Below are positions 1 through 64,000 of a DNA stretch of 64,000 bases, one piece after another. Under the pieces are notes generated by a model. That model was given only the letters and a program-made list of their open reading frames with translations, was not told where the DNA came from and did no database searches. The position numbers were made by a program, and so were the translations under genes. The stretch covers positions 1-64,000 of the forward strand of contig JAHJGO010000003.1 in assembly GCA_018824405.1 (NCBI GenBank). Direction: 5' to 3'. Numbering within the stretch: position 1 is the first letter of the stretch; each line of letters starts with the position of its first letter. The stretch comes from Gammaproteobacteria bacterium (GTDB lineage Bacteria > Pseudomonadota > Gammaproteobacteria > Burkholderiales > Sulfuricellaceae).

Positions 1-17
1 CTATGAGTTACAAGTTA

Positions 18-134
18 TGCTTGGCGGCCATAGCAAGTTGGAACCACCCCTTCCCATTCCGAACAGGACCGTGAAACGACTTAGCGCCGATGATAGTGTG
101 CACCTCGCATGTGAAAGTAGGTCACCGCCAAGCT
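18..134 (+). rRNA. rrf: 5S ribosomal RNA
   Basis: About 117 nt matching the betaproteobacterial 5S consensus from memory. The terminal helix I is visible: bases 19-27 pair exactly with 125-133. The conserved internal blocks around CCGAACAGGACCG and GAAAGTAGGTC are present. It is the last gene of an rRNA operon whose 16S and 23S genes lie left of the window; bases 1-17 are the 23S-5S spacer. Confidence 0.96.
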
Positions 135-144
135 CCTTATAAAG

Positions 145-180
145 AACCCTCTGCTCCAAAATGGCAGAGGGTTTTTTTTT
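145..180 (+). terminator. Rho-independent terminator of the rRNA operon
   Basis: A perfect 10-bp stem (145-154 with 164-173) with a 9-nt loop is followed by a run of T to 180. It lies 11 nt after the 5S end, so it should end rRNA operon transcription just before the rimP promoter. Confidence 0.93.
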
Positions 181-183
181 GAG

Positions 184-214
184 TTGCCAGAAGTTGTTGT
201 TTTTTTGCTATAAT
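184..214 (+). promoter_or_regulatory. Sigma-70 extended -10 promoter of the rimP-nusA-infB operon
   Basis: TATAAT at 209-214 is preceded by TG at 206-207, an extended -10. A -35-like TTGCCA lies at 184-189 with a long 19-bp spacer. The expected start is near 220-221. It sits between the rRNA terminator and rimP. Confidence 0.75.
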
Positions 215-229
215 GCAAAAAAATAAAGG

Positions 230-255
230 TGGGCCGCAGGGGCCCATTTTTTATT
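230..255 (+). promoter_or_regulatory. Early terminator-like hairpin in the rimP leader (candidate attenuator)
   Basis: TGGGCC (230-235) pairs with GGCCCA (241-246) and is followed directly by six T (247-252). The hairpin begins only about 10 nt after the predicted start site and ends before the rimP ribosome-binding site (259-265). Terminator-type leaders upstream of rimP-nusA are known in other proteobacteria; using this one for NusA-dependent feedback is inference. Confidence 0.55.
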
Positions 256-267
256 TGTGGTGAGGTT

Positions 268-699
268 ATGGAACTACATTCATTACTTGAGTCGACACTA
301 ATCGGACTTGGTTACGAGATGGTCGATCTGGAAATCAGTAATCGTGGCAAATTGTTGCGATTGTTTATTGATAAACCGGATGGCATCAATATTGATGACT
401 GCGCTTTAGTTAGTAATCATATTTCCAGGTTGCTTGCAGTGGAAATGGATTTTGACTACGACCGGCTTGAGGTCTCGTCCCCTGGCCTTGATCGACCTTT
501 GAAAAAGGAGAGTGACTTTCAGCGTTTCATAGGCGAGACTGCAATGATTAAGCTGAGGATGCCATTGCAGGGCAGAAAAAAATTTGAGGGTGTTCTGCAG
601 GGAGTCGAGGACGGAAAGTTACAGATTGAAATAGACGGAAATTTATTGCGATTTGATCTTGAAAACATAGATAAAGCGAGATTGGCGCCAAAATTCTGA
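268..699 (+). CDS. rimP: Ribosome maturation factor RimP
   Basis: 143-residue protein of the RimP (YhbC/DUF150) family, which acts in the cytoplasm in late maturation of the 30S subunit. The N-terminal alpha/beta domain carries the usual block around ELISNRGKLLRLFIDKPDG-like sequence and the conserved EVSSPGLDRPL motif near residues 70-82; a small Sm-like beta-barrel follows. I chose ATG 268 because GGTGAGG lies just upstream and the length fits the family. A GTG at 229 would extend the frame through the leader hairpin and is unlikely. First gene of the nusA-infB operon. Confidence 0.95.
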   Translation: MELHSLLESTLIGLGYEMVDLEISNRGKLLRLFIDKPDGINIDDCALVSNHISRLLAVEMDFDYDRLEVSSPGLDRPLKKESDFQRFIGETAMIKLRMPLQGRKKFEGVLQGVEDGKLQIEIDGNLLRFDLENIDKARLAPKF

Positions 700-767
700 T
701 TATATTTATAAATATAATAAATTTGATAGATCTGATAGATCTGGCCGAATGATTAATCGGAGGTTTT

Positions 768-2240
768 ATGAGTCGTGAAGTATTGCTGGTGGTTGATGCA
801 TTGGCGCGTGAAAAAAATGTAGATAAAGAAATTGTTTTTAGCGCTCTCGAACTTGCGCTGGCTTCTGCCACTAAAAAGCGTTTTCATGATGACGTCGATG
901 TTCGTGTGGCTATCGATACAGCCACTGGCGAGTTTGAGACTTTTCGCCGTTGGGAAGTGACTACTGATGAATTATTGGAATTTCCAGAACGCCAGCTATC
1001 TGTTGAAGATGCAGTAGAACAGAAAGCCGATGCGAAACCGGGTGATTATATAGAACAGGCTCTTGAACCTGTTGAATTCGGTCGGATTGGCGCACAAGCT
1101 GCAAAACAGGTTATTTTACAAAAAATTCGAGAAGCAGAGCGCGAGCAGATATTAAACGACTTTTTAGCTCGTAAAGAGCATTTGGTTACTGGCGTCATTA
1201 AACGCATGGAAAGAGGCAGTGCAATTATAGAATCGGGTCGACTTGAAGCATTGCTTCCACGCGACCAGATGATTCCTAAGGAAAACTTGAGGGTTGGCGA
1301 CCGCGTTCGTGCATATTTGTTGCGCATTGAACGGGGTGGGCGGGGTCCTCAATTGATTTTGTCGCGTGTGGTTCCGGAATTTATTGTCAAGCTATTTGAA
1401 CTTGAAGTGCCTGAAATCGAAGAAGAGTTGCTGGAAATTCGTGCTGCAGCTCGTGATCCTGGTATGCGAGCAAAAATAGCTGTTAAATCAAATGATCAAC
1501 GTATTGATCCTATCGGTACCTGTGTCGGCATGAGAGGTTCCCGCGTTCAGGCTGTTACTGGAGAGCTTGGAGGGGAGCGTGTCGACATCATATTGTGGTC
1601 TGCTGATCCTGCTCAATTCGTTATTGGCGCTTTGGCGCCAGCTGAAGTTAGCAGCATTGTGGTAGACGAAGACAAGCACAGCATGGATGTGGTCGTCGAG
1701 GAAGAACAACTTGCGATGGCGATTGGTCGCAGTGGGCAGAATGTTCGCTTGGCCTCTGAGTTGACCGGCTGGAACCTGAATATCATGACTGTTGAGGAAG
1801 CTGAGCAGAAGAGTGAAGCAGAATATAGCACTATACGTGAAGTTTTCATGCAGAAGCTGGATGTGGATGAAGAGGTTGCTGAAATTCTGATTCAGGAAGG
1901 TTTCAGCACCTTGGAAGAGGTAGCCTATGTTCCTCTGGCCGAGATGCTTGAAATTGAGTCCTTTGATGAGGGGACTGTTAATGAACTTCGCAGCCGGGCT
2001 CGTAACGCGCTGCTAACAGAAGCAATTGTTAGCGAAGAACAGCTTGAGAGTGCGGCGGAAAGCCTTCTTAAAATGGAGGGCATGGATAATGAAACTGCTG
2101 GCGTGTTAGCGAGCAAGGGTGTTATCACTCTGGAAAATCTCGCTGATCTTGCTGTGGATGATCTGGTTGAAATGACTGGTATGGATGATGAACGCGCAAA
2201 ACAGTTGATCATGATCGCCCGCGCCCCGTGGTTTGCATAA
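768..2240 (+). CDS. nusA: Transcription termination/antitermination factor NusA
   Basis: 490 residues, close to E. coli NusA (495). Binds RNA polymerase and nascent RNA; acts in pausing, termination and rRNA antitermination. Visible in order: N-terminal RNAP-binding domain (about 1-130), S1 domain (about 135-200), KH1 with GMRGSR and KH2 with IGRSGQN (about 200-345), then two acidic helix-hairpin-helix repeats (about 360-490) such as those that contact the alpha-CTD in E. coli. ATG 768 follows a good GGAGG-type site. Lies 68 bp after rimP, same operon. Confidence 0.97.
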
Positions 2241-2264
2241 AGTATAAGAACAGGAGGCCGGAGA

Positions 2265-5015
2265 ATGGCACAAAATAATGTCACGCAATTCGCTACTGAA
2301 TTGGGTTTGCCTGCAGCAACGCTGCTGGATCAATTACGCTCGGCTGGCGTTAACAAGAATTCGAGTGATGATTTGTTGACTGAGCAGGATAAGTCTCAGT
2401 TGCTTGATTATTTGCGACGTTCGCACGGCGCGAAAGATGCCAAGAGCAAAATTACATTGACTCGGCGTGAAACGACAGAAATCAAAAAATCGGATAGCAC
2501 CGGAAAAGCCAGAACGATTCAAGTTGAAGTCAAGAAGAAACGCGTTTTTGTAAAGCGTGATGCAGTTGACGAAGCTGTTTCTGAGCCTGCAGATGTGTCC
2601 CCCGCTTCAGAGGAACAGTCCATCCCCCAGACTGCGCCTGTAGAGGATATTCTTCCGACACCCGTTCCGGATACTGTTCAGGCTCAAGTAGTGCCCGAAG
2701 AGCCTGTTGAAGCACCGCTTCCTGAGGCGGAAATTTTACCGGTACAAGAGGCTGAACCACCAACACCAGACGTCATTTCGTCTGAAGAATCGTCTCCGGT
2801 GAAGGAGGCTTTACAGCCACGAACGATACGTGCACCTATTCTGGACGCGGCGCAAATTGCCAAACGCGAAGAAGAGGCCCGCCGTCAGGCTGCATTGTTT
2901 GCCCGACAAAGTGCGGAATTGCGTGAAAAACAGGAGCGTGAACAAAAGCGAGTGGCTGATGAGGCAGCAGCCAAAGCCGCTGCCGCTGCTGCAGTTCTTG
3001 CTACTTCTCAGGCCGCATTGAGCGAAGGTACTTTGCACAAGCCTGCTGTTACCCCTGAAGAGAAAGCCGCCAAGGCGGAAAAGAAAGGGGCCAAAAAACA
3101 GAAAGATACAACTTGGGCTGATGACAAGAACAAGAAACGTGGCCTCAGGGTACGTGGTGATGTAGGTAGTGCTGGCAGTTGGCGTGGAGGACGTAAGGAT
3201 AAGTCGCAGCGTCAGCAGTCTGATGCTCAACACGCTTTCGAAATGCCGACTGAGCCAATCGTGCATGAGGTTCTTGTGCCTGAAACCATCACTGTTGCTG
3301 CTCTTGCACAGAAAATGGCAGTTAAGGCCGCTGAAGTTATTAAAACCATGATGAAGATGGGCATGATGGTAACGATCAATCAGGTTATCGATCAAGATAC
3401 TGCGATGATTGTGGTTGAGGAAATGGGCCATGTCGCCAAACCTGCTGCTCTTGATAACCCGGAAGCTTTCCTGGAAGTGTCAACAGAGCACCATGAAATC
3501 ATCCTTGAACCTCGTGCACCTGTTGTTACAGTGATGGGGCACGTAGATCATGGTAAAACATCTTTGCTGGACTTTATTCGCCGGTCTCGTGTTGCTCACG
3601 GTGAAGCCGGTGGTATTACCCAGCATATTGGTGCCTACCATGTTGAAACGCCTAGTGGGATGGTGACATTTCTTGACACCCCGGGTCATGAAGCTTTTAC
3701 TGCATTGCGTGCGCGTGGAGCCAAGGCGACTGACGTCGTTATCCTGGTTGTCGCTGCCGATGATGGGGTGATGCCACAGACCATAGAGGCTATCCATCAC
3801 GCCAAGGCTGCTGGTGTCCCCATTGTGGTGGCAGTTAACAAGATTGATAAGCCTGAAGCTAATCCAGAGCGAATTAAGCAGGAGCTTAGCGCACAAGGGG
3901 TTGTTCCTGAAGACTGGGGTGGCGATGCCATGTTTGTTGAGGTTTCAGCAAAAACCGGTCAAGGTGTTGATGCGCTTCTGGAAGGCGTTGCATTGCAGTC
4001 TGAAGTGCTAGAGCTAAAGGCTTCTCGGACAGCACCAGCCAAGGGTCTGGTGATCGATGCACGTCTCGACAAGGGACGAGGTCCAGTGGCCACCATCATT
4101 GTGCAAAGTGGCACTTTGCGGCAGGGCGACATGCTACTTGCAGGTGCGGTATTTGGCCGTGTTCGGGCAATGTTGGATGAGAATGGTGTATCTGTTAAGG
4201 AGGCGGGCCCTTCAATTCCAGTTGAAATTCAAGGCTTGTCTGAAGTGCCGATGGCAGGCGAGGAGGTAAATGTTATTACCGACGAACGCAAGGCGCGTGA
4301 AATCGCCCTGTTCCGTCAAGGCAAGTTCCGTGATGTAAAACTTGCCAAACAGCAAGCCGCTAAACTTGAAAATATGTTTGACCAGATTGGCGAAGGTGAA
4401 GTCAAAACATTGCCACTGATCATCAAGGCCGACGTGCAGGGTTCCTACGAAGCATTGATTCATTCGCTGCAGAAATTATCTACGGCCGAGGTCAAGGTTA
4501 ACGTCATTCATAGCGGTGTGGGGGCGATCACTGAATCTGACATCAATCTGGCAATTGCTTCCAAGGCAATTGTGATAGGTTTCAACAGTCGAGCCGATTC
4601 TGTTGCGCGTAAATTGATTCAGTCTTCGGGTGTGGACGTTCACTACTACAATATTATTTATGAAGCTGTGGACGAGATAAAGGCGGCTCTGTCTGGCATG
4701 CTTTCGCCAGAGCGCAAGGAAAATGTCATTGGTCTGGTTGAAGTGCGGAACGTGTTCCGGATCACCAAGATTGGTACGGTTGCCGGGTGTTACGTGCTGG
4801 ATGGCATTGTAAAACGTGGTGCAACGGTACGTGTGTTACGCAACAACGTTGTGGTGCATACAGGCGAACTCGATTCCCTGAAACGATTCAAAGATGACGT
4901 AAAGGAGGTCAAGTTTGGATTTGAATGCGGCCTGTCTTTGAGGAACTTTAACGACATTGAGGTTGGGGATCAGCTCGAAGTCTATGAAATGGTTGAAGTG
5001 GCGCGTACCCTGTAA
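2265..5015 (+). CDS. infB: Translation initiation factor IF-2
   Basis: 916-residue GTPase that places initiator fMet-tRNA on the 30S subunit and promotes subunit joining. An IF2-N subdomain (about 1-55) is followed by a long charged, Ala/Pro/Glu-rich linker (about 60-330), a second IF2-N region, then the G domain with G1 GHVDHGKT (residues 425-432), G3 DTPGHE and G4 NKID. Domains II, III and the C-terminal fMet-binding barrel complete it. AGGAGG lies upstream of ATG 2265, 24 bp after nusA. The low-complexity linker is normal for proteobacterial IF-2. Confidence 0.98.
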
Positions 5016-5038
5016 CAATAATCGGGAGCCAATAGCTT

Positions 5039-5419
5039 ATGCCTAAAGACCATTCACGTCCGCGTCGAGTCGCGGAGCAGATTCAGCGGGAACTGGCTGA
5101 ACTGATCCAGCTTGAGGTCAAAGATCCTCGGGTCGGCATGGTGACATTGACTGATGTCGAGGTGACCCCGGATTATTCCCACGCTAAAATCTACTTTACC
5201 TTGCTGAGCCAAGGTCATCCCCTTGATGAAACACTTGAGGGACTGAATCGGGCAGCGGGCTATTTGCGGAGTCAACTTGCTCACCGCATGCGCCTGCGGA
5301 TCATGCCTCAATTGCATTTTGTCTTTGATAGCTCGGTTGAACGCGGTGTCCAGTTGTCGCATCTGATTGAAGAAGCTGTGGCATTGGAGGGCGACAAGCC
5401 GTCTCAGGAAGAAAAATAG
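5039..5419 (+). CDS. rbfA: 30S ribosome-binding factor RbfA
   Basis: 126-residue KH-type RNA-binding protein required for 16S rRNA 5' end maturation and cold adaptation in the family. The N-terminal RPRRVAEQIQRELAELI helix, the KDPRVGMVTLTDVEVTPD segment and the hydrophobic PQLHFVFDSSVERG motif are typical. Its stop codon (TAG, 5417-5419) shares one base with the GTG start of truB, so the two are translationally coupled. Located at its classic place between infB and truB. Confidence 0.96.
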   Translation: MPKDHSRPRRVAEQIQRELAELIQLEVKDPRVGMVTLTDVEVTPDYSHAKIYFTLLSQGHPLDETLEGLNRAAGYLRSQLAHRMRLRIMPQLHFVFDSSVERGVQLSHLIEEAVALEGDKPSQEEK

Positions 5420-6345
5420 TGCAGTTCAAGCGTACCAAGCGGGCTGTCAGCGGCGTGCTGTTGCTCGACAAGGCGCATGGCATTAGTTCCAATACAGCGT
5501 TACAGCAGGTCAAGCGGCTATTCCAGGCCGAGAAGGCAGGGCATACCGGCAATCTTGATCCGATTGCGACGGGTCTACTTCCTGTCTGTTTTGGTGAAGC
5601 AACCAAGTTTTCACATTATCTTCTGGATGCCAATAAGTGTTATCAGGCACGCTTTAAACTTGGTGTCACAACAACCACTGGTGACATTGAAGGAGAAATC
5701 CTTAGCCAAAAACCTGTTGAGGTGACTCTCGATGAGGTGCAACAGGTGCTGAAACGTTTCGTTGGCCCCATTCAACAAATTCCACCCATGTACTCAGCGC
5801 TCAAGCACCAGGGTAAAGCACTTTACACATATGCGAGAGCGGGTGTTGATATTTATCGTGAACCTCGTGAAGTTACGATTTACAAGCTGACGCTGGATTC
5901 TTTTTCCGGAGATGAATTGAGTGTTACCGTGCATTGTAGCAAGGGAACATATATTCGTGTGTTGGGGGAAGATATCGGGGCAGCATTGGGGTGTGGTGCC
6001 CATATGAACGCCCTGCGACGAACTGAGACAGGAAGCTTTAAACTGTCCAGCGCGATCAGCCTGTTACAACTGGAGCAGATGACGCCGGAACAACGTGATG
6101 CAACGCTGCTTCCCGCCGATTGTCTGCTCGCGGGTCTGCAGAAAGTGAACCTGGACAGCGAGAGTGCTTATTATCTTCAGCAGGGGCAATCAGTATGGCA
6201 AGCTGGACTGTCTGAAAAAGGACCAGTTAGCTTGTATGGCCCCGAAGCCGTATTTCTGGGTTTGGGTGAAGTAACCAACGAAGGCAAAATCGCACCTAAA
6301 AGGCTGGTCCTTCCTGCCAAAAATCTTACACCGTCAAATCCTTAG
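5419..6345 (+). CDS. truB: tRNA pseudouridine(55) synthase TruB
   Basis: 308 residues. Isomerises U55 in the T-loop of tRNAs. The active-site block GNLDPIATGLLP contains the catalytic Asp at residue 47 (E. coli D48), and the KHQGKALYTYAR and CSKGTYIRVL motifs and a C-terminal PUA-like region are present. The start is GTG 5419, overlapping the rbfA stop as TAGTG. Last gene of the nusA operon; its 3' end overlaps by 4 nt the convergent small gene on the other strand. Confidence 0.97.
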   Translation: MQFKRTKRAVSGVLLLDKAHGISSNTALQQVKRLFQAEKAGHTGNLDPIATGLLPVCFGEATKFSHYLLDANKCYQARFKLGVTTTTGDIEGEILSQKPVEVTLDEVQQVLKRFVGPIQQIPPMYSALKHQGKALYTYARAGVDIYREPREVTIYKLTLDSFSGDELSVTVHCSKGTYIRVLGEDIGAALGCGAHMNALRRTETGSFKLSSAISLLQLEQMTPEQRDATLLPADCLLAGLQKVNLDSESAYYLQQGQSVWQAGLSEKGPVSLYGPEAVFLGLGEVTNEGKIAPKRLVLPAKNLTPSNP

Positions 6346-6611
6346 TTTTTAAGATTTTTGATGAGCGAATTTTCCCAAATGGCCTGCCCACTTTGAGGCG
6401 CCTTGTCTCTTTCCATATCCTCGTGCAGATTGTTGAGGAACATGATCTCAGCCATGGTCTCACCGGTAAATCCCTGCCTGTCACCGCGATCGTCAATTAG
6501 CAGATGACTCAGAAAGGCGGAAATTCCATCATGTCCCCAAAGCATGGTTAATTTTTCCACAATGCGTGGAAAATTCTTCTCAATTTCAGATGTGTATGTA
6601 GAATCAGCCAT
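6342..6611 (-). CDS. Small conserved-looking hypothetical protein
   Basis: 89 residues, not recognised. Soluble, slightly acidic, mostly helical in appearance, no signal peptide or membrane segment. It contains a central segment around LLIDDRGDRQGFTGE and a C-terminal amphipathic stretch. The ribosome-binding site GAGGTGA lies about 8 nt before the ATG at 6611, which strongly supports translation. It is convergent with truB, with a 4-nt overlap of coding ends, and sits 72 bp downstream of the nitroreductase on the same strand. Confidence 0.75.
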   Translation of the reverse strand: MADSTYTSEIEKNFPRIVEKLTMLWGHDGISAFLSHLLIDDRGDRQGFTGETMAEIMFLNNLHEDMERDKAPQSGQAIWENSLIKNLKN

Positions 6612-6683
6612 TATTATTCACCTCGCCGGATATTTTGATTATTTAAGCACGTTTCCAACTTGAATGAAAAGTGTAGATTGGTG

Positions 6684-7292
6684 CTATTTTGTCCCAATGG
6701 GGACTCCCCACGCGCCTTCGAAAAAATGCTCCCCTAATGGTGTGCGTTCACGAGGCGCGAGTTCCAGTTCCTTAAGTTCTTCGTTGAGGACGGTTTCTTC
6801 GCCCTGATATCCGACGGCAATCATGGCCATGCAAGTGAATTGCTCTGGAATGCCAAATTCGTTCCGAATTTTATCGGCATCAAAGCCACCCATTTGATGC
6901 GCCATCAGGCCTAATGAGACAGCCTGCAAACACAGATTTTCGGCAGCGGCGCCGGTGTCGTACTGCCCCCATGTGTTTGGCTTGCCATTCTTGCGAAAAA
7001 GGGTGTTGGCAGTCACGAGTGCAAGTACGGGCGCATTTATCACCCAGTTCTGATTCCACTCCACCAGACAGTCGAATGCTTTCTGCCAAGCAGCGGCATC
7101 TTGGTTGCGGTTCCAGACAATGAAACGCCAAGGTTCATCGCCAAAACATGAAGGTGCCCATCTGGCCGCCTCCACCAGTGAGAGAACCTGATCGTGACTG
7201 ACAGGTTTTTTTGGGTCAAATGCCCGACAACTCCAGCGTTTGGTGATGATGTCATGAATCGGTGTGACAGTCGTGGCAGATTTGTGTTGCAT
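6684..7292 (-). CDS. Nitroreductase-family FMN oxidoreductase
   Basis: 202 residues of the nitroreductase fold. The N-terminal block RWSCRAFDPK (phosphate/FMN-binding Arg-Ser-Arg-type motif), the ARWAPSCFGDEPWRFIV segment and the GLMAHQMGGFD helix are characteristic. Such enzymes are dimeric cytoplasmic flavoproteins using NAD(P)H; the physiological substrate cannot be read from sequence. AGGAAG precedes the ATG at 7292. Divergent from gluQ across 111 bp. Confidence 0.9.
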   Translation of the reverse strand: MQHKSATTVTPIHDIITKRWSCRAFDPKKPVSHDQVLSLVEAARWAPSCFGDEPWRFIVWNRNQDAAAWQKAFDCLVEWNQNWVINAPVLALVTANTLFRKNGKPNTWGQYDTGAAAENLCLQAVSLGLMAHQMGGFDADKIRNEFGIPEQFTCMAMIAVGYQGEETVLNEELKELELAPRERTPLGEHFFEGAWGVPIGTK

Positions 7293-7403
7293 TGGACTTC
7301 CTTATTCGATGAATATTTACTGTACATAGTAGCCGATTTTACGGAAGTGCCTCAATGCACAAATTTGTTTATCACCATGCTTCTGGTGCAAAATTTACCA
7401 TTT

Positions 7404-8318
7404 ATGAACATACGAACTTTATCTTACCTTGGTCGCTTTGCACCGTCGCCGACAGGCCCCTTGCATTTCGGCTCGCTGGTGGCGGCTGTAGGCAGCTATC
7501 TCGATGCCCGCTTCTTTCAGGGGAAGTGGCTTGTCCGGATGGAAGATCTGGATCCTCCACGGATGGCAGTCGGCGCAGCAGACGATATCTTGCGCACGCT
7601 GGAAGCCTTTGGCTTGTTCTGGGATGGAGAAGTGGTATATCAAAGCCAGCGTGGAGAGGCATATCGTGCTGCTCTGGAATTATTGCAGCAACAAGGCGCA
7701 TTGTATCCCTGCAACTGTTCGCGGCGAGAAATTGCCGATTCTACACTAGCAACCACACCCAACCTGATCTATCAGGGGCAATGCCGGAATGGTATACGTG
7801 GGGGTAGGTTGGAGCATGCTATGCGCCTTATTACAGATAATAATCGAATCCAATTTTGTGACCGCCTGCTAGGTAATTATGCTCAGCGTTTGGAAGCGGA
7901 AGTGGGTGATTTTGTATTGCGCCGTGCGAATGGCTTATTTGCCTACCAGTTAGCCGTGGTAGTTGATGACGCGGCGCAAGGAATTACTCATGTTGTTCGC
8001 GGAGCAGATATTGTTGATTCTACGCCGCGGCAAATTTACTTGCAGCGTCTGCTCAGCTATTCAACTCCAGCATATCTTCATTTGCCGCTGGCCGTGAATG
8101 CGCAAGGCGAAAAGCTGAGCAAGCAGACATTGGCGCCTGCCCTGAACATAACGAACCCTCAGCCTCAGTTGTTTCGGGTACTTGAATTCCTGGGACAGTG
8201 TCCGCCATCCGAATTGGCGAGAGCAAATCTAACGGAATTGTGGTCTTGGGCAGTGGCGAATTGGGCGGTACATAAAATCCCATCACAGCGCGCACTGTTG
8301 GCGAGTAGCCAGTATTAA
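7404..8318 (+). CDS. gluQ: Glutamyl-Q tRNA(Asp) synthetase
   Basis: 304 residues. A GluRS paralogue without anticodon-binding domain that glutamylates queuosine in tRNA(Asp). The class I HIGH-type signature is RFAPSPTGPLHFGSL near the N terminus and the KMSKS-type loop reads EKLSKQT. A zinc-site-like cluster CNCSRRE plus a later Cys is present. I set the start at ATG 7404 because it precedes the conserved LGRFAPSP segment by the usual few residues; the open frame extends farther upstream but that part looks non-coding and no good ribosome-binding site is seen for either. Ends 4 nt inside the convergent gene. Confidence 0.93.
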   Translation: MNIRTLSYLGRFAPSPTGPLHFGSLVAAVGSYLDARFFQGKWLVRMEDLDPPRMAVGAADDILRTLEAFGLFWDGEVVYQSQRGEAYRAALELLQQQGALYPCNCSRREIADSTLATTPNLIYQGQCRNGIRGGRLEHAMRLITDNNRIQFCDRLLGNYAQRLEAEVGDFVLRRANGLFAYQLAVVVDDAAQGITHVVRGADIVDSTPRQIYLQRLLSYSTPAYLHLPLAVNAQGEKLSKQTLAPALNITNPQPQLFRVLEFLGQCPPSELARANLTELWSWAVANWAVHKIPSQRALLASSQY

Positions 8319-8953
8319 CGCTTGGGAGGCGTAGATTCTCCATTTTTGGGCTTGGCTGTCTTGGATTTGTCAGGCGCAGAATTATTGCCCTTGGATGCGG
8401 CCTTGTTTGCTGGTTTCTCCGATATTGTTTCTGGCTTCGAGGTTTTTTTACTGGGGGCAGGTTTTTCTGCGGTTACGGGGGATTTGGGTTTTGTACGATT
8501 GGGTGATTTGTTGTTGGCTTTTGCAGCCTTGAATGAACAGGCAAAATCAAAAACCCGCTCCTCTGCCGAATCAGGAACGATGGCTTCGATTTTTTCATCT
8601 TTTCCATAGCGCACGGATTTGATTTCCTGGCCATCTGCGGCGTAATAAATTTTCTGTAGCAGCCTGTGAGAGCGCTTGGTGCAGTTGATGGTCAACAGGG
8701 CTTTGGCTGAAGAAAAATAGAAATCGCCAGGCCTTGCCTGTTCTGGGCGCGAATAAGTGCTTTTACTCCAGACTTTCAGGGTTTTTTCTTTCTTCTTGGC
8801 ATTGTCTTGGTCGTTGTTCTCATACTCTTCCTGTTGCGGTTCACCTGCTTCCAGCAGTATTTGAGAGTTGTTTTGCAGGACATGCCAGTTGTTTGCGCTG
8901 GCGGATGAAGCTGGAAGCAGCAGGGCTGCAAGGAGAAAAAATGCCGGTTTCAT
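8315..8953 (-). CDS. Secreted Adhesin_E-like protein with Lys/Pro-rich tail
   Basis: 212 residues. Residues 1-20 are a clear Sec signal peptide ending ASSASA. The next about 100 residues (NNWHVLQNN to about 138) resemble the surface-adhesin E fold often seen in betaproteobacterial periplasmic proteins, with W at the start, a KVWSKSTYS strand, INC, and a YYAADGQEI segment. From about residue 140 to the end the protein is low-complexity and rich in Lys, Pro, Ser and Asn. Family assignment is by resemblance only. The start is the ATG at 8953; the upstream open frame overlaps the divergent neighbour and is not coding. Confidence 0.75.
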   Translation of the reverse strand: MKPAFFLLAALLLPASSASANNWHVLQNNSQILLEAGEPQQEEYENNDQDNAKKKEKTLKVWSKSTYSRPEQARPGDFYFSSAKALLTINCTKRSHRLLQKIYYAADGQEIKSVRYGKDEKIEAIVPDSAEERVFDFACSFKAAKANNKSPNRTKPKSPVTAEKPAPSKKTSKPETISEKPANKAASKGNNSAPDKSKTAKPKNGESTPPKR

Positions 8954-9037
8954 GGGGTTTCGCTTGCGCGCCAGAGTCGAGTTTGGTGCTAATATACAAG
9001 ACCCTATAGCCCACAGCAACCAAGTCGAAAGGCGTTC

Positions 9038-9397
9038 GTGGTCAGATCTTCGGATATTTCTGGCATGTACGGTGTGGCGGAATCCGTCGAGGATTACCGC
9101 CATATGGTGTATGAGCTGAGAGACCAGCTGGTTCGGCTTCAGGCAAGCAAGGAAGAGGCTGAGCAGCAAATTGCAGAGCTCGACAATACCATTGACCAGC
9201 TGGTTGATATTGTCGTGCAGAGAGAAGCTGCCTGTTATGCCTTGAAAACTCTGGTGGAATCCATGGTCAAGGAGGTCGAAACCTGCCCAAACCAGATGCA
9301 CCATGATTCTGCCGACCCAAATCTGAGATCAAGTCTTTACCAGAGCCGCTACAACGATGAAGTAAAGCGACTCAAGATTAAATACGGCAAGGATTGA
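9038..9397 (+). CDS. Hypothetical coiled-coil protein
   Basis: 119 residues, not recognised. Residues about 18-75 form a predicted continuous coiled coil rich in Leu, Glu and Gln (VYELRDQLVRLQ onward), followed by a basic C-terminal segment ending YGKD. No signal peptide. The start is uncertain: GTG 9038 has AAAGG upstream, while the ATG at 9065 has no obvious site. It is divergent from the secreted protein and convergent with the ankyrin gene. Confidence 0.6.
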   Translation: MVRSSDISGMYGVAESVEDYRHMVYELRDQLVRLQASKEEAEQQIAELDNTIDQLVDIVVQREAACYALKTLVESMVKEVETCPNQMHHDSADPNLRSSLYQSRYNDEVKRLKIKYGKD

Positions 9398-9403
9398 CTG
9401 ATT

Positions 9404-9976
9404 TTAATGATCAGGCTGTTTGAGGAAGGTGACCACGTTGGAGCCGGGAGGGAGCTTGGTGCCGCAACTGGACCCTTCACCTTTTACCAGCATCTCGGCT
9501 TCATGTAGCTGATTGATGACTTCTACATAGAATTTTTCTTTCACCATCATCAATGCTGTACGGCCGCCTTCGTTGGCGGCCAGTACGTCGGCCCCGGCCT
9601 TGAGCAGGACTTCTACCACGCCAGCTTCACCTCGGCCTGCGGCCAGCATCAGGGGGCGAGTGCCGTAAACGATCTGAGCCTCGATGTCGGCGCCTGCATC
9701 TATCAGTGCCTGAGCCACCTCCGGGTAACCATGGTCGGCTTCATCGTTGAAGCAGGATTTCATCAAGGCTGTCCAGCCCCGTTCATCTTTTGCATTCACG
9801 TCAGCGCCGGCTTCGATCAAGGTTTTTACCAAAGCAAGATTGCCGGCGGCGGCTGCCTGCATGAGCAGAGTCGCACCTGCGTCGTCACGTGTCTCACAAT
9901 CAGCACCGCCGCGCAGCAGTGCCTGGGTTTTGTTTACATCGCCAGCAGCAATGGATTGCAGAATTTCAACAGACAT
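9404..9976 (-). CDS. Ankyrin-repeat protein
   Basis: 190 residues with about five ankyrin repeats: recurring segments of the form GATLLMQAAAAGNLALVKTL, IEAGADVNAKDERGWTALM and YGTRPLMLAAGRGEAGVVEVLL. No signal peptide, so probably cytoplasmic; ankyrin repeats mediate protein binding and the partner is unknown. GTGGAGA precedes the ATG at 9976, which fixes the start; the longer open frame upstream runs into the next gene's end and is rejected. It ends 6 nt from the convergent coiled-coil gene. Confidence 0.9.
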   Translation of the reverse strand: MSVEILQSIAAGDVNKTQALLRGGADCETRDDAGATLLMQAAAAGNLALVKTLIEAGADVNAKDERGWTALMKSCFNDEADHGYPEVAQALIDAGADIEAQIVYGTRPLMLAAGRGEAGVVEVLLKAGADVLAANEGGRTALMMVKEKFYVEVINQLHEAEMLVKGEGSSCGTKLPPGSNVVTFLKQPDH

Positions 9977-10058
9977 TATTTCTCCACAGAATTTCGTTTG
10001 GTTGGTGTAATTAAATAATAGTTTATGAAAATAGTCAACTATTGATCGGTTGTTGACA

Positions 10059-11159
10059 TTAATTACCAAATAAGCGGTCAATGATGTTGCCAACGCCATG
10101 TGTCGCACCACCGACGCCACTGGCGAGACCCTTTATGCTGATGCCAAGACTCTCTGCAATGGCGGTGCCGGTGCGTTGGGTGAAGCTTTCGTTGAGTGAG
10201 AAACGTGGGTCTTTAATGTTTCCCTCCAGGGTAAACTGTACCGTGATCTTGCCTTTCTGGTTCTTGAGCGCGGCAACAATTGCCTGGCGCGGCATACCCA
10301 TGAATGTACTGAAAGGGCCATCACTGGAAGCAAGCTCGAGTTCGGAAAGTGTGATCGTGCCAGGTGCGTGCAGGCGGTTGTCGCGTATGCTTGATTTCAG
10401 GTCCAGATCCATCAAGCCTTTTCGCACACTGGTTTCCGATGCTTTGACGAGATAAGGCTGGAATGAGACCAGATCCACGTTCCGAAGCCGGGTGCTTACT
10501 TCTGAATTCCTGTTGTCCAGCCTCATCCAACCATTCAGTGCAAGTTTGCCATCCGAACGTTTGCCCTTGATCACGCTATCCAGCTGGAATTGCGTCTTCT
10601 GATCAAGTGCAGGGAACTGGAGATCTTCGATCCTTGCATGCATCTGCTCCAGGCGCAGTTTGTGCGGTGTTTTGCGGATGGATGCATCGAAGAATTCGAC
10701 CACGGATGAATTCAACACAATCAAACCAATGCTGACCGGCATGGCCGGAGCCTGTTTTTCAGCGTCCACTGCAGGCTTGTCGAGCATACTGGGCAGGAGT
10801 CGCACGTTTCCTTCGCGTGAACGGAGTATGGAAAGATAACCGCCCTCCACAGTGATACGCTGGAGTTTGACTTGTGAAGAGAGCAACCCGCGCAAATCAG
10901 GTTCGATAATGATTTTTTCAGCGCGCAGCGTATCTTGCGAAGGCCAACCCTGAGGTGCATGGATGCGAATATTGCGGATTTCGATAGCGGACCAGCCCAA
11001 GACAAGTTCACCGACCTCGCTTTCCTGTCCCAGGGCTTGCTCCACCTTTGCCTTGAGAGATTTTGTAGCGAGATGCAGTCCCAGCGTTCCTGCAAGCCCT
11101 AAGACTATAATCAGGGCGGCAAATATCCAAGCAATGCGTTTCAGCAAGCTAGTCTGCAT
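10059..11159 (-). CDS. AsmA/DUF748-like envelope protein
   Basis: 366 residues with one N-terminal membrane anchor (about 9-31) and a periplasmic remainder built of repeated beta segments such as RNIRIHAPQGWPSQDTLRAEKI and ITLSELELASSDG. This is the AsmA-like or DUF748 layout; such proteins in the wider family are linked to outer-membrane lipid homeostasis, but the role here is inferred. The C terminus has a Gly-rich helix (GISIKGLASGVGG). It follows ettA by 20 bp and probably shares its transcript. Confidence 0.8.
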   Translation of the reverse strand: MQTSLLKRIAWIFAALIIVLGLAGTLGLHLATKSLKAKVEQALGQESEVGELVLGWSAIEIRNIRIHAPQGWPSQDTLRAEKIIIEPDLRGLLSSQVKLQRITVEGGYLSILRSREGNVRLLPSMLDKPAVDAEKQAPAMPVSIGLIVLNSSVVEFFDASIRKTPHKLRLEQMHARIEDLQFPALDQKTQFQLDSVIKGKRSDGKLALNGWMRLDNRNSEVSTRLRNVDLVSFQPYLVKASETSVRKGLMDLDLKSSIRDNRLHAPGTITLSELELASSDGPFSTFMGMPRQAIVAALKNQKGKITVQFTLEGNIKDPRFSLNESFTQRTGTAIAESLGISIKGLASGVGGATHGVGNIIDRLFGN

Positions 11160-11179
11160 AAGGTTTTACCCTTGACTCG

Positions 11180-12844
11180 TTAGCGGGTAATCGGCTTATA
11201 CCGAATCCGCTTCGGCTTGGCACCTTCCTCGCCCAGGCGTTTCTTCTTGTCGGCTTCGTATTCCTGATAGTTGCCGTTGAAGAAGGTCCATTGCGAATCA
11301 CCTTCCGCAGCCAGGATATGGGTTGCGATGCGGTCAAGGAACCAGCGATCATGGGAGATCACCAGTACGCAGCCGGCAAATTCGAGCAGGGCATCTTCGA
11401 GGGCGCGCAGCGTTTCCACGTCGAGGTCATTGGACGGCTCGTCGAGCAGCAGCACGTTGCCGCCGGCGATCAGGGTCTTGGCCAGATGCAGGCGTCCGCG
11501 TTCGCCGCCGGAGAGATTGCCGACGACCTTCTGCTGGTCGCCGCCCTTGAAGTTGAAGCGGCCGATGTAGGCACGCGATGGCGTTTCATATTTGCCCACG
11601 GTGAGGATGTCGGCACCGCCGGAGATTTCCTCGAACACGGTCTTCTTGCCATCTAGCGCATCACGGCTCTGGTCCACGTAGGCCAGTTTCACTGTAGGGC
11701 CGATCTTGACCTCACCCGAATCTGGCTGTTCCATGCCGGTGATCATGCGGAAGAGTGTGGATTTACCCGCGCCGTTGGGACCGATGATGCCGACAATGGC
11801 GCCAGGCGGGATCTGAAAGCAGAGGTTGTCCATCAGCAGGCGGTCGCCATATGCTTTGGATACGCCGTCGAATTCGATTACGTTGTCGCCCAGACGGTCC
11901 GCTACAGGAATGAAAATTTCCTGAGTCTCGTTGCGCTGCTGGTATTCATAGTTTGAGAGTTCATCAAAACGGGCGAGACGCGCTTTCGACTTGGCCTGAC
12001 GCGCTTTGGGATTTTGCCGCACCCACTCCAGTTCCTGCTTCATCGCCTTCATGTGGGCGTCGATCTGCTTGTTTTCAGCCTCCAGGCGCGCTTCCTTTTG
12101 CTCCAGCCAGCTTGAATAATTCCCCTTCCACGGGATGCCGTGGCCACGGTCCAGTTCCAGAATCCACTCGGCGGCGTTGTCGAGGAAGTAGCGGTCATGG
12201 GTCACCGCCACCACGGTGCCGGGGAAGCGCACCAGGAATTGCTCCAGCCAGTCCACCGATTCGGCATCGAGGTGGTTGGTGGGCTCGTCCAGCAGCAGCA
12301 TGTCCGGCTTTTCCAGCAGCAGCTTGCACAGTGCAACACGGCGCTTCTCGCCGCCGGAGAGGTGGCCGATGTTGGCATCCCAGGGCGGCAGGCGTAGCGC
12401 ATCGGCTGCCAGTTCCAGCTGATGCTCGGAATCGGAGCCTGAGGTGGCGAGGATAGCTTCCAGCCGCCCCTGTTCCTCGGCCAGCTTGTCGAAGTCGGCA
12501 TCTGGCTCGGCATAGGCGGCATAGACTTCCTCCAGCTTCTTTTGGGCCTGCATCACTTCACCCAGAGCCGATTCAACCTCCTCGCGCACGGTCTTGGCCG
12601 GGTCGAGCTGCGGTTCCTGCGGCAGGTAACCGATGGAGATGTTGGGCTGGTGCTGCACCTCGCCCTCGTACTCCTTGTCCGCGCCTGCCATGATGCGCAG
12701 CACGGTGGATTTGCCCGAGCCGTTGAGGCCGAGCAGGCCGATCTTTGCGCCGGGGAAGAAGCTGAGGGAAATATCCTTGATGATCTGCCGCTTGGGCGGG
12801 ACGACTTTGCTCACACGGAGCATAGACATTACGTATTGGGCCAT
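11180..12844 (-). CDS. ettA: Energy-dependent translational throttle protein EttA
   Basis: 554 residues, the usual EttA length (E. coli 555). ABC-F ATPase that binds the ribosomal E site and gates entry into elongation according to ATP/ADP ratio. Two ABC modules are visible: Walker A GLNGSGKS (39-46) and a second GPNGAGKS near 357, each with an LSGGE signature and an LLLDEP Walker B; the charged linker (about 240-310) is the P-site tRNA interaction motif. No membrane segments. Lies between wbuC and the AsmA-like gene on the same strand. Confidence 0.95.
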   Translation of the reverse strand: MAQYVMSMLRVSKVVPPKRQIIKDISLSFFPGAKIGLLGLNGSGKSTVLRIMAGADKEYEGEVQHQPNISIGYLPQEPQLDPAKTVREEVESALGEVMQAQKKLEEVYAAYAEPDADFDKLAEEQGRLEAILATSGSDSEHQLELAADALRLPPWDANIGHLSGGEKRRVALCKLLLEKPDMLLLDEPTNHLDAESVDWLEQFLVRFPGTVVAVTHDRYFLDNAAEWILELDRGHGIPWKGNYSSWLEQKEARLEAENKQIDAHMKAMKQELEWVRQNPKARQAKSKARLARFDELSNYEYQQRNETQEIFIPVADRLGDNVIEFDGVSKAYGDRLLMDNLCFQIPPGAIVGIIGPNGAGKSTLFRMITGMEQPDSGEVKIGPTVKLAYVDQSRDALDGKKTVFEEISGGADILTVGKYETPSRAYIGRFNFKGGDQQKVVGNLSGGERGRLHLAKTLIAGGNVLLLDEPSNDLDVETLRALEDALLEFAGCVLVISHDRWFLDRIATHILAAEGDSQWTFFNGNYQEYEADKKKRLGEEGAKPKRIRYKPITR

Positions 12845-12883
12845 TCGAATGTGCTTTCGGTAAAGAAGGGTTAAGTCGCGATT

Positions 12884-13351
12884 TTATGCGGAAGGAAGCC
12901 GGTCGCCAATATTTGCACCGGCATACCAGCGATTCAGGGCGATGCTCTCCACATGTTGCAGCATGACATCGGCTTCGCCCAGAGGCGTATAGGGGCCATG
13001 CTTGACCTCGAAAATGATGCCGCCGCTATCCAGCGAAAGGACAGCATGCCATATTCCCGCCGGGTTCTCGATCATCCGGCAATCCTCGCCCAGCAAAGCC
13101 CGGTTGATGACCGTGCCCGACTCGTCAAAATGCAGCACCACAAAGCGGCCGCGCAACGGGTACAGCAGTTCCCAAGTGTGCGGGTGGCGGTGCGGCAGCA
13201 CCAGCGTGTCCGGCTCCATGGCAATGGCGAGGCGCTGGATCGGGTCGTTCAGATCTTCATGCAGGTTGTGGTTTGCGCGCCGCCTTGGTGAGTTCTGGGC
13301 CTGTTGGCTCAGTTCATCCAGTATCGAGTTCGATAGCTGCTTCAAATGCAT
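12884..13351 (-). CDS. WbuC-family cupin metalloprotein
   Basis: 155 residues of the cupin-fold WbuC family. The metal-binding cupin motif PHRHPHTWELLYPLRG and a second motif with GIWHAVLSL are present; the N-terminal RRRANHNLHED segment is typical of the family. WbuC genes are often found with O-antigen or glycan genes, but this one lies 4 bp after slyX and before ettA, so its role is uncertain. AGGAAA sits directly before ATG 13351. Confidence 0.85.
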   Translation of the reverse strand: MHLKQLSNSILDELSQQAQNSPRRRANHNLHEDLNDPIQRLAIAMEPDTLVLPHRHPHTWELLYPLRGRFVVLHFDESGTVINRALLGEDCRMIENPAGIWHAVLSLDSGGIIFEVKHGPYTPLGEADVMLQHVESIALNRWYAGANIGDRLPSA

Positions 13352-13355
13352 TTTC

Positions 13356-13554
13356 CTAGTAGTGCGGCGGTTTCTCGTTTGCGATGCTATTCACGGCCAT
13401 GGCATCGGAGATGTCCCGGACGTTATTGATCAGCGACGAGCAGATTGCTTCCAGCCGGTCGATCTGCTTCTGTTGCTGGTAGATGACCTTGTTCAATTCC
13501 TGAATAGTGTCTTCCTGATAGCTGATCTTGCTTTCGATGTCGATCAGGCGCTCT

Positions 13555-13562
<8 letters not shown>
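13356..13562 (-). CDS. slyX: SlyX family protein
   Basis: 68-residue coiled-coil protein. The segment IDIESKISYQEDTIQELN and the following QQQKQIDRLE repeat match SlyX, whose biochemical role is unknown. Its ATG (13562) lies 8 nt inside the end of nifJ, so translation is likely coupled. A longer open frame upstream is inside nifJ in another reading frame and is discarded. Confidence 0.88.
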
Positions 13563-17214
<3,652 letters not shown>

Positions 17215-17248
17215 GATGATCCCCGGGAAAGTTTGTGCTGTGGAAATT

Positions 17249-17278
17249 ACATTAAACCTGTTGCCTTATTCTGGCAAC
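17249..17278 (-). promoter_or_regulatory. Candidate nifJ promoter with overlapping inverted repeat
   Basis: On the minus strand TTGCCA (17277-17272) and TAATGT (17254-17249) are spaced by 17 bp and point into nifJ. The -35 lies inside a perfect inverted repeat, GTTGCC (17260-17265) and GGCAAC (17273-17278), spaced by 7. The geometry suits an operator for a dimeric repressor, but the regulator is unknown and the -10 is weak. Confidence 0.4.
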
Positions 17279-17354
17279 GCTTATCCCCTTGTCTATTGTT
17301 ACTTCAGCGTATAGTCTGCTAAAAAATTGAAAAAATATTCTTCTTGGGGGAATC

Positions 17355-17777
17355 ATGGGGACAATGCGTGCATTGCTGTGGGCGGGCTTGCTGGCCTGTT
17401 CTTTGCCTGCTGCCGCCGACAAGCCGGTGGCACCGGTGGAGATCGCCGGAGCGGTCAATGTTACAGCTGAAAAACTGGTGGACTTGTTCGCCACTACGCC
17501 GCAACTTGTCATGATTGATTCCCGCCGACAGGAAGAGTTTGAAAAAGGCCATATCGAGGGGGCATTCAACCTGCTTGATGCTGATATGACCCAAACCAGC
17601 CTTGCCAAATTGGTTGCGGAAAAGTACACGCCGGTGCTGTTTTACTGTAACGGCGAACGCTGTCTGCGTAGCTCTAATGCGGCCAAACTGGCGTTGGAGT
17701 GGGGTTACCACAAGGTGTACTGGTTCCGCGGGGGATGGAAGGAGTGGAGTGACAAGAGTTTGCCTGTTGCGAAATAA
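17355..17777 (+). CDS. Periplasmic rhodanese-like sulfurtransferase
   Basis: 140 residues. A signal peptide (about 1-21, ending PAAAD) is followed by one rhodanese domain with the MIDSRRQEEFEKGHIEGA block and an active-site loop FYCNGERC, where the first Cys should carry the persulfide. Export suggests sulfur transfer in the periplasm, which would suit a sulfur-metabolising organism. GGGGG lies upstream of ATG 17355; ATG 17364 is a possible alternative. It precedes two cyclic-di-GMP genes by 23 bp, perhaps one transcript. Confidence 0.88.
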   Translation: MGTMRALLWAGLLACSLPAAADKPVAPVEIAGAVNVTAEKLVDLFATTPQLVMIDSRRQEEFEKGHIEGAFNLLDADMTQTSLAKLVAEKYTPVLFYCNGERCLRSSNAAKLALEWGYHKVYWFRGGWKEWSDKSLPVAK

Positions 17778-17800
17778 GCATTTTCCTGCCAGTTTTGCCA

Positions 17801-19387
17801 ATGCAGATTGAGCGCATTTCTCTTAAGACACTGACCGTCAGCATTGTGATTGTGCTGGGCTTGGTGTCGGTTTTTCTGCTATTTGTAACCGCCCTGTTTT
17901 TTCGCGATGCTGCGCTGAAATCACAGAACCAGAGCTTGTCGCGTGTGATGGATGTGGCGGCCCAGGAAGTGGTGAAGCAGCTTCATAACCAGGCTTTCAC
18001 CCTGGGCTCCACGTTCCAGAACCGCACCGAGTTTCGAGTTGCACTTGAGCAGTTTCGCCAAGGCAATGGTAGTGCCGCGTTGCGCGAGGTGCTCGATGAC
18101 CCTATCGCGAAGGGCTTTGTCGGTGCTGTTACGCTGGATCTCGTCAAGTTGCGTCTGTACGATCTCGACCTCAAAATGATTGCGCAGAGCGATGCCGGTA
18201 TTCAGGGTTTGACGCCGCACTTGACACCACTTCTGCATGATCAGGCTGTTGGTCGCAGCAGCGCCGAGCGTCTCAAGGCGCTTGGCGGTATCTGGATTTC
18301 GCCCGCTGGCCCTCTCTATTCGGTGCTGTTGCCGGTAGGTGGGCTGAGACTGACAGGCTATATCGAAGTTGTGGTGAATCCCACATTCAATCTCGCCGTG
18401 ATCGCGGCTATGACCCGTATGCCTCTGACAATTTATAGCGCATCGGGAAAAATGCTGTCCCAGTCTGAGAACGGAATGTCTGGGCATGGTGGGAAAACGC
18501 TAGAAGTCGAATATTTGCTGCGCGCCGATAATGGTGAAGACGCCTATCGTCTGGTGGGATTGGCCGACGTGGCGCAGCTCAATCTGGATATGGCGCGTAG
18601 CGGGATAATTGGGGTGCTGGCTTTTATCGCTCTGATCGGTTTCAGCGTTCTGATCGGACTATGGGTCTTCAGTTATTTTCTGTTCCTGCCGCTGGGCAAT
18701 ATGCAAAAAGAGATGGAGCGGTCTGCTCTGGGCGATCTGTCGGTTACAGTAGGGCAGAAGAATACTCTTAAGGAGTTTCATGCCCTGGCGGCGGCATTCA
18801 ACACCATGGCACGCAAGGTTGAGCGCAATATTCATGAGCTTCAGCGTCTCTCCAGCGTGGATGGCCTGACCGGGGTCAACAACCGGCGTCAGTTCGATCT
18901 TTCGCTGCAGGAAGAATGGCTGCGCGCGCAGCGAGATAACCAGGAGCTGTCGCTGCTCATGCTGGATATCGATTACTTCAAGCAATATAACGATGCCTAC
19001 GGTCATCTTGGCGGGGATGACTGTCTGCGTATGCTGAGCAGCTTGCTTCGTGAAACGGTTCAGCGTCCCGGTGATGTGGTTGCGCGCTACGGCGGTGAGG
19101 AGTTTGCCATTCTGTTACCAGACACCTCGAAGCAGGGAGCACAGTTTCTGGCTTTCAAGATCGCCGCCGAGCTTGCGCACCTGGGTCTACCGCATGCATC
19201 CTCTCCCCTGGGCGGGCGCGTCACGCTGAGTATTGGCTGTGCCACCTGCAAGGCAAATCCGGAATGTCAGCCGGAATCCCTGGTGAGAGCGGCTGACAAG
19301 GCGCTGTACAAGGCCAAAGAAATGGGGCGCGACCGGATTGTGGTGCATGACATTGAGAACATTCCCGTGAAAATTGTGGAAAAATGA
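17801..19387 (+). CDS. Membrane diguanylate cyclase with periplasmic sensor and HAMP
   Basis: 528 residues. Transmembrane segments at about 11-35 and 268-292 flank a periplasmic sensor domain of unknown ligand; a HAMP region follows, then a C-terminal GGDEF domain. The catalytic motif reads GGEEF (431-435) and an inhibitory I-site RPGD (422-425) is placed five residues before it, so it should be an active, product-inhibited cyclase. I prefer ATG 17801 over the TTG at 17795. Its stop overlaps the next gene's start as ATGA. Confidence 0.92.
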   Translation: MQIERISLKTLTVSIVIVLGLVSVFLLFVTALFFRDAALKSQNQSLSRVMDVAAQEVVKQLHNQAFTLGSTFQNRTEFRVALEQFRQGNGSAALREVLDDPIAKGFVGAVTLDLVKLRLYDLDLKMIAQSDAGIQGLTPHLTPLLHDQAVGRSSAERLKALGGIWISPAGPLYSVLLPVGGLRLTGYIEVVVNPTFNLAVIAAMTRMPLTIYSASGKMLSQSENGMSGHGGKTLEVEYLLRADNGEDAYRLVGLADVAQLNLDMARSGIIGVLAFIALIGFSVLIGLWVFSYFLFLPLGNMQKEMERSALGDLSVTVGQKNTLKEFHALAAAFNTMARKVERNIHELQRLSSVDGLTGVNNRRQFDLSLQEEWLRAQRDNQELSLLMLDIDYFKQYNDAYGHLGGDDCLRMLSSLLRETVQRPGDVVARYGGEEFAILLPDTSKQGAQFLAFKIAAELAHLGLPHASSPLGGRVTLSIGCATCKANPECQPESLVRAADKALYKAKEMGRDRIVVHDIENIPVKIVEK

Positions 19388-21258
19388 AAAAAAACACTCG
19401 GATTTACCTGCTTTCTATAGCTTTCGGGCTGGGCATTGTTTTGACATTTTTCTTCATACAGTCATTTGTCGTCATCAAGGTTTTTGAGCCACGCATGCTG
19501 ATTGTGCCCTTTTCCCTGGCTGCCACAATCGGCATCCTTCTTGGCAAGGTGCTGGTATTGCGGGAGCAGCTGGCAGAACGTAACAGACTATTCTCGGCGC
19601 TGGCTGATTTCGCGCTGGAGTTCACCTATTTTCGCAAGATCAGCGGCGAATACGAATATGTTTCACCTGCCTGCAAGCAGCTGACCGGTTATGAGCAGGA
19701 ATTTTTCTACAGCCAGCCCAATTTCATGGACAGTCTGATTCATCCCGATGACATGGATGTCTGGAAAGGGCATATCCACAACATCAATGGCGAGGGCGTT
19801 GCGGAGGTGGTGGAATTTCGCATCATCAACCGGAGCGGCGAGATCCGCTGGGTTGAGCACCTGTGCAGCACGGTGAAGGATGCACAGGGCAATACTATCG
19901 GCGTTCGTTCCACCAACGTGGACATCACCCAGCGCAAGGCCTACGAGCAACAGATCGAGTTCTCGGCCAAATACGATCACCTGACCATGCTGCCGAACCG
20001 GCGCTGGCTGATGAAAAAATTGGAGGATCGAATCGCCGAAACATTAGGGAGCAAGAGTCATTTTGCGGTGATGTTTCTTGACCTGGACCGCTTCAAGTTC
20101 ATCAACGATACTTTTGGCCATGCCATCGGCGATACGTTGCTGCGCATGATAGCCGATCAGTTCAAGTTTGTTGTCCCGCAAAATGGATGTGAACCAATGT
20201 TTGTTTCGCGTTTTGGCGGCGACGAGTTCGTGATAGTCGCAGACATGGTGCAGGGAGAAGAACTGAAGCATGCTGCGGAGAGTATTCTGGCGTTGCTTGA
20301 CCGCTCCTTTGTTGTGGACGTGCACGATTTCAATGTCAGCGGCAGCATAGGCATCGCGGTTTTTCCCTATGATGGAGCCACGCCCGAAGATCTGATCAAG
20401 AATGCCGACGCTGCCATGTACAAGGCCAAACGAGAGGGCAAAAACAATATCCAGTTCTACTCGGCCGATCTGGCATCGGAAATGTCCGATTTCTACATTC
20501 TGGAAAAACGTCTCAAGCTGGCGGTCGAGCGCGATGAATTCGTGCTTCATTACCAGCCTCAGGTCGATCTGGCGAGTGGCAAAATCAGATCGGTTGAGGC
20601 TTTGTTGCGCTGGAACAGCCCGGATAACGGTCTGGTTCCACCCTTGCAGTTTATTCCCGTGGCTGAAGAAACAGGCCTGATCCGGGCTATCGGCGAGCTT
20701 GTGTTTCGCAAAGCCTGTGCCCAGTGGCGTGTATGGGCCGATCAGGGCATTGATCTGAAAATGGCGGTCAACGTGTCGCCTATTCAGTTTCGTGATGATG
20801 CTTTTGTCATCCAGCTGGAAAAACTACTGGAAGAGATGGGCATGCCGCCCGCCAGCCTCGAAATCGAGATAACAGAGGGCGTGCTGATGGGAAGCGCAGA
20901 AAAAGCTTTGGGCAAGCTTAATGCCTTGCGCGATATGGGTGTTTCCATCGCCATTGACGATTTCGGCACAGGCTATTCTTCGCTGGAATACCTCAAGGAT
21001 TTGCCGATCAATTGTCTCAAGATCGATGGTTCTTTCGTGCGCGAAATCCAGTCCGGCCAGCGCGACGAGGCCATTGTCAGGACGATTGAGGCGCTGGGGC
21101 GGAACCTTCAGATGTCCACTGTGGCCGAGGGGATCGAAGAAGAGGGACAGCTCGCCTTGCTGAAAGAAATCGGCTGCACCCTGGGGCAGGGGTATTTCAT
21201 TTCCCGGCCCATGCCTGCTGAAGCGCTGACGCCGATGTTGCGGGACAGTATTTCCTGA
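19384..21258 (+). CDS. PAS-GGDEF-EAL cyclic-di-GMP protein
   Basis: 624 residues. Two N-terminal membrane segments (about 7-28 and 37-56), a PAS/PAC domain (about 70-190), GGDEF (about 195-355, motif RFGGDEF intact) and EAL (about 370-615). The EAL domain keeps EALLRW, NVSPIQF, EITEG, DDFGTGYSSL and KIDGSF, so phosphodiesterase activity is likely; no RxxD I-site precedes GGDEF. It is translated from an ATGA overlap with the upstream cyclase, suggesting opposing activities made together. Confidence 0.92.
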   Translation: MKKNTRIYLLSIAFGLGIVLTFFFIQSFVVIKVFEPRMLIVPFSLAATIGILLGKVLVLREQLAERNRLFSALADFALEFTYFRKISGEYEYVSPACKQLTGYEQEFFYSQPNFMDSLIHPDDMDVWKGHIHNINGEGVAEVVEFRIINRSGEIRWVEHLCSTVKDAQGNTIGVRSTNVDITQRKAYEQQIEFSAKYDHLTMLPNRRWLMKKLEDRIAETLGSKSHFAVMFLDLDRFKFINDTFGHAIGDTLLRMIADQFKFVVPQNGCEPMFVSRFGGDEFVIVADMVQGEELKHAAESILALLDRSFVVDVHDFNVSGSIGIAVFPYDGATPEDLIKNADAAMYKAKREGKNNIQFYSADLASEMSDFYILEKRLKLAVERDEFVLHYQPQVDLASGKIRSVEALLRWNSPDNGLVPPLQFIPVAEETGLIRAIGELVFRKACAQWRVWADQGIDLKMAVNVSPIQFRDDAFVIQLEKLLEEMGMPPASLEIEITEGVLMGSAEKALGKLNALRDMGVSIAIDDFGTGYSSLEYLKDLPINCLKIDGSFVREIQSGQRDEAIVRTIEALGRNLQMSTVAEGIEEEGQLALLKEIGCTLGQGYFISRPMPAEALTPMLRDSIS

Positions 21259-21314
21259 ACACTTGCTTTCCCGATGGCATTTCATGGCCGCAGTCTCTGC
21301 TGAAAATGTCATCC

Positions 21315-21338
21315 GTCACTTACTGGTAGTATAGTGAC
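21315..21338. promoter_or_regulatory. Inverted repeat upstream of hoxF (candidate operator)
   Basis: GTCACT (21315-21320) and AGTGAC (21333-21338) form a perfect inverted repeat with a 12-bp spacer, 37 bp before the hoxF start. TATAGT at 21330-21335, a possible -10, overlaps the right arm, though no good -35 is visible. I see no convincing sigma-54 site. Confidence 0.3.
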
Positions 21339-21374
21339 AGTATCCTGAACGTTTATCCGGCAAGGAGGGCATTC

Positions 21375-23207
21375 ATGGAACCTTGCGAGTTCCCGCACAT
21401 CGAAGACCAACTGGCACCTATTCTCGGGCGACATGGTGCTGATGCCACGCGTCTGCTGCAAATCCTGCGCGACGTGCAGGACCATTTCCATTTTATTCCG
21501 CCCGAGGCCATTGTCTGCCTTGCCAGCCACCTGAATCTGTCGCGTGCCGAAGTTGAAGGCGTGGCCGGGTTCTACTCCTTTCTTTCGCTGACCCCACAGG
21601 GCGAATATCGCGTCCTGTTCTCGGACAATATCACTGACAACATGCTCGGCAAGACGGAGCTGATGCAGTATTTCTGCAACAAGCTGTGGGTCGAGCCGGG
21701 CAAGGTGTCGGAAGACAACCTGGTGAGCGTGGACAGCACGTCCTGCACCGGCATGTGCGACCAGGGCCCGGCGGCGCTGGTGAACGGCTGGCCTTTGACC
21801 AATCTGGACAACAACCGGCTGGACCTGATTTCCGAGCTGATCCGCATTAAGAAGCCGGTGGCGGAGTGGCCGGAAATGCTGTTCGAGGTCAGGGATAATA
21901 TCCGCCGCCCCGGCATGCTGCTGGGAGATGAATTTGAGCCCGGCGCAGGCATCCGCGCCATGCTGGCGCGCGGCGCCGAAGCGACGCTCAAGGAAGTGGA
22001 TGCCTCCAATCTGCGCGGTCGTGGCGGCGCAGGCTTCAAGACCGCCTCTAAATGGACGTTCTGCCACGCGGCCATTGCCGAGGAAGAAGGCGGCATGATC
22101 TGCGACGTGGGCGGGAATCCGGAGCGCTTCATCGTCTGCAATGCCGACGAGGGCGAGCCGGGCACCTTCAAGGACCGGGTGCTGCTTTCCAGTCATGCCG
22201 ATCTGGTGTTCGAGGGCATGACGGTGGGTGCGCGGGTGGTCGGTGCGCGCAAGGGCTTCCTCTACCTGCGCGGCGAATACCGTTACCTGTTGAAACCGCT
22301 CGAAGCGGTGCTGGCCAGACGCCGGGCCGAAGGTCTGCTGGGTGAAAATATTCTCGGTGAGCCCGGGTTTGCTTTCGATATCGAAATCCATCTCGGTGCT
22401 GGTGCCTATATCTGCGGCGAGGAATCCGCCCTGATCGAATCGCTTGAGGGCAAGCGCGGACGCCCCCGCAATCGCCCGCCGTTCCCGGTGACCAAAGGCT
22501 ATATGGGCCGGCCAACCGTGGTGGACAACGTGGAGACGTTTGCCTGTGCTGCCCGCATCGCGGAAAAAGGCGGCGCCTGGTTTGCCGCCATGGGGACAGC
22601 ACAATCGACCGGCACCAAGATTCTCAGCATCTCCGGCGACTGCGCGCGGCCCGGTATTTACGAATATCCGTTCGGCGTGACGGTGGAGACAATTTTGCGC
22701 GACTGCGGGGCAGAGGACGCGCATGCGGTTCAGGTGAGCGGGCCTTCCGGAACGCTGGTGTCATGGCAGGAATTCGGCCGCCGCATCGCCTTTGAGGACC
22801 TGCCCACGGCAGGGGCGTTTATGGTGTTCCACCGCAAACGCGAAATGTTTGCCGCCGCGCATAATTTCACTCACTTCTTCGCCCACGAAAGCTGCGGTTT
22901 CTGCACCCCCTGCCGGGTCGGCACGCAACTGCAGAAGCGGATCATGGACAAGATTGCGGGTGGGCACGGCACTCCGGCAGACCTTGAAGAGTTGAAACAT
23001 GTCGGCCACATCCTCGGCACGATGAGCCATTGCGGGCTGGGCCACACTGCGGCCAACCCGGTGCTTGATACCCTGAAAAAATTTCCCGGCACCTTCGAGC
23101 GCAAGCTCAAGGCGCTGTCCTTCGAGCCAGCTTTTGACCTCGATGGGGCGCTGCAGACGGCGCGCAGCATTACCGGCCGGGACGACGAATGGGCACACCT
23201 GTTATGA
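21375..23207 (+). CDS. hoxF: NAD-reducing hydrogenase diaphorase subunit HoxF
   Basis: 610 residues, the fused HoxE-HoxF type of Cupriavidus soluble hydrogenase (about 600). It binds FMN and NAD and passes electrons between NADH and the hydrogenase module. Residues about 1-155 are NuoE-like, but only the second Cys pair (CTGMC) is present; the first pair is replaced, so a [2Fe-2S] cluster there is doubtful. The rest is NuoF-like: LRGRGGAGF, NADEGEPGTFKDR, GAGAYICGEE, and the [4Fe-4S] motif SCGFCTPC plus a distal Cys. AAGGAGG precedes ATG 21375. Its stop overlaps hoxU as ATGA. Confidence 0.96.
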   Translation: MEPCEFPHIEDQLAPILGRHGADATRLLQILRDVQDHFHFIPPEAIVCLASHLNLSRAEVEGVAGFYSFLSLTPQGEYRVLFSDNITDNMLGKTELMQYFCNKLWVEPGKVSEDNLVSVDSTSCTGMCDQGPAALVNGWPLTNLDNNRLDLISELIRIKKPVAEWPEMLFEVRDNIRRPGMLLGDEFEPGAGIRAMLARGAEATLKEVDASNLRGRGGAGFKTASKWTFCHAAIAEEEGGMICDVGGNPERFIVCNADEGEPGTFKDRVLLSSHADLVFEGMTVGARVVGARKGFLYLRGEYRYLLKPLEAVLARRRAEGLLGENILGEPGFAFDIEIHLGAGAYICGEESALIESLEGKRGRPRNRPPFPVTKGYMGRPTVVDNVETFACAARIAEKGGAWFAAMGTAQSTGTKILSISGDCARPGIYEYPFGVTVETILRDCGAEDAHAVQVSGPSGTLVSWQEFGRRIAFEDLPTAGAFMVFHRKREMFAAAHNFTHFFAHESCGFCTPCRVGTQLQKRIMDKIAGGHGTPADLEELKHVGHILGTMSHCGLGHTAANPVLDTLKKFPGTFERKLKALSFEPAFDLDGALQTARSITGRDDEWAHLL

Positions 23208-23920
23208 GCAAAACCATTACCATCGACGGCACGAACATTCCCTTCACAGAGGGGCAGACCATCATGGATGCTGCCCTGGCCGCGAAGGTCTATATTCCCC
23301 ATCTGTGCCACAACCCGGAATTCAAGCCGCACGGCAGCTGCAAGCTGTGCACGGTCAATATCAATGGCCGCGCGGTTTCTGCCTGTACCATGCCCGCCAG
23401 CGAAGGCACGGTGGTGGAGAACAAGACCGAGGAGCTGAACAACGAGCGGCGTGCCATCGTGCAGATGCTGTTCGTCGAGGGCAACCACCTGTGCCCCACC
23501 TGCGAGAAAAGCGGCAACTGCCAGTTGCAGGCGGTGGCCTATTGTCTCGACATGATGACGCCGCATTACAACCATTTCTACCCGCCGCGCGAGGTGGATG
23601 CCTCGCATCCGGACGTGTTTCTCGACCGCAACCGCTGCATACTGTGCGAGTTATGCGTGCGCGCCAGCCGGGACGTGGATGGGAAAAACGTGTTCGGCCT
23701 GTCCGGGCGCGGGATCGGCTCAAGGCTGGTGGTGAATTCCACCAGCGGCCGCCTCGGCGACAGCACTTTTGCCTTCACCGACAAGGCCGCGCAGGTGTGC
23801 CCGACCGGTGCCATCCTGATCAAGCGCCAGGGCTTCAGCGTGCCGATCGGCAGCCGAATCTACGACCATAAGCCGATCTGCCAGGTCGAGATAGAAGGAA
23901 AAGGGGGCGAGCATGAGTGA
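23204..23920 (+). CDS. hoxU: NAD-reducing hydrogenase diaphorase small subunit HoxU
   Basis: 238 residues, similar to the N-terminal part of NuoG. An N-terminal [2Fe-2S] ferredoxin fold has Cys in LCHNPEF, SCKLC and SAC; a His-Cys cluster block HLCPTCEKSGNC follows, then a [4Fe-4S]-type block RCILCELC with a later CPTGA. It wires electrons between HoxF and the HoxYH hydrogenase module. Start ATG 23204 overlaps the hoxF stop by 4 nt; a slightly longer frame to 23189 is less likely. It overlaps hoxY by 8 nt. Confidence 0.95.
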   Translation: MSKTITIDGTNIPFTEGQTIMDAALAAKVYIPHLCHNPEFKPHGSCKLCTVNINGRAVSACTMPASEGTVVENKTEELNNERRAIVQMLFVEGNHLCPTCEKSGNCQLQAVAYCLDMMTPHYNHFYPPREVDASHPDVFLDRNRCILCELCVRASRDVDGKNVFGLSGRGIGSRLVVNSTSGRLGDSTFAFTDKAAQVCPTGAILIKRQGFSVPIGSRIYDHKPICQVEIEGKGGEHE

Positions 23921-24458
23921 AGTCAAAAAAATACGCATTGCCACCTGTTCGCTGGCGGGCTGCTTTGGCTGCCACATGTCCCTGCTGGATATCGACGAGC
24001 GCCTGTTCGACCTGCTCGAACTGGTGGAATTCGACCGCACGCCGTTGACCGACATCAAGCATTGCAGCCCTTGCGATGTGGGCATCGTGGAAGGTGGGGT
24101 GTGCAACGCGGAGAACGTGCATGTCCTGAAGGAATTCCGCAAGAACTGCAAGGTGCTGGTGGCGATGGGCGCCTGCGCCATTACCGGCGGCCTGCCGGCG
24201 ATGCGCAACAACATCGACCTGTGGGACTGCTTCCAGGAAGTCTACCAGTACGAAGGCGGTCTCGAAGGCGGGCAGATTCCCAATGACCCGGAACTGCCGC
24301 TGCCATTCGACAAGGTGCACCCGATCTACGAAGTGGTGAAGGTGGATTATTTCCTGCCCGGCTGCCCACCTTCCGGGGATGCTATCTGGAAATTCCTGAC
24401 CGATCTGTTGGCAGGGCGTGAGCCGAAGCTGGATTATGAGCAGTTGCACTATGACTGA
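23913..24458 (+). CDS. hoxY: NAD-reducing [NiFe] hydrogenase small subunit HoxY
   Basis: 181 residues, the short group 3d small subunit without a signal peptide. It holds the proximal [4Fe-4S] cluster: CFGCH (C17 and C20), MGACA and LPGCPPS supply the four Cys. It starts 8 nt inside hoxU. Unlike the tightly overlapping genes before it, 99 bp separate it from hoxH, and that gap is filled by a palindromic repeat. Confidence 0.95.
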   Translation: MSEVKKIRIATCSLAGCFGCHMSLLDIDERLFDLLELVEFDRTPLTDIKHCSPCDVGIVEGGVCNAENVHVLKEFRKNCKVLVAMGACAITGGLPAMRNNIDLWDCFQEVYQYEGGLEGGQIPNDPELPLPFDKVHPIYEVVKVDYFLPGCPPSGDAIWKFLTDLLAGREPKLDYEQLHYD

Positions 24459-24464
24459 ATTTTT

Positions 24465-24539
24465 AACCCCCCTCAGTCCCCCCTTGTCAGGGGGGAGGGT
24501 ATTGCCTCCTCCCCTGACAAGGGGAGGCCGGGAGGGGTT
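24465..24539. repeat. GC-rich palindromic repeat between hoxY and hoxH
   Basis: Perfect 14-bp inverted arms at 24480-24493 and 24511-24524 (CCCCTTGTCAGGGG and its complement) enclose a 17-nt loop; outer arms AACCCC (24465-24470) and GGGGTT (24534-24539) extend the cruciform. Similar C-rich palindromes are dispersed repeats in many proteobacteria. It sits inside the hox operon, where it could act in RNA processing or differential expression. Confidence 0.8.
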
Positions 24540-24557
24540 TGATAGCCCGGACAAACC

Positions 24558-26039
24558 ATGACTTTTGAACTGGAAACCGCCGACCATCCTGAAAACCTCA
24601 AGCGTGTCGTGATCGAACCTGTGACGCGGGTCGAAGGGCACGGCAAGGTCACGCTGCTGCTGGACGAGGACAACCGCATCCATCAGGCGCGTTTTCATAT
24701 CGTCGAATTCCGCGGCTTCGAGAAATTCATCCAGGGGCGGCCCTATACCGAGGTCCCGGTGCTGGTGCAGCGCCTGTGCGGCATCTGCCCGGTGAGCCAC
24801 CATCTTGCGGCATCCAAGGCGATGGACATGATCATTGGCGCTACTTTGACGCCCAGCGCAGACAAATTGCGCCGCCTGATGCATTTCGGCCAGATACTGC
24901 AATCCCACGCCCTGCATTTCTTTTATCTGGCTTCACCCGACCTGCTGTTCGGTTTTGATTCCGATCCCGCCACGCGCAACATCGTCGGCGTGGCTGCAGC
25001 CTATCCCGAGATCGCACGGCAGGGCGTTGCGCTGCGCAAATACGGGCAGGAGGTCATCCGGCTGACCGCCGGCAAGCGCATCCATGGCACCGGGGCCATT
25101 CCCGGCGGCGTGAACAAGAACCTCAGCGTGGCCGAGCGCGATTTCCTGTTGAAGGATATCGAGCAGATCATTGCCTGGAGCCAGGGCGCGGTGGATCTGA
25201 TCCGAAAGGTCTATTGCGAGCGGCCGGAATTCCACAACGGTTTCGGCTATTTCCGCTCCAGTTTCATGAGCCTGGTACGCCCGGACGGCGCGCTGGATTT
25301 CTACCATGGCGGCTTGCGTGCACGGGATGAACACGGCCAGGATATTTTTGATCATCTGGATTACAGCAATTACTGGGATTACGTGCACGAGGAAGTGAAA
25401 CCCTGGTCTTACATGAAATTCCCCTTCATCCGCTCACGTGGCCGGGAGGAGGGCTGGTACCGTGTCGGCCCACTGGCGCGGGTGAACAACTGCGATTTCA
25501 TCCCCACGCCGCTGGCCGAAGCCGAGCGCAGGGTTTTCACGGAATTTGACGGCGGCAGCGCCACTCAGGCCACGCTCGCTTTTCACTGGACGCGCATGAT
25601 TGAGATGCTGCATTGCGCCGAGGGCATTCAGGAATTGCTGCACGACGACGACCTGCTCGGCGACGATCTGATCAGCAAGGGCGAACGCGCCCTGCGAGGA
25701 GTGGGGGTGATCGAGGCGCCGCGCGGCACGCTGATTCACCATTACCGCATCAACGAGGACGAACAGATTGTGCGTGCCAACCTGATCGTCTCCACCACCC
25801 ACAACAATCAGGCCATGAACGAGGCGGTGCGCCAGGTTGCGCTGCAATACCTGGACGGCAATTCACTGACGGAAGGCTTGCTCAACCATATCGAAGTGGC
25901 CATCCGCGCCTTTGATCCCTGTCTTTCCTGCGCCACCCACGCAGTCGGGAAAATGCCGCTGGAAGTGGAACTGATCGATGCGGAAGGCAAGGAGATCGAT
26001 CGTATGGTGCGCAACGCATCAGGCGCGTGCGGCGTTTGA
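24558..26039 (+). CDS. hoxH: NAD-reducing [NiFe] hydrogenase large subunit HoxH
   Basis: 493 residues; carries the NiFe(CN)2CO site for H2 oxidation and evolution. The four Cys ligands are in RLCGICPVSHH (C74, C77) and DPCLSCATH (C455, C458). The 32 residues after H461 form the C-terminal extension removed by the HoxW protease after nickel insertion. The ribosome-binding site is poor (start 18 bp after the repeat). The stop overlaps the start of hoxW by 13 nt. With HoxFUY it forms a cytoplasmic bidirectional group 3d enzyme. Confidence 0.97.
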   Translation: MTFELETADHPENLKRVVIEPVTRVEGHGKVTLLLDEDNRIHQARFHIVEFRGFEKFIQGRPYTEVPVLVQRLCGICPVSHHLAASKAMDMIIGATLTPSADKLRRLMHFGQILQSHALHFFYLASPDLLFGFDSDPATRNIVGVAAAYPEIARQGVALRKYGQEVIRLTAGKRIHGTGAIPGGVNKNLSVAERDFLLKDIEQIIAWSQGAVDLIRKVYCERPEFHNGFGYFRSSFMSLVRPDGALDFYHGGLRARDEHGQDIFDHLDYSNYWDYVHEEVKPWSYMKFPFIRSRGREEGWYRVGPLARVNNCDFIPTPLAEAERRVFTEFDGGSATQATLAFHWTRMIEMLHCAEGIQELLHDDDLLGDDLISKGERALRGVGVIEAPRGTLIHHYRINEDEQIVRANLIVSTTHNNQAMNEAVRQVALQYLDGNSLTEGLLNHIEVAIRAFDPCLSCATHAVGKMPLEVELIDAEGKEIDRMVRNASGACGV

Positions 26040-26518
26040 TTGCGCCGCTGCTGATCTTCGCCTATGGCAACCCGAGCCGCGGCGACGATGCGCTCGGGCC
26101 GATGCTGCTGGAACAGCTGGAAGCGCTGAACCTCCCCGGAGTCGAACTGCTCACCGATTTTCAGCTCCAGGTGGAACATGCCATCGACCTGAAGGGGCGT
26201 GAGCAGGTGCTGTTCGTCGATGCCAGTGTTTCCTGCCTGCCGCCGTTTACCCTTTCTCGCCTGTATCCCGAAAAGGACCGCAGCTTTACTTCCCACGCCA
26301 TGAGTCCTGCGGCGGTGCTGCAGGCTTATCAGGAGCTTTACGGCGAAGCTCCGCCAACCTGGCTGCTGGCCGTGCACGGGGAATCGTTCGAACTGGGCGA
26401 TCCCTTGAGTGCAGCAGCGCAAAATAACCTTGGGCAGGCATTCGCGCTGGTGCAAACACTCTGTGCTAGCCACCAGGCATGGGATCAATTTATCATGCCG
26501 GCAACACAAAACACTTGA
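26027..26518 (+). CDS. hoxW: Hydrogenase maturation endopeptidase HoxW
   Basis: 163 residues. The N-terminal [15 protein letters not shown] motif with its nickel-binding acidic residue and the VDAS segment match the HybD/HoxW protease family that trims the C terminus of the hydrogenase large subunit. The start is most likely GTG 26027 inside hoxH, giving a 13-nt overlap. No hyp maturation genes are in the window, so they must be elsewhere. Confidence 0.9.
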
Positions 26519-26528
26519 GATTCATATC

Positions 26529-27728
26529 ATGAAAATTGGAACTCCACTCAGCCCCTCGGCGACTCGCGTGATGCTGCTTGGTAGCGGTGAACTGGGCAAG
26601 GAAGTGATCATTGCGCTGCAACGTCTGGGCGTGGAAGTTATCGCAGTCGACCGCTACCCTTTTGCCCCCGGCCATCAGGTGGCTCATCGTTCCCATGTCA
26701 TCAACATGGCTGACGGCCCGGCACTGCGCGCGCTGGTTCAGCAGGAACGGCCACAACTGATTGTGCCCGAGATCGAGGCGATCGCAACCGACATGCTGGC
26801 CGAGATCGAGCAGGAAGGCATTGCCGAAGTCATTCCCACCGCCCGTGCGGCGCAACTCACCATGAACCGCGAGGGTATCCGGCGCCTGGCGGCAGAAGAA
26901 CTGGGGTTGCCGGTATCCAACTATGCTTTCGCGGATAGCCTGGCTGAATTGCAGGCCGCTATTGATGGAGGGATTGGCTATCCGTGCATCGTCAAGCCGG
27001 TGATGTCTTCCTCGGGCAAGGGCCAGTCCACCCTGCATGGCCCGGAGGATGTGGAAAAGGCCTGGGACTACGCATTGAGTGGTGGTCGGGTCAATCGCGG
27101 GCGGGTGATCGTGGAGGAAATGATCGCTTTCGACTTCGAGATCACCCTGCTGACCGTGCGCGCGGTGGGCTCCAGCGGTTCGGTCGAAACCTTTTTCTGC
27201 GAGCCCATCGGCCATGTGCAGGTCAAGGGAGACTATGTCGAGAGCTGGCAGCCGCAGGCGATGAGCGCTGTGGCCCTGAAGAAATCACAGGATATCGCCC
27301 GGGCTGTGACCGACAATCTGAGCGGGCGCGGCCTGTTCGGTGTGGAACTGTTCGTCAGGGGCGATCAGGTGTGGTTTTCGGAAGTCAGCCCGCGCCCGCA
27401 CGACACCGGCATGGTGACGATGTGTAGCCAGCGCCTGTCCGAATTCGAGCTGCACGCCCGGGCCATCCTCGGCCTGCCGGTGGATGTCAGCCTGCGTGAA
27501 GCGGGTGCATCGGCAGTGATTTACGGCGGAATGGAAGAGAAGGGCATCGCCTTTGAAGACCTGGAGCAGGCACTTGCCGTGCCAGGAAGTGATATTCGCC
27601 TGTTCGGCAAGCCGGAAAGCTTTACCCGCCGCCGCATGGGCGTGGCGCTGGCCAATGGCGCCAATGTGGATGAGGCGCGCAGTCGCGCCAAGCTGGCGGC
27701 CAGCCTGGTCAAACCAGTGAAGGAATAA
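26529..27728 (+). CDS. purT: Formate-dependent phosphoribosylglycinamide formyltransferase
   Basis: 399 residues (E. coli PurT 392). Uses formate and ATP to formylate GAR in purine synthesis, an alternative to the folate-dependent PurN. An N-terminal pre-ATP-grasp domain ([11 protein letters not shown]) precedes an ATP-grasp domain with [24 protein letters not shown] and a C-terminal RRMGVALA. I set ATG 26529; the open frame runs upstream into hoxW in another frame. It is 10 bp after hoxW and 3 bp before the globin gene, so probably co-transcribed with them. Confidence 0.95.
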
Positions 27729-27731
27729 GCC

Positions 27732-28112
27732 ATGGAAACCCATTTTCTTCGCATCGGTGGCGAAGACACCATTCGCCGCCTGGTGGACAGGTTCTACGAT
27801 CTGATGGACGAAGATCCTGACTACTACTGCATCCGCAAAATGCACGCCAGGGATCTCACCGAAGCACGCAACAAACTGTTCATGTTCCTTTCAGGCTGGA
27901 CCGGCGGACCGCAGCTTTATATGGAAAAATTTGGCCACCCGCGCCTGCGCCAGCGGCATATGCCTTTTGCCATCGGCGAGAGCGAACGCGATCAGTGGAT
28001 GGCTTGCATGCAGCGCGCCATGGATGAAGTCGGTGTGGATGAGAAGTTACGCGAGGAACTGACGGCTGCATTCTGGAAGACGGCCGACTTCATGCGCAAC
28101 CGCGAGGAGTAA
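27732..28112 (+). CDS. Group II truncated hemoglobin
   Basis: 126 residues of the trHbO/YjbI type. The RFYDLMDEDP segment holds the B10 Tyr, GHPRLRQRHMPF the proximal His region, and DQWMACM the G8 Trp that typifies group II. Such heme proteins bind O2 or NO; the function here is unknown, but the position directly after the hydrogenase-purT genes (3 bp gap) hints at a protective role against O2 or NO. Its end faces a convergent cyclase gene. Confidence 0.92.
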   Translation: METHFLRIGGEDTIRRLVDRFYDLMDEDPDYYCIRKMHARDLTEARNKLFMFLSGWTGGPQLYMEKFGHPRLRQRHMPFAIGESERDQWMACMQRAMDEVGVDEKLREELTAAFWKTADFMRNREE

Positions 28113-28113
28113 G

Positions 28114-28131
28114 GGGTACGCTTGCGTGCCC
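28114..28131. terminator. Short hairpin between convergent genes
   Basis: GGGTACG (28114-28120) pairs with CGTGCCC (28125-28131), one G-T pair, 4-nt loop. It fills most of the 23-bp gap between the globin gene and the convergent cyclase. No strong T run follows on either strand, so termination activity is uncertain. Confidence 0.3.
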
Positions 28132-28135
28132 TGGT

Positions 28136-30538
28136 TTATTCCCGGGCGGAAAAACGGTAAGTGTTGCGCCCGTCCTGCTTTGCCTGATACATCGCCGCGT
28201 CAGCCTTCCTTCTTAGTTCATCCATATCACGGCTGTCGTCTGGGTAAAGGCTAATGCCGATGCTGAAGCTGATGTTGACCTCCTGGCCGCTGAGCGGGTA
28301 GGGCTGCCTTACTTCAGCGAGCAGTTTCTCCGCCACCAGGGCCGCATCGCCAGCATTTTCGATGCCGGCAAGCAGGATGATGAATTCATCCCCGCCCTGG
28401 CGGCTTACGGTGTCTCCCTCGCGCACGTTCTGGGTAAGCCGTTCAGCCACGGCCTGCAATAACAGGTCACCGATGTTGTGGCCGAGTGAGTCGTTGATAT
28501 CCTTGAAATGATCGAGGTCGAGAAACATCAGTGCCAGGCGCTCCTGCCGCCGCCCGGCATGGGCAATGGCCTGTTTTAACCGGTCCTGAAACAGCATGCG
28601 GTTGGGCAGGCGGGTGAGGCCATCGTGCTCTGCAAGAAAGCGGATATGTTCTTCGGCAGCCTTGCGTTCGGTGATGTCGGAAAAAGAGCCGATGTAATTG
28701 ATTACCTCGCCCTCATCATTTTTTATGGTGCTGATATGGAGCCACTTGGGATAGATTTCCCCATCCTTGCGACGATCCCACATTTCACCGCGCCACTGAC
28801 CGGTTTCGAGCAGTGTTGCCCACATCTGCTGATAAAACTCTTTGCCTTGCTTGCCTGAACTGAGAATTTTAGGATTGGCGCCAATCACTTCCTGCGCCGA
28901 ATATCCGGTGATGGCGCTGAATGCCTGGTTGACAGAAATGATATGGTTATCCCGATCAGTAGTCAGAATGGCTTCGCCGCTGTTTTCGAATACACGGGCG
29001 GCAAGACGCAACTGATCTTCGGTACGTTTGTGCTCGGTAATGTCATCGCAGATCACAAGCAGGTGGGAGGGTTTTCCTTCGGCATCGAACAATGGAAGTT
29101 TGCGGGTGTGGAGATAGATCGTAGTATTGCCGGCAGTGCTGGCTTCGACGGGAATGTCCACGATTTTTCCTTCCCGCATGGCCCGTTCGTCGCAGGACTG
29201 GTAAAAATCGGCCTGTTCCTGTGACCAGTTGTCATAGACATTTCGTCCAAGCACACGCACACGCGGCAATTTGAAAATGGACTCCGATGCCTTGTTCCAG
29301 CGGGTAATGCGGAATGCGTCCTTTGGAGCCTTGATGAATACCGAAATTGGGATGTTTTCCACAATGTTGTCCAGCAGGGATTCATTTTCCTTCAGAGCCC
29401 GCATGGCCTGCTGCATTCTGCCTAGCGCACTGGCGCGTGCAGTCGCCATCGTGCGGGCTGCAATCAGCGCCCAGGTCAGCGTGGCCAGCAGCAGACTGAT
29501 CATGACGCCGAAAAAGAGCAGTGTCCTTGGCCGCTGATGATCCAGATCGGCATCGAAGGATGGCAGGGAAGAAAACGTCAATGTCCAGATGCGGCCGCCG
29601 ATGTCGGCATTTCTTTGGGTAGTGAAATTGCCTTTATGGCCGTTGTTAAGAGATTGCTGACGTGCCTGGTCGCTGTCGTAAAATTGGTTTTCCAGCAAGA
29701 TTGTTGTGCCGTCAAAAATATGCAAGTCAATCTTCGATTGGCTCTCGCCGAGAATGCCTGCCATCAGGTCGTACGTGCAGAAAGCCGCAGCAATGTGGCC
29801 AGTCAGGGCGGCGCGGCGCTGCTCGATAGACGCTGCGGGCTGGCCGTGCCGATATACAGGAAGAACCATTATGAAACCGGGCTGTGGTTTCTTGTCGTCT
29901 TTCTGCATCATCAGGGTGATTTTTGCGCTTGCAGTTGCGTCTCCGGTGTCGCGTGCAACTTCCAGTGCGGCGCGGCGCCTCGGTTCCGAGTAAGCATCGT
30001 AGCCGAATACATGGAGGTTCTTGCCTGAAAAAGGTTCGGTAAAAACCAGCGGGGCGTATTCGGAGCGTTGTCCGGCAGGATGTATGGCGTAATTGATAAA
30101 GCCCTCAGCCCGGACGGTTTTTTCGTGTGATTCCTTGTCCTGACCGCTGACGAACTGGTGGTAGCCCAAAGCCTGAAGGCCGGGATAATTTTTGTGCAGG
30201 TTCAGTTTCTGAACATAGATGCGCCATTCTTCCCGTTCTACTGAGACAGAGGCATCAAACAGGCCTGCTCCGCCACGCATCACCTGAATGTAGGTTTCCA
30301 TGCGTGATTCAATCGCGGTTTTGACTTCATCTGCCCGGATTTCGAAAATCTTCTGTGCAGTGGCGATCACTTCCTGTTTTGCCTGATGCCAGCTCCAGAG
30401 GGTCAATGTCAGAGAAAAAAGGAGAACCAGCGAGGCCGCCAGCAAGCCTTGCGGAGCCTGAATGGCTGGATGCGAGAGTATGTCTCTCACCTTCTGCATG
30501 CTGGAAGAAATACGGGATTCTGCGGAATTCATGATCAT
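28136..30538 (-). CDS. CHASE-PAS-PAS-GGDEF diguanylate cyclase
   Basis: 800 residues. A membrane segment at about 31-51, an extracytoplasmic CHASE sensor (about 75-290, with EREEWRIYVQKL and NYPGLQALGYH), a second membrane segment near 325-348, two PAS/PAC domains (about 380-495 and 500-625) and a GGDEF domain. GGDEF is intact and preceded by the I-site REGD, so an active cyclase is likely. The start is chosen at ATG 30538 (MIMNS); ATG 30532 and a TTG at 30547 are alternatives, and a hairpin abuts this start. Confidence 0.9.
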   Translation of the reverse strand: MIMNSAESRISSSMQKVRDILSHPAIQAPQGLLAASLVLLFSLTLTLWSWHQAKQEVIATAQKIFEIRADEVKTAIESRMETYIQVMRGGAGLFDASVSVEREEWRIYVQKLNLHKNYPGLQALGYHQFVSGQDKESHEKTVRAEGFINYAIHPAGQRSEYAPLVFTEPFSGKNLHVFGYDAYSEPRRRAALEVARDTGDATASAKITLMMQKDDKKPQPGFIMVLPVYRHGQPAASIEQRRAALTGHIAAAFCTYDLMAGILGESQSKIDLHIFDGTTILLENQFYDSDQARQQSLNNGHKGNFTTQRNADIGGRIWTLTFSSLPSFDADLDHQRPRTLLFFGVMISLLLATLTWALIAARTMATARASALGRMQQAMRALKENESLLDNIVENIPISVFIKAPKDAFRITRWNKASESIFKLPRVRVLGRNVYDNWSQEQADFYQSCDERAMREGKIVDIPVEASTAGNTTIYLHTRKLPLFDAEGKPSHLLVICDDITEHKRTEDQLRLAARVFENSGEAILTTDRDNHIISVNQAFSAITGYSAQEVIGANPKILSSGKQGKEFYQQMWATLLETGQWRGEMWDRRKDGEIYPKWLHISTIKNDEGEVINYIGSFSDITERKAAEEHIRFLAEHDGLTRLPNRMLFQDRLKQAIAHAGRRQERLALMFLDLDHFKDINDSLGHNIGDLLLQAVAERLTQNVREGDTVSRQGGDEFIILLAGIENAGDAALVAEKLLAEVRQPYPLSGQEVNISFSIGISLYPDDSRDMDELRRKADAAMYQAKQDGRNTYRFSARE

Positions 30539-30539
30539 A

Positions 30540-30564
30540 AAACCCAAGAAATCCAGTTGGGTTT
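30540..30564 (-). other. Hairpin directly upstream of the CHASE-GGDEF start codon
   Basis: An 8-bp perfect stem (30540-30547 with 30557-30564) with a 9-nt loop ends one base before ATG 30538. No Shine-Dalgarno is visible outside it. In mRNA it could hinder ribosome loading. The rest of the 229-bp gap to 30767 holds no gene I can support. Confidence 0.45.
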
Positions 30565-30767
30565 AGTGTATTCCAAAAAAGACTGCACGTTTGCGGTGTT
30601 GGAAAATCTTTCGGCGACAGTATTCTGGACCGAATTCGGCCGCCACGTCACCGAGAATGCCAGATCCAGCCAGGGTCAAAAGGTTCAAGAATGGCCTTGT
30701 TTTCTGAGGTGGAGTCACCCCAGTGCCGGTTCGATGCCGGTTGTGGCATCACTCCAGCTGAAGTCTC

Positions 30768-31037
30768 TCAGTCGCCCAGGTGATGTGATTCTTCACCGGG
30801 CAATCCGGTTTCAGGGTCAATCCAGTCTGCAATACCTAGTTCTGCTTCTGCTTCTTCCAGCGTTTCGCCCGGCTCGTAATCGCTTTCATCGTTGTATTCC
30901 ATGTCCTGCCTGGCATCCAGCAATGTCGGAAAGGGGCCAAACATCTTGTCGGTCATTCTGTCCTGCCAGAAAAAACCGTCTGGACGTTCGATGATGCGGG
31001 CTAGATAGGCATCGGGTGGAGGGTTGTGTCCTGTCAT
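30768..31037 (-). CDS. Small acidic hypothetical protein
   Basis: 89 residues, not recognised. Very acidic C-terminal half with runs such as YNDESDYEPGETLEEAEAE; the N-terminal half has a strand-like segment RIIERPDGFFWQDRM. No signal peptide or membrane segment. AGGAGA lies about 10 nt before ATG 31037, which supports the start; the longer frame to 31118 lacks such a site. Divergent from mltB. Confidence 0.75.
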   Translation of the reverse strand: MTGHNPPPDAYLARIIERPDGFFWQDRMTDKMFGPFPTLLDARQDMEYNDESDYEPGETLEEAEAELGIADWIDPETGLPGEESHHLGD

Positions 31038-31188
31038 TGTTGATGTCTCCTCGCTTTGAGCATTTGTGACAAAAACTGAATTTATTATAGACCCAAATTT
31101 CGAGGGGGTGTACTGCATCCCGGTGGAGCTGGAATTAAGACGGTTTTTGACTTGCCAAGCGTGCAGGTTTGCAGTAAACCTATACCTT

Positions 31189-32205
31189 ATGCCGGTAAAA
31201 AATCTTCTTTTTCTGTTCTCCCTGTTCCTGTTCGTTCAGTTGCTCCTTTGGACACAGCCGGTGGCGGATGCGACTTCTTTTTCGGAGCGTTCCGACGTGC
31301 GGCAATTCGTGGCTGAAATGGTCAGCAGGCATGGTTTTGATGCTGAGGCATTGAATGATCTTTTCGCTCAGATAACGTTGCGCCCCAAAGTGGCAAAAAC
31401 CATGACCAACAAGGTGATGAAGCCCCCATCATGGACTCGTTATCGTGCCAATTTCGTGAATTCCTGGCGCATTTCGCGTGGTGTCAGTTTCTGGGGCGAG
31501 AATGAGGCGGTGCTGAGCCGTGCACGCCAGGTTTATGGCGTGCCAGAAGAAGTGATCGTTGCGATTATCGGTGTGGAAACCCGATATGGCACATACCCCC
31601 TCTCTCATCCTGTGCTCGATACCCTGGCTACGCTGGCATTCGATTATCCTCGTCGCGGGGAATTTTTCCGTGGCGAGCTGGAGCAATACCTGCTGCTGAT
31701 GCGCGAAGAGGGCAGAGACCCGCTCTCGATTCGAGGCTCTTTCGCCGGTGCGATGGGTATCCCCCAGTTCATGCCCAGCAGCTACCGGACTTATGCGGTG
31801 GATTTCGATGGCGATGGTCGGCGCGATCTGTGGCGAAACGCCAGCGATGCGATTGGCAGTGTTGCCAATTACCTCAAGGCTCACGGCTGGGAAAGCAATC
31901 TGCCGGTGGCGATACGCGCCTCCCTGCAGCAGGATGCCGCTTCCAGTGACCTTCTGGAGGGAGGCTTGAAGCCGCAGCACAGCATGGAACAGTTGCACGC
32001 GCGCGGTGTCGTGGCTTCTGAAACATTGGCTCCGGATACGCAGGTCTCCCTGCATGCCGTGGAAGTGGACGATGGACAGGAATACTGGCTGGGCCTGAAT
32101 AATTTCTACGTGATCACGCGTTACAACCGCAATCTGTTCTATGCGCTTTCAGTCTATCAGCTGAGCCGGGAAATCCGCCTGGCGCGGTCATCTTCCCTCA
32201 ATTAA
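31189..32205 (+). CDS. mltB: Lytic murein transglycosylase B
   Basis: 338 residues. Cleaves the glycan strand of peptidoglycan to 1,6-anhydromuropeptides in the periplasm. A hydrophobic signal peptide (about 1-28) without a lipobox suggests a soluble form. The catalytic Glu lies in IIGVETRYGTY; GSFAGAMGIPQFMPSSYRTYAVD and DLWRNASDAIGSVANYL are standard MltB motifs. ATG 31189 gives a normal N terminus; no clear ribosome-binding site is seen. Confidence 0.95.
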   Translation: MPVKNLLFLFSLFLFVQLLLWTQPVADATSFSERSDVRQFVAEMVSRHGFDAEALNDLFAQITLRPKVAKTMTNKVMKPPSWTRYRANFVNSWRISRGVSFWGENEAVLSRARQVYGVPEEVIVAIIGVETRYGTYPLSHPVLDTLATLAFDYPRRGEFFRGELEQYLLLMREEGRDPLSIRGSFAGAMGIPQFMPSSYRTYAVDFDGDGRRDLWRNASDAIGSVANYLKAHGWESNLPVAIRASLQQDAASSDLLEGGLKPQHSMEQLHARGVVASETLAPDTQVSLHAVEVDDGQEYWLGLNNFYVITRYNRNLFYALSVYQLSREIRLARSSSLN

Positions 32206-32216
32206 GGAGAATCTGC

Positions 32217-33659
32217 ATGGCTTTCAATGCGCAAGTTCATGCTTGTGGCTTACTTGCGCTGCTGCTTTCGGTGCAGGTGCAGTCCGCCCCTGTCCCTGAA
32301 AAATTGAGCACCCTCAAGGATCAGCAGCAGGTGGCGGTCACCATCTATAACGAAAATCTGGCCTTGATCAAGGACCAGCGCCGGGTGGCTCTTGACAAGG
32401 GGGTGAACCGCCTTGCCTGGCGTGACGTGAGTGCGCGCATCATGCCTGAAACGGCCTTGTTGCGCAGCCTGAATGGCGGAGATGGGCTGGTCCTGCTGGA
32501 ACAGAACTTCGATTTCGATCTGCTGACGCCGCAGAAGTTGCTGGATAAATATGTCGGTCAGAGCGTGACGGTAATCCGGACCAATCCGGCGACCGGCGCG
32601 GAAATCAGTGAGACGGCCACGGTGCTCAGCACCAATGGTGGCGTGGTACTTAAATTTGCGGATCGTATAGAAACCGGCTTGCCGGGACGTCTCGCATTCA
32701 GTACGGTACCGGACAATCTGCGCGACCGTCCTACGCTGGTGATCAGCTTCCTGGCGCCCGCGGAAGGAGAGCGCCCGATGGAGCTGAGCTATCTCACGGG
32801 AGGGCTCTCCTGGCGTGCGGATTACGTGGCCGAACTGAGCCCCGCGGATGATCGGCTTGATTTGAGCGGCTGGGTCACGCTGACGAATGTGAGTGGCAGC
32901 AGCTACCCCAATGCAAAATTGCAACTGGTAGCTGGGGATGTGAACCGGGTGCGTCAGGAAATGGATTTTGCTCAGGACAATCGAATCAGGAAGGCGGCCG
33001 CCATGGCCGCACCTGCCATGGCGGAAGAAAGTCTGTTCGAATATCACCTTTATTCAATGGAGCGCCCCACCAACATCGCCGAGCTGCAAACCAAACAGGT
33101 GGCGCTGCTTTCTGCAAGCCGTGTTCCCGTGCTCAAGGAGCTTGTGTTGCAAGGCCGGGATTATTACTACCGCAGCAGCTACGGCGATCTTGGACAGAAA
33201 ATGAAAGTGGGGGTTTTCGTCGAATTCGAGAACAAGGGCGGTGGTCTGGGCGTGCCTTTGCCCAAGGGCGTGATCCGGGTATACAAGAAGGACTCTGCAG
33301 GTAATGCCCAGTTTGTGGGCGAAGATCGCATAGACCATACACCACGCAACGAGAAGGTTCGGCTCAAGCTGGGCGAGGCTTTTGATGTCACTGCCGACAA
33401 AAAGCAGACCAGTTTCCAGAAACTGAGCGGTAGTAGCCGTGATGGCGCCATTTTTGAGAGCGCCTTCCAGATCGAGTTGAAGAACGCCAAGGATGAAGAG
33501 TTGACAGTGAAGGTGATGGAACCGGTGCCGGGTGACTGGGAGATACTGGCCGAGAGTCATCCGCACCGCAAAGCGGCGAGCAATACTGCGGTCTGGAGCT
33601 TGCAGGTGCCAGCACGTGGCAAAGTGATGCTGGATTACCGCGTGCGAGTAAAATTGTAA
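32217..33659 (+). CDS. DUF4139 domain secreted protein
   Basis: 480 residues. Signal peptide about 1-23 (ending VQSA). The body is beta-rich and matches the DUF4139 family: an N-terminal segment VAVTIYNENLALIKDQR, the LSYLTGGLSWRADYVAELS core, and a C-terminal part ending in PARGKVMLDYRVRVKL. Function of the family is unknown; the protein is probably periplasmic or surface associated. AAGGAG precedes ATG 32217. It lies 11 bp after mltB and may share its transcript. Confidence 0.88.
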   Translation: MAFNAQVHACGLLALLLSVQVQSAPVPEKLSTLKDQQQVAVTIYNENLALIKDQRRVALDKGVNRLAWRDVSARIMPETALLRSLNGGDGLVLLEQNFDFDLLTPQKLLDKYVGQSVTVIRTNPATGAEISETATVLSTNGGVVLKFADRIETGLPGRLAFSTVPDNLRDRPTLVISFLAPAEGERPMELSYLTGGLSWRADYVAELSPADDRLDLSGWVTLTNVSGSSYPNAKLQLVAGDVNRVRQEMDFAQDNRIRKAAAMAAPAMAEESLFEYHLYSMERPTNIAELQTKQVALLSASRVPVLKELVLQGRDYYYRSSYGDLGQKMKVGVFVEFENKGGGLGVPLPKGVIRVYKKDSAGNAQFVGEDRIDHTPRNEKVRLKLGEAFDVTADKKQTSFQKLSGSSRDGAIFESAFQIELKNAKDEELTVKVMEPVPGDWEILAESHPHRKAASNTAVWSLQVPARGKVMLDYRVRVKL

Positions 33660-33720
33660 GGTTTTCATTGGCAGGATAGAATCGCCGGTTTTTGTCTTTT
33701 GTACTGCATGGGGAAAGCGC

Positions 33721-34764
33721 TTGTTCGGTTCTGTTCTTGATTCGCTGATCGAAGTGACGGGCAACTCTGAACGGGATGCGCTCGTTCAGAGCCTGGTGGC
33801 GACCTTGTGTGAACTTCTCAATGCACAGGAGGGGGCGGTGTATTGGCTTGCCGCCGGCAAATCCGGTTCGGAAGCACGTCTGACAGTGTCAGTGAGGCGT
33901 GAAAAGGAGAAACTGGTTTTTGTGCCGATTCAGGATGCACCTGCGATCCTGGTATCGTCGGACGATGATTTTGCGCATTGCCTGGAAACTGGTGATTTCA
34001 CATCGAGCCTTGCCCAAGTGCCGGGCTTGATGCGCTACGTTCACCCTCTCTTTGGTAGGGACAGGGTGGAGGGGTTTTTCGAGGTGATGGGGCCAGAATA
34101 TGAAGAGGGTAATGAGAAACTTGTTACGGGTTTCCTGCAGGTTTTTCGTAATTACGTACGCATTCTGGATGAGAGCGAACGGGATACCCTGACCGGCTTG
34201 CTCAACCGCCGTACTTTTGATCGGAATATTGGCCATCTACTGTCACAGGCACGCATGAATGCGGCAATGGATGATGCCCAGGGTAAATCCCGTCGTGAGG
34301 ATATCAGGGCACAAAGCCGTTGGCTGGCGGTGCTTGATGTTGACCATTTCAAGCGGGTGAACGACAAATTCGGTCATATTTACGGTGACGAGGTGCTGAT
34401 CCTCCTGGCTGGCATCATGCGCAAGGTGTTCAGGGAACGCGACAAGCTGTTCCGTTTTGGTGGCGAGGAGTTTGTTGCGGCGCTTGAACCGACGGATGCG
34501 CAGGGAGCACGCACGGTGCTTGAGCGCTTGCGCGAGACGGTTGCCAGCTATGAGTTCCCCCAGGTTGGGCAGGTTACCATCAGCATCGGTTATGTCCGGA
34601 TCAGCAGTCAGGACGTGCCGGCAACGGTGGTCGGCCATGCTGATGAAGCGCTCTATTATGCCAAGCAGCACGGACGTAACCAGGTGTGCTCCTATGAAGC
34701 GCTGGTGAGCGAGAACAAGATCGCTCCCGCGGCGGCAATGAATGTGGATGTGGATTTGTTCTGA
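33721..34764 (+). CDS. Soluble GAF-like GGDEF diguanylate cyclase
   Basis: 347 residues without membrane segments. The N-terminal about 155 residues look like a GAF-type sensor (ALVQSLVATLCELLNAQEGAVYWL); the C-terminal GGDEF domain has RFGGEEF with the I-site RERD five residues before it, so an active, feedback-inhibited cyclase. The start is taken as TTG 33721, with GGGGAAA just upstream; an ATG at 33708 is in another frame and stops after 10 codons. Faces pgi convergently, 4 bp apart. Confidence 0.88.
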   Translation: MFGSVLDSLIEVTGNSERDALVQSLVATLCELLNAQEGAVYWLAAGKSGSEARLTVSVRREKEKLVFVPIQDAPAILVSSDDDFAHCLETGDFTSSLAQVPGLMRYVHPLFGRDRVEGFFEVMGPEYEEGNEKLVTGFLQVFRNYVRILDESERDTLTGLLNRRTFDRNIGHLLSQARMNAAMDDAQGKSRREDIRAQSRWLAVLDVDHFKRVNDKFGHIYGDEVLILLAGIMRKVFRERDKLFRFGGEEFVAALEPTDAQGARTVLERLRETVASYEFPQVGQVTISIGYVRISSQDVPATVVGHADEALYYAKQHGRNQVCSYEALVSENKIAPAAAMNVDVDLF

Positions 34765-34768
34765 TGAA

Positions 34769-36409
34769 CTATGAGAATTTCTTGAAGTGGTTGATCAGTC
34801 CGTTGGTGGAAGCATCAAAGCGGATTGTGATTTCAGTGTGACCCAACTCGGGCAGGATGTTGCTGGCCAACTGCTTGCCCAGTTCCACACCCCACTGGTC
34901 GAATGAGTTGAGATTCCAGATGATGCCCTGCACGAATACCTTGTGTTCGTAGAGGGCGATCAGCGAACCCAGGGTGTGCGGCGTGAGTTTGCGCAACAGG
35001 ATGGAGTTGGTGGGCTTGTTGCCGGGAAAGACCTTGTGCAGCAGCAACTGCTTCAGTTTCCTGCCGCTGATGCCAGATGCTTCGAGTTCGGTACGCGCCT
35101 CGTCCTCGGTCTTGCCTTGCATCAGTGCCTGAGTCTGGGCAAGGAAATTGGCCAGCAAAATGCGGTGGTGATCTCCGATGGGATTCTGGCTGTCGATCGG
35201 CACCAGAAAATCAGCCGGGATCAGCTTGCTGCCCTGGTGGATGAGCTGGTAGAAGGCGTGCTGGCCGTTGGTGCCGGGCTCGCCCCAGATCACCGGGCCG
35301 GTCTGATAATCGACGGCTTTGGCGTTGCGTGAGATACGCTTGCCGTTGCTTTCCATGTCCAGTTGCTGCAGGTAGGCCGGCAGGCGGTGCAGGTATTGAT
35401 CGTAAGGCAGCACGGCGTGGCTCTGGGCGCCGAAGAAATTGTTGTACCAGATGCCCAGCAGGCCAAGAATGACCGGCATGTTCTGCTCGAAGGGGGCATG
35501 GCGGAAATGCTCATCCATCTCGAACGCGCCATCGAGCAGGGCCTCGAAATGATCCATGCCGAGATAGAGTGCTATCGGCAGTCCGATGGCTGACCACAGC
35601 GAATAACGACCGCCTACCCAATCCCAGAATTCGAACATGTTGGCAGTGTCGATACCGAATTTGGCGACTGCCACTGCATTGGTCGAAACGGCGACGAAGT
35701 GCCGGGCGACTGCAGATTCATCCCCGGCGGTACGAAGGAACCATGTACGTGCCGACCGGGCATTGGTCAGGGTTTCCTGGGTGGTGAAGGTTTTGGATGC
35801 GATCACAAATAATGTGGTTTCTGGATCGATGCGCTTGAGTGTTTCGACCAGATGTGTGCCATCGACATTGGACACAAAATGGACGTTGAGTCCGGGTTTT
35901 TCGTAATGTTTCAGTGCTTCAGTCACCATCACCGGGCCGAGATCGGAACCGCCGATGCCGATGTTCACGATGTCGCTGATGGCCTTGCCGGAATAGCCCA
36001 GCCACTGGCCGCTGCGTACCTGTTCCGAGAATTCGCGCATGTGCACCAGAACGCGCTTCACATCAGGCATAACATCCTTGCCATCCACCAGTACCGGCTT
36101 GCCGGAGCGGTTGCGTAATGCGGTATGCAGGACGGCACGGCCTTCGGTGAAATTGATGGCCTCGCCCAAGAACATTTTTTCTGTCCACTGGCTCAGGTTT
36201 GTTTCCCGTGCCAGTTGCATGAGCAGGGCAAAGGTTTTTTCCGTGATCCGGTTCTTGGAGTAATCGAGAAGAAAGTCACCCTGATCGAGCGAAAAGCGAG
36301 CAAAGCGCTGAGGATCCTGCTGGAACAGGTCGCGCATGTGTAGCGGTGAAATTTCTTTCAAGTGCAGTTTTAAGGCTTGCCAGCTGGGCAGGCGGGTGAG
36401 GGCGGACAT
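34769..36409 (-). CDS. pgi: Glucose-6-phosphate isomerase
   Basis: 546 residues (E. coli 549). Interconverts glucose-6-phosphate and fructose-6-phosphate. Family signatures are [12 protein letters not shown] in the phosphate-binding site, the VSNVDGTHL segment, [18 protein letters not shown], and the C-terminal [15 protein letters not shown]. It follows glgB by 18 bp on the same strand, tying sugar-phosphate flux to glycogen and sucrose synthesis. Confidence 0.97.
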
Positions 36410-36427
36410 AATTTCTAACTCTAGTGA

Positions 36428-38614
36428 CTATTTTTCAGGGCTTAAAATGATTCCAGACAGGGGAGGAATGGTGATCACCAGAGATTGCTCGAAACCCATC
36501 CAGGGCTGCACTTGGGACTCCAGACCAGTGCCGTTACCGGTATTGCTGCCGCCATAATAGGTGGAATCGCTGTTGAATATTTCCTGATAAAAACCGGGGC
36601 GCGGTACTCCGATGCGATATCCCTGGCGTGGGACAGGCGTAAAGTTGAGAACCACGACGACGACGCTGCCATCTTTGCCCCAGCGCAGAAAAGACAGAAT
36701 GGAATGGTCAGCATCGTGACAATCCACCCAGGAAAATCCGGAGACATCGAAGTCCTGCTGATGCAGGGCAGGCGTGTCGCGATAGAGGTGGTTAAGATCG
36801 CGGCTAAGACTCTGTACGCCCTGGTGCCAGTGGTATTGCAGCAGTCCCCAGTCAATCTCGCCACCGACCCGCCATTCGCGCCCCTGACCGATTTCGTTAC
36901 CCATGAAATTAAGTTTTTTGCCGGGGTAGGCTATCTGATAGGTGAGGAGCAGGCGCAGGTTGGCAAATTTCTGCCAGGTATCGCCGGGCATTTTATCCAG
37001 CAGCGAGCCTTTTCCATGCACGACCTCGTCGTGCGAAAAAGGCAGCATGAAATTCTCGGTGTAGGCATAAAGCTGGCCGAAAGTCAGCTCGTTGTGATGG
37101 AAGCGGCGGTGAATGGGCTCGTGCAGCATGTAGCGCAGGGTGTCGTTCATCCAGCCCATGTTCCATTTCATGGAGAAGCCAAGGCCGCCAAGATAGACCG
37201 GCCTGGAAACCATGGGCCAGGAGGTGGATTCCTCGGCGAAAGTCAGGGCGCCGGGGAAATTGTCATGCACCATTATGTTGAGGCTGCGCAGGAATTCGAT
37301 GGCATCCAGATTTTCGCGCCCGCCAAATTTGTTGGGAATCCACTCATCCGCCTTGCGCGAGTAATCAAGGTAAAGCATGGACGCCACAGCGTCGACGCGC
37401 AGACCGTCGAGATGGAATTCGGAGAGCCAGTAGTGTGCGCTGGAAAGCAGAAAGCTCTGCACTTCATGGCGCCCGTAGTTGAAGATGTGGGTGCCCCAAT
37501 CCTGGTGGAAGCCAAGGCGCGGGTCCTCGTGCTCGTAAAGAGCGGTACCGTCAAAGCGCGCCAGAGCCCAGCTATCCTGCGGAAAGTGCGCCGGCACCCA
37601 GTCGAGGATGACGCCAATATTGGCCTGATGACAGGTATCGACGAAGAAACGAAAATCATCCGGTGTGCCGAAACGCGAGGTGGGACCGAAATAGCCGGTG
37701 GTCTGGTAGCCCCAGGACTCATCCAGAGGGTGTTCGGATACCGGCATAAGCTCGATATGGGTGTATCCCATGTCGTTGACGTAGGGTACAAGATGCGCTG
37801 CCAGTTCGCGCCAGTTGTAAAAACGGTCATCCGGATGGCGTTTCCATGACCCGGCATGGATCTCATAGACATTGAAAGGCGCCTGCAGCCAGTCGAGTTC
37901 CTGGCGCTGCTTCATCCATGCCTGATCGCTCCAGTTGTGCTGTGTGGGGGTGGATACTTTTGCAGCAGTACTGGGGCGCAGCTCATATTCCTGACCGTAT
38001 GGGTCGGTTTTTGTCAGAATCTCCCCGCTGTGGCGGTTGCGGATTTCAAACTTGTAGAAGCTGCCTGCGGGAAGCTCAGGGATGAACAACTCCCAGACTC
38101 CGCTCGAACCCAGACTGCGCATGGGGTGAACGCGGCCATCCCAGTGATTGAAGTCGCCAACGACGCTGACACGTTCGGCATTTGGCGCCCACACGGCAAA
38201 GCGAATGCCTGTAATGCCGAGAAGAGTAGTGTGCTGTGCGCCCAGGATGCGATATCCCTGATGCAAACGGCCAGCACCCAGAAGGTATAGATCCATCTCG
38301 CTGATCTGTGTAGAAAAAGCGTATGGGTCGAAGAACTCATGGTGTCCTCCATTGCGCGACACTCTCAAACGGTAGGGGCACTCGGGCTTCTCACTGCCAT
38401 GCCAGAAAAATACGCCGTCAGGATGGATTTTTTCCAGTAACAGCCACTTGCCATCGAGGCAAATTTCCACTTGCTGTTCGAATGGAAGAAAGGTTCGTAC
38501 AGACCAGGCATTCTCTTCCTGATGCAAACCCAGAAATGCAAATGGGTCGTGATGCCGGGCTTTGAGCAAGGCCTTCAGATTTGTGTTGACTTTGGCGCTG
38601 AGGTTGGGTTTCAT
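36428..38614 (-). CDS. glgB: 1,4-alpha-glucan branching enzyme
   Basis: 728 residues, the same length as E. coli GlgB. Creates alpha-1,6 branches in glycogen. An N-terminal beta region (about 1-115) and CBM48 (about 120-220) precede the GH13 catalytic barrel, with the nucleophile Asp in [13 protein letters not shown] and the acid Glu in [10 protein letters not shown], then an all-beta C-terminal domain. The ribosome-binding site is weak. Divergent from glgC across about 124 bp. Confidence 0.97.
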
Positions 38615-38696
38615 GAGGGTGTCACTTCAGCAGTGATAATGTAAGAAGAATATGCCAGAAGGCGGCTTTAGGCAAACGCCGGAGCCGCTCAAGGGG

Positions 38697-38702
38697 TATA
38701 AT
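38697..38702 (+). promoter_or_regulatory. Likely -10 element of glgC
   Basis: A perfect TATAAT (38697-38702) lies 37 bp before the chosen glgC start. No good -35 is found at 16-18 bp upstream, so an activator may be needed. Confidence 0.5.
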
Positions 38703-38738
38703 TCAAACATCACAATCGCAGATAAAAGGGAGAATTTC

Positions 38739-40016
38739 TTGTATTCGTCCACTACTCCTCGTTTCATCAGTCTGTTGACCAAAAATACGGTAGCGTTGAT
38801 TCTTGCTGGGGGCAGGGGTAGCCGTCTCAAGGCGCTTACCGACTGGCGCGCCAAACCGGCTGTGCCCTTTGGCGGGAAATTCCGCATCATCGATTTTCCG
38901 CTGTCCAATTGCGTCAATTCCGGTATTCGCCGTATCGGCGTCATTACCCAGTACAAGGCGCACAGTCTGCTGCAACACTTGCACCGTGGCTGGAGTTTCC
39001 TGCGCGGCGAATTCAACGAGTTCGTCGAGTTGCTCCCCGCGCAGCAGCGTATTCAGGAAGCCTGGTACAAGGGTACTGCGGATGCAGTATTTCAGAACCT
39101 GGACATTCTGCGGGGCTACAAGTCGGAATATATGCTTATCCTGGCGGGCGACCATATCTACAAGCAGGATTATGGCGAAATGCTGGCGTTTCACTCCGCG
39201 CATGCGGCTGATTTGACCGTGGTTTGCATGGAAGTTTCGGTTGAGGAAGCTTCAGCATTTGGCGTCATCACGGTGGATGAGCACAAGCGCATTGTGAAAT
39301 TTACCGAGAAGCCCGAACATCCGGACGAGGTTCCCGGCAAGCCGGGCAGGGTGCTGGTAAGCATGGGGATTTACGTGTTCAACACGGCCTTCCTGTTCGA
39401 ACAATTGATTCGGGACGCCGACGATTCCCATTCCAGCCATGACTTCGGCAAGGACATCATCCCTTATCTGGTCAATCGCTATCGCGTTTACGCTCATCCT
39501 TTTGAGGATAGCTGTGTCGGCTTGCAGAATGGCGAGCCCTACTGGCGCGATGTGGGGACGATCGATGCCTATTGGGAAGCCAATATGGAAATGACCAAGA
39601 TCACGCCCTACCTCAACCTGTATGACAAGGAATGGCCGATCTGGACCTATCAGGAACAGTTGCCACCGGCCAAATTCGTGTTCGATGACGATTCCCGCCG
39701 CGGGTATGCTGTGGACTCTCTGGTGTCGGGTGGCTGCATCATCAGCGGAGCCTCGGTGCGTCGCTCCCTGCTGTTTTCGAGCGTCAGCGTCCACAGTTAT
39801 GCCGATATCGAAGATTCTGTCATTTTGCCCAATGTGGAGATCGGTCGCTATGTCACCCTCAAAAAGGTAGTGCTGGACAAGGGATGCAGTATCCCTGAAG
39901 GCATGACGATTGGTGTTGACCCGGTTGAAGACGCCAAGCGTTTTTATGTCACTGGAAAAGGAGTGACCCTGGTGACGCCAGAAATGCTTGGACAGCCGGT
40001 GCATCAATTCCGTTAA
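38739..40016 (+). CDS. glgC: Glucose-1-phosphate adenylyltransferase
   Basis: 425 residues (E. coli 431). Makes ADP-glucose, the committed step of glycogen synthesis. The nucleotidyltransferase core begins with [20 protein letters not shown] and has the [10 protein letters not shown] and WYKGTADAV motifs; a left-handed beta-helix forms the C terminus. I chose TTG 38739, since AAAAGGGAG lies 6-14 nt upstream and the length fits; ATG 38652 would add 29 residues across the promoter. No glgA is in the window. Confidence 0.94.
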
Positions 40017-40052
40017 GCTTTTTCCCCTCTTGTTTTATTCCTCTGATCATTA

Positions 40053-40087
40053 AGCCCCTCGCCCTCCCACGAGGGGCTCAGGTTTTA
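40053..40087 (+). terminator. Probable terminator after glgC
   Basis: A 9-bp perfect stem (40053-40061 with 40070-40078) with an 8-nt loop, followed by a short T tract (40084-40087). It separates glgC from the GH57 gene that begins at 40096, so the two may be partly uncoupled. Confidence 0.6.
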
Positions 40088-40095
40088 TCGTTAAT

Positions 40096-41841
40096 ATGCG
40101 CACCCCAAAAAAACTGAAGCTTGTTTTATGCTGGCACATGCACCAGCCGGATTACCGTCACCATGTCACCGGAGAGTTCGCCTTGCCATGGACCTATCTC
40201 CATGCCATCAAGGACTATACCGATATGGCTTACCATCTGGAGCAGACGCCGGGTGCACGGGCAGTGGTGAATTTTGTCCCCATTTTGCTCGAGCAACTGG
40301 AGGATTACAGCGACCAGTTTCGTAGCGGGAAACTGCGCGACCCCCTGTTGCGCCTGCTTGCGGCCAAGGATCTGGAACATGTGACGCTGGAGCAGCGCAA
40401 GCTGATTCTGGATAGCTGTTTTCGCAGCAATCACGGCAAGATGATCGAGCCTTATCCCGCCTACAAGCGTCTGTACGACTTGTACATGATGCATGAAGCC
40501 CAGGCGATGGAACACTTCCACTACCTTTCCAGCCAGTATCTGGCCGATCTGCTGGTGTGGTATCACCTTGCCTGGACAGGTGAAAGCGTGCGCCGTGAGA
40601 ATGAACTGCTGGTGGCTATGATGTCCAAGGGCTGCATGTTTACATTCAAGGAGCGTCAGCAACTGGTGGCCCTGATCGGCGAACTGATTCAGGGCATCAT
40701 CCCCCGTTATCGAAAACTGGCCGAAGATGGGCAGGTTGAGCTTTCCACAACGCCGTATTACCATCCAATAGCGCCTCTCATGCTGGATCTGAACAGCGCG
40801 CGAGAGAGCGTGCCCGGGATCGAGCTCCCTGTATCACATGCCTACCCTGGCGGTGCGCAACGGGTGTCGTTCCATGTTTCAGAAGCCTTTAAAATGCACG
40901 AGCATTACTTTGGGCAGCATCCGGCTGGAATGTGGCCTGCGGAAGGCGGGGTTTCTCAGGCGACTGCGCTACTGATGGCAAAAAATGGCTGTCGCTGGAT
41001 AGCCACCGGTCAGGCCGTGCTGAGCAATAGCCTGCGCCAGGCAAAGCAGGAAGAAGTGTTGAAGAACCCTGTCAATTATCTCTATCGCCCTTATCGTATT
41101 ACGGATGGGGAGCATGAAATTTCCTGCTTTTTCCGCGATGACCAGTTGTCTGACAAGATCGGCTTTGAATATGCCAAATGGTTCGGTCGTGATGCAGTGC
41201 TCGATTTTGCCCAGGTTCTGGAAGAAATCTGGCATCGCAGCAGCGGGCATGAGAACCCGGTTGTCAGCATTATCCTGGATGGCGAGAATGCGTGGGAGTA
41301 TTACCCTTACAACGGCTACTACTTCCTCTCCGAGATGTATGAAATGCTGCAGGATCACCCTCATATCGAGATGACCACTTTCCGCGATTATCTGGATGAT
41401 TGCGCTCAAGAGCATGTTGATGAGCAGCACCCTGCCTATCACTGTCCAGAAAGCAGAAATTTGCCCCATCTGGTGGCAGGGAGTTGGGTCTATGGTGATT
41501 TTACGACCTGGATCGGCTGCCCGGAAAAAAATCACGCCTGGGATTTGCTATGCCAGGCCAAGCAAAGTTATGATCTCGTCATGGCCAGCGGGCGCCTGAG
41601 TGCAGAACAGCAGGATAAGGCCTCGCGTCAGCTTGCGGTATGCGAAGGATCGGACTGGTTCTGGTGGTTTGGAGACTATAACCCGGGTGATAGCGTCAGA
41701 AGCTTTGATCAGTTGTATCGCGAGAATCTGGCCGATCTGTACCGCGTGCTTTTGCTGGCACCTCCGCTAGACCTTGATGTGCCCCTCAGCCAGGGCGGAG
41801 GTAATGCAGAAGCGGGCGGAACCATGAGACGGGGCTCCTGA
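40096..41841 (+). CDS. GH57 family glycoside hydrolase (alpha-amylase type)
   Basis: 581 residues of family GH57. The start LVLCWHMHQPDYRHHVTGEFALPWTY is typical of the amylase-like branch. The probable nucleophile is E283 in WPAEGGVS, and the acid Asp is in IILDGENAWEYY. No signal peptide, so it probably acts on internal glycogen or maltodextrin; exact specificity (amylase, amylopullulanase or other) cannot be read. Located between glgC and a second GH57 gene. Confidence 0.88.
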   Translation: MRTPKKLKLVLCWHMHQPDYRHHVTGEFALPWTYLHAIKDYTDMAYHLEQTPGARAVVNFVPILLEQLEDYSDQFRSGKLRDPLLRLLAAKDLEHVTLEQRKLILDSCFRSNHGKMIEPYPAYKRLYDLYMMHEAQAMEHFHYLSSQYLADLLVWYHLAWTGESVRRENELLVAMMSKGCMFTFKERQQLVALIGELIQGIIPRYRKLAEDGQVELSTTPYYHPIAPLMLDLNSARESVPGIELPVSHAYPGGAQRVSFHVSEAFKMHEHYFGQHPAGMWPAEGGVSQATALLMAKNGCRWIATGQAVLSNSLRQAKQEEVLKNPVNYLYRPYRITDGEHEISCFFRDDQLSDKIGFEYAKWFGRDAVLDFAQVLEEIWHRSSGHENPVVSIILDGENAWEYYPYNGYYFLSEMYEMLQDHPHIEMTTFRDYLDDCAQEHVDEQHPAYHCPESRNLPHLVAGSWVYGDFTTWIGCPEKNHAWDLLCQAKQSYDLVMASGRLSAEQQDKASRQLAVCEGSDWFWWFGDYNPGDSVRSFDQLYRENLADLYRVLLLAPPLDLDVPLSQGGGNAEAGGTMRRGS

Positions 41842-41888
41842 GCGGGCCTTCAGATCAGCCATTAACCTAAATTGAGAATTTCAGAATT

Positions 41889-43910
41889 ATGACAAAATCG
41901 GTTGCGCTCCTGCTCGGTGTCCATGCTCATCAGCCAGTAGGCAATTTTCCCGAAGTGCTGCAGGATGCCCATGCGCGTTGCTACGGCCCATTTATTCGCA
42001 CCCTCTATCGTTATCCGGATTTTCCCTTTGCGCTGCATTTTTCCGGCTGGCTGCTGGATTACCTGCTGCGGCACTATCCGGAAGATATGGCAATGCTGAA
42101 GAAAATGGTGCACCGTGGTCAGGTTGAATTGGTCGGGGCAGGAGAAACCGAGCCAGTCTTGGCGGTGATTCCAAACCGTGACCGTATCGGCCAGGTCGTT
42201 GCGCTGTCGGACAAGCTGGAAAAGAAATTCGGGCAGCGCCCGCAGGGTGCCTGGCTGACTGAGCGGGTATGGGAAGCGACGGTGGTGCCGGCCCTGGCAG
42301 ATTCGGGGATACGCTACGTCACGGTGGATGACTATCATTTCCTGTGTACCGGCAAAGAGGCATCCGAGCTCAACGGTTTCTACACGACCGAGGAAGATGG
42401 ACGTCGACTGGACCTTTTTCCGATTTCAGAAGCGCTGCGTTACCGCTTCCCTTTCTCTCCCGCACACGAAGCGGTTAAATATATGGAGAGCCTGGCGGGA
42501 GAAGGGCAAGAAGCGGCTATCTATTTCGATGACATCGAGAAATTCGGCATCTGGCCGGAAACCTACGAGTGGGTATATGAAAAAGGTTGGCTGGAAGATT
42601 TTATCCTTGGTGTGCTGGCCTCACCGCTGATCCGCCCGATGAAATTCAGCGATTATCACGCCGAGGCGCATACTCGTGGCGTCGTATACCTGCCAACGAC
42701 TTCCTACATCGAGATGAACGAATGGACATTACCTGCACAGGCCGCCAATACCTATGCGGACCTGGTTCAGGAGGCAAAATCCAAAGGCTTTTTCGATCGC
42801 GACAAGGCATTCCTGCGTGGAGGCATCTGGAAAAATTTCATTACCCGCTACCCTGAATCGAACTGGATGCACAAACGCATGCTGCAATTGTCGCAGCGTT
42901 TCCATGCCTTGCCTGAGCGCAAGAAATCCAAGGAGATGCTCGAATTGCTTTACCAGTCCCAGGCTAACGACGCCTATTGGCACGGGCTTTTCGGCGGTTT
43001 ATATCTGCCGCATCTGCGGCGTGCAATCTACAATGCCATCGTGGCGCTGGAAGCTCTGCTGGACAAGGTGGCAGCACGTCCTCCGGTGATAATCGAGGAT
43101 CTTGATTTCGATGGCAGGAAAGAAGTTTTTATCCACAATGACGAGATTCAGGCAGTAGCCCGTCAGGATGGCAGTGCTGCGGTGTGCGAACTGGATGCAT
43201 ATTTGCTCAGGCATAATTTTGGTGACACGCTAGCGCGCCAGTCCGAGCATTACTACCGCAAGATGCATCTTGATCAGGATACGCAGCATGCCGGGGAGGG
43301 AGTCGCCAATCCGCATGAGCGTGTCAGCTTCAAGCACCACATAACGCAGTCAGACCTGCTTCTGGATGATGTTCAGCGCATGCTGTTCCTTGATAGCCTG
43401 GTTGATGGCGAAGCCGTGACGCCCCTGCGGAACTATGTTCTGCGTCCAGCTGACGATCATGCCACACATGTGACGTTTAGTTGCGAACAGGGCAATGTGT
43501 TGATCGATAAGCGAATTACTGTCTCCGGCAAGCGTCTGCGAGTGAGTTATCAGTTCAACGGAGAAATGCAGGGCCAGTTCCAGACGGAAATCAATCTGGC
43601 CATGCCAAGTTGTGATGGCCCAGCAGGCCGTTTCGTCTTCAATGACCAGATTCCAGGTGGCTTTGGCCAGGCCTTGAGATTTGAAAAAGCCAAAAAGCTG
43701 GATTTGCAGGACGAGGTTCTGGACGGGGGGATATCTCTGCATCTCAACGCGCCAGCCCTGATTCAAAGTCAGCCCCATTTTTCAGTCTCTCAGTCTGAGG
43801 CAGGCTTCGAGAAGATCATGCAGGCGGTAACATTGACGCTGACCTGGCCATTTTCTTCCCACATAAAGGAGCTGATTGTGGATGTTGATGTTCACCGACT
43901 TGGTGCTTGA
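41889..43910 (+). CDS. GH57 4-alpha-glucanotransferase-like enzyme
   Basis: 673 residues, matching in length and motifs the Thermococcus 4-alpha-glucanotransferase (about 659). Conserved residues fall at nearly the same positions: E125 in GAWLTERVWE and D214 in FDDIEKFGIWP. The N-terminal barrel (LLLGVHAHQPVGNF onward) is followed by helical DUF1925-like and beta-rich DUF1926-like domains. Probable role is transfer of glucan segments in glycogen turnover. It is 47 bp after the other GH57 gene, same strand. Confidence 0.88.
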   Translation: MTKSVALLLGVHAHQPVGNFPEVLQDAHARCYGPFIRTLYRYPDFPFALHFSGWLLDYLLRHYPEDMAMLKKMVHRGQVELVGAGETEPVLAVIPNRDRIGQVVALSDKLEKKFGQRPQGAWLTERVWEATVVPALADSGIRYVTVDDYHFLCTGKEASELNGFYTTEEDGRRLDLFPISEALRYRFPFSPAHEAVKYMESLAGEGQEAAIYFDDIEKFGIWPETYEWVYEKGWLEDFILGVLASPLIRPMKFSDYHAEAHTRGVVYLPTTSYIEMNEWTLPAQAANTYADLVQEAKSKGFFDRDKAFLRGGIWKNFITRYPESNWMHKRMLQLSQRFHALPERKKSKEMLELLYQSQANDAYWHGLFGGLYLPHLRRAIYNAIVALEALLDKVAARPPVIIEDLDFDGRKEVFIHNDEIQAVARQDGSAAVCELDAYLLRHNFGDTLARQSEHYYRKMHLDQDTQHAGEGVANPHERVSFKHHITQSDLLLDDVQRMLFLDSLVDGEAVTPLRNYVLRPADDHATHVTFSCEQGNVLIDKRITVSGKRLRVSYQFNGEMQGQFQTEINLAMPSCDGPAGRFVFNDQIPGGFGQALRFEKAKKLDLQDEVLDGGISLHLNAPALIQSQPHFSVSQSEAGFEKIMQAVTLTLTWPFSSHIKELIVDVDVHRLGA

Positions 43911-43928
43911 TGCTGCTCGGGCTACAAT
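43900..43928 (+). promoter_or_regulatory. Candidate promoter of the SlyD-like gene
   Basis: TTGGTG (43900-43905) and TACAAT (43923-43928) are spaced by 17 bp and overlap the end of the GH57 gene, 36 bp before the ATG at 43964. The -10 is good and the -35 is modest. Confidence 0.5.
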
Positions 43929-43963
43929 CTCCTTCTTTCAAAATTATTAAAAGATTACGCGTC

Positions 43964-44452
43964 ATGACCGAACAAAGAGTTGGCAGGAACAAAGCTGTCT
44001 ATGTTACATATTCAATCGTCGATCAGTCGGGATCGGTTTTTGAGCAGTCGGATGTGCCGGTGGGCTATATTCATGGAGGCAACAGTCCCCTGTTCGAGAA
44101 AATTGAAAAAGCACTGGATGGTCACTTGGTTGGCGATCGGGTTGAGGTGTCGCTCAATCCCACCGAGGGCTTTGGCCCACACGACCCCAATCTGACGTTT
44201 ACTGACGATATCGAGAATGTGCCACATGAGTTTCGTCGCATCGGTGCGGAAGTCGAATTGCAGAATGAACAGGGTGAGAGCATGATGTTCCGCGTCAGCC
44301 GCATTGCCGAAGGCAAACTCACGGTGGATGCCAATCATGCCCTCGCCGGCCAGACCGTTACTTTTGTGGTGAATGTGGTCAACATCCGCGACGCCAACAT
44401 GGACGAGATCGTCAATGGTCTTCCTGTTGATCAGAGCCATCCGTTACATTGA
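43964..44452 (+). CDS. FKBP-type peptidyl-prolyl isomerase, SlyD-like
   Basis: 162 residues. A cytoplasmic FKBP domain with an inserted flap as in SlyD: VYVTYSIVDQSGSVFEQSD, YIHGGNSPLFEKIEKALDGH, and SLNPTEGFGPHDPNL. Unlike E. coli SlyD there is no long His/Cys-rich metal-binding tail; the C terminus ends DQSHPLH. Acts in folding as isomerase and chaperone. ATG 43964 is chosen; an upstream in-frame ATG lies inside the GH57 gene end. Confidence 0.9.
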   Translation: MTEQRVGRNKAVYVTYSIVDQSGSVFEQSDVPVGYIHGGNSPLFEKIEKALDGHLVGDRVEVSLNPTEGFGPHDPNLTFTDDIENVPHEFRRIGAEVELQNEQGESMMFRVSRIAEGKLTVDANHALAGQTVTFVVNVVNIRDANMDEIVNGLPVDQSHPLH

Positions 44453-44474
44453 CGTCCCTGTCCGGATCGGGACG
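44453..44474 (+). terminator. Weak hairpin after the SlyD-like gene
   Basis: CGTCCC (44453-44458) pairs with GGGACG (44469-44474) around a 10-nt loop, immediately after the stop codon. The following sequence has only a short T stretch, so it may be a weak or Rho-assisted terminator. Confidence 0.35.
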
Positions 44475-44478
44475 ACAA

Positions 44479-44507
44479 TTGTTTTACCAGACAAAACTGG
44501 TTATTCT
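44479..44507 (+). promoter_or_regulatory. Possible promoter of the small membrane protein, with inverted repeat in the spacer
   Basis: TTGTTT (44479-44484) and TATTCT (44502-44507) are spaced by 17 bp. The spacer contains ACCAG (44486-44490) and CTGGT (44497-44501), a small inverted repeat that could be an operator. Both boxes are imperfect. Confidence 0.3.
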
Positions 44508-44538
44508 GTAGCTCAAGAATTGTACAAGGAATTGCTTC

Positions 44539-44676
44539 ATGGCTTTTATTGCATTCTATATCGTTGCCATTGCGATCCTGGTTGCGCATTTCACCGGATG
44601 GCTGGCCCGACATAACGTGGAATGGCTGGTGCTGGTGCTGGCAGCAGCGGTATTCCCGGCGGTCATTTTTCTCTAA
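44539..44676 (+). CDS. 45-residue two-pass membrane protein
   Basis: A short gene not recognised by name. ATG 44539 to TAA 44676, with AAGGAA 8-13 nt upstream. The protein has two hydrophobic segments (about 2-16 and 29-45) joined by a loop FTGWLARHNVEW, so probably a hairpin in the inner membrane. It lies 6 bp before rof. Regular codons, a strong ribosome-binding site and the membrane profile argue it is real. Confidence 0.65.
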   Translation: MAFIAFYIVAIAILVAHFTGWLARHNVEWLVLVLAAAVFPAVIFL

Positions 44677-44682
44677 TCCCGT

Positions 44683-44928
44683 GTGATTGAGTATCAGCCT
44701 ATTCCCTGCGTTCAGCACGAGCGCCTGGAATTCAGCGTTTTACGCAAAATCCCCCTGCAAATTGAATATCGTCACGGCCTGGAAAATATCTCTCAGGCTG
44801 TGATGCCGCTTGATGTGACGACACGCCAAGGCGCGGAGTGGTTGAAATTCAGGGTGATCGGCACAGAGGATGTGACCGAAATCCGCCTCGACAGTATTAT
44901 TTCCTTTGTCGAGCAGTTGCCTGCCTAG
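44683..44928 (+). CDS. rof: Rof-like Rho-binding antiterminator
   Basis: 81 residues resembling E. coli Rof: the opening YQPIPC followed by a LEF segment, a LQIEYRHG strand, LDVTTRQGAEWLKF and the closing EIRLDSIISF. Rof binds Rho and inhibits termination. The start is GTG 44683; the ribosome-binding site is weak. The last 32 bp overlap the convergent methyltransferase gene. Confidence 0.78.
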   Translation: MIEYQPIPCVQHERLEFSVLRKIPLQIEYRHGLENISQAVMPLDVTTRQGAEWLKFRVIGTEDVTEIRLDSIISFVEQLPA

Positions 44929-45655
44929 GCATTTTATCCACTGGCCTGCGATAAAGCACAAATACCGTGGGGTGCTTGTCGCAATCCGGCAGTTTTCTTT
45001 TCCATTCGGCAATACTTTTTGTGCGGATGTCCTCGCTTGCCAGGGTCAGATCCGTCGCGACACACAACTCGGTATCACTCGCGCAGGTAGCAACCAGATC
45101 TTGCAATAGTTGCTGGTTACGATAGGGTGTTTCGATAAAAATCTGGGTCTGGTTCAGGCGTAGCGAATGCTGTTCGATTTCCTGGATTTTGTTGATCCGT
45201 GCGGATTTTTCTGCCGGCAGGTAGCCGAGAAAGGCGAAGCTCTGGCCATTAAGACCCGATCCCATCAGTGCCAGCAGGATGGAGGATGGGCCCACCAGAG
45301 GAACGACCCGGATGTTGCGTGCATGCGCAAGTCGCACCAGCGTTGCACCTGGATCGGCCACTGCCGGGCATCCGGCTTCGGACAACAGACCGACATCCTC
45401 ACCATCAAGCAGGGGCTGCAACAGGCTTGCAAGTTCATCCGGGCGCGTGTGCTCGTCCAGTGTGGACATGCGGATTTCCTGCAGTGCAATGGCCGTGCCG
45501 GTCTGTTTCAGAAACTGGCGTGCGGTTTTGGGGTGCTCGGTGACGAAGGTGCGCAGTGAAGCCGCCAGACGTCTGGCCTGCTCGGGAAGAATGGCCGAAA
45601 GGTCGCATCCTTCACCGAGCGTGGTCGGAATCAGATATAAAGTGCCCAGGCTCAT
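44897..45655 (-). CDS. SAM-dependent methyltransferase, RsmI-like (tetrapyrrole methylase fold)
   Basis: 252 residues. The N-terminal GTLYLIPTTLGEG strand, the GLLSEAGCPAVADPG motif and the VVPLVGPSSILLALMGSGL segment belong to the RsmI-like branch of tetrapyrrole methylases. RsmI 2'-O-methylates C1402 of 16S rRNA; this protein is shorter and divergent, so probably a paralogue with unknown substrate. It lies 6 bp after maf on the same strand and its 3' end overlaps rof. Confidence 0.85.
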   Translation of the reverse strand: MSLGTLYLIPTTLGEGCDLSAILPEQARRLAASLRTFVTEHPKTARQFLKQTGTAIALQEIRMSTLDEHTRPDELASLLQPLLDGEDVGLLSEAGCPAVADPGATLVRLAHARNIRVVPLVGPSSILLALMGSGLNGQSFAFLGYLPAEKSARINKIQEIEQHSLRLNQTQIFIETPYRNQQLLQDLVATCASDTELCVATDLTLASEDIRTKSIAEWKRKLPDCDKHPTVFVLYRRPVDKMPRQATARQRK

Positions 45656-45661
45656 GATGAA

Positions 45662-46240
45662 TCAGATGACCGGAAAATCTTCGTTATTGAGCATGTCGAT
45701 CAGGGCGATCAGCGGCAGCCCGATCAGGGCGTTGGGGTCTTCGCCTTCCATACGTGCAATCAGGGCGATACCAAGGCCCTCGGATTTGGCGCTGCCGGCA
45801 CAGTTGTAGGGCTGTTCCTTGAGAAGATAATGCTCGATCTGGGCATCGCTCAGGTTGCGGAAACTGACCGTGAAAGGAATCAGGCGGTTCTGTACGCAGC
45901 CGGTCTTGCTGTTGTAGAGGCACAGCGCAGTATTGAATACTACCTGCCTGCCGCGCATGCGACGAAGCTGAAGCGTGGCGTTTTCGTGGGTATGCGGTTT
46001 GCCGAGCTGCTCGCCATCGAGGGTGGCAACCTGGTCCGATCCGATGATGAGGGCATTCGGAAACTGAGACCCTGCGACCCGCGCCTTGGCTTCGGCCAGA
46101 CGAGTTGCGGTTTCAACGGCGGTTTCGCCCGGCAATGGTGTTTCGTCCAGTTCCGGTGCAAAGGTGCTGAATGGAAGCTGCAGGCGGTTCAGCAGGTCGC
46201 GCCGGTAGGGAGAAGTAGAGGCGAGTACAAGTTCCATCAT
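45662..46240 (-). CDS. maf: Maf/YceF-type nucleotide pyrophosphatase
   Basis: 192 residues. Begins [14 protein letters not shown] and has the [12 protein letters not shown] motif and [14 protein letters not shown], typical of the YceF branch that hydrolyses m7GTP and related modified nucleotides. Its ATG overlaps the oadA stop by 4 nt (ATGA). In many betaproteobacteria maf stands next to yceD-rpmF-plsX; here the carboxylase genes lie between. Confidence 0.93.
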
Positions 46241-48102
46241 TCTGGCTGAATCTCGATCAGTGCTTCATCCGGGGTGACGGCGTCTCCCTTGGTCACGAAT
46301 ACTGCAACCACCGTGCCGCCGATCGGCGCCTGAACCTCGTTTTCCATCTTCATGGCCTCGATTACCAGTACCGGATCGCCGGCTTTGACTGTGGCGCCTT
46401 TCTGCGCCAGTACTTCGACGATGGTGCCGGGCATTGCAGTGGTGACATGCCCTGGACGGGTGGGGCGCGGGCGCTTGCCTGAAGAAGATTTTTTCTCGTT
46501 ACCCGTTTCCCTGGCTTTGCCGCTGCCGGACGCAACCCCGGACGGACCGCCGTAGACTTCGATTTCGCTCAAGGCTTCCACCAGCACTTCTTCCGGTACG
46601 CCATCCACGGAGACGTAGAAAGGGCGGGTGTCCGCGCCATGCTGCCCCGAGCCCGTGACGTGAATGTGGTAGGTTTCGCCGTGCAGGGTGACGTTGAACT
46701 CGTTGGCAGCATAGAACGGGCCGCAAGCCATGTTCGTATCGGGTGGCAGAAGCTGTTCCGGCTTCAGGGCGCCTGCTGCGCGTTCCTGCAGGAAATTGCG
46801 ACCCAGTTCCGGGAACATGGCATAGGTCAGGACATCTTCCTCGCTCTTGGCCAGGCTTTCGATCTCGCCGCGCAGCTTGTCCATCTCGTCCTGCAGCAGA
46901 TCGGCCGGGCGGCAGGTGATGACTTCCTGGTTGCCAATGGCAATGCTGCGCACTTCCGAATTGACGCTTCCCGGCGCCTTGCCATATCGCCCTTGCAGAT
47001 AATTTTTGACTTCGGTGGTGACTGACTTGTAGCGTTCGCCGGTAAGCACGTTCAGCACCGACTGCGTGCCGACGATCTGCGAGGTGGGGGTGACCAGCGG
47101 CGGAAAACCGAGCTCTTCGCGTACGCGCGGAATCTCTGCCAGCACTTCGTCCATGCGGTTAAGGGCGTCCTGCTCCTTCAACTGGTTGGAGAGGTTGGAA
47201 ATCATGCCGCCCGGCACCTGGTTGACCAGCACGCGCGTATCCACACCGGTGAAGTCGCTTTCGAACTGCCAGTAGTGTTTGCGCACCTCGCGGAAGTAGG
47301 CAGTAATTTCCTGCAATGCGCCCAGGTCCAGGCCGGTATCGTATTCTGTGCCAGCCAGCGCGGCGACGACGCTTTCGGTGGAGGGGTGGCTGGCACCTTC
47401 ACCAAAGGATGAATTGCAGGTGTCAAGAATGGTGGCGCCGTTTTCCACCGCCTTGAGAAAGCACATGGCAGACAGGCCGGAGGTGGCGTGGCTGTGCAGG
47501 TGGATGGGGAGGGAAATGGCAGCTTTCAGCGCCTTTACCAGTTCGCCGGTGTGGTAGGGCGTTAGCAAACCCGCCATGTCCTTGATCGCCAGCGTGTCGC
47601 AGCCCATGGCTTCCAGTTCTTTGGCCATCTGCACGAAATAGGGAATGTCATGCACCGGGCTGGTGGTGTAGCAGATGGCGCCCTCGGCTGTCTTGCCGGC
47701 CTTTTTGACTGCGTCGATGGAAACTTTCAGATTGCGCAGGTCGTTCATGGCATCGAAAATGCGGAATACGTCCACGCCGTTGTCAGCGGATTTCTGTACG
47801 AATGCGCGTACTACGTCGTCTGAATAGTGACGGTAACCAAGCAGATTCTGCCCGCGCAGCAGCATCTGGATGCGGGTGTTGGGCAGTGCCTTGCGCAAGC
47901 TCTTGAGGCGATCCCATGGGTCTTCGCGCAAAAAACGTACGCAGGCATCGAATGTGGCGCCACCCCAGGCTTCGAGGGACCAGAATCCGATATTGTCGAG
48001 TTTCTTGCAAATTGGCAGCATGTCCTTGGTGCGCATACGGGTTGCGATCAGGGACTGGTGGCCGTCACGTAAAACGAGTTCGCTGATAAAAACTTTAGCC
48101 AT
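46237..48102 (-). CDS. Pyruvate carboxylase subunit B / oxaloacetate decarboxylase alpha-type carboxyltransferase
   Basis: 621 residues. The N-terminal carboxyltransferase barrel ([45 protein letters not shown]) is followed by a PYC/OADA conserved domain and, after a Lys/Pro-rich hinge, a biotinyl domain with EAMKMENEV, where K585 is biotinylated. With the biotin carboxylase just upstream and no oadB or oadG nearby, a two-subunit pyruvate carboxylase making oxaloacetate is more likely than a sodium pump. Follows the biotin carboxylase by 32 bp. Confidence 0.9.
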
Positions 48103-48134
48103 GCTTTTTCCTAAATTTTGGATTTCACTGTGTA

Positions 48135-49553
48135 CTACAGGCCCATATGAGCCGCGATTGCCGCTGAAATGGCGGCCGCCAGTGCATCCCTGGGTGGGCG
48201 CACAGAGTAATTGACCAGTTCGGGGTGTGCCTCGACAAAGCTGGTGTCAAATTTGGCGTTACGGAAATCAGGGTGCTGCAGGATTTCCTGGTAATAAGGG
48301 ATGGTCGTTTTCACGCCATACACCACCATGTCGTTCAATGAGCGCTGGCCGCGTGCCACCACGCCTTCCCAGGTCAGATTCCACACCGTCAGTTTCGCGC
48401 ACATGGAATCGTAATAGGGTGGGATCACATAGCCGGAGTACATGGCTGCGTCGGTGCGCACGCCTGGACCACCTGGTGCGTAGTAGCGTGTGATGCGGCC
48501 AAAACTTGGCAGAAATCCGTTCTTCGGGTCTTCCGCATTGATACGAAATTCCATGGCAAAGCCGCGATAATTCACGTCACTCTGCTTGTATTGCAAGGGC
48601 AGGCCGCTGGCGATGCGTATCTGTTCCTGCACGATATCGATGCCGGTAATGGTTTCCGTGACAGTGTGCTCCACCTGCAGGCGGGTGTTCATTTCCATGA
48701 AGAAGAACTTGTTGTTCGAGTCCAGCAGGAATTCCACCGTGCCGGCGTTGACGTAGCCGACGGCCTTTGCAGCATTGACTGCCAGATTGCCGATGTGCTG
48801 GCGCTGCGCTTCGCTGATCTGGGGGGAGGGGGCGATCTCGATCAGTTTCTGGTTACGGCGCTGAATCGAACAGTCACGTTCGAACAGGTGAATGACATTG
48901 CCAAAACTGTCGCCCATTACCTGAACTTCAATATGGCGCGGGTTGACTACGCATTTTTCAAGAAAAACTTCCGGCTTGCCAAAAGCTTTGGTGGCTTCGG
49001 AAACCACGCGATCATAGTTTTTGAGCAGCTCTTCTTCGTTGTCGCAGCGCCGGATGCCGCGCCCACCGCCCCCGTTGGTGGCCTTGAGCATGACCGGATA
49101 GCCGATTTTTCCAGCCAGCTGGCGGGCTTCCTCCACGTCAGCCAGGTTGCCTTCGCTGCCGGGGACGACGGGCACGCCGGCTTCGATCATGGCCTTGCGA
49201 GCCTGAATTTTGTCGCCCATCTGGTGAATGACTTTTGAAGACGGGCCGATGAAGGCGATGCCGCGCTTGGCGCAAATCTCAGCAAGAACGGGGTTTTCCG
49301 AAAGGAAACCATAGCCCGGGTGAAGCGCATCGCAGCCAGCAGCGACTGCCAGATTAACGATATTGTGTGCGTTGAGGTAACCGATAACCGGGTCGGAGCC
49401 GATGTTGTAGGCTTCGTCAGCTTTTTTAACATGCAGCGCATGACGATCGGCATCGGTATAAATGGCCACAGATTTAACGCCCATTTCTGAACAGGCGCGC
49501 ACGATACGAACAGCAATTTCACCGCGATTGGCAATAAGAATTTTTTTGATCAC
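48135..49553 (-). CDS. Biotin carboxylase subunit (pyruvate carboxylase subunit A type)
   Basis: 472 residues. Carboxylates biotin with ATP and bicarbonate. Begins KKILIANRGEIAVRIVRAC, has the ATP-grasp Gly-rich loop KATNGGGGRGIR and the MNTRLQVEHTVTE catalytic block. Very like AccC; pairing with the carboxyltransferase/biotin protein downstream indicates pyruvate carboxylase subunit A. The start is GTG 49553 directly before IKKILIANRG; an ATG at 49613 would add a 20-residue tail not seen in the family. Confidence 0.92.
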   Translation of the reverse strand: MIKKILIANRGEIAVRIVRACSEMGVKSVAIYTDADRHALHVKKADEAYNIGSDPVIGYLNAHNIVNLAVAAGCDALHPGYGFLSENPVLAEICAKRGIAFIGPSSKVIHQMGDKIQARKAMIEAGVPVVPGSEGNLADVEEARQLAGKIGYPVMLKATNGGGGRGIRRCDNEEELLKNYDRVVSEATKAFGKPEVFLEKCVVNPRHIEVQVMGDSFGNVIHLFERDCSIQRRNQKLIEIAPSPQISEAQRQHIGNLAVNAAKAVGYVNAGTVEFLLDSNNKFFFMEMNTRLQVEHTVTETITGIDIVQEQIRIASGLPLQYKQSDVNYRGFAMEFRINAEDPKNGFLPSFGRITRYYAPGGPGVRTDAAMYSGYVIPPYYDSMCAKLTVWNLTWEGVVARGQRSLNDMVVYGVKTTIPYYQEILQHPDFRNAKFDTSFVEAHPELVNYSVRPPRDALAAAISAAIAAHMGL

Positions 49554-49662
49554 GTGACGACCCGTTATCTCAATTTGTTTTTTCTGGTACTGGCATCGAC
49601 AGGCCAGTATCAATCATGAACAGCAGGCAGCGGCGCTTTGGCTAAAAGGTAAAATCCTTAAA

Positions 49663-49697
49663 GGCTTTTTGACACAAAAGCCGAAAAATTATATCAT
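49663..49697 (+). promoter_or_regulatory. Strong sigma-70 promoter of the yceD-fab operon, overlapped by an inverted repeat
   Basis: A consensus TTGACA (49669-49674) and TATCAT (49692-49697) are spaced exactly 17 bp. A perfect inverted repeat, GGCTTTT (49663-49669) and AAAAGCC (49676-49682), spans the -35 box, a likely operator position. The predicted start is near 49704, only a few bases before the yceD ATG, so the mRNA may be leaderless. The divergent biotin carboxylase lies 110 bp away. Confidence 0.75.
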
Positions 49698-49706
49698 GCG
49701 CGGCTT

Positions 49707-50207
49707 ATGTCTGAACAGGCTGTGATCGATAACCTTGACTTTGCCCGGAATGGGCGTGTACTGCATGGCAGTGCGCCGCTAGCTGGGTTTCCCAGATTGC
49801 AGGATTTGCTGCTGTCTGGCCAAGGTGTTTTGAATTATACCCTGTCAGGAAAAATTGGCGCAAAAGGCGAGCCTCTTCTGGTTTGTAGCATAGATGGGAA
49901 GCTTGTTTTGCAGTGTCAGCGTTGCCTTGAAGCACTGGAATATCCGCTTCACATTGAGTCGCAGTTGCGTTTGGTGCAGGGTGCCACGCAGTTTGATGAA
50001 CTTGATGATGGCGATGAAGATGTAGATTCGATATCGGCAAGCGCAGAAATGGATGTTCTGGCGCTGGTTGAAGATGAGATTTTGTTGAGTTTGCCAATTT
50101 CGCCGCTACATCCTCCTGAGCTTTGCTCGGGAAAGGGTAAAGAGGCATTGGTAAATGAAAAAAGAAACAATCCATTTGGTGTCTTGGCGACACTGAAGGT
50201 TAAATGA
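49707..50207 (+). CDS. yceD: YceD/DUF177 protein (23S rRNA accumulation)
   Basis: 166 residues. The DUF177 core with LVLQCQRCLEALEYP (two Cys, a likely metal site) and a DELDDGDEDVD acidic region is typical; YceD family proteins affect 23S rRNA accumulation in bacteria and plastids. The start ATG 49707 matches betaproteobacterial homologues but has no Shine-Dalgarno, consistent with a leaderless transcript. It precedes rpmF by 18 bp, the usual order. Confidence 0.9.
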   Translation: MSEQAVIDNLDFARNGRVLHGSAPLAGFPRLQDLLLSGQGVLNYTLSGKIGAKGEPLLVCSIDGKLVLQCQRCLEALEYPLHIESQLRLVQGATQFDELDDGDEDVDSISASAEMDVLALVEDEILLSLPISPLHPPELCSGKGKEALVNEKRNNPFGVLATLKVK

Positions 50208-50225
50208 TTATTCAAGGAGTTTGAA

Positions 50226-50405
50226 ATGGCCGTTCAGCAGAACAAAAAATCCCCGTCCAAGCGTGGTATGCACCGTGCACATGATTTTCTGACCAACCCT
50301 CCGCTGGCCGTTGAGCCTACCACGGGTGAAGTGCATCTGCGTCACCATGTGAGCCCAAGCGGCTTTTACCGTGGGCGCAAAGTTGCGCGCGCCAAAGGCG
50401 AATAA
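50226..50405 (+). CDS. rpmF: 50S ribosomal protein L32
   Basis: 59-residue basic protein (E. coli 57). The opening [20 protein letters not shown] and the [16 protein letters not shown] ending are diagnostic. AAGGAG precedes ATG 50226. As in many proteobacteria it is placed between yceD and plsX, linking ribosome and lipid synthesis. Confidence 0.97.
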
Positions 50406-50421
50406 GAAGCCTATCCCATCC

Positions 50422-50460
50422 GCAACCGGGTTCCTCCGGTTGCATGCAGCTGATTAGCTG
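50422..50460 (+). other. Two successive hairpins between rpmF and plsX
   Basis: GCAACCGG (50422-50429) pairs with CCGGTTGC (50436-50443); then CAGCT (50447-50451) pairs with AGCTG (50456-50460). Only a short TTCTT follows, so it is not a clear terminator; it may set relative expression of rpmF and plsX by partial termination or mRNA processing. Confidence 0.5.
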
Positions 50461-50465
50461 TTCTT

Positions 50466-51488
50466 ATGGATATTACCGTTGCGATTGACGCCATGGGCGG
50501 CGACCATGGTGCACATGTCACTGTGCCCGCTGCGCTGGAAATTCTGCGCCGAGATTCGGGCGTCAATATCGTTCTGGTTGGCTTGACAGAAGCGATTGAG
50601 TTCGAGCTTCGCGCATGTCGATCAGAGGCAGGACCACGCCTGCGAATTCACCACGCAAGTGAAGTGGTGACCATGGACGATCCGCCTGCGCAAGCGTTGC
50701 GCAACAAAAAAGACTCATCCATGCGCGTTGCGATCAACCTGGTCAAAAGCGGCGAGGCCAATGCCTGCGTGTCAGCCGGCAATACCGGTGCTTTGATGGC
50801 TATTTCCCGTTTTGTTCTGAAAACCTTGCCCGGTATTGATCGCCCTGCGATCGCCAGCATGCTGCCCAGCCTCAAGGGCCATGTCCATGTGCTTGACCTG
50901 GGCGCTAATGTGGATTGCACTGCTGAACACCTGTTGCAGTTCGGTATCATGGGTGCGATGCTGGCATCGGCGCTGGAGCACAAGGAAAACCCTACTGTTG
51001 GCCTGTTGAATATCGGTGAAGAAGATATCAAGGGCAACGACGTGGTGAAGCGGGCCGGTGAATTGCTCCGCAACAGCCATCTCAATTTTTATGGCAATGT
51101 AGAAGGCGACGATATCTACAAAGGCACGACCGACGTGGTGGTTTGCGATGGCTTCGTCGGTAATGTGGCGCTGAAAACTTCCGAAGGCCTGGCCCAGATG
51201 ATGGGTAGTTTCCTGCGCCAGGAGTTCCGGCGTAATCTGTTTACCAAATTCCTGGGTCTGCTTGCCATGCCCGTATTGAGTGCATTCAAGAAGCGCATGG
51301 ATCACCGCCGCTACAATGGAGCAAGCCTGCTTGGCCTGCGCGGTATCGTGGTGAAAAGTCACGGTTCGGCAGACAGCTTCGCTTTCCAGTTCGCGATTGA
51401 AGCTGCCGTGGAAGAAGTGCGCAACGGCGTGTTACGGCGAATTACTGAACAAACTTCGTTGTTACATCAAGAACAAGGAGCAGTCTGA
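50466..51488 (+). CDS. plsX: Phosphate acyltransferase PlsX
   Basis: 340 residues. Makes acyl-phosphate from acyl-ACP for phospholipid synthesis. Begins [13 protein letters not shown] and has [19 protein letters not shown] and [16 protein letters not shown] motifs. Starts right after the hairpin pair and is followed by fabH after one base. Confidence 0.97.
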
Positions 51489-51489
51489 A

Positions 51490-52449
51490 ATGTTTTCCAG
51501 AATTACCGGCACTGGCAGCTATCTGCCAAAAAAGGTGCTGACCAATCAGGATCTGGAACGCATGGTGGAAACTTCGCATGACTGGATATTCAGTCGCACC
51601 GGCATCAATCAGCGCCATATCGCAGCAGATGACGAATCCACCAGCGACCTTGCTTTGCATGCCAGTCGGCGTGCCATTGAAGCGGCAGGAATCGACGCGC
51701 AGCAGATCGATCTGATTATTGTCGGAACGACAACGCCTGACCAGATTTTTCCAAGTACTGCCTGCCTGTTGCAAAACAAGCTGGGTATCAGGAGTGCTGG
51801 CCCTGCATTCGATATTCAGGCGGTGTGCAGCGGTTTTGTCTATGCGCTTTCAACCGCCGACCAGTTCATCCGCAGCGGGCAGAGCAAGTGTGCGCTGGTC
51901 GTCGGAGCCGAAACCATGTCGCGCATCGTGGACTGGACAGACCGCAACACCTGCGTCCTGTTCGGGGATGGTGCCGGAGCGGTGATCCTTCAGGCGAGTG
52001 AAACCGAGGGCATTATTTCCACCCACCTGCATGCGGATGGCGCCTATAAAGATCTGCTTACGGTACAAGGCGGTGGCTGTGGCGTGAAGAGGGAAGGCGA
52101 TCCGCGCGTGGTGATGGATGGCAGCGCGGTATTCAAGTTTGCCGTGGGCGTGCTGGATTCGATCGTTGAAGAAACCCTGAGCGCCAATGGCATGCAGAAA
52201 TCCGACATTGACTGGCTGGTGCCGCACCAGGCCAATATCCGCATTATCCAGGCCACCGCCAAGAAACTGGGCTTGCCCATGGAGCGCGTGGTGCTGACCG
52301 TGGACCGCCATGGCAACACTTCGGCAGCTTCCATTCCGCTGGCGCTGGATACCGCAGTGCGTGAAGGCAGGATCAAGCCGGGTGAAACCATCCTGATGGA
52401 AGGTGTCGGTGGTGGTTTTACCTGGGGCTCGGCGCTGGTGCGCTGGTGA
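51490..52449 (+). CDS. fabH: 3-oxoacyl-[ACP] synthase III
   Basis: 319 residues. Condenses acetyl-CoA with malonyl-ACP to begin fatty-acid synthesis. The active-site Cys is C113 in QAVCSGF; His lies in VPHQANIRI and Asn in GNTSAASIP. The frame is open upstream inside plsX, but ATG 51490, one base after the plsX stop, gives the standard N terminus [13 protein letters not shown] repeat with a terminator-like hairpin follows the gene. Confidence 0.97.
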
Positions 52450-52464
52450 AGTAGCTTTCAGCAG

Positions 52465-52524
52465 TCAGCTATCAGCCGTCAGCTGCATCATCTGACGGTG
52501 TTTTTGCTGACGGCTGATAGCTGA
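52465..52524. repeat. Inverted repeat between fabH and fabD with alternative hairpins
   Basis: Arms of 19 bp at 52465-52483 and 52506-52524 are perfect complements around a 22-nt loop. They contain iterations of ATCAGC/GTCAGC, a style common in dispersed repeats. Within it, CCGTCAG (52476-52482) can instead pair with CTGACGG (52492-52498), followed by five T (52501-52505), a terminator-like hairpin. The two folds exclude each other. Confidence 0.85.
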
Positions 52525-52540
52525 TAGCTAAAGGATAAAT

Positions 52541-53464
52541 ATGAAATTGGCATTTGTTTTTCCCGGTCAGGGTTCTCAGTCGGTTGGCATGATGCAGGGT
52601 TTCGATGCACTGCCAGTGGTGCGCAAGACTTTTGAAGAAGCCGGCGACATCCTGATGCTGGATTTGTGGCAGATGGTGAGCTCAGGGCCGGTTGAAGTGA
52701 TCAATCAGACGATCAATACCCAGCCTGTGATGCTGACCGCCGGTGTGGCGGTTTATCGTGCCTGGCAGGAAATGGGCGGTACTCAGCCGGAATTCATGGC
52801 AGGTCATAGCCTTGGTGAATATACCGCGCTGGTGGCCGCTGGCGCATTGTCATTTGCGGATGCATTGCCGCTGGTACGCTACCGTGCAGAGGTGATGCAG
52901 GAAGCAGTTGCAGAAGGTGTGGGCGGCATGGCAGCGATTCTCGGCCTCGACGATGATGTGGTGCGTGCGGTCTGCGCAGAGGCGGCTCAGGGTGAAGTGG
53001 TGGAAGCCGTCAATTTCAATTCGCCCGGTCAGGTGGTGATTGCAGGCAGCAGGGCTGCCGTGGAGCGCGGCATGGAATTGGCCAAAGCCAAAGGTGCAAA
53101 ACGCGCATTACCTTTGCCGGTCTCTGTGCCTTCGCATTGCAGCCTGATGAAACCGGCAGCTGAGAAGCTGGCGATTTACCTGCAGTCAGTCGCCATGCAG
53201 ACACCCCTGGTACAGGTATTGCACAACGCCGATGTCAAAAGCTACAGCGGCGCCGCAGAAATCAAGGATGCGCTGGTGCGCCAGCTGTTTATGCCGGTGC
53301 GTTGGGTCGAGACGGTGCAGGCGCTGGCCGCCGCGGGTGTGACGCATGTCGCCGAGTGTGGCCCGGGCAAGGTGCTGGCCGGTCTGAACAAGCGAATCGT
53401 GGCGGAACTGCAAGGGCTGGCGCTGACCGATGCGGCAGCGCTGGAACAAGCCAAGTCAATCTGA
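52541..53464 (+). CDS. fabD: Malonyl-CoA:ACP transacylase
   Basis: 307 residues. Loads malonate on ACP. FVFPGQGSQSVGM opens the protein and the catalytic Ser is S90 in GHSLGEY; the VSVPSHCSLM segment holds the catalytic His. Downstream of the fabH-fabD repeat, with AAGGATA before ATG 52541. fabG follows 5 bp after the stop. Confidence 0.97.
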   Translation: MKLAFVFPGQGSQSVGMMQGFDALPVVRKTFEEAGDILMLDLWQMVSSGPVEVINQTINTQPVMLTAGVAVYRAWQEMGGTQPEFMAGHSLGEYTALVAAGALSFADALPLVRYRAEVMQEAVAEGVGGMAAILGLDDDVVRAVCAEAAQGEVVEAVNFNSPGQVVIAGSRAAVERGMELAKAKGAKRALPLPVSVPSHCSLMKPAAEKLAIYLQSVAMQTPLVQVLHNADVKSYSGAAEIKDALVRQLFMPVRWVETVQALAAAGVTHVAECGPGKVLAGLNKRIVAELQGLALTDAAALEQAKSI

Positions 53465-53469
53465 GGAAA

Positions 53470-54216
53470 ATGAATATGCTGGAAGGACAAGTCGCGCTGG
53501 TTACTGGCGCCAGCCGGGGTATTGGTCAGGCGGTAGCGCTGGACCTGGGGCGTAATGGGGCAACCGTGATTGGCACCGCCACCAGCGCAAGCGGCGCGGA
53601 AAAAATTACTGCCTACCTAAAAGAGGCGGGCATCAAAGGTGCGGGTTTTGCACTGGATGTGAACGACAAGGCGCAGGTCGCCGCCGTACTGGAAGCCATT
53701 CAGAAACAGTTTGGCGAGATTGCCATCCTGGTCAACAATGCCGGCATCACCCGCGACAATCTTCTGATGCGCATGAAGGAAGAAGAGTGGGACGCGATCA
53801 TGGAAACCAATCTGAAGTCGGTGTTCCGCATGAGCCAGGCAGTGCTGCGCGCCATGATGAAAGCGCGCTACGGCCGCATCATCAGCATCGCATCAGTGGT
53901 TGGCACCATGGGCAATGCGGGCCAAACCAACTATGCCGCCGCCAAGGCAGGCATCATCGGTTTCTCCAAATCGCTGGCGCGCGAGGTGGGTAGCCGCAAT
54001 ATTACAGTCAATTGCGTGGCCCCGGGCTTCATCGATACCGACATGACACGCGCCCTCTCTGAAGAGCAGCGCAACGGGCTGCTTGCGCACATTCCGCTGG
54101 GTCGTCTTGGCCAGGTGGCAGACATTGCCGCTGCCGTGAGCTTCCTGGCTTCACCTCAGGCGGGTTATGTGACAGGTACGACACTGCACGTCAATGGCGG
54201 CATGTACATGGACTGA
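53470..54216 (+). CDS. fabG: 3-oxoacyl-[ACP] reductase
   Basis: 248-residue short-chain dehydrogenase. NADPH-binding TGASRGIGQAV near the N terminus, NNAGITRDN, and the catalytic YAAAK with its upstream Ser (SIASVVG). Reduces beta-ketoacyl-ACP. I take ATG 53470 after TGAGGAAA; ATG 53476 is a possible alternative. The open frame continues upstream inside fabD but is not coding. Confidence 0.97.
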   Translation: MNMLEGQVALVTGASRGIGQAVALDLGRNGATVIGTATSASGAEKITAYLKEAGIKGAGFALDVNDKAQVAAVLEAIQKQFGEIAILVNNAGITRDNLLMRMKEEEWDAIMETNLKSVFRMSQAVLRAMMKARYGRIISIASVVGTMGNAGQTNYAAAKAGIIGFSKSLAREVGSRNITVNCVAPGFIDTDMTRALSEEQRNGLLAHIPLGRLGQVADIAAAVSFLASPQAGYVTGTTLHVNGGMYMD

Positions 54217-54233
54217 CGCGGATTCCCATGCCA

Positions 54234-54262
54234 TTGGTGTGGCGTGCAAAGTCTGTTAAAAT
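54234..54262 (+). promoter_or_regulatory. Internal promoter before acpP
   Basis: TTGGTG (54234-54239) and TAAAAT (54257-54262) are spaced by 17 bp, with TG at 54254-54255 giving an extended -10. This agrees with the need for extra acpP mRNA in bacteria. Confidence 0.6.
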
Positions 54263-54310
54263 ACCGCGAATTTTTTGCAAGAAACCAACATCAACACAAA
54301 GGAAATAAAG

Positions 54311-54547
54311 ATGAGCGACATCGAACAACGCGTTAAGAAAATTGTGGCCGAGCAACTGGGCGTGAATGAAGCAGAAGTCAAGATTGACTCTTCCTTCGTG
54401 GACGATCTGGGTGCGGATTCCCTCGACACCGTGGAACTGGTAATGGCGCTGGAAGAAGAGTTCGACTGCGAAATTCCTGACGAAGAAGCGGAAAAAATTA
54501 CCACTGTGAAACAGGCTGTTGATTACATCAACGCTCATCCCAAGTAA
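54311..54547 (+). CDS. acpP: Acyl carrier protein
   Basis: 78 residues, acidic, four-helix carrier. The phosphopantetheine site is S37 in [15 protein letters not shown] lies upstream of ATG 54311; an in-frame ATG at 54275 is less likely. Located between fabG and fabF with its own promoter. Confidence 0.98.
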
Positions 54548-54577
54548 TTTCTGTTTTAACCCGGTAACGGAGTCACT

Positions 54578-55810
54578 TTGGCTAAACGCAGAGTAGTCAT
54601 CACAGGCCTGGGCGCAGTATCCCCGGTCGGTATCGGTGTCGGCGAGACATGGAGCAACATCGTCGCCGGCAAATCCGGCATCGCCAGGATCACCCGCTTC
54701 GATGCTTCCGCTTTTGCTTCCCAGATCGCAGGCGAAGTGAAGAATTTCGATGTCACGCAGTTTCTTTCTGCCAAGGAAGCGCGCCGCATGGATATTTTTA
54801 TCCATTACGGCATGGTGGCGGGTATGGAGGCGTTCAAGGATTCCGGTCTGGAAGTGACAGCGGAAAACGCTGACCGCATCGGGGTCAACATCGGTTCGGG
54901 CATCGGCGGTCTGCCGATGATCGAGGATACTCATAACACCTATCTGGAAGGCGGTCCGCGCAAGATTTCTCCGTTCTTCATTCCGGGCACCATTATCAAC
55001 ATGATTTCGGGCAACCTGTCGATCATGTTTGGACTGAAAGGCCCCAATATCGCCGTGGTAACTGCCTGCACTACCGGCTTGCACGCAATTGGTATTGGCG
55101 CACGCACCATTGCTTACGGCGATGCGGACGTGATGGTTTGCGGCGGGGCTGAATCCAGCGTATCTCCCCTGGCTGTCGGCGGATTTGCTTCCGCCAAGGC
55201 GTTGTCTTCGCGCAATGATGATCCCGAGACGGCAAGCCGCCCCTGGGACAAGGGGCGGGATGGCTTTGTGCTGGGCGAGGGTGCCGGTGTGCTGGTGCTG
55301 GAAGAGTATGAGCACGCCAAGGCACGTGGCGCCAGGATTTACGCTGAACTGGCGGGTTTCGGCATGAGTGGCGATGCCTACCACATGACAGCGCCGGATA
55401 CCGACGGTCCGAAACGCTCCATGGTCAACGCTTTACGCGATGCGGGCGTCAATCCGGACGAAGTGAATTACGTCAATGCTCACGGCACTTCCACGCCGCT
55501 GGGTGACAAGAACGAAACCGAAGCTATCAAACTGGCTTTCGGCGCTGCTGCACACAAACTGGTGGTCAATTCCACCAAATCCATGACCGGTCATTTGCTG
55601 GGTGGCGCAGGCGGTCTGGAGTCGGTGCTGACTACGCTTGCCGTGCATCATCAGATATCGCCGCCCACCATCAACATTTTCGAGCAGGACCCCGAGTGCG
55701 ATCTGGACTACTGTGCCAACACGGCACGGGAGATGAAGATCGACGTGGCGCTGAAGAATAACTTCGGCTTCGGCGGCACCAACGGTTCACTTGTGTTCCG
55801 TCGCGTTTAA
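54578..55810 (+). CDS. fabF: 3-oxoacyl-[ACP] synthase II
   Basis: 410 residues. Elongating condensing enzyme. Active-site C164 in VTACTTG, His in [11 protein letters not shown] and [15 protein letters not shown]. The start is TTG 54578 with ACGGAG upstream, giving the standard [16 protein letters not shown] terminus. Follows acpP by 30 bp; pabB follows 18 bp later. Confidence 0.97.
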
Positions 55811-55828
55811 TACCTTCAGGTAAGCAGC

Positions 55829-57148
55829 GTGCCGGCTATTGCATTACCCGGCGCGTTGCCTGATCTGCTGGCGTTGCATGCACTGAATCGGCAGCGCTAT
55901 CCCTATCTGTTGCAGAGTCTCGGTGGTAGTGGGTGCTGGGACATTCTGTTCGCTTTCCCGCAACAACATTACCCGCTTCATGCGGACGGCTCTGTTGACG
56001 CTTTTTTGCCAACTCTGGACAGCCTGTGGCGCAAAGCCGCAGAACAGATTGAGCCGGATGCTTCGGCATCACATCTGCCTTTTCGTGGCGGCTGGTTCCT
56101 GTTCTGTGGATATGAATTGCTTCAGGCAATTGAACCCTCCGTTCAGGTGAAGCTTGCGCACGATGGTTTTCCACTGGCCTGGCTGACACGTATTCCTGCC
56201 GCAGTGCTGGTGGATCGTGAAAACAGGCAGAGCTGGTGGGTAGCGGAGCCTGGGTATGAAAATCTATTAGCGTCATTTCAGGACGATCTTTTACACGCTG
56301 AAGTTTTTCAGCCGGCATCGATTGCGGTGGCCGAACTGCGTGAGGAAGACCCGAAGCAGTTTTTGCAGGGGGTGTCCCGAATCAAGCGCTATATCAGGGA
56401 CGGGGATGTATTCCAGGTCAATCTGGCGCGGCGCTGGGAAGCCCGGCTGGAGCAGGGCGGTGCCGCTGACCTTTATGCCATTCTGCGTGAGCGCAATCCG
56501 GCGCCCTTTGCCGGGCTGGCCGATTTTGGCGACAGCCAGATCATCAGTTCATCGCCTGAGCGGCTGGCACGTATACAGGCTGGTGAGATCGAAACCCGTC
56601 CGATAGCAGGAACGCATCCCCGCGCCGCTTCTCCGGAAGAGGATGCCCAACTGCGCGAGGCGCTGATCACCAGTGCCAAGGAACGTGCCGAGCACATCAT
56701 GCTGGTGGATCTTGAGCGCAACGATATGGGGCGCATCTGCCAGCCGGGTAGCGTGCAGGTGGATGATCTGATGGCAGTGCGAAGCTATGCTCACGTGCAT
56801 CACATCGAATCCAGCGTGCGCGGACGCCTTTGCTCGGGCACAACGCCGGGGCAGGTGCTGCGCGCCCTGTTTCCGGGCGGCACCATTACCGGCTGTCCCA
56901 AGGTCCGTACCATGCAGATCATCGCCGAACTGGAAGCCAGCCCCCGCCAGGCTTACACTGGCAGCATGGGTTATGTGAATCACGATGGCAGCATGGACCT
57001 GAATATTCTTATTCGCACTTTCATGCTGCTCGGAAAACAACTCGGTTTCAAGGCAGGGGCGGGTATCGTTGCGGACTCCGAACCGGAGCGCGAACTGGCG
57101 GAAACGCGGGCCAAGGCGAAGGGGTTGTTACGTGCGCTGGCTCCCTGA
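55829..57148 (+). CDS. pabB: Aminodeoxychorismate synthase component I-like
   Basis: 439-residue chorismate-binding enzyme of folate synthesis, converting chorismate with ammonia to 4-amino-4-deoxychorismate. The N-terminal half is PabB-like (GGWFLFCGYEL); the C-terminal half has the chorismate-binding core with LVDLERNDMGR, FPGGTITGCPK and the motif PIAGT. E. coli PabB has PIKGT with a nucleophilic Lys here, while TrpE has Ala, so this belongs to a Lys-less type; anthranilate synthase is a less likely alternative given no trp genes. Start GTG 55829. Its end overlaps the MBL gene by 21 bp. Confidence 0.85.
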   Translation: MPAIALPGALPDLLALHALNRQRYPYLLQSLGGSGCWDILFAFPQQHYPLHADGSVDAFLPTLDSLWRKAAEQIEPDASASHLPFRGGWFLFCGYELLQAIEPSVQVKLAHDGFPLAWLTRIPAAVLVDRENRQSWWVAEPGYENLLASFQDDLLHAEVFQPASIAVAELREEDPKQFLQGVSRIKRYIRDGDVFQVNLARRWEARLEQGGAADLYAILRERNPAPFAGLADFGDSQIISSSPERLARIQAGEIETRPIAGTHPRAASPEEDAQLREALITSAKERAEHIMLVDLERNDMGRICQPGSVQVDDLMAVRSYAHVHHIESSVRGRLCSGTTPGQVLRALFPGGTITGCPKVRTMQIIAELEASPRQAYTGSMGYVNHDGSMDLNILIRTFMLLGKQLGFKAGAGIVADSEPERELAETRAKAKGLLRALAP

Positions 57149-58090
57149 AGATTTATTCAGCCATACGCCGATACCTTGAGCGTTGAGCTCAAAATCCATG
57201 CCCAGCAGCCTGCTGATTTCTTCCAGCGGTAAATTGCAGCCATGGGCCTGCAGGGCCTGAAGCATGATTTCTTCCACGCCAGCCTTGAGGCGCTCGTGGC
57301 GGTTTTTTCCCGCTTTATGTAGCCGGATTCCCAGTTCCACATAAGCCTCCAGCATGTGATGCAGATCAGCTGCAAGCCGTTCCAGCTGGGTGATGCGACT
57401 GTAGTGGGTAAGATAGATCTGAGCGGGTTCCAGGGCCATGATGCGGTCTATCGAAGCGTGCGCCGCATCGGGCTCGAACTGTACTGGCGTACACGTCGGG
57501 AAGATGAATTCACGCCCATCGACGTCGAATTCCCGGTAGGAAATGCCGAAAGTATCGCCACTGAAGACCGAATGGCTGCACTCGTCCCAGATGCAGAAGT
57601 GGTGGCGTGCATGGCCTGGGGTGTCGAGGAAAATCAGTTTGCGGCCGTTGAAATCAAGCTCGAAGTTATCAGGGGCCATTATCACGCGCTCCGGCGTTAC
57701 CGGAATGATCTCTCCATAGGTCTGTCTGACCGTAGCCTCGCCATACACAGCAGAAGCACCCGCCACCAGATTTGTGGGGTCGATCATGTGGCGTGCGCCG
57801 CGCGGATGCACCACCAGCCGCGCATTGGGGAACTGCTGCATCATCAGGCCGGCAGCCCCGGCATGATCCAGATGCACATGGGTGACGATGACATAGGCCA
57901 CGTCATGTGGTGAGAGCCCCTTGCTGTTTAACGTTTCCAGTAGGTAAGGAAAGGAATAATTGATGCCGGTGTCGATGATGGCGGCCTGGCCTCGTTCCAC
58001 GATCAGGTGAATGGCAGCCAGCCGAGGACGCACGAAGCGCGAATCGATGGCCGTAATGCCATGATCGAAATCCTGATATTCGGTGTTCAT
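57128..58090 (-). CDS. MBL-fold metallo-hydrolase
   Basis: 320 residues. Metal-binding signatures are THVHLDHAG, a later Asp in SGDTFG, TPGHARHHFC and LTHYSRI, enough for a dinuclear site. No signal peptide. The C-terminal about 80 residues are helical. Substrate unknown; the family includes glyoxalase II-like and other hydrolases. Convergent with pabB (21-bp coding overlap) and divergent from the Hpt/HD-GYP gene. Confidence 0.88.
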   Translation of the reverse strand: MNTEYQDFDHGITAIDSRFVRPRLAAIHLIVERGQAAIIDTGINYSFPYLLETLNSKGLSPHDVAYVIVTHVHLDHAGAAGLMMQQFPNARLVVHPRGARHMIDPTNLVAGASAVYGEATVRQTYGEIIPVTPERVIMAPDNFELDFNGRKLIFLDTPGHARHHFCIWDECSHSVFSGDTFGISYREFDVDGREFIFPTCTPVQFEPDAAHASIDRIMALEPAQIYLTHYSRITQLERLAADLHHMLEAYVELGIRLHKAGKNRHERLKAGVEEIMLQALQAHGCNLPLEEISRLLGMDFELNAQGIGVWLNKSSGSQRT

Positions 58091-58218
58091 AAGGGTATTC
58101 CAGATTCGGGATGCTGTGACGCTAGCAAACGGGGGAGTGCCTGTCCAGCTCAGTGTGTGTTGACCTTGCAGGCGCTGCAGTGCAAAGTGGCTGAATTATT
58201 AACAAGAAAGATAACAGC

Positions 58219-59325
58219 ATGGTAAACATTCAGGCTCTTATTAATCCGCGGGTGCCGGATAGCGAAGCACTGCTCGAATTTGCCGAAGCGCTGACCGACC
58301 GGGCGCCGGATATCGAGCGCGATATGGCGCGCCTGGCGCAGGCGCCGACGGACCGGGTGGTGATCGCTGATATCTTTCGTGCCATGCATAACATCAAGGG
58401 CGATGCTGCCATGTGCAAGGTGGAAATGGCAGCCCTGATTGCCCATCCGATCGAGTCGCTGCTCACGCGCCTGCGTTCCGGGGAACTACGTTATTCAAGG
58501 ATGATGGGGGAAGCTATCCTGCTGGCTGTGGACCGCCTGGAACTGGCTACCGAGGCTCTGGTGGCGAGGAAGCCGCTGAGTCATCTGAAACTGGTCGAGC
58601 TGGTGGAAGGGCTTGAAAAATTGTGCCTGGCGCAACAGTCGGAATTGGATCGCCTTGCAGCGCAGGTGATTCAGAGCGTGACTGGGTTTCGACCGCAGGA
58701 AACGCTCAAGGCAAAAATTGGAAAATCGTCGGCACAGCCCATGGCGCAGGATCATGTTGTCCCCGATTTGCATTTTTTCCGCTCCCTGGCCTTTCAATAT
58801 GAAGCGCGTTCGCCATTGCTCCAGGGGCGGACCGGGCGCATTCTGGAACTGGCGATGGAGACCAACCGGGCGGCGGGGTCCCCGGTGGATGCAACGCAAC
58901 TGGAAGCCGCGGTTTACATGCACGATGTCGGGATGATGTTCCTGCCGGAATCAATCTGGCTCAAAACGGGGAAGGTCAGCGAGGAAGAGCGCCATGCTCT
59001 GCAGGCGCATCCTGGCTTGGCTGCCGGTCTGGTCGAGCGTATGCAAGGCTGGAAGGCGGCGGCGGAAATGGTACTGCAGCATCACGAAATGCCGGACGGC
59101 GCGGGTTATCCGAACGGCAGCATGGACGATAAAATCTGTGGCGGAGCCAAAATTCTTGCCATTGTGGACGCGTTCGAAGCGGTTACCCTCAAGCATAATG
59201 TACGTGGCCACAAGCGCTCCATATTGAGGGCCATTGCCGAAGTGAATGCGTGTGACAAGCAGTTTGCTCCTGAGTGGATCGAGCCTTTCAATACCGTGGT
59301 CCGGCGTATGTTGGAACAGCAATAA
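58219..59325 (+). CDS. Hpt-domain protein fused to a divergent HD-GYP domain
   Basis: 368 residues. The N-terminal about 125 residues are an Hpt domain with the phosphorylatable H57 in FRAMHNIKGDAAM. A linker leads to an HD-GYP-like domain (about 185-360): HD at 235-236, HHE at 288-290 and DGAGYP at 293-298. The usual HDxGK Lys is Met (HDVGMM), and the first conserved His of HD-GYP domains is not evident, so metal binding and cyclic-di-GMP hydrolysis are uncertain. Phosphorelay input to an HD-GYP output is the likely logic. fumarase starts 9 bp later. Confidence 0.82.
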   Translation: MVNIQALINPRVPDSEALLEFAEALTDRAPDIERDMARLAQAPTDRVVIADIFRAMHNIKGDAAMCKVEMAALIAHPIESLLTRLRSGELRYSRMMGEAILLAVDRLELATEALVARKPLSHLKLVELVEGLEKLCLAQQSELDRLAAQVIQSVTGFRPQETLKAKIGKSSAQPMAQDHVVPDLHFFRSLAFQYEARSPLLQGRTGRILELAMETNRAAGSPVDATQLEAAVYMHDVGMMFLPESIWLKTGKVSEEERHALQAHPGLAAGLVERMQGWKAAAEMVLQHHEMPDGAGYPNGSMDDKICGGAKILAIVDAFEAVTLKHNVRGHKRSILRAIAEVNACDKQFAPEWIEPFNTVVRRMLEQQ

Positions 59326-59334
59326 GAGCGAATC

Positions 59335-60858
59335 ATGACCATTATCAAACAGGAAGATTTCATATCCAGCATTGCAGACGCACTGCAATACATTTCCTAT
59401 TATCACCCGATCGATTACATCCAGGCGCTGGGTGAAGCCTACGAGCGTGAGCAGTCTCCTGCCGCAAAAGATGCCATCGCCCAGATACTTACCAACTCGC
59501 GCATGAGCGCACAAGGGCGCCGACCCATCTGTCAGGACACGGGGATCGTGGTGGCTTTCGTCAAGGTGGGCATGGAGGTGCGCTGGGAAGCCGATATGGG
59601 CGTCAGCGACATGGTCAATGAGGGGGTGCATCGCGCCTACACCAACCCGGACAATATTCTGCGCGCTTCCGTGCTGGCTGACCCGGCAGGGGCACGCAGG
59701 AACACGCGCGACAACACCCCGGCGGTGATCCATTACGAGATCGTTCCCGGCGACAAGGTGGAAATCACCGTTGCGGCCAAGGGGGGCGGCTCGGAGAACA
59801 AATCAAAATTCACGATACTCAACCCTTCGGACAGCCTGGTGGACTGGGTGCTGAAAACCGTGCCCACCATGGGAGCGGGATGGTGCCCGCCGGGAATCTT
59901 GGGCATCGGCCTCGGCGGCACGGCGGAGAAAGCCATGCTGCTGGCCAAGGAAGCCCTGATGGAACCGGTGGACATCCACGAATTGCAGGCACGCGGCCCC
60001 AATAGCCGGGTCGAGGAGCTGCGTCTGGAACTGTACGAAAAGGTCAACGCCCTGGGTATCGGCGCGCAGGGACTGGGCGGCCTCACCACCGTGGTGGATA
60101 TTAAAATCAGGGACTACCCGACCCATGCCGCCGGCCTGCCGGTAGGCATGATTCCCAACTGCGCCGCCACCCGCCACATTCATTTCACGCTCGACGGCAG
60201 CGGACCGGCAGTATTGACGCCGCCCTCCCTCGATGAATGGCCGAAAGTGGATTGGCAGCCTCACGCCGATGCGCGGCGCGTCAATCTCGACACGGTAACA
60301 CGCGAGGAAATCGCCAGCTGGAAGCCGGGCGAAGCCCTGCTCCTGTCGGGCAAGCTGCTCACGGGGCGTGACGCCGCCCATAAACGCATTGCCGAACTGT
60401 TCTCCAAAGGCGAGGGGCTGCCGGCCGGCGTGGATTTCACCAATCGATTTATTTACTACGTCGGCCCGGTCGACCCGGTGCGCGACGAAGTGGTCGGTCC
60501 CGCCGGTCCCACCACGGCAACGCGCATGGACAAATTCACCGACATGATGCTGGATAAAACCGGCCTGGTCGGCATGATCGGCAAGGCCGAGCGTGGACCG
60601 GAGGCGATCGAGAGCATCCGCCGGCACAAGGCGGTCTATCTCATGGCGGTCGGCGGCGCTGCCTACCTGGTCGCCAAGGCGATCAAGTCAGCCAGGGTCA
60701 TCGCCTTCGAGGATCTGGGCATGGAGGCGATCTACGAATTCGTGGTGCAGGACATGCCGGTGACGGTGGCAGTGGATGCGGGCGGCACATCCGTGCACAC
60801 CACCGGCCCGGCCGAATGGCGGGGCAGGATAGGCCGGATTCCGGTGGTGCAGGGTTAA
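59335..60858 (+). CDS. Class I fumarate hydratase ([4Fe-4S])
   Basis: 507 residues. Converts fumarate and malate with an oxygen-sensitive [4Fe-4S] cluster. The three cluster Cys are probably in ICQDTG, GAGWCPPG and IPNCAATRH; KGGGSENKSKF and the C-terminal half with YVGPVDPVRDEVVGPAGPTT are typical. It is the fused alpha/beta form, shorter than E. coli FumA (548). It probably shares a transcript with the Hpt/HD-GYP gene. Confidence 0.95.
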   Translation: MTIIKQEDFISSIADALQYISYYHPIDYIQALGEAYEREQSPAAKDAIAQILTNSRMSAQGRRPICQDTGIVVAFVKVGMEVRWEADMGVSDMVNEGVHRAYTNPDNILRASVLADPAGARRNTRDNTPAVIHYEIVPGDKVEITVAAKGGGSENKSKFTILNPSDSLVDWVLKTVPTMGAGWCPPGILGIGLGGTAEKAMLLAKEALMEPVDIHELQARGPNSRVEELRLELYEKVNALGIGAQGLGGLTTVVDIKIRDYPTHAAGLPVGMIPNCAATRHIHFTLDGSGPAVLTPPSLDEWPKVDWQPHADARRVNLDTVTREEIASWKPGEALLLSGKLLTGRDAAHKRIAELFSKGEGLPAGVDFTNRFIYYVGPVDPVRDEVVGPAGPTTATRMDKFTDMMLDKTGLVGMIGKAERGPEAIESIRRHKAVYLMAVGGAAYLVAKAIKSARVIAFEDLGMEAIYEFVVQDMPVTVAVDAGGTSVHTTGPAEWRGRIGRIPVVQG

Positions 60859-60933
60859 AGCGGAAAATTCTGGCAGGGGAATGAAACGCCCGGGGGGAAG
60901 CAGCATTTCATGCTTATCACTTTCCCCCGCGTA

Positions 60934-62886
60934 TCAGTCGGCGAGCCAATAACAGGTCAGCGGAGGCAGGACGATTGTGTCGTTTTCCAGCGCGATGCGC
61001 GCACCAGAGCAGATGTCTTTCATGCCGTCCTGCATGAAGAAGCCATGCACCCTTAACGCACCCACTGAAAGCGCTTGCGTCTCGACATTGAAGTTGCCGA
61101 CCACGAGTACTTTGTTGCGGCTGTTTTGCGGGTCGCTGCGGGAAAAGACCAGCAGATTGGGGTTGTCCACTGTCAGCAACTGGCGGTTGTCGAAGTCCGC
61201 GAAAGCCAGCGTTTCCTTGCGCAGTGCGATGATTTTTTTCAGTGTGCTGAATATGCGCTGTTCCACCGTGCCGTTCTCATGGCGTCTCGCCGCCTTGTTC
61301 CAGTCGAAGTGCGAACGATGCATCCAGCGGTTGTCGGCGCGTTTGGCGGGGTCGGCGAGATATTCCAGGCTGTTGAGGGTGCCGATCGCATCGCCGTAGT
61401 AAAGCAGCGGTATCCCGCCGAACGACAGAATCATGCTGTGCAGCAGCACGATAGTTTTGATCGCAGCCTCGATGGCTGCCTCATCTTCGCTTTCAAGCGC
61501 GCTCTCGAGGCCGACCAGCGAGGCGAGAGAGCCTGAAATGCGCGCATCCCCGGTTTTCGGATTCTCGCCGAAGGGCAGGCCCCTGGCGGGCGAACTGGGG
61601 AATTTGCCGGTGAAGTAATCGATCACGAAGCGCCGGTGCTGCGCCGGGTCATAGCCGGCCAGGCGGATGTCGCTGTCGTCGAACCCCAGGCCGATGTCGT
61701 CGTGGCAACGTACGTAGTTGAGCCAGGTTGCCCGTTCCAGCTTGTTGGGCAGGTTTTTGACGCCATGGTTGAGCACGCTCGCGTTCTTGGTTGCCACCGC
61801 ATCCCAGAGCAGGGCCATGAAGGTGGCGTTGTAGGCGATCTCGCATTCCTTGGCATTGATCGCGTCTTCGCCGAAGTACTTGGAAATTTCTCCGGGAGCG
61901 ACGATGGCTTCCGCGATAAACAGCACGCCCGGCGCGGTGACCTGGCAGCAATCCTTCATCAGTTGCAGCAGAAGATGGGCTTCGCGCTCGTTCTGGCATA
62001 CGCTGCCCATCTTCTTCCACAGGAAGGCGACAGCATCCAGGCGCAGGATGTCCGCACCCTGGTTGGCCCAGAACAGGATGATGTCGATCATTTCGATCAG
62101 TACTGCCGGGTTGCGGTAGTTCAGATCCCATTGATAGTTGTTGAACACCGTCATGACCCATTTGCCCATTTCTTCATCCCAGGTGAAGTTTCCGGGGGCG
62201 GTGGCCGGGAATATCTCCGGCATGGTCTGCTCGAAAATGTCAGGCATCTCGCGGTCGTCGAAGACGAAGTAGTAATCCTGGTATTTCTTTTCGCCTTTGC
62301 GTGCGCGCTGCGCCCATTCGTGCTCGTCCGAGGTGTGGTTGACCACCACATCGAGGGCCAGCAGCATGTCGCGCTTCTTGAGCGTGGTAGCCAGTGCTGC
62401 GACATCTTCCGTGGTGCCGAAACGCGGGTCGATGCGATAGAAGTCGCGCACCGCATAGCCGCCGTCGCTGTTGTCCGGCGGACAGTCGAGCATGGGCATG
62501 ACATGCAGCATGTTGACGCCCAGTTCCTGCAGGTAGGGAAGGTTTTCGCGCAAGCCTTTCAGATCCCCGGCGAAGCGGTCGCAGTACAACGCCATGCCGA
62601 CCCATTTCTGGCTCAGGAACCAGTTGTAGTCTTTTTCCCGTGCCAGGTCCGATCTCCGCAGGGAGGGCGTTCGTTCGATATAGCGCAGCGCGAGTGTCTC
62701 GACCAGGCTGACCATCTGTTCCTTGAAGTCGGGGCGGTCGCCATACAGCAGGTAGAACAGGGAATGAATGGCGTAAAAATTCGCACCAAGGCGGGTGTAG
62801 AAATGCCGCATGCGCATTTTCCCGATCTCGGGTTTCAGTTGGACCAGAATTTCATTCAGCAGCGAGTGGGAAACTTGTTCGTACAT
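60934..62886 (-). CDS. ams: Amylosucrase (GH13)
   Basis: 650 residues, similar to Neisseria amylosucrase. Uses sucrose to build alpha-1,4-glucan, releasing fructose. The helical N-terminal domain (about 1-90) precedes the GH13 barrel: GYAVRDFYRIDP, VVNHTSDEHEWA, MTVFNNYQWDLNYRNP, nucleophile Asp in ILRLDAVAF (about 285), acid Glu in FIAEAIVAP, and NYVRCHDDIG. Distal gene of a sps-spp-ams operon, 28 bp after spp, which favours amylosucrase over sucrose hydrolase. Confidence 0.92.
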   Translation of the reverse strand: MYEQVSHSLLNEILVQLKPEIGKMRMRHFYTRLGANFYAIHSLFYLLYGDRPDFKEQMVSLVETLALRYIERTPSLRRSDLAREKDYNWFLSQKWVGMALYCDRFAGDLKGLRENLPYLQELGVNMLHVMPMLDCPPDNSDGGYAVRDFYRIDPRFGTTEDVAALATTLKKRDMLLALDVVVNHTSDEHEWAQRARKGEKKYQDYYFVFDDREMPDIFEQTMPEIFPATAPGNFTWDEEMGKWVMTVFNNYQWDLNYRNPAVLIEMIDIILFWANQGADILRLDAVAFLWKKMGSVCQNEREAHLLLQLMKDCCQVTAPGVLFIAEAIVAPGEISKYFGEDAINAKECEIAYNATFMALLWDAVATKNASVLNHGVKNLPNKLERATWLNYVRCHDDIGLGFDDSDIRLAGYDPAQHRRFVIDYFTGKFPSSPARGLPFGENPKTGDARISGSLASLVGLESALESEDEAAIEAAIKTIVLLHSMILSFGGIPLLYYGDAIGTLNSLEYLADPAKRADNRWMHRSHFDWNKAARRHENGTVEQRIFSTLKKIIALRKETLAFADFDNRQLLTVDNPNLLVFSRSDPQNSRNKVLVVGNFNVETQALSVGALRVHGFFMQDGMKDICSGARIALENDTIVLPPLTCYWLAD

Positions 62887-62914
62887 TAATTATTCTCTGG
62901 TTAAATCGTTCCGT

Positions 62915-63745
62915 TCAGACTTGTTCGCGCAGCCATGCATCAACATCTGGCTGGTAGTGTGCGATGCCCTCAAGGATGCCGGCACTGTAATTGCCATTCA
63001 TGCCGAGGTAGCTACCCCGGGCGAGGTAAAGGGCATCCTTATGAGCCATGGCTGCCGCATTCTTGACTTCGCCGTCGGCATTGGCCACCAGCACGGCGGG
63101 AATGTCGCTCAGCAGGACGTCGAGGTCGTTGCCACTGTCGCCGGCAAAGACAGTGTTGTTGTGGCCGAAGCCTTTTTGTTGCATCAGAAAGTGGATGGCA
63201 TGCAGTTTGTTGGCGCTGGCGGGCAGGATATCCAGCAAGCCGATCCTGGCCGGTTCGTCGATGCTCCAGATCAGATTCGCCCTGATATTTGCCTGCTTCA
63301 GTCGCGTTTCCATCTCTCCAATCAGGTTTTGAGCATCTGTTTCCAGCGGAATATAGAAGCTGAGTTTGTGGCGATTCTGCTTTTCCCTTTCCTGCAAGCT
63401 CAGTTCAGGAAAGCCGCTCAACAGTTTGTGCAGCTCGTCATGGCTCAGACCGCACCAGTCAGGCGCGATCTGCTCGTCCCATGCTTTCCATTGATGCCAG
63501 CCGGTCGCGTCGGTTTGGTAAATGGTTGATCCGACGTCTGCGATGGCGAAGTCCGGTTGCGGCAGGCCGAATTCTACTATGGCCTGCTTGATGAGGGCAC
63601 GATGCCGGCCTGTTACATAGGCAAGGGTGACTTTATTGTTGCTCACCAGCCGTTTGAAGCGTTCCCTGGCCAATGGCGATTCGGGCTGCGGGCCATTCGG
63701 GATCAAGGTCCGGTCGAGGTCGGTGCAGAGCAGGAAACGCTTCAT
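62915..63745 (-). CDS. Sucrose-6-phosphate phosphatase
   Basis: 276-residue HAD-superfamily phosphatase. Motif I is DLDRTL (D9 nucleophile, D11), motif III Lys in ASANKLHAI and motif IV VFAGDSGNDLDVL; the C-terminal segment GILEGIAHYQP is shared with the SPS tail. Removes phosphate from sucrose-6-phosphate. Its ATG overlaps the stop of the upstream sps gene by 4 nt (ATGA). Confidence 0.92.
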   Translation of the reverse strand: MKRFLLCTDLDRTLIPNGPQPESPLARERFKRLVSNNKVTLAYVTGRHRALIKQAIVEFGLPQPDFAIADVGSTIYQTDATGWHQWKAWDEQIAPDWCGLSHDELHKLLSGFPELSLQEREKQNRHKLSFYIPLETDAQNLIGEMETRLKQANIRANLIWSIDEPARIGLLDILPASANKLHAIHFLMQQKGFGHNNTVFAGDSGNDLDVLLSDIPAVLVANADGEVKNAAAMAHKDALYLARGSYLGMNGNYSAGILEGIAHYQPDVDAWLREQV

Positions 63746-64000
63746 GTGGCGGCTTTCTTGTTCCCATTGTCAAAGAACCTGTAATGCTCCATCGCTTCAA
63801 GGATGCCGTCGGCATTGGGTTTCTCGGAAAAAAAGACATTTTCGACGTGGGTCAGTTCTGACAGTTCTTCGAGATGTCTGTTATCCACCACAGCGCCCAG
63901 GGTGTTGCCGCGCAGCATGTCCGCATCTGCACCGGTGACGCCGGCAACCAGCGTGTTTTCCAGCGGAAAACTCAGCTGGTCGGCGCACCAGCGCAGGGCC
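63742..64000 (-). CDS. Sucrose-phosphate synthase, C-terminal part (cut by window edge)
   Basis: 86 codons of the 3' end; the gene starts beyond 64000. The translation ALRWCADQLSFPLENTLVAG, then ADADMLRGNTLGAVVDN and AMEHYRFF matches the HAD-like C-terminal domain of bacterial sucrose-phosphate synthases. The enzyme joins UDP-glucose (or ADP-glucose) and fructose-6-phosphate. Overlaps spp by 4 nt, so these are coupled. Confidence 0.85.
   Translation of the reverse strand, partial: ALRWCADQLSFPLENTLVAGVTGADADMLRGNTLGAVVDNRHLEELSELTHVENVFFSEKPNADGILEAMEHYRFFDNGNKKAAT

Follow-up and report, generated by a model that had tools for sequence, protein, structure and literature searches.

An Hpt domain of the CheA P1 type joined to an HD-GYP domain with a conserved paired replacement in its active site

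We describe a protein of 368 residues in which a phosphotransfer (Hpt) domain is joined to an HD-GYP domain with a remodelled active site. The protein is encoded on the + strand at positions 58219–59325 of the window, by which we mean the whole 64,000-nucleotide stretch of DNA that was analysed; the gene was recognised from its ATG-initiated open reading frame (ORF), its Pfam domains and its relatives. The joining of an Hpt to an HD-GYP, and the paired replacement in the active site of the latter, are real and conserved. In 78 of 82 family members, which also carry the phosphotransfer domain, both of a pair of residues required by the best-studied HD-GYP enzyme have been replaced. Judged from sequence comparison, the HD-GYP part is probably non-hydrolysing, and the protein most likely serves within a phosphorelay as a receptor for cyclic di-GMP or as an adaptor. 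No description of an Hpt–HD-GYP fusion was found in the literature searched, which included portions of PMC9756655, PMC6416229, PMC10333796, PMC1592074, PMC9239204 and PMC8846402. In the portion of the Acidithiobacillus survey covered, all HD-GYP proteins with an accessory domain carried a receiver (PMC6416229).

Domains and fold of the fusion protein

The Hpt domain occupies residues 13–140 (58255–58638, + strand) and scores 32.7 bits with Pfam PF01627 (cut-off 24.6; residues 31–107). The HD-GYP domain, residues 181–368 (58759–59322, + strand), scores 85.3 bits with HD_5 (PF13487, cut-off 27.2; residues 196–344). The translation reads H57-N-I-K60-G61, H235-D-V-G-M239, H288-H-E and D293-G-A-G-Y-P298. 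The earlier note had read an HxxKG motif at His57, the HHE/DGAGYP motifs and a methionine in place of the HDxGK lysine within one protein, and all of these are present. With both Pfam domains above their cut-offs and at least 82 ORFs carrying both parts, the fusion that it proposed is genuine.

An AlphaFold2 model built from 41 sequences has a mean pLDDT of 91.1 and is confident inside the domains, while its pTM of 0.55 carries no information on how the domains contact each other or are arranged. Residues 13–140 of the model align to the CheA P1 structure 1i5n_A with a Z score of 16.9 and 2.3 Å over 128 residues, and a second CheA P1 structure, 1tqg, matches the Hpt part with Z 14.4. Residues from about 173 to 368 align to the HD-GYP structures 9rbz_D (Z 19.8), 4r8z_A (Z 19.8) and 4mcw_B (Z 19.5). 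The earlier note had left the N-terminal fold to be checked by structure prediction, and the model places an Hpt fold of the CheA P1 type there. No solved structure with both an Hpt and an HD-GYP part was found in the sequence and fold searches made.

The fold, the HxxKG motif and the Pfam score together identify an Hpt domain with a predicted role in phosphotransfer. By modelled fold and NCBIfam match it is of the CheA P1 type; the CheA_Halo model matches 38 of 41 members at E 1e-5. The predicted phosphorylation site, His57 to Lys60 (58387–58398, + strand), is well kept in the family, with His57 in 78 of 82 members and Lys60 in 76 of 82. Positions 57, 60, 76 and 79 read HKHE in 65 of 82 members and HKQE in a further 10. 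CheA P1 has this same His/Lys/His/Glu spacing (+3, +19, +22).

The likeness to CheA ends with this domain. In CheA a single chain unites P1 with dimerisation, kinase and CheW-like domains, whereas the Hpt is the sole one of these found in the fusion protein, whose other domain is the HD-GYP. No CheA kinase core was detected by Pfam, and the CheA models score far below their cut-offs, so the protein does not belong to the CheA family. We also considered a CheA lacking P1 as phosphodonor and set it aside, as the three CheA-type open frames of the same genome each hold an Hpt and no orphan CheA was found.

The same Hpt has also been joined to another output. On one Gallionellaceae MAG contig (L065), an Hpt 47% identical over residues 1–186 lies in frame with an HDOD domain that replaces the HD-GYP. 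HDOD is a relative of HD known as non-catalytic. No second full-length Hpt–HDOD case was found among 61 genomes.

A paired replacement in the HD-GYP active site

We equated active-site residues with those of PmGH by sequence alignment and motif order, not by coordinates. Arg204 (codon 58828–58830, + strand) takes the place of H189, the first metal-ligand histidine, and Met239 that of K225, the lysine of the HDxGK motif. The latter change falls in HDVGM (H235–M239; 58921–58935, + strand), in which the HD diad is kept. The earlier note's altered catalytic motif therefore stands as far as Met239 is concerned, but the methionine is not alone: it is one half of a conserved pair with Arg204, which that note had missed.

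The pair is a property of the family. We collected at least 82 ORFs with both parts among the matches listed and in 369 genomes of the class; the gene of the window is counted twice (L001 and L111), L073 and L117 are probably the same contig, and 80 rows remain after merging identical HD-GYP regions. Arginine stands at column 204 in 81 of the 82, and column 239 holds methionine in 78, leucine in three, tyrosine in one and lysine in none; both replacements occur together in 78. The rest of the site is kept almost throughout (H235 in 81, D236, H264, H288 and H289 in all 82, D317 in 80). The same is true of the GYP loop, with G296 in 82, Y297 in 77 and P298 in 80; the HHE…DGAGYP motif covers residues 288–298 (59080–59112, + strand).

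For comparison, the same searches returned 68 other HD-GYP ORFs, of which six were set aside as family fragments or as lacking an HD-GYP (L024, L055, L059, two of L071 and L065). Among the remaining 62, the first-ligand histidine is present in 55 of 56 aligned at that column, and the HDxGK lysine in 53 of 61, with methionine in three of 61. The Arg–Met pair is found in none of the 56 aligned at both columns. Sixteen HD-GYP domains were found in the genome of the window. Of the 15 besides that of the fusion, one was not aligned at the lysine column and all 14 that were keep the lysine; the histidine is present in eight of nine aligned. In a FastTree tree of the HD-GYP part, the 80 distinct family rows and three family fragments form a single clade with support of 0.976, leaving 59 rows outside. 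Apart from fragments split or cut by contig ends, no Arg–Met HD-GYP lacking an Hpt-type N-terminal part was found.

The published enzymes suggest what these changes should do. PmGH (4mcw) and PA4781 (4r8z) are active phosphodiesterases that share the HD-GYP fold with the fusion protein (Z 19.5–19.8), and the fusion protein keeps the HD diad, H264, H288, H289, D317 and GYP as they do. PmGH carries an N-terminal GAF domain where the fusion protein has its Hpt. In PmGH, H189 is named as the H-site ligand, hydrogen bonds from K225 stabilise the iron centre, and the H189A and K225A variants have essentially no activity (PMC4159591). According to the same source, RpfG, described as an active phosphodiesterase, carries Phe at the position of H189 and Gly at that of E185. 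Because RpfG lacks both equivalents, Arg204 alone is no proof of inactivity; the change from lysine to methionine is the weightier sign, though three of the 61 other HD-GYPs carry methionine at that position as well. The protein thus has the fold and the HD and GYP motifs of an HD-GYP phosphodiesterase and lacks the HDxGK lysine and the first ligand histidine. The residues equivalent to D183 and E185, S198 and L200, also differ from most other HD-GYPs; we dropped them as evidence of inactivity, since V-cGAP3, a listed phosphodiesterase, shows Ser and Tyr there too. V-cGAP3 has a histidine opposite Arg204.

As most of the site and the GYP loop are retained in the Arg–Met family, binding without cleavage would be the natural reading. 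In line with this, an EDTA-treated PmGH subunit with G-site iron alone holds unhydrolysed cyclic di-GMP (PMC4159591), and the HD-GYP of DvhD (9rbz), which ties for the best fold match, serves as a receptor for cyclic di-GMP and does not hydrolyse it (PMC13090378). Catalysis is lost in DvhD and predicted to be lost in the fusion protein, which keeps its GYP loop. The two nevertheless differ: DvhD is a membrane receptor that also contains dCache and PAS domains, and in it the HD diad reads SQ and the double histidine Met/Asn (PMC13090378). Binding may also differ from that in PmGH, because the equivalent of R314, which contacts guanine there, is mostly histidine in the family (His in 50 of 82, Arg in 24).

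Genome censuses commonly tally HD-GYPs as phosphodiesterases, and the Arg–Met clade would pass a check for the HD and GYP motifs. If its predicted loss of hydrolysis is confirmed, arginine plus methionine would offer a simple sequence rule for spotting non-hydrolysing HD-GYPs.

The two halves of the protein do not always go together. His57 is lost in three members (L067, L126, L127) and the helper residues in two others (L121, L123), all five of which keep the arginine and the methionine; in an outlier, L128, His57 and the pair are both gone. Since some members without His57 or the helper residues keep Arg and Met, phosphorylation would not be needed everywhere, and the HD-GYP part may serve a use of its own.

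Neighbouring genes and distribution

Downstream of the fusion gene, nine bases beyond its stop and in the same direction, lies a class I (Fe-S type) fumarase of 507 residues (59335–60858, + strand; Fumerase PF05681, 329.4 bits; Fumerase_C PF05683, 290.8 bits), exactly as the earlier note had it. Its entry, 58219–60858, spans both genes. Upstream, a gene for an MBL-fold metallohydrolase is transcribed divergently (57128–58090, − strand; PF00753, 88.7 bits), leaving a gap of 128 bp at 58091–58218. A promoter for the fusion gene and the fumarase would sit in this gap if they share a single transcript. No consensus sigma-70 site was found on the + strand between 57900 and 61000, and a promoter and terminator scan gave no signal above shuffled sequences.

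Genomes of the same genus hold eight copies of the fusion gene, one genome (G006) having none. The fumarase comes next after seven of the eight. With starts placed by eye, the spacing ranges from an overlap of stop and start by 4 bases up to a gap of 15, and this tight same-strand arrangement makes co-transcription likely in this genus. The eighth copy, a second one in a genome listed with 7% contamination (G007), is followed by tcdA instead (L146). We then compared 84 larger loci, 83 of them with the gene matched, some being duplicates and some ended by contig ends. A fumarase is present in five of the 84, each time in the same genus, and we rejected fumarase coupling as a general feature. 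The coordinated expression suggested by the earlier note is thus likely within the genus and finds no support beyond it; the adjacency looks like a local feature of that genus in the loci searched.

Other neighbours recur across the 84 larger loci: 18 have tcdA after the fusion gene, 11 an MBL-fold gene nearby, and eight a plsC-like acyltransferase upstream on the opposite strand. In three, divergent genes encode a histidine kinase with an HDOD domain and a receiver-PAS-GGDEF-EAL protein. This HDOD kinase of the sister genus was discarded as a general partner, being absent from the genome of the window at E 1e-40, though it is present in two others of the same genus (G001, G002). Two-component genes in general are not enriched: 21 of 58 loci have them within 6 kb, compared with 11 of 40 random 13-kb stretches taken from gene-carrying genomes, two pairs of these stretches overlapping (p = 0.39). 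On this control we rejected a general two-component neighbourhood and kept as a lead only a receiver-TPR protein paired with a small kinase-like protein.

Of 398 genomes drawn from the phylum, 18 match at E 1e-35, all from the same class or closer. Among the matches listed, the fusion is spread over beta- and gammaproteobacteria, with carriers in Gallionella, Azonexus, Dechloromonas, Accumulibacter, Propionivibrio, Aquitalea, Chromobacterium, Vogesella, Glaciecola and Aestuariibacter; no match to plasmid records was seen at E 1e-20. The earlier note had allowed that the architecture might prove widespread and already characterised. Widespread it is, but no characterisation was found in the literature searched.

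Proposed role and alternatives

We tentatively propose, as a reading with a good though not yet even chance of being correct, that the fusion protein works in a phosphorelay and has a pseudo-phosphodiesterase as its output. The Hpt would take up phosphate on His57, either from a kinase or from a receiver domain. The HD-GYP domain would bind either cyclic di-GMP itself or a cyclic-di-GMP enzyme, and would not hydrolyse the messenger. The two domains could tune each other in either direction, such that phosphorylation alters binding or binding gates phosphotransfer. If confirmed, this would provide a compact system for cross-talk between a phosphorelay and cyclic di-GMP in one protein.

An adaptor that contacts or controls another cyclic-di-GMP enzyme and does not itself bind cyclic di-GMP is a real but minority possibility. 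It finds its precedents in HnoD of Shewanella, which is inactive and suppresses HnoB through direct contact (PMC6335343), and NosR of B. pseudomallei, judged by its authors to be a likely degenerate HD-GYP (PMC12570481). Both are altered HD-GYPs under phospho-control, as we predict for the fusion; they are response regulators with a receiver, in whose place the fusion has its Hpt. The NosR model (NF053512) is the best NCBIfam match of the fusion protein, and each of the 41 members scanned matches it at E 1e-5; GGDEF or GGDEF-EAL genes adjoin the fusion gene in four loci (L147, L149, L150, L168). However, the NosR score is 78.6 bits against a curated cut-off of 400 and the N-terminus is an Hpt, not a receiver, so the protein is not a NosR family member. 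Moreover, NosR has HG-GTP motifs (PMC12570481), whereas the HD diad and GYP of the fusion family are almost invariant, as if a ligand site were still under selection.

That same retention of most metal ligands could instead mean that the enzyme still works, using two metals or help from the arginine, and that phosphorylation of the Hpt switches it; the activity described for RpfG lends this some weight. We consider it unlikely, given the absence of the HDxGK lysine from all 82 members, the inactivity of the corresponding PmGH variants, and the lysine kept by every other HD-GYP of the genome that aligns at that column. A regulator tied to fumarase or to oxygen-sensitive central metabolism is highly improbable. 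The tight same-strand pairing within the genus, once with overlapping stop and start, speaks for it; the rarity of a fumarase in the larger loci, the frequency of tcdA as next gene and the presence of a class II fumarase in the same genome, which means that the class I enzyme is not its sole fumarase, speak against it.

Within the proposed phosphorelay role, a more specific and rather doubtful version is that the protein acts as a valve gated by cyclic di-GMP. The HD-GYP, with Arg204 in the former place of a metal, would be a non-hydrolysing receptor whose occupancy decides whether phosphate passes through the Hpt between the small kinase/receiver-TPR pair and cyclic-di-GMP enzymes. If so, a single protein of this size would weigh the state of the phosphorelay against the level of the messenger, and the paired His-to-Arg and Lys-to-Met change would define a class of HD-GYP receptors. 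The pair, which supplies candidate partners for the broader phosphorelay role as well, begins within 4.3 kb of the fusion gene in seven of the 84 loci, and in six of these both genes lie downstream on its strand; no full-length receiver-TPR occurs in the 40 random control stretches. For the kinase-like protein, HATPase_c is the sole Pfam domain above its cut-off, and NCBIfam histidine-kinase models match it below theirs. In the genome of the window the pair is also present, unlinked to the fusion gene (L197, 6103–8459). By hand count over the order, with one genome for each family (39 in all) and a divergent member in G041 included, a receiver-TPR protein occurs in six of seven genomes with the fusion and eight of 32 without it (one-sided Fisher p = 0.005, uncorrected for phylogeny). 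Other signalling genes follow the fusion gene in single loci: a receiver/kinase/GGDEF hybrid is next in L168, and a GAF kinase and a LuxR-type regulator follow in L154.

Genes flanking the Hpt-HD-GYP gene

Divergent from the Hpt-HD-GYP fusion gene of the window lies an MBL-fold gene (57128-58090, minus strand), in whose product an HVHLDH motif and further ligands could be read by eye. In Pfam the protein also matches the ODP family, scoring 41.2 where 27.2 is required, and none of the 25 NCBIfam models listed for it reached its cut-off. An MBL-fold gene was found near the fusion gene in 11 of the 84 larger loci examined, comprising loci of the window's own genus and of Rhodocyclaceae type. At the sister-genus loci L147, L149 and L150, the genes divergent from the fusion gene encode an HDOD-HisKA-HATPase kinase and a receiver-PAS-GGDEF-EAL protein. 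Downstream in the window (60934-63745, minus strand), the ORF list contains a putative amylase-type glycoside hydrolase and a putative HAD-type phosphatase, both named by eye.

Divergent and additional family members

The own-genus genome G007 carries a second copy of the fusion gene, 57% identical, on contig C92 (locus L146). This copy is embedded in an ispB/tcdA setting that is typical of Rhodocyclaceae, and G007 is listed with 7% contamination; the second copy could reflect either transfer or a contaminant contig.

Family members at loci L067, L121, L123, L126 and L127 have eroded Hpt residues and retain the Arg and Met of the HD-GYP domain. In a single case, from an uncultured Gallionellaceae MAG (L065:48-1457) and without a second full-length example in 61 genomes, the Hpt domain of this family is fused in frame to an HDOD domain in place of HD-GYP.

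The receiver-TPR and kinase-like gene pair

A two-gene unit, located at L031:11293-13623 in Gallionella and at L197:6103-8459 in the window's own genome, encodes a receiver-TPR protein together with a small protein of HATPase/kinase-like type. Among the NCBIfam models listed for this unit, no cut-off was reached. The receiver-TPR protein occurs in 33 of 61 genomes; six of them (G017, G025, G034, G041, G047 and G052) have two matches each, and all six encode Hpt-HD-GYP.
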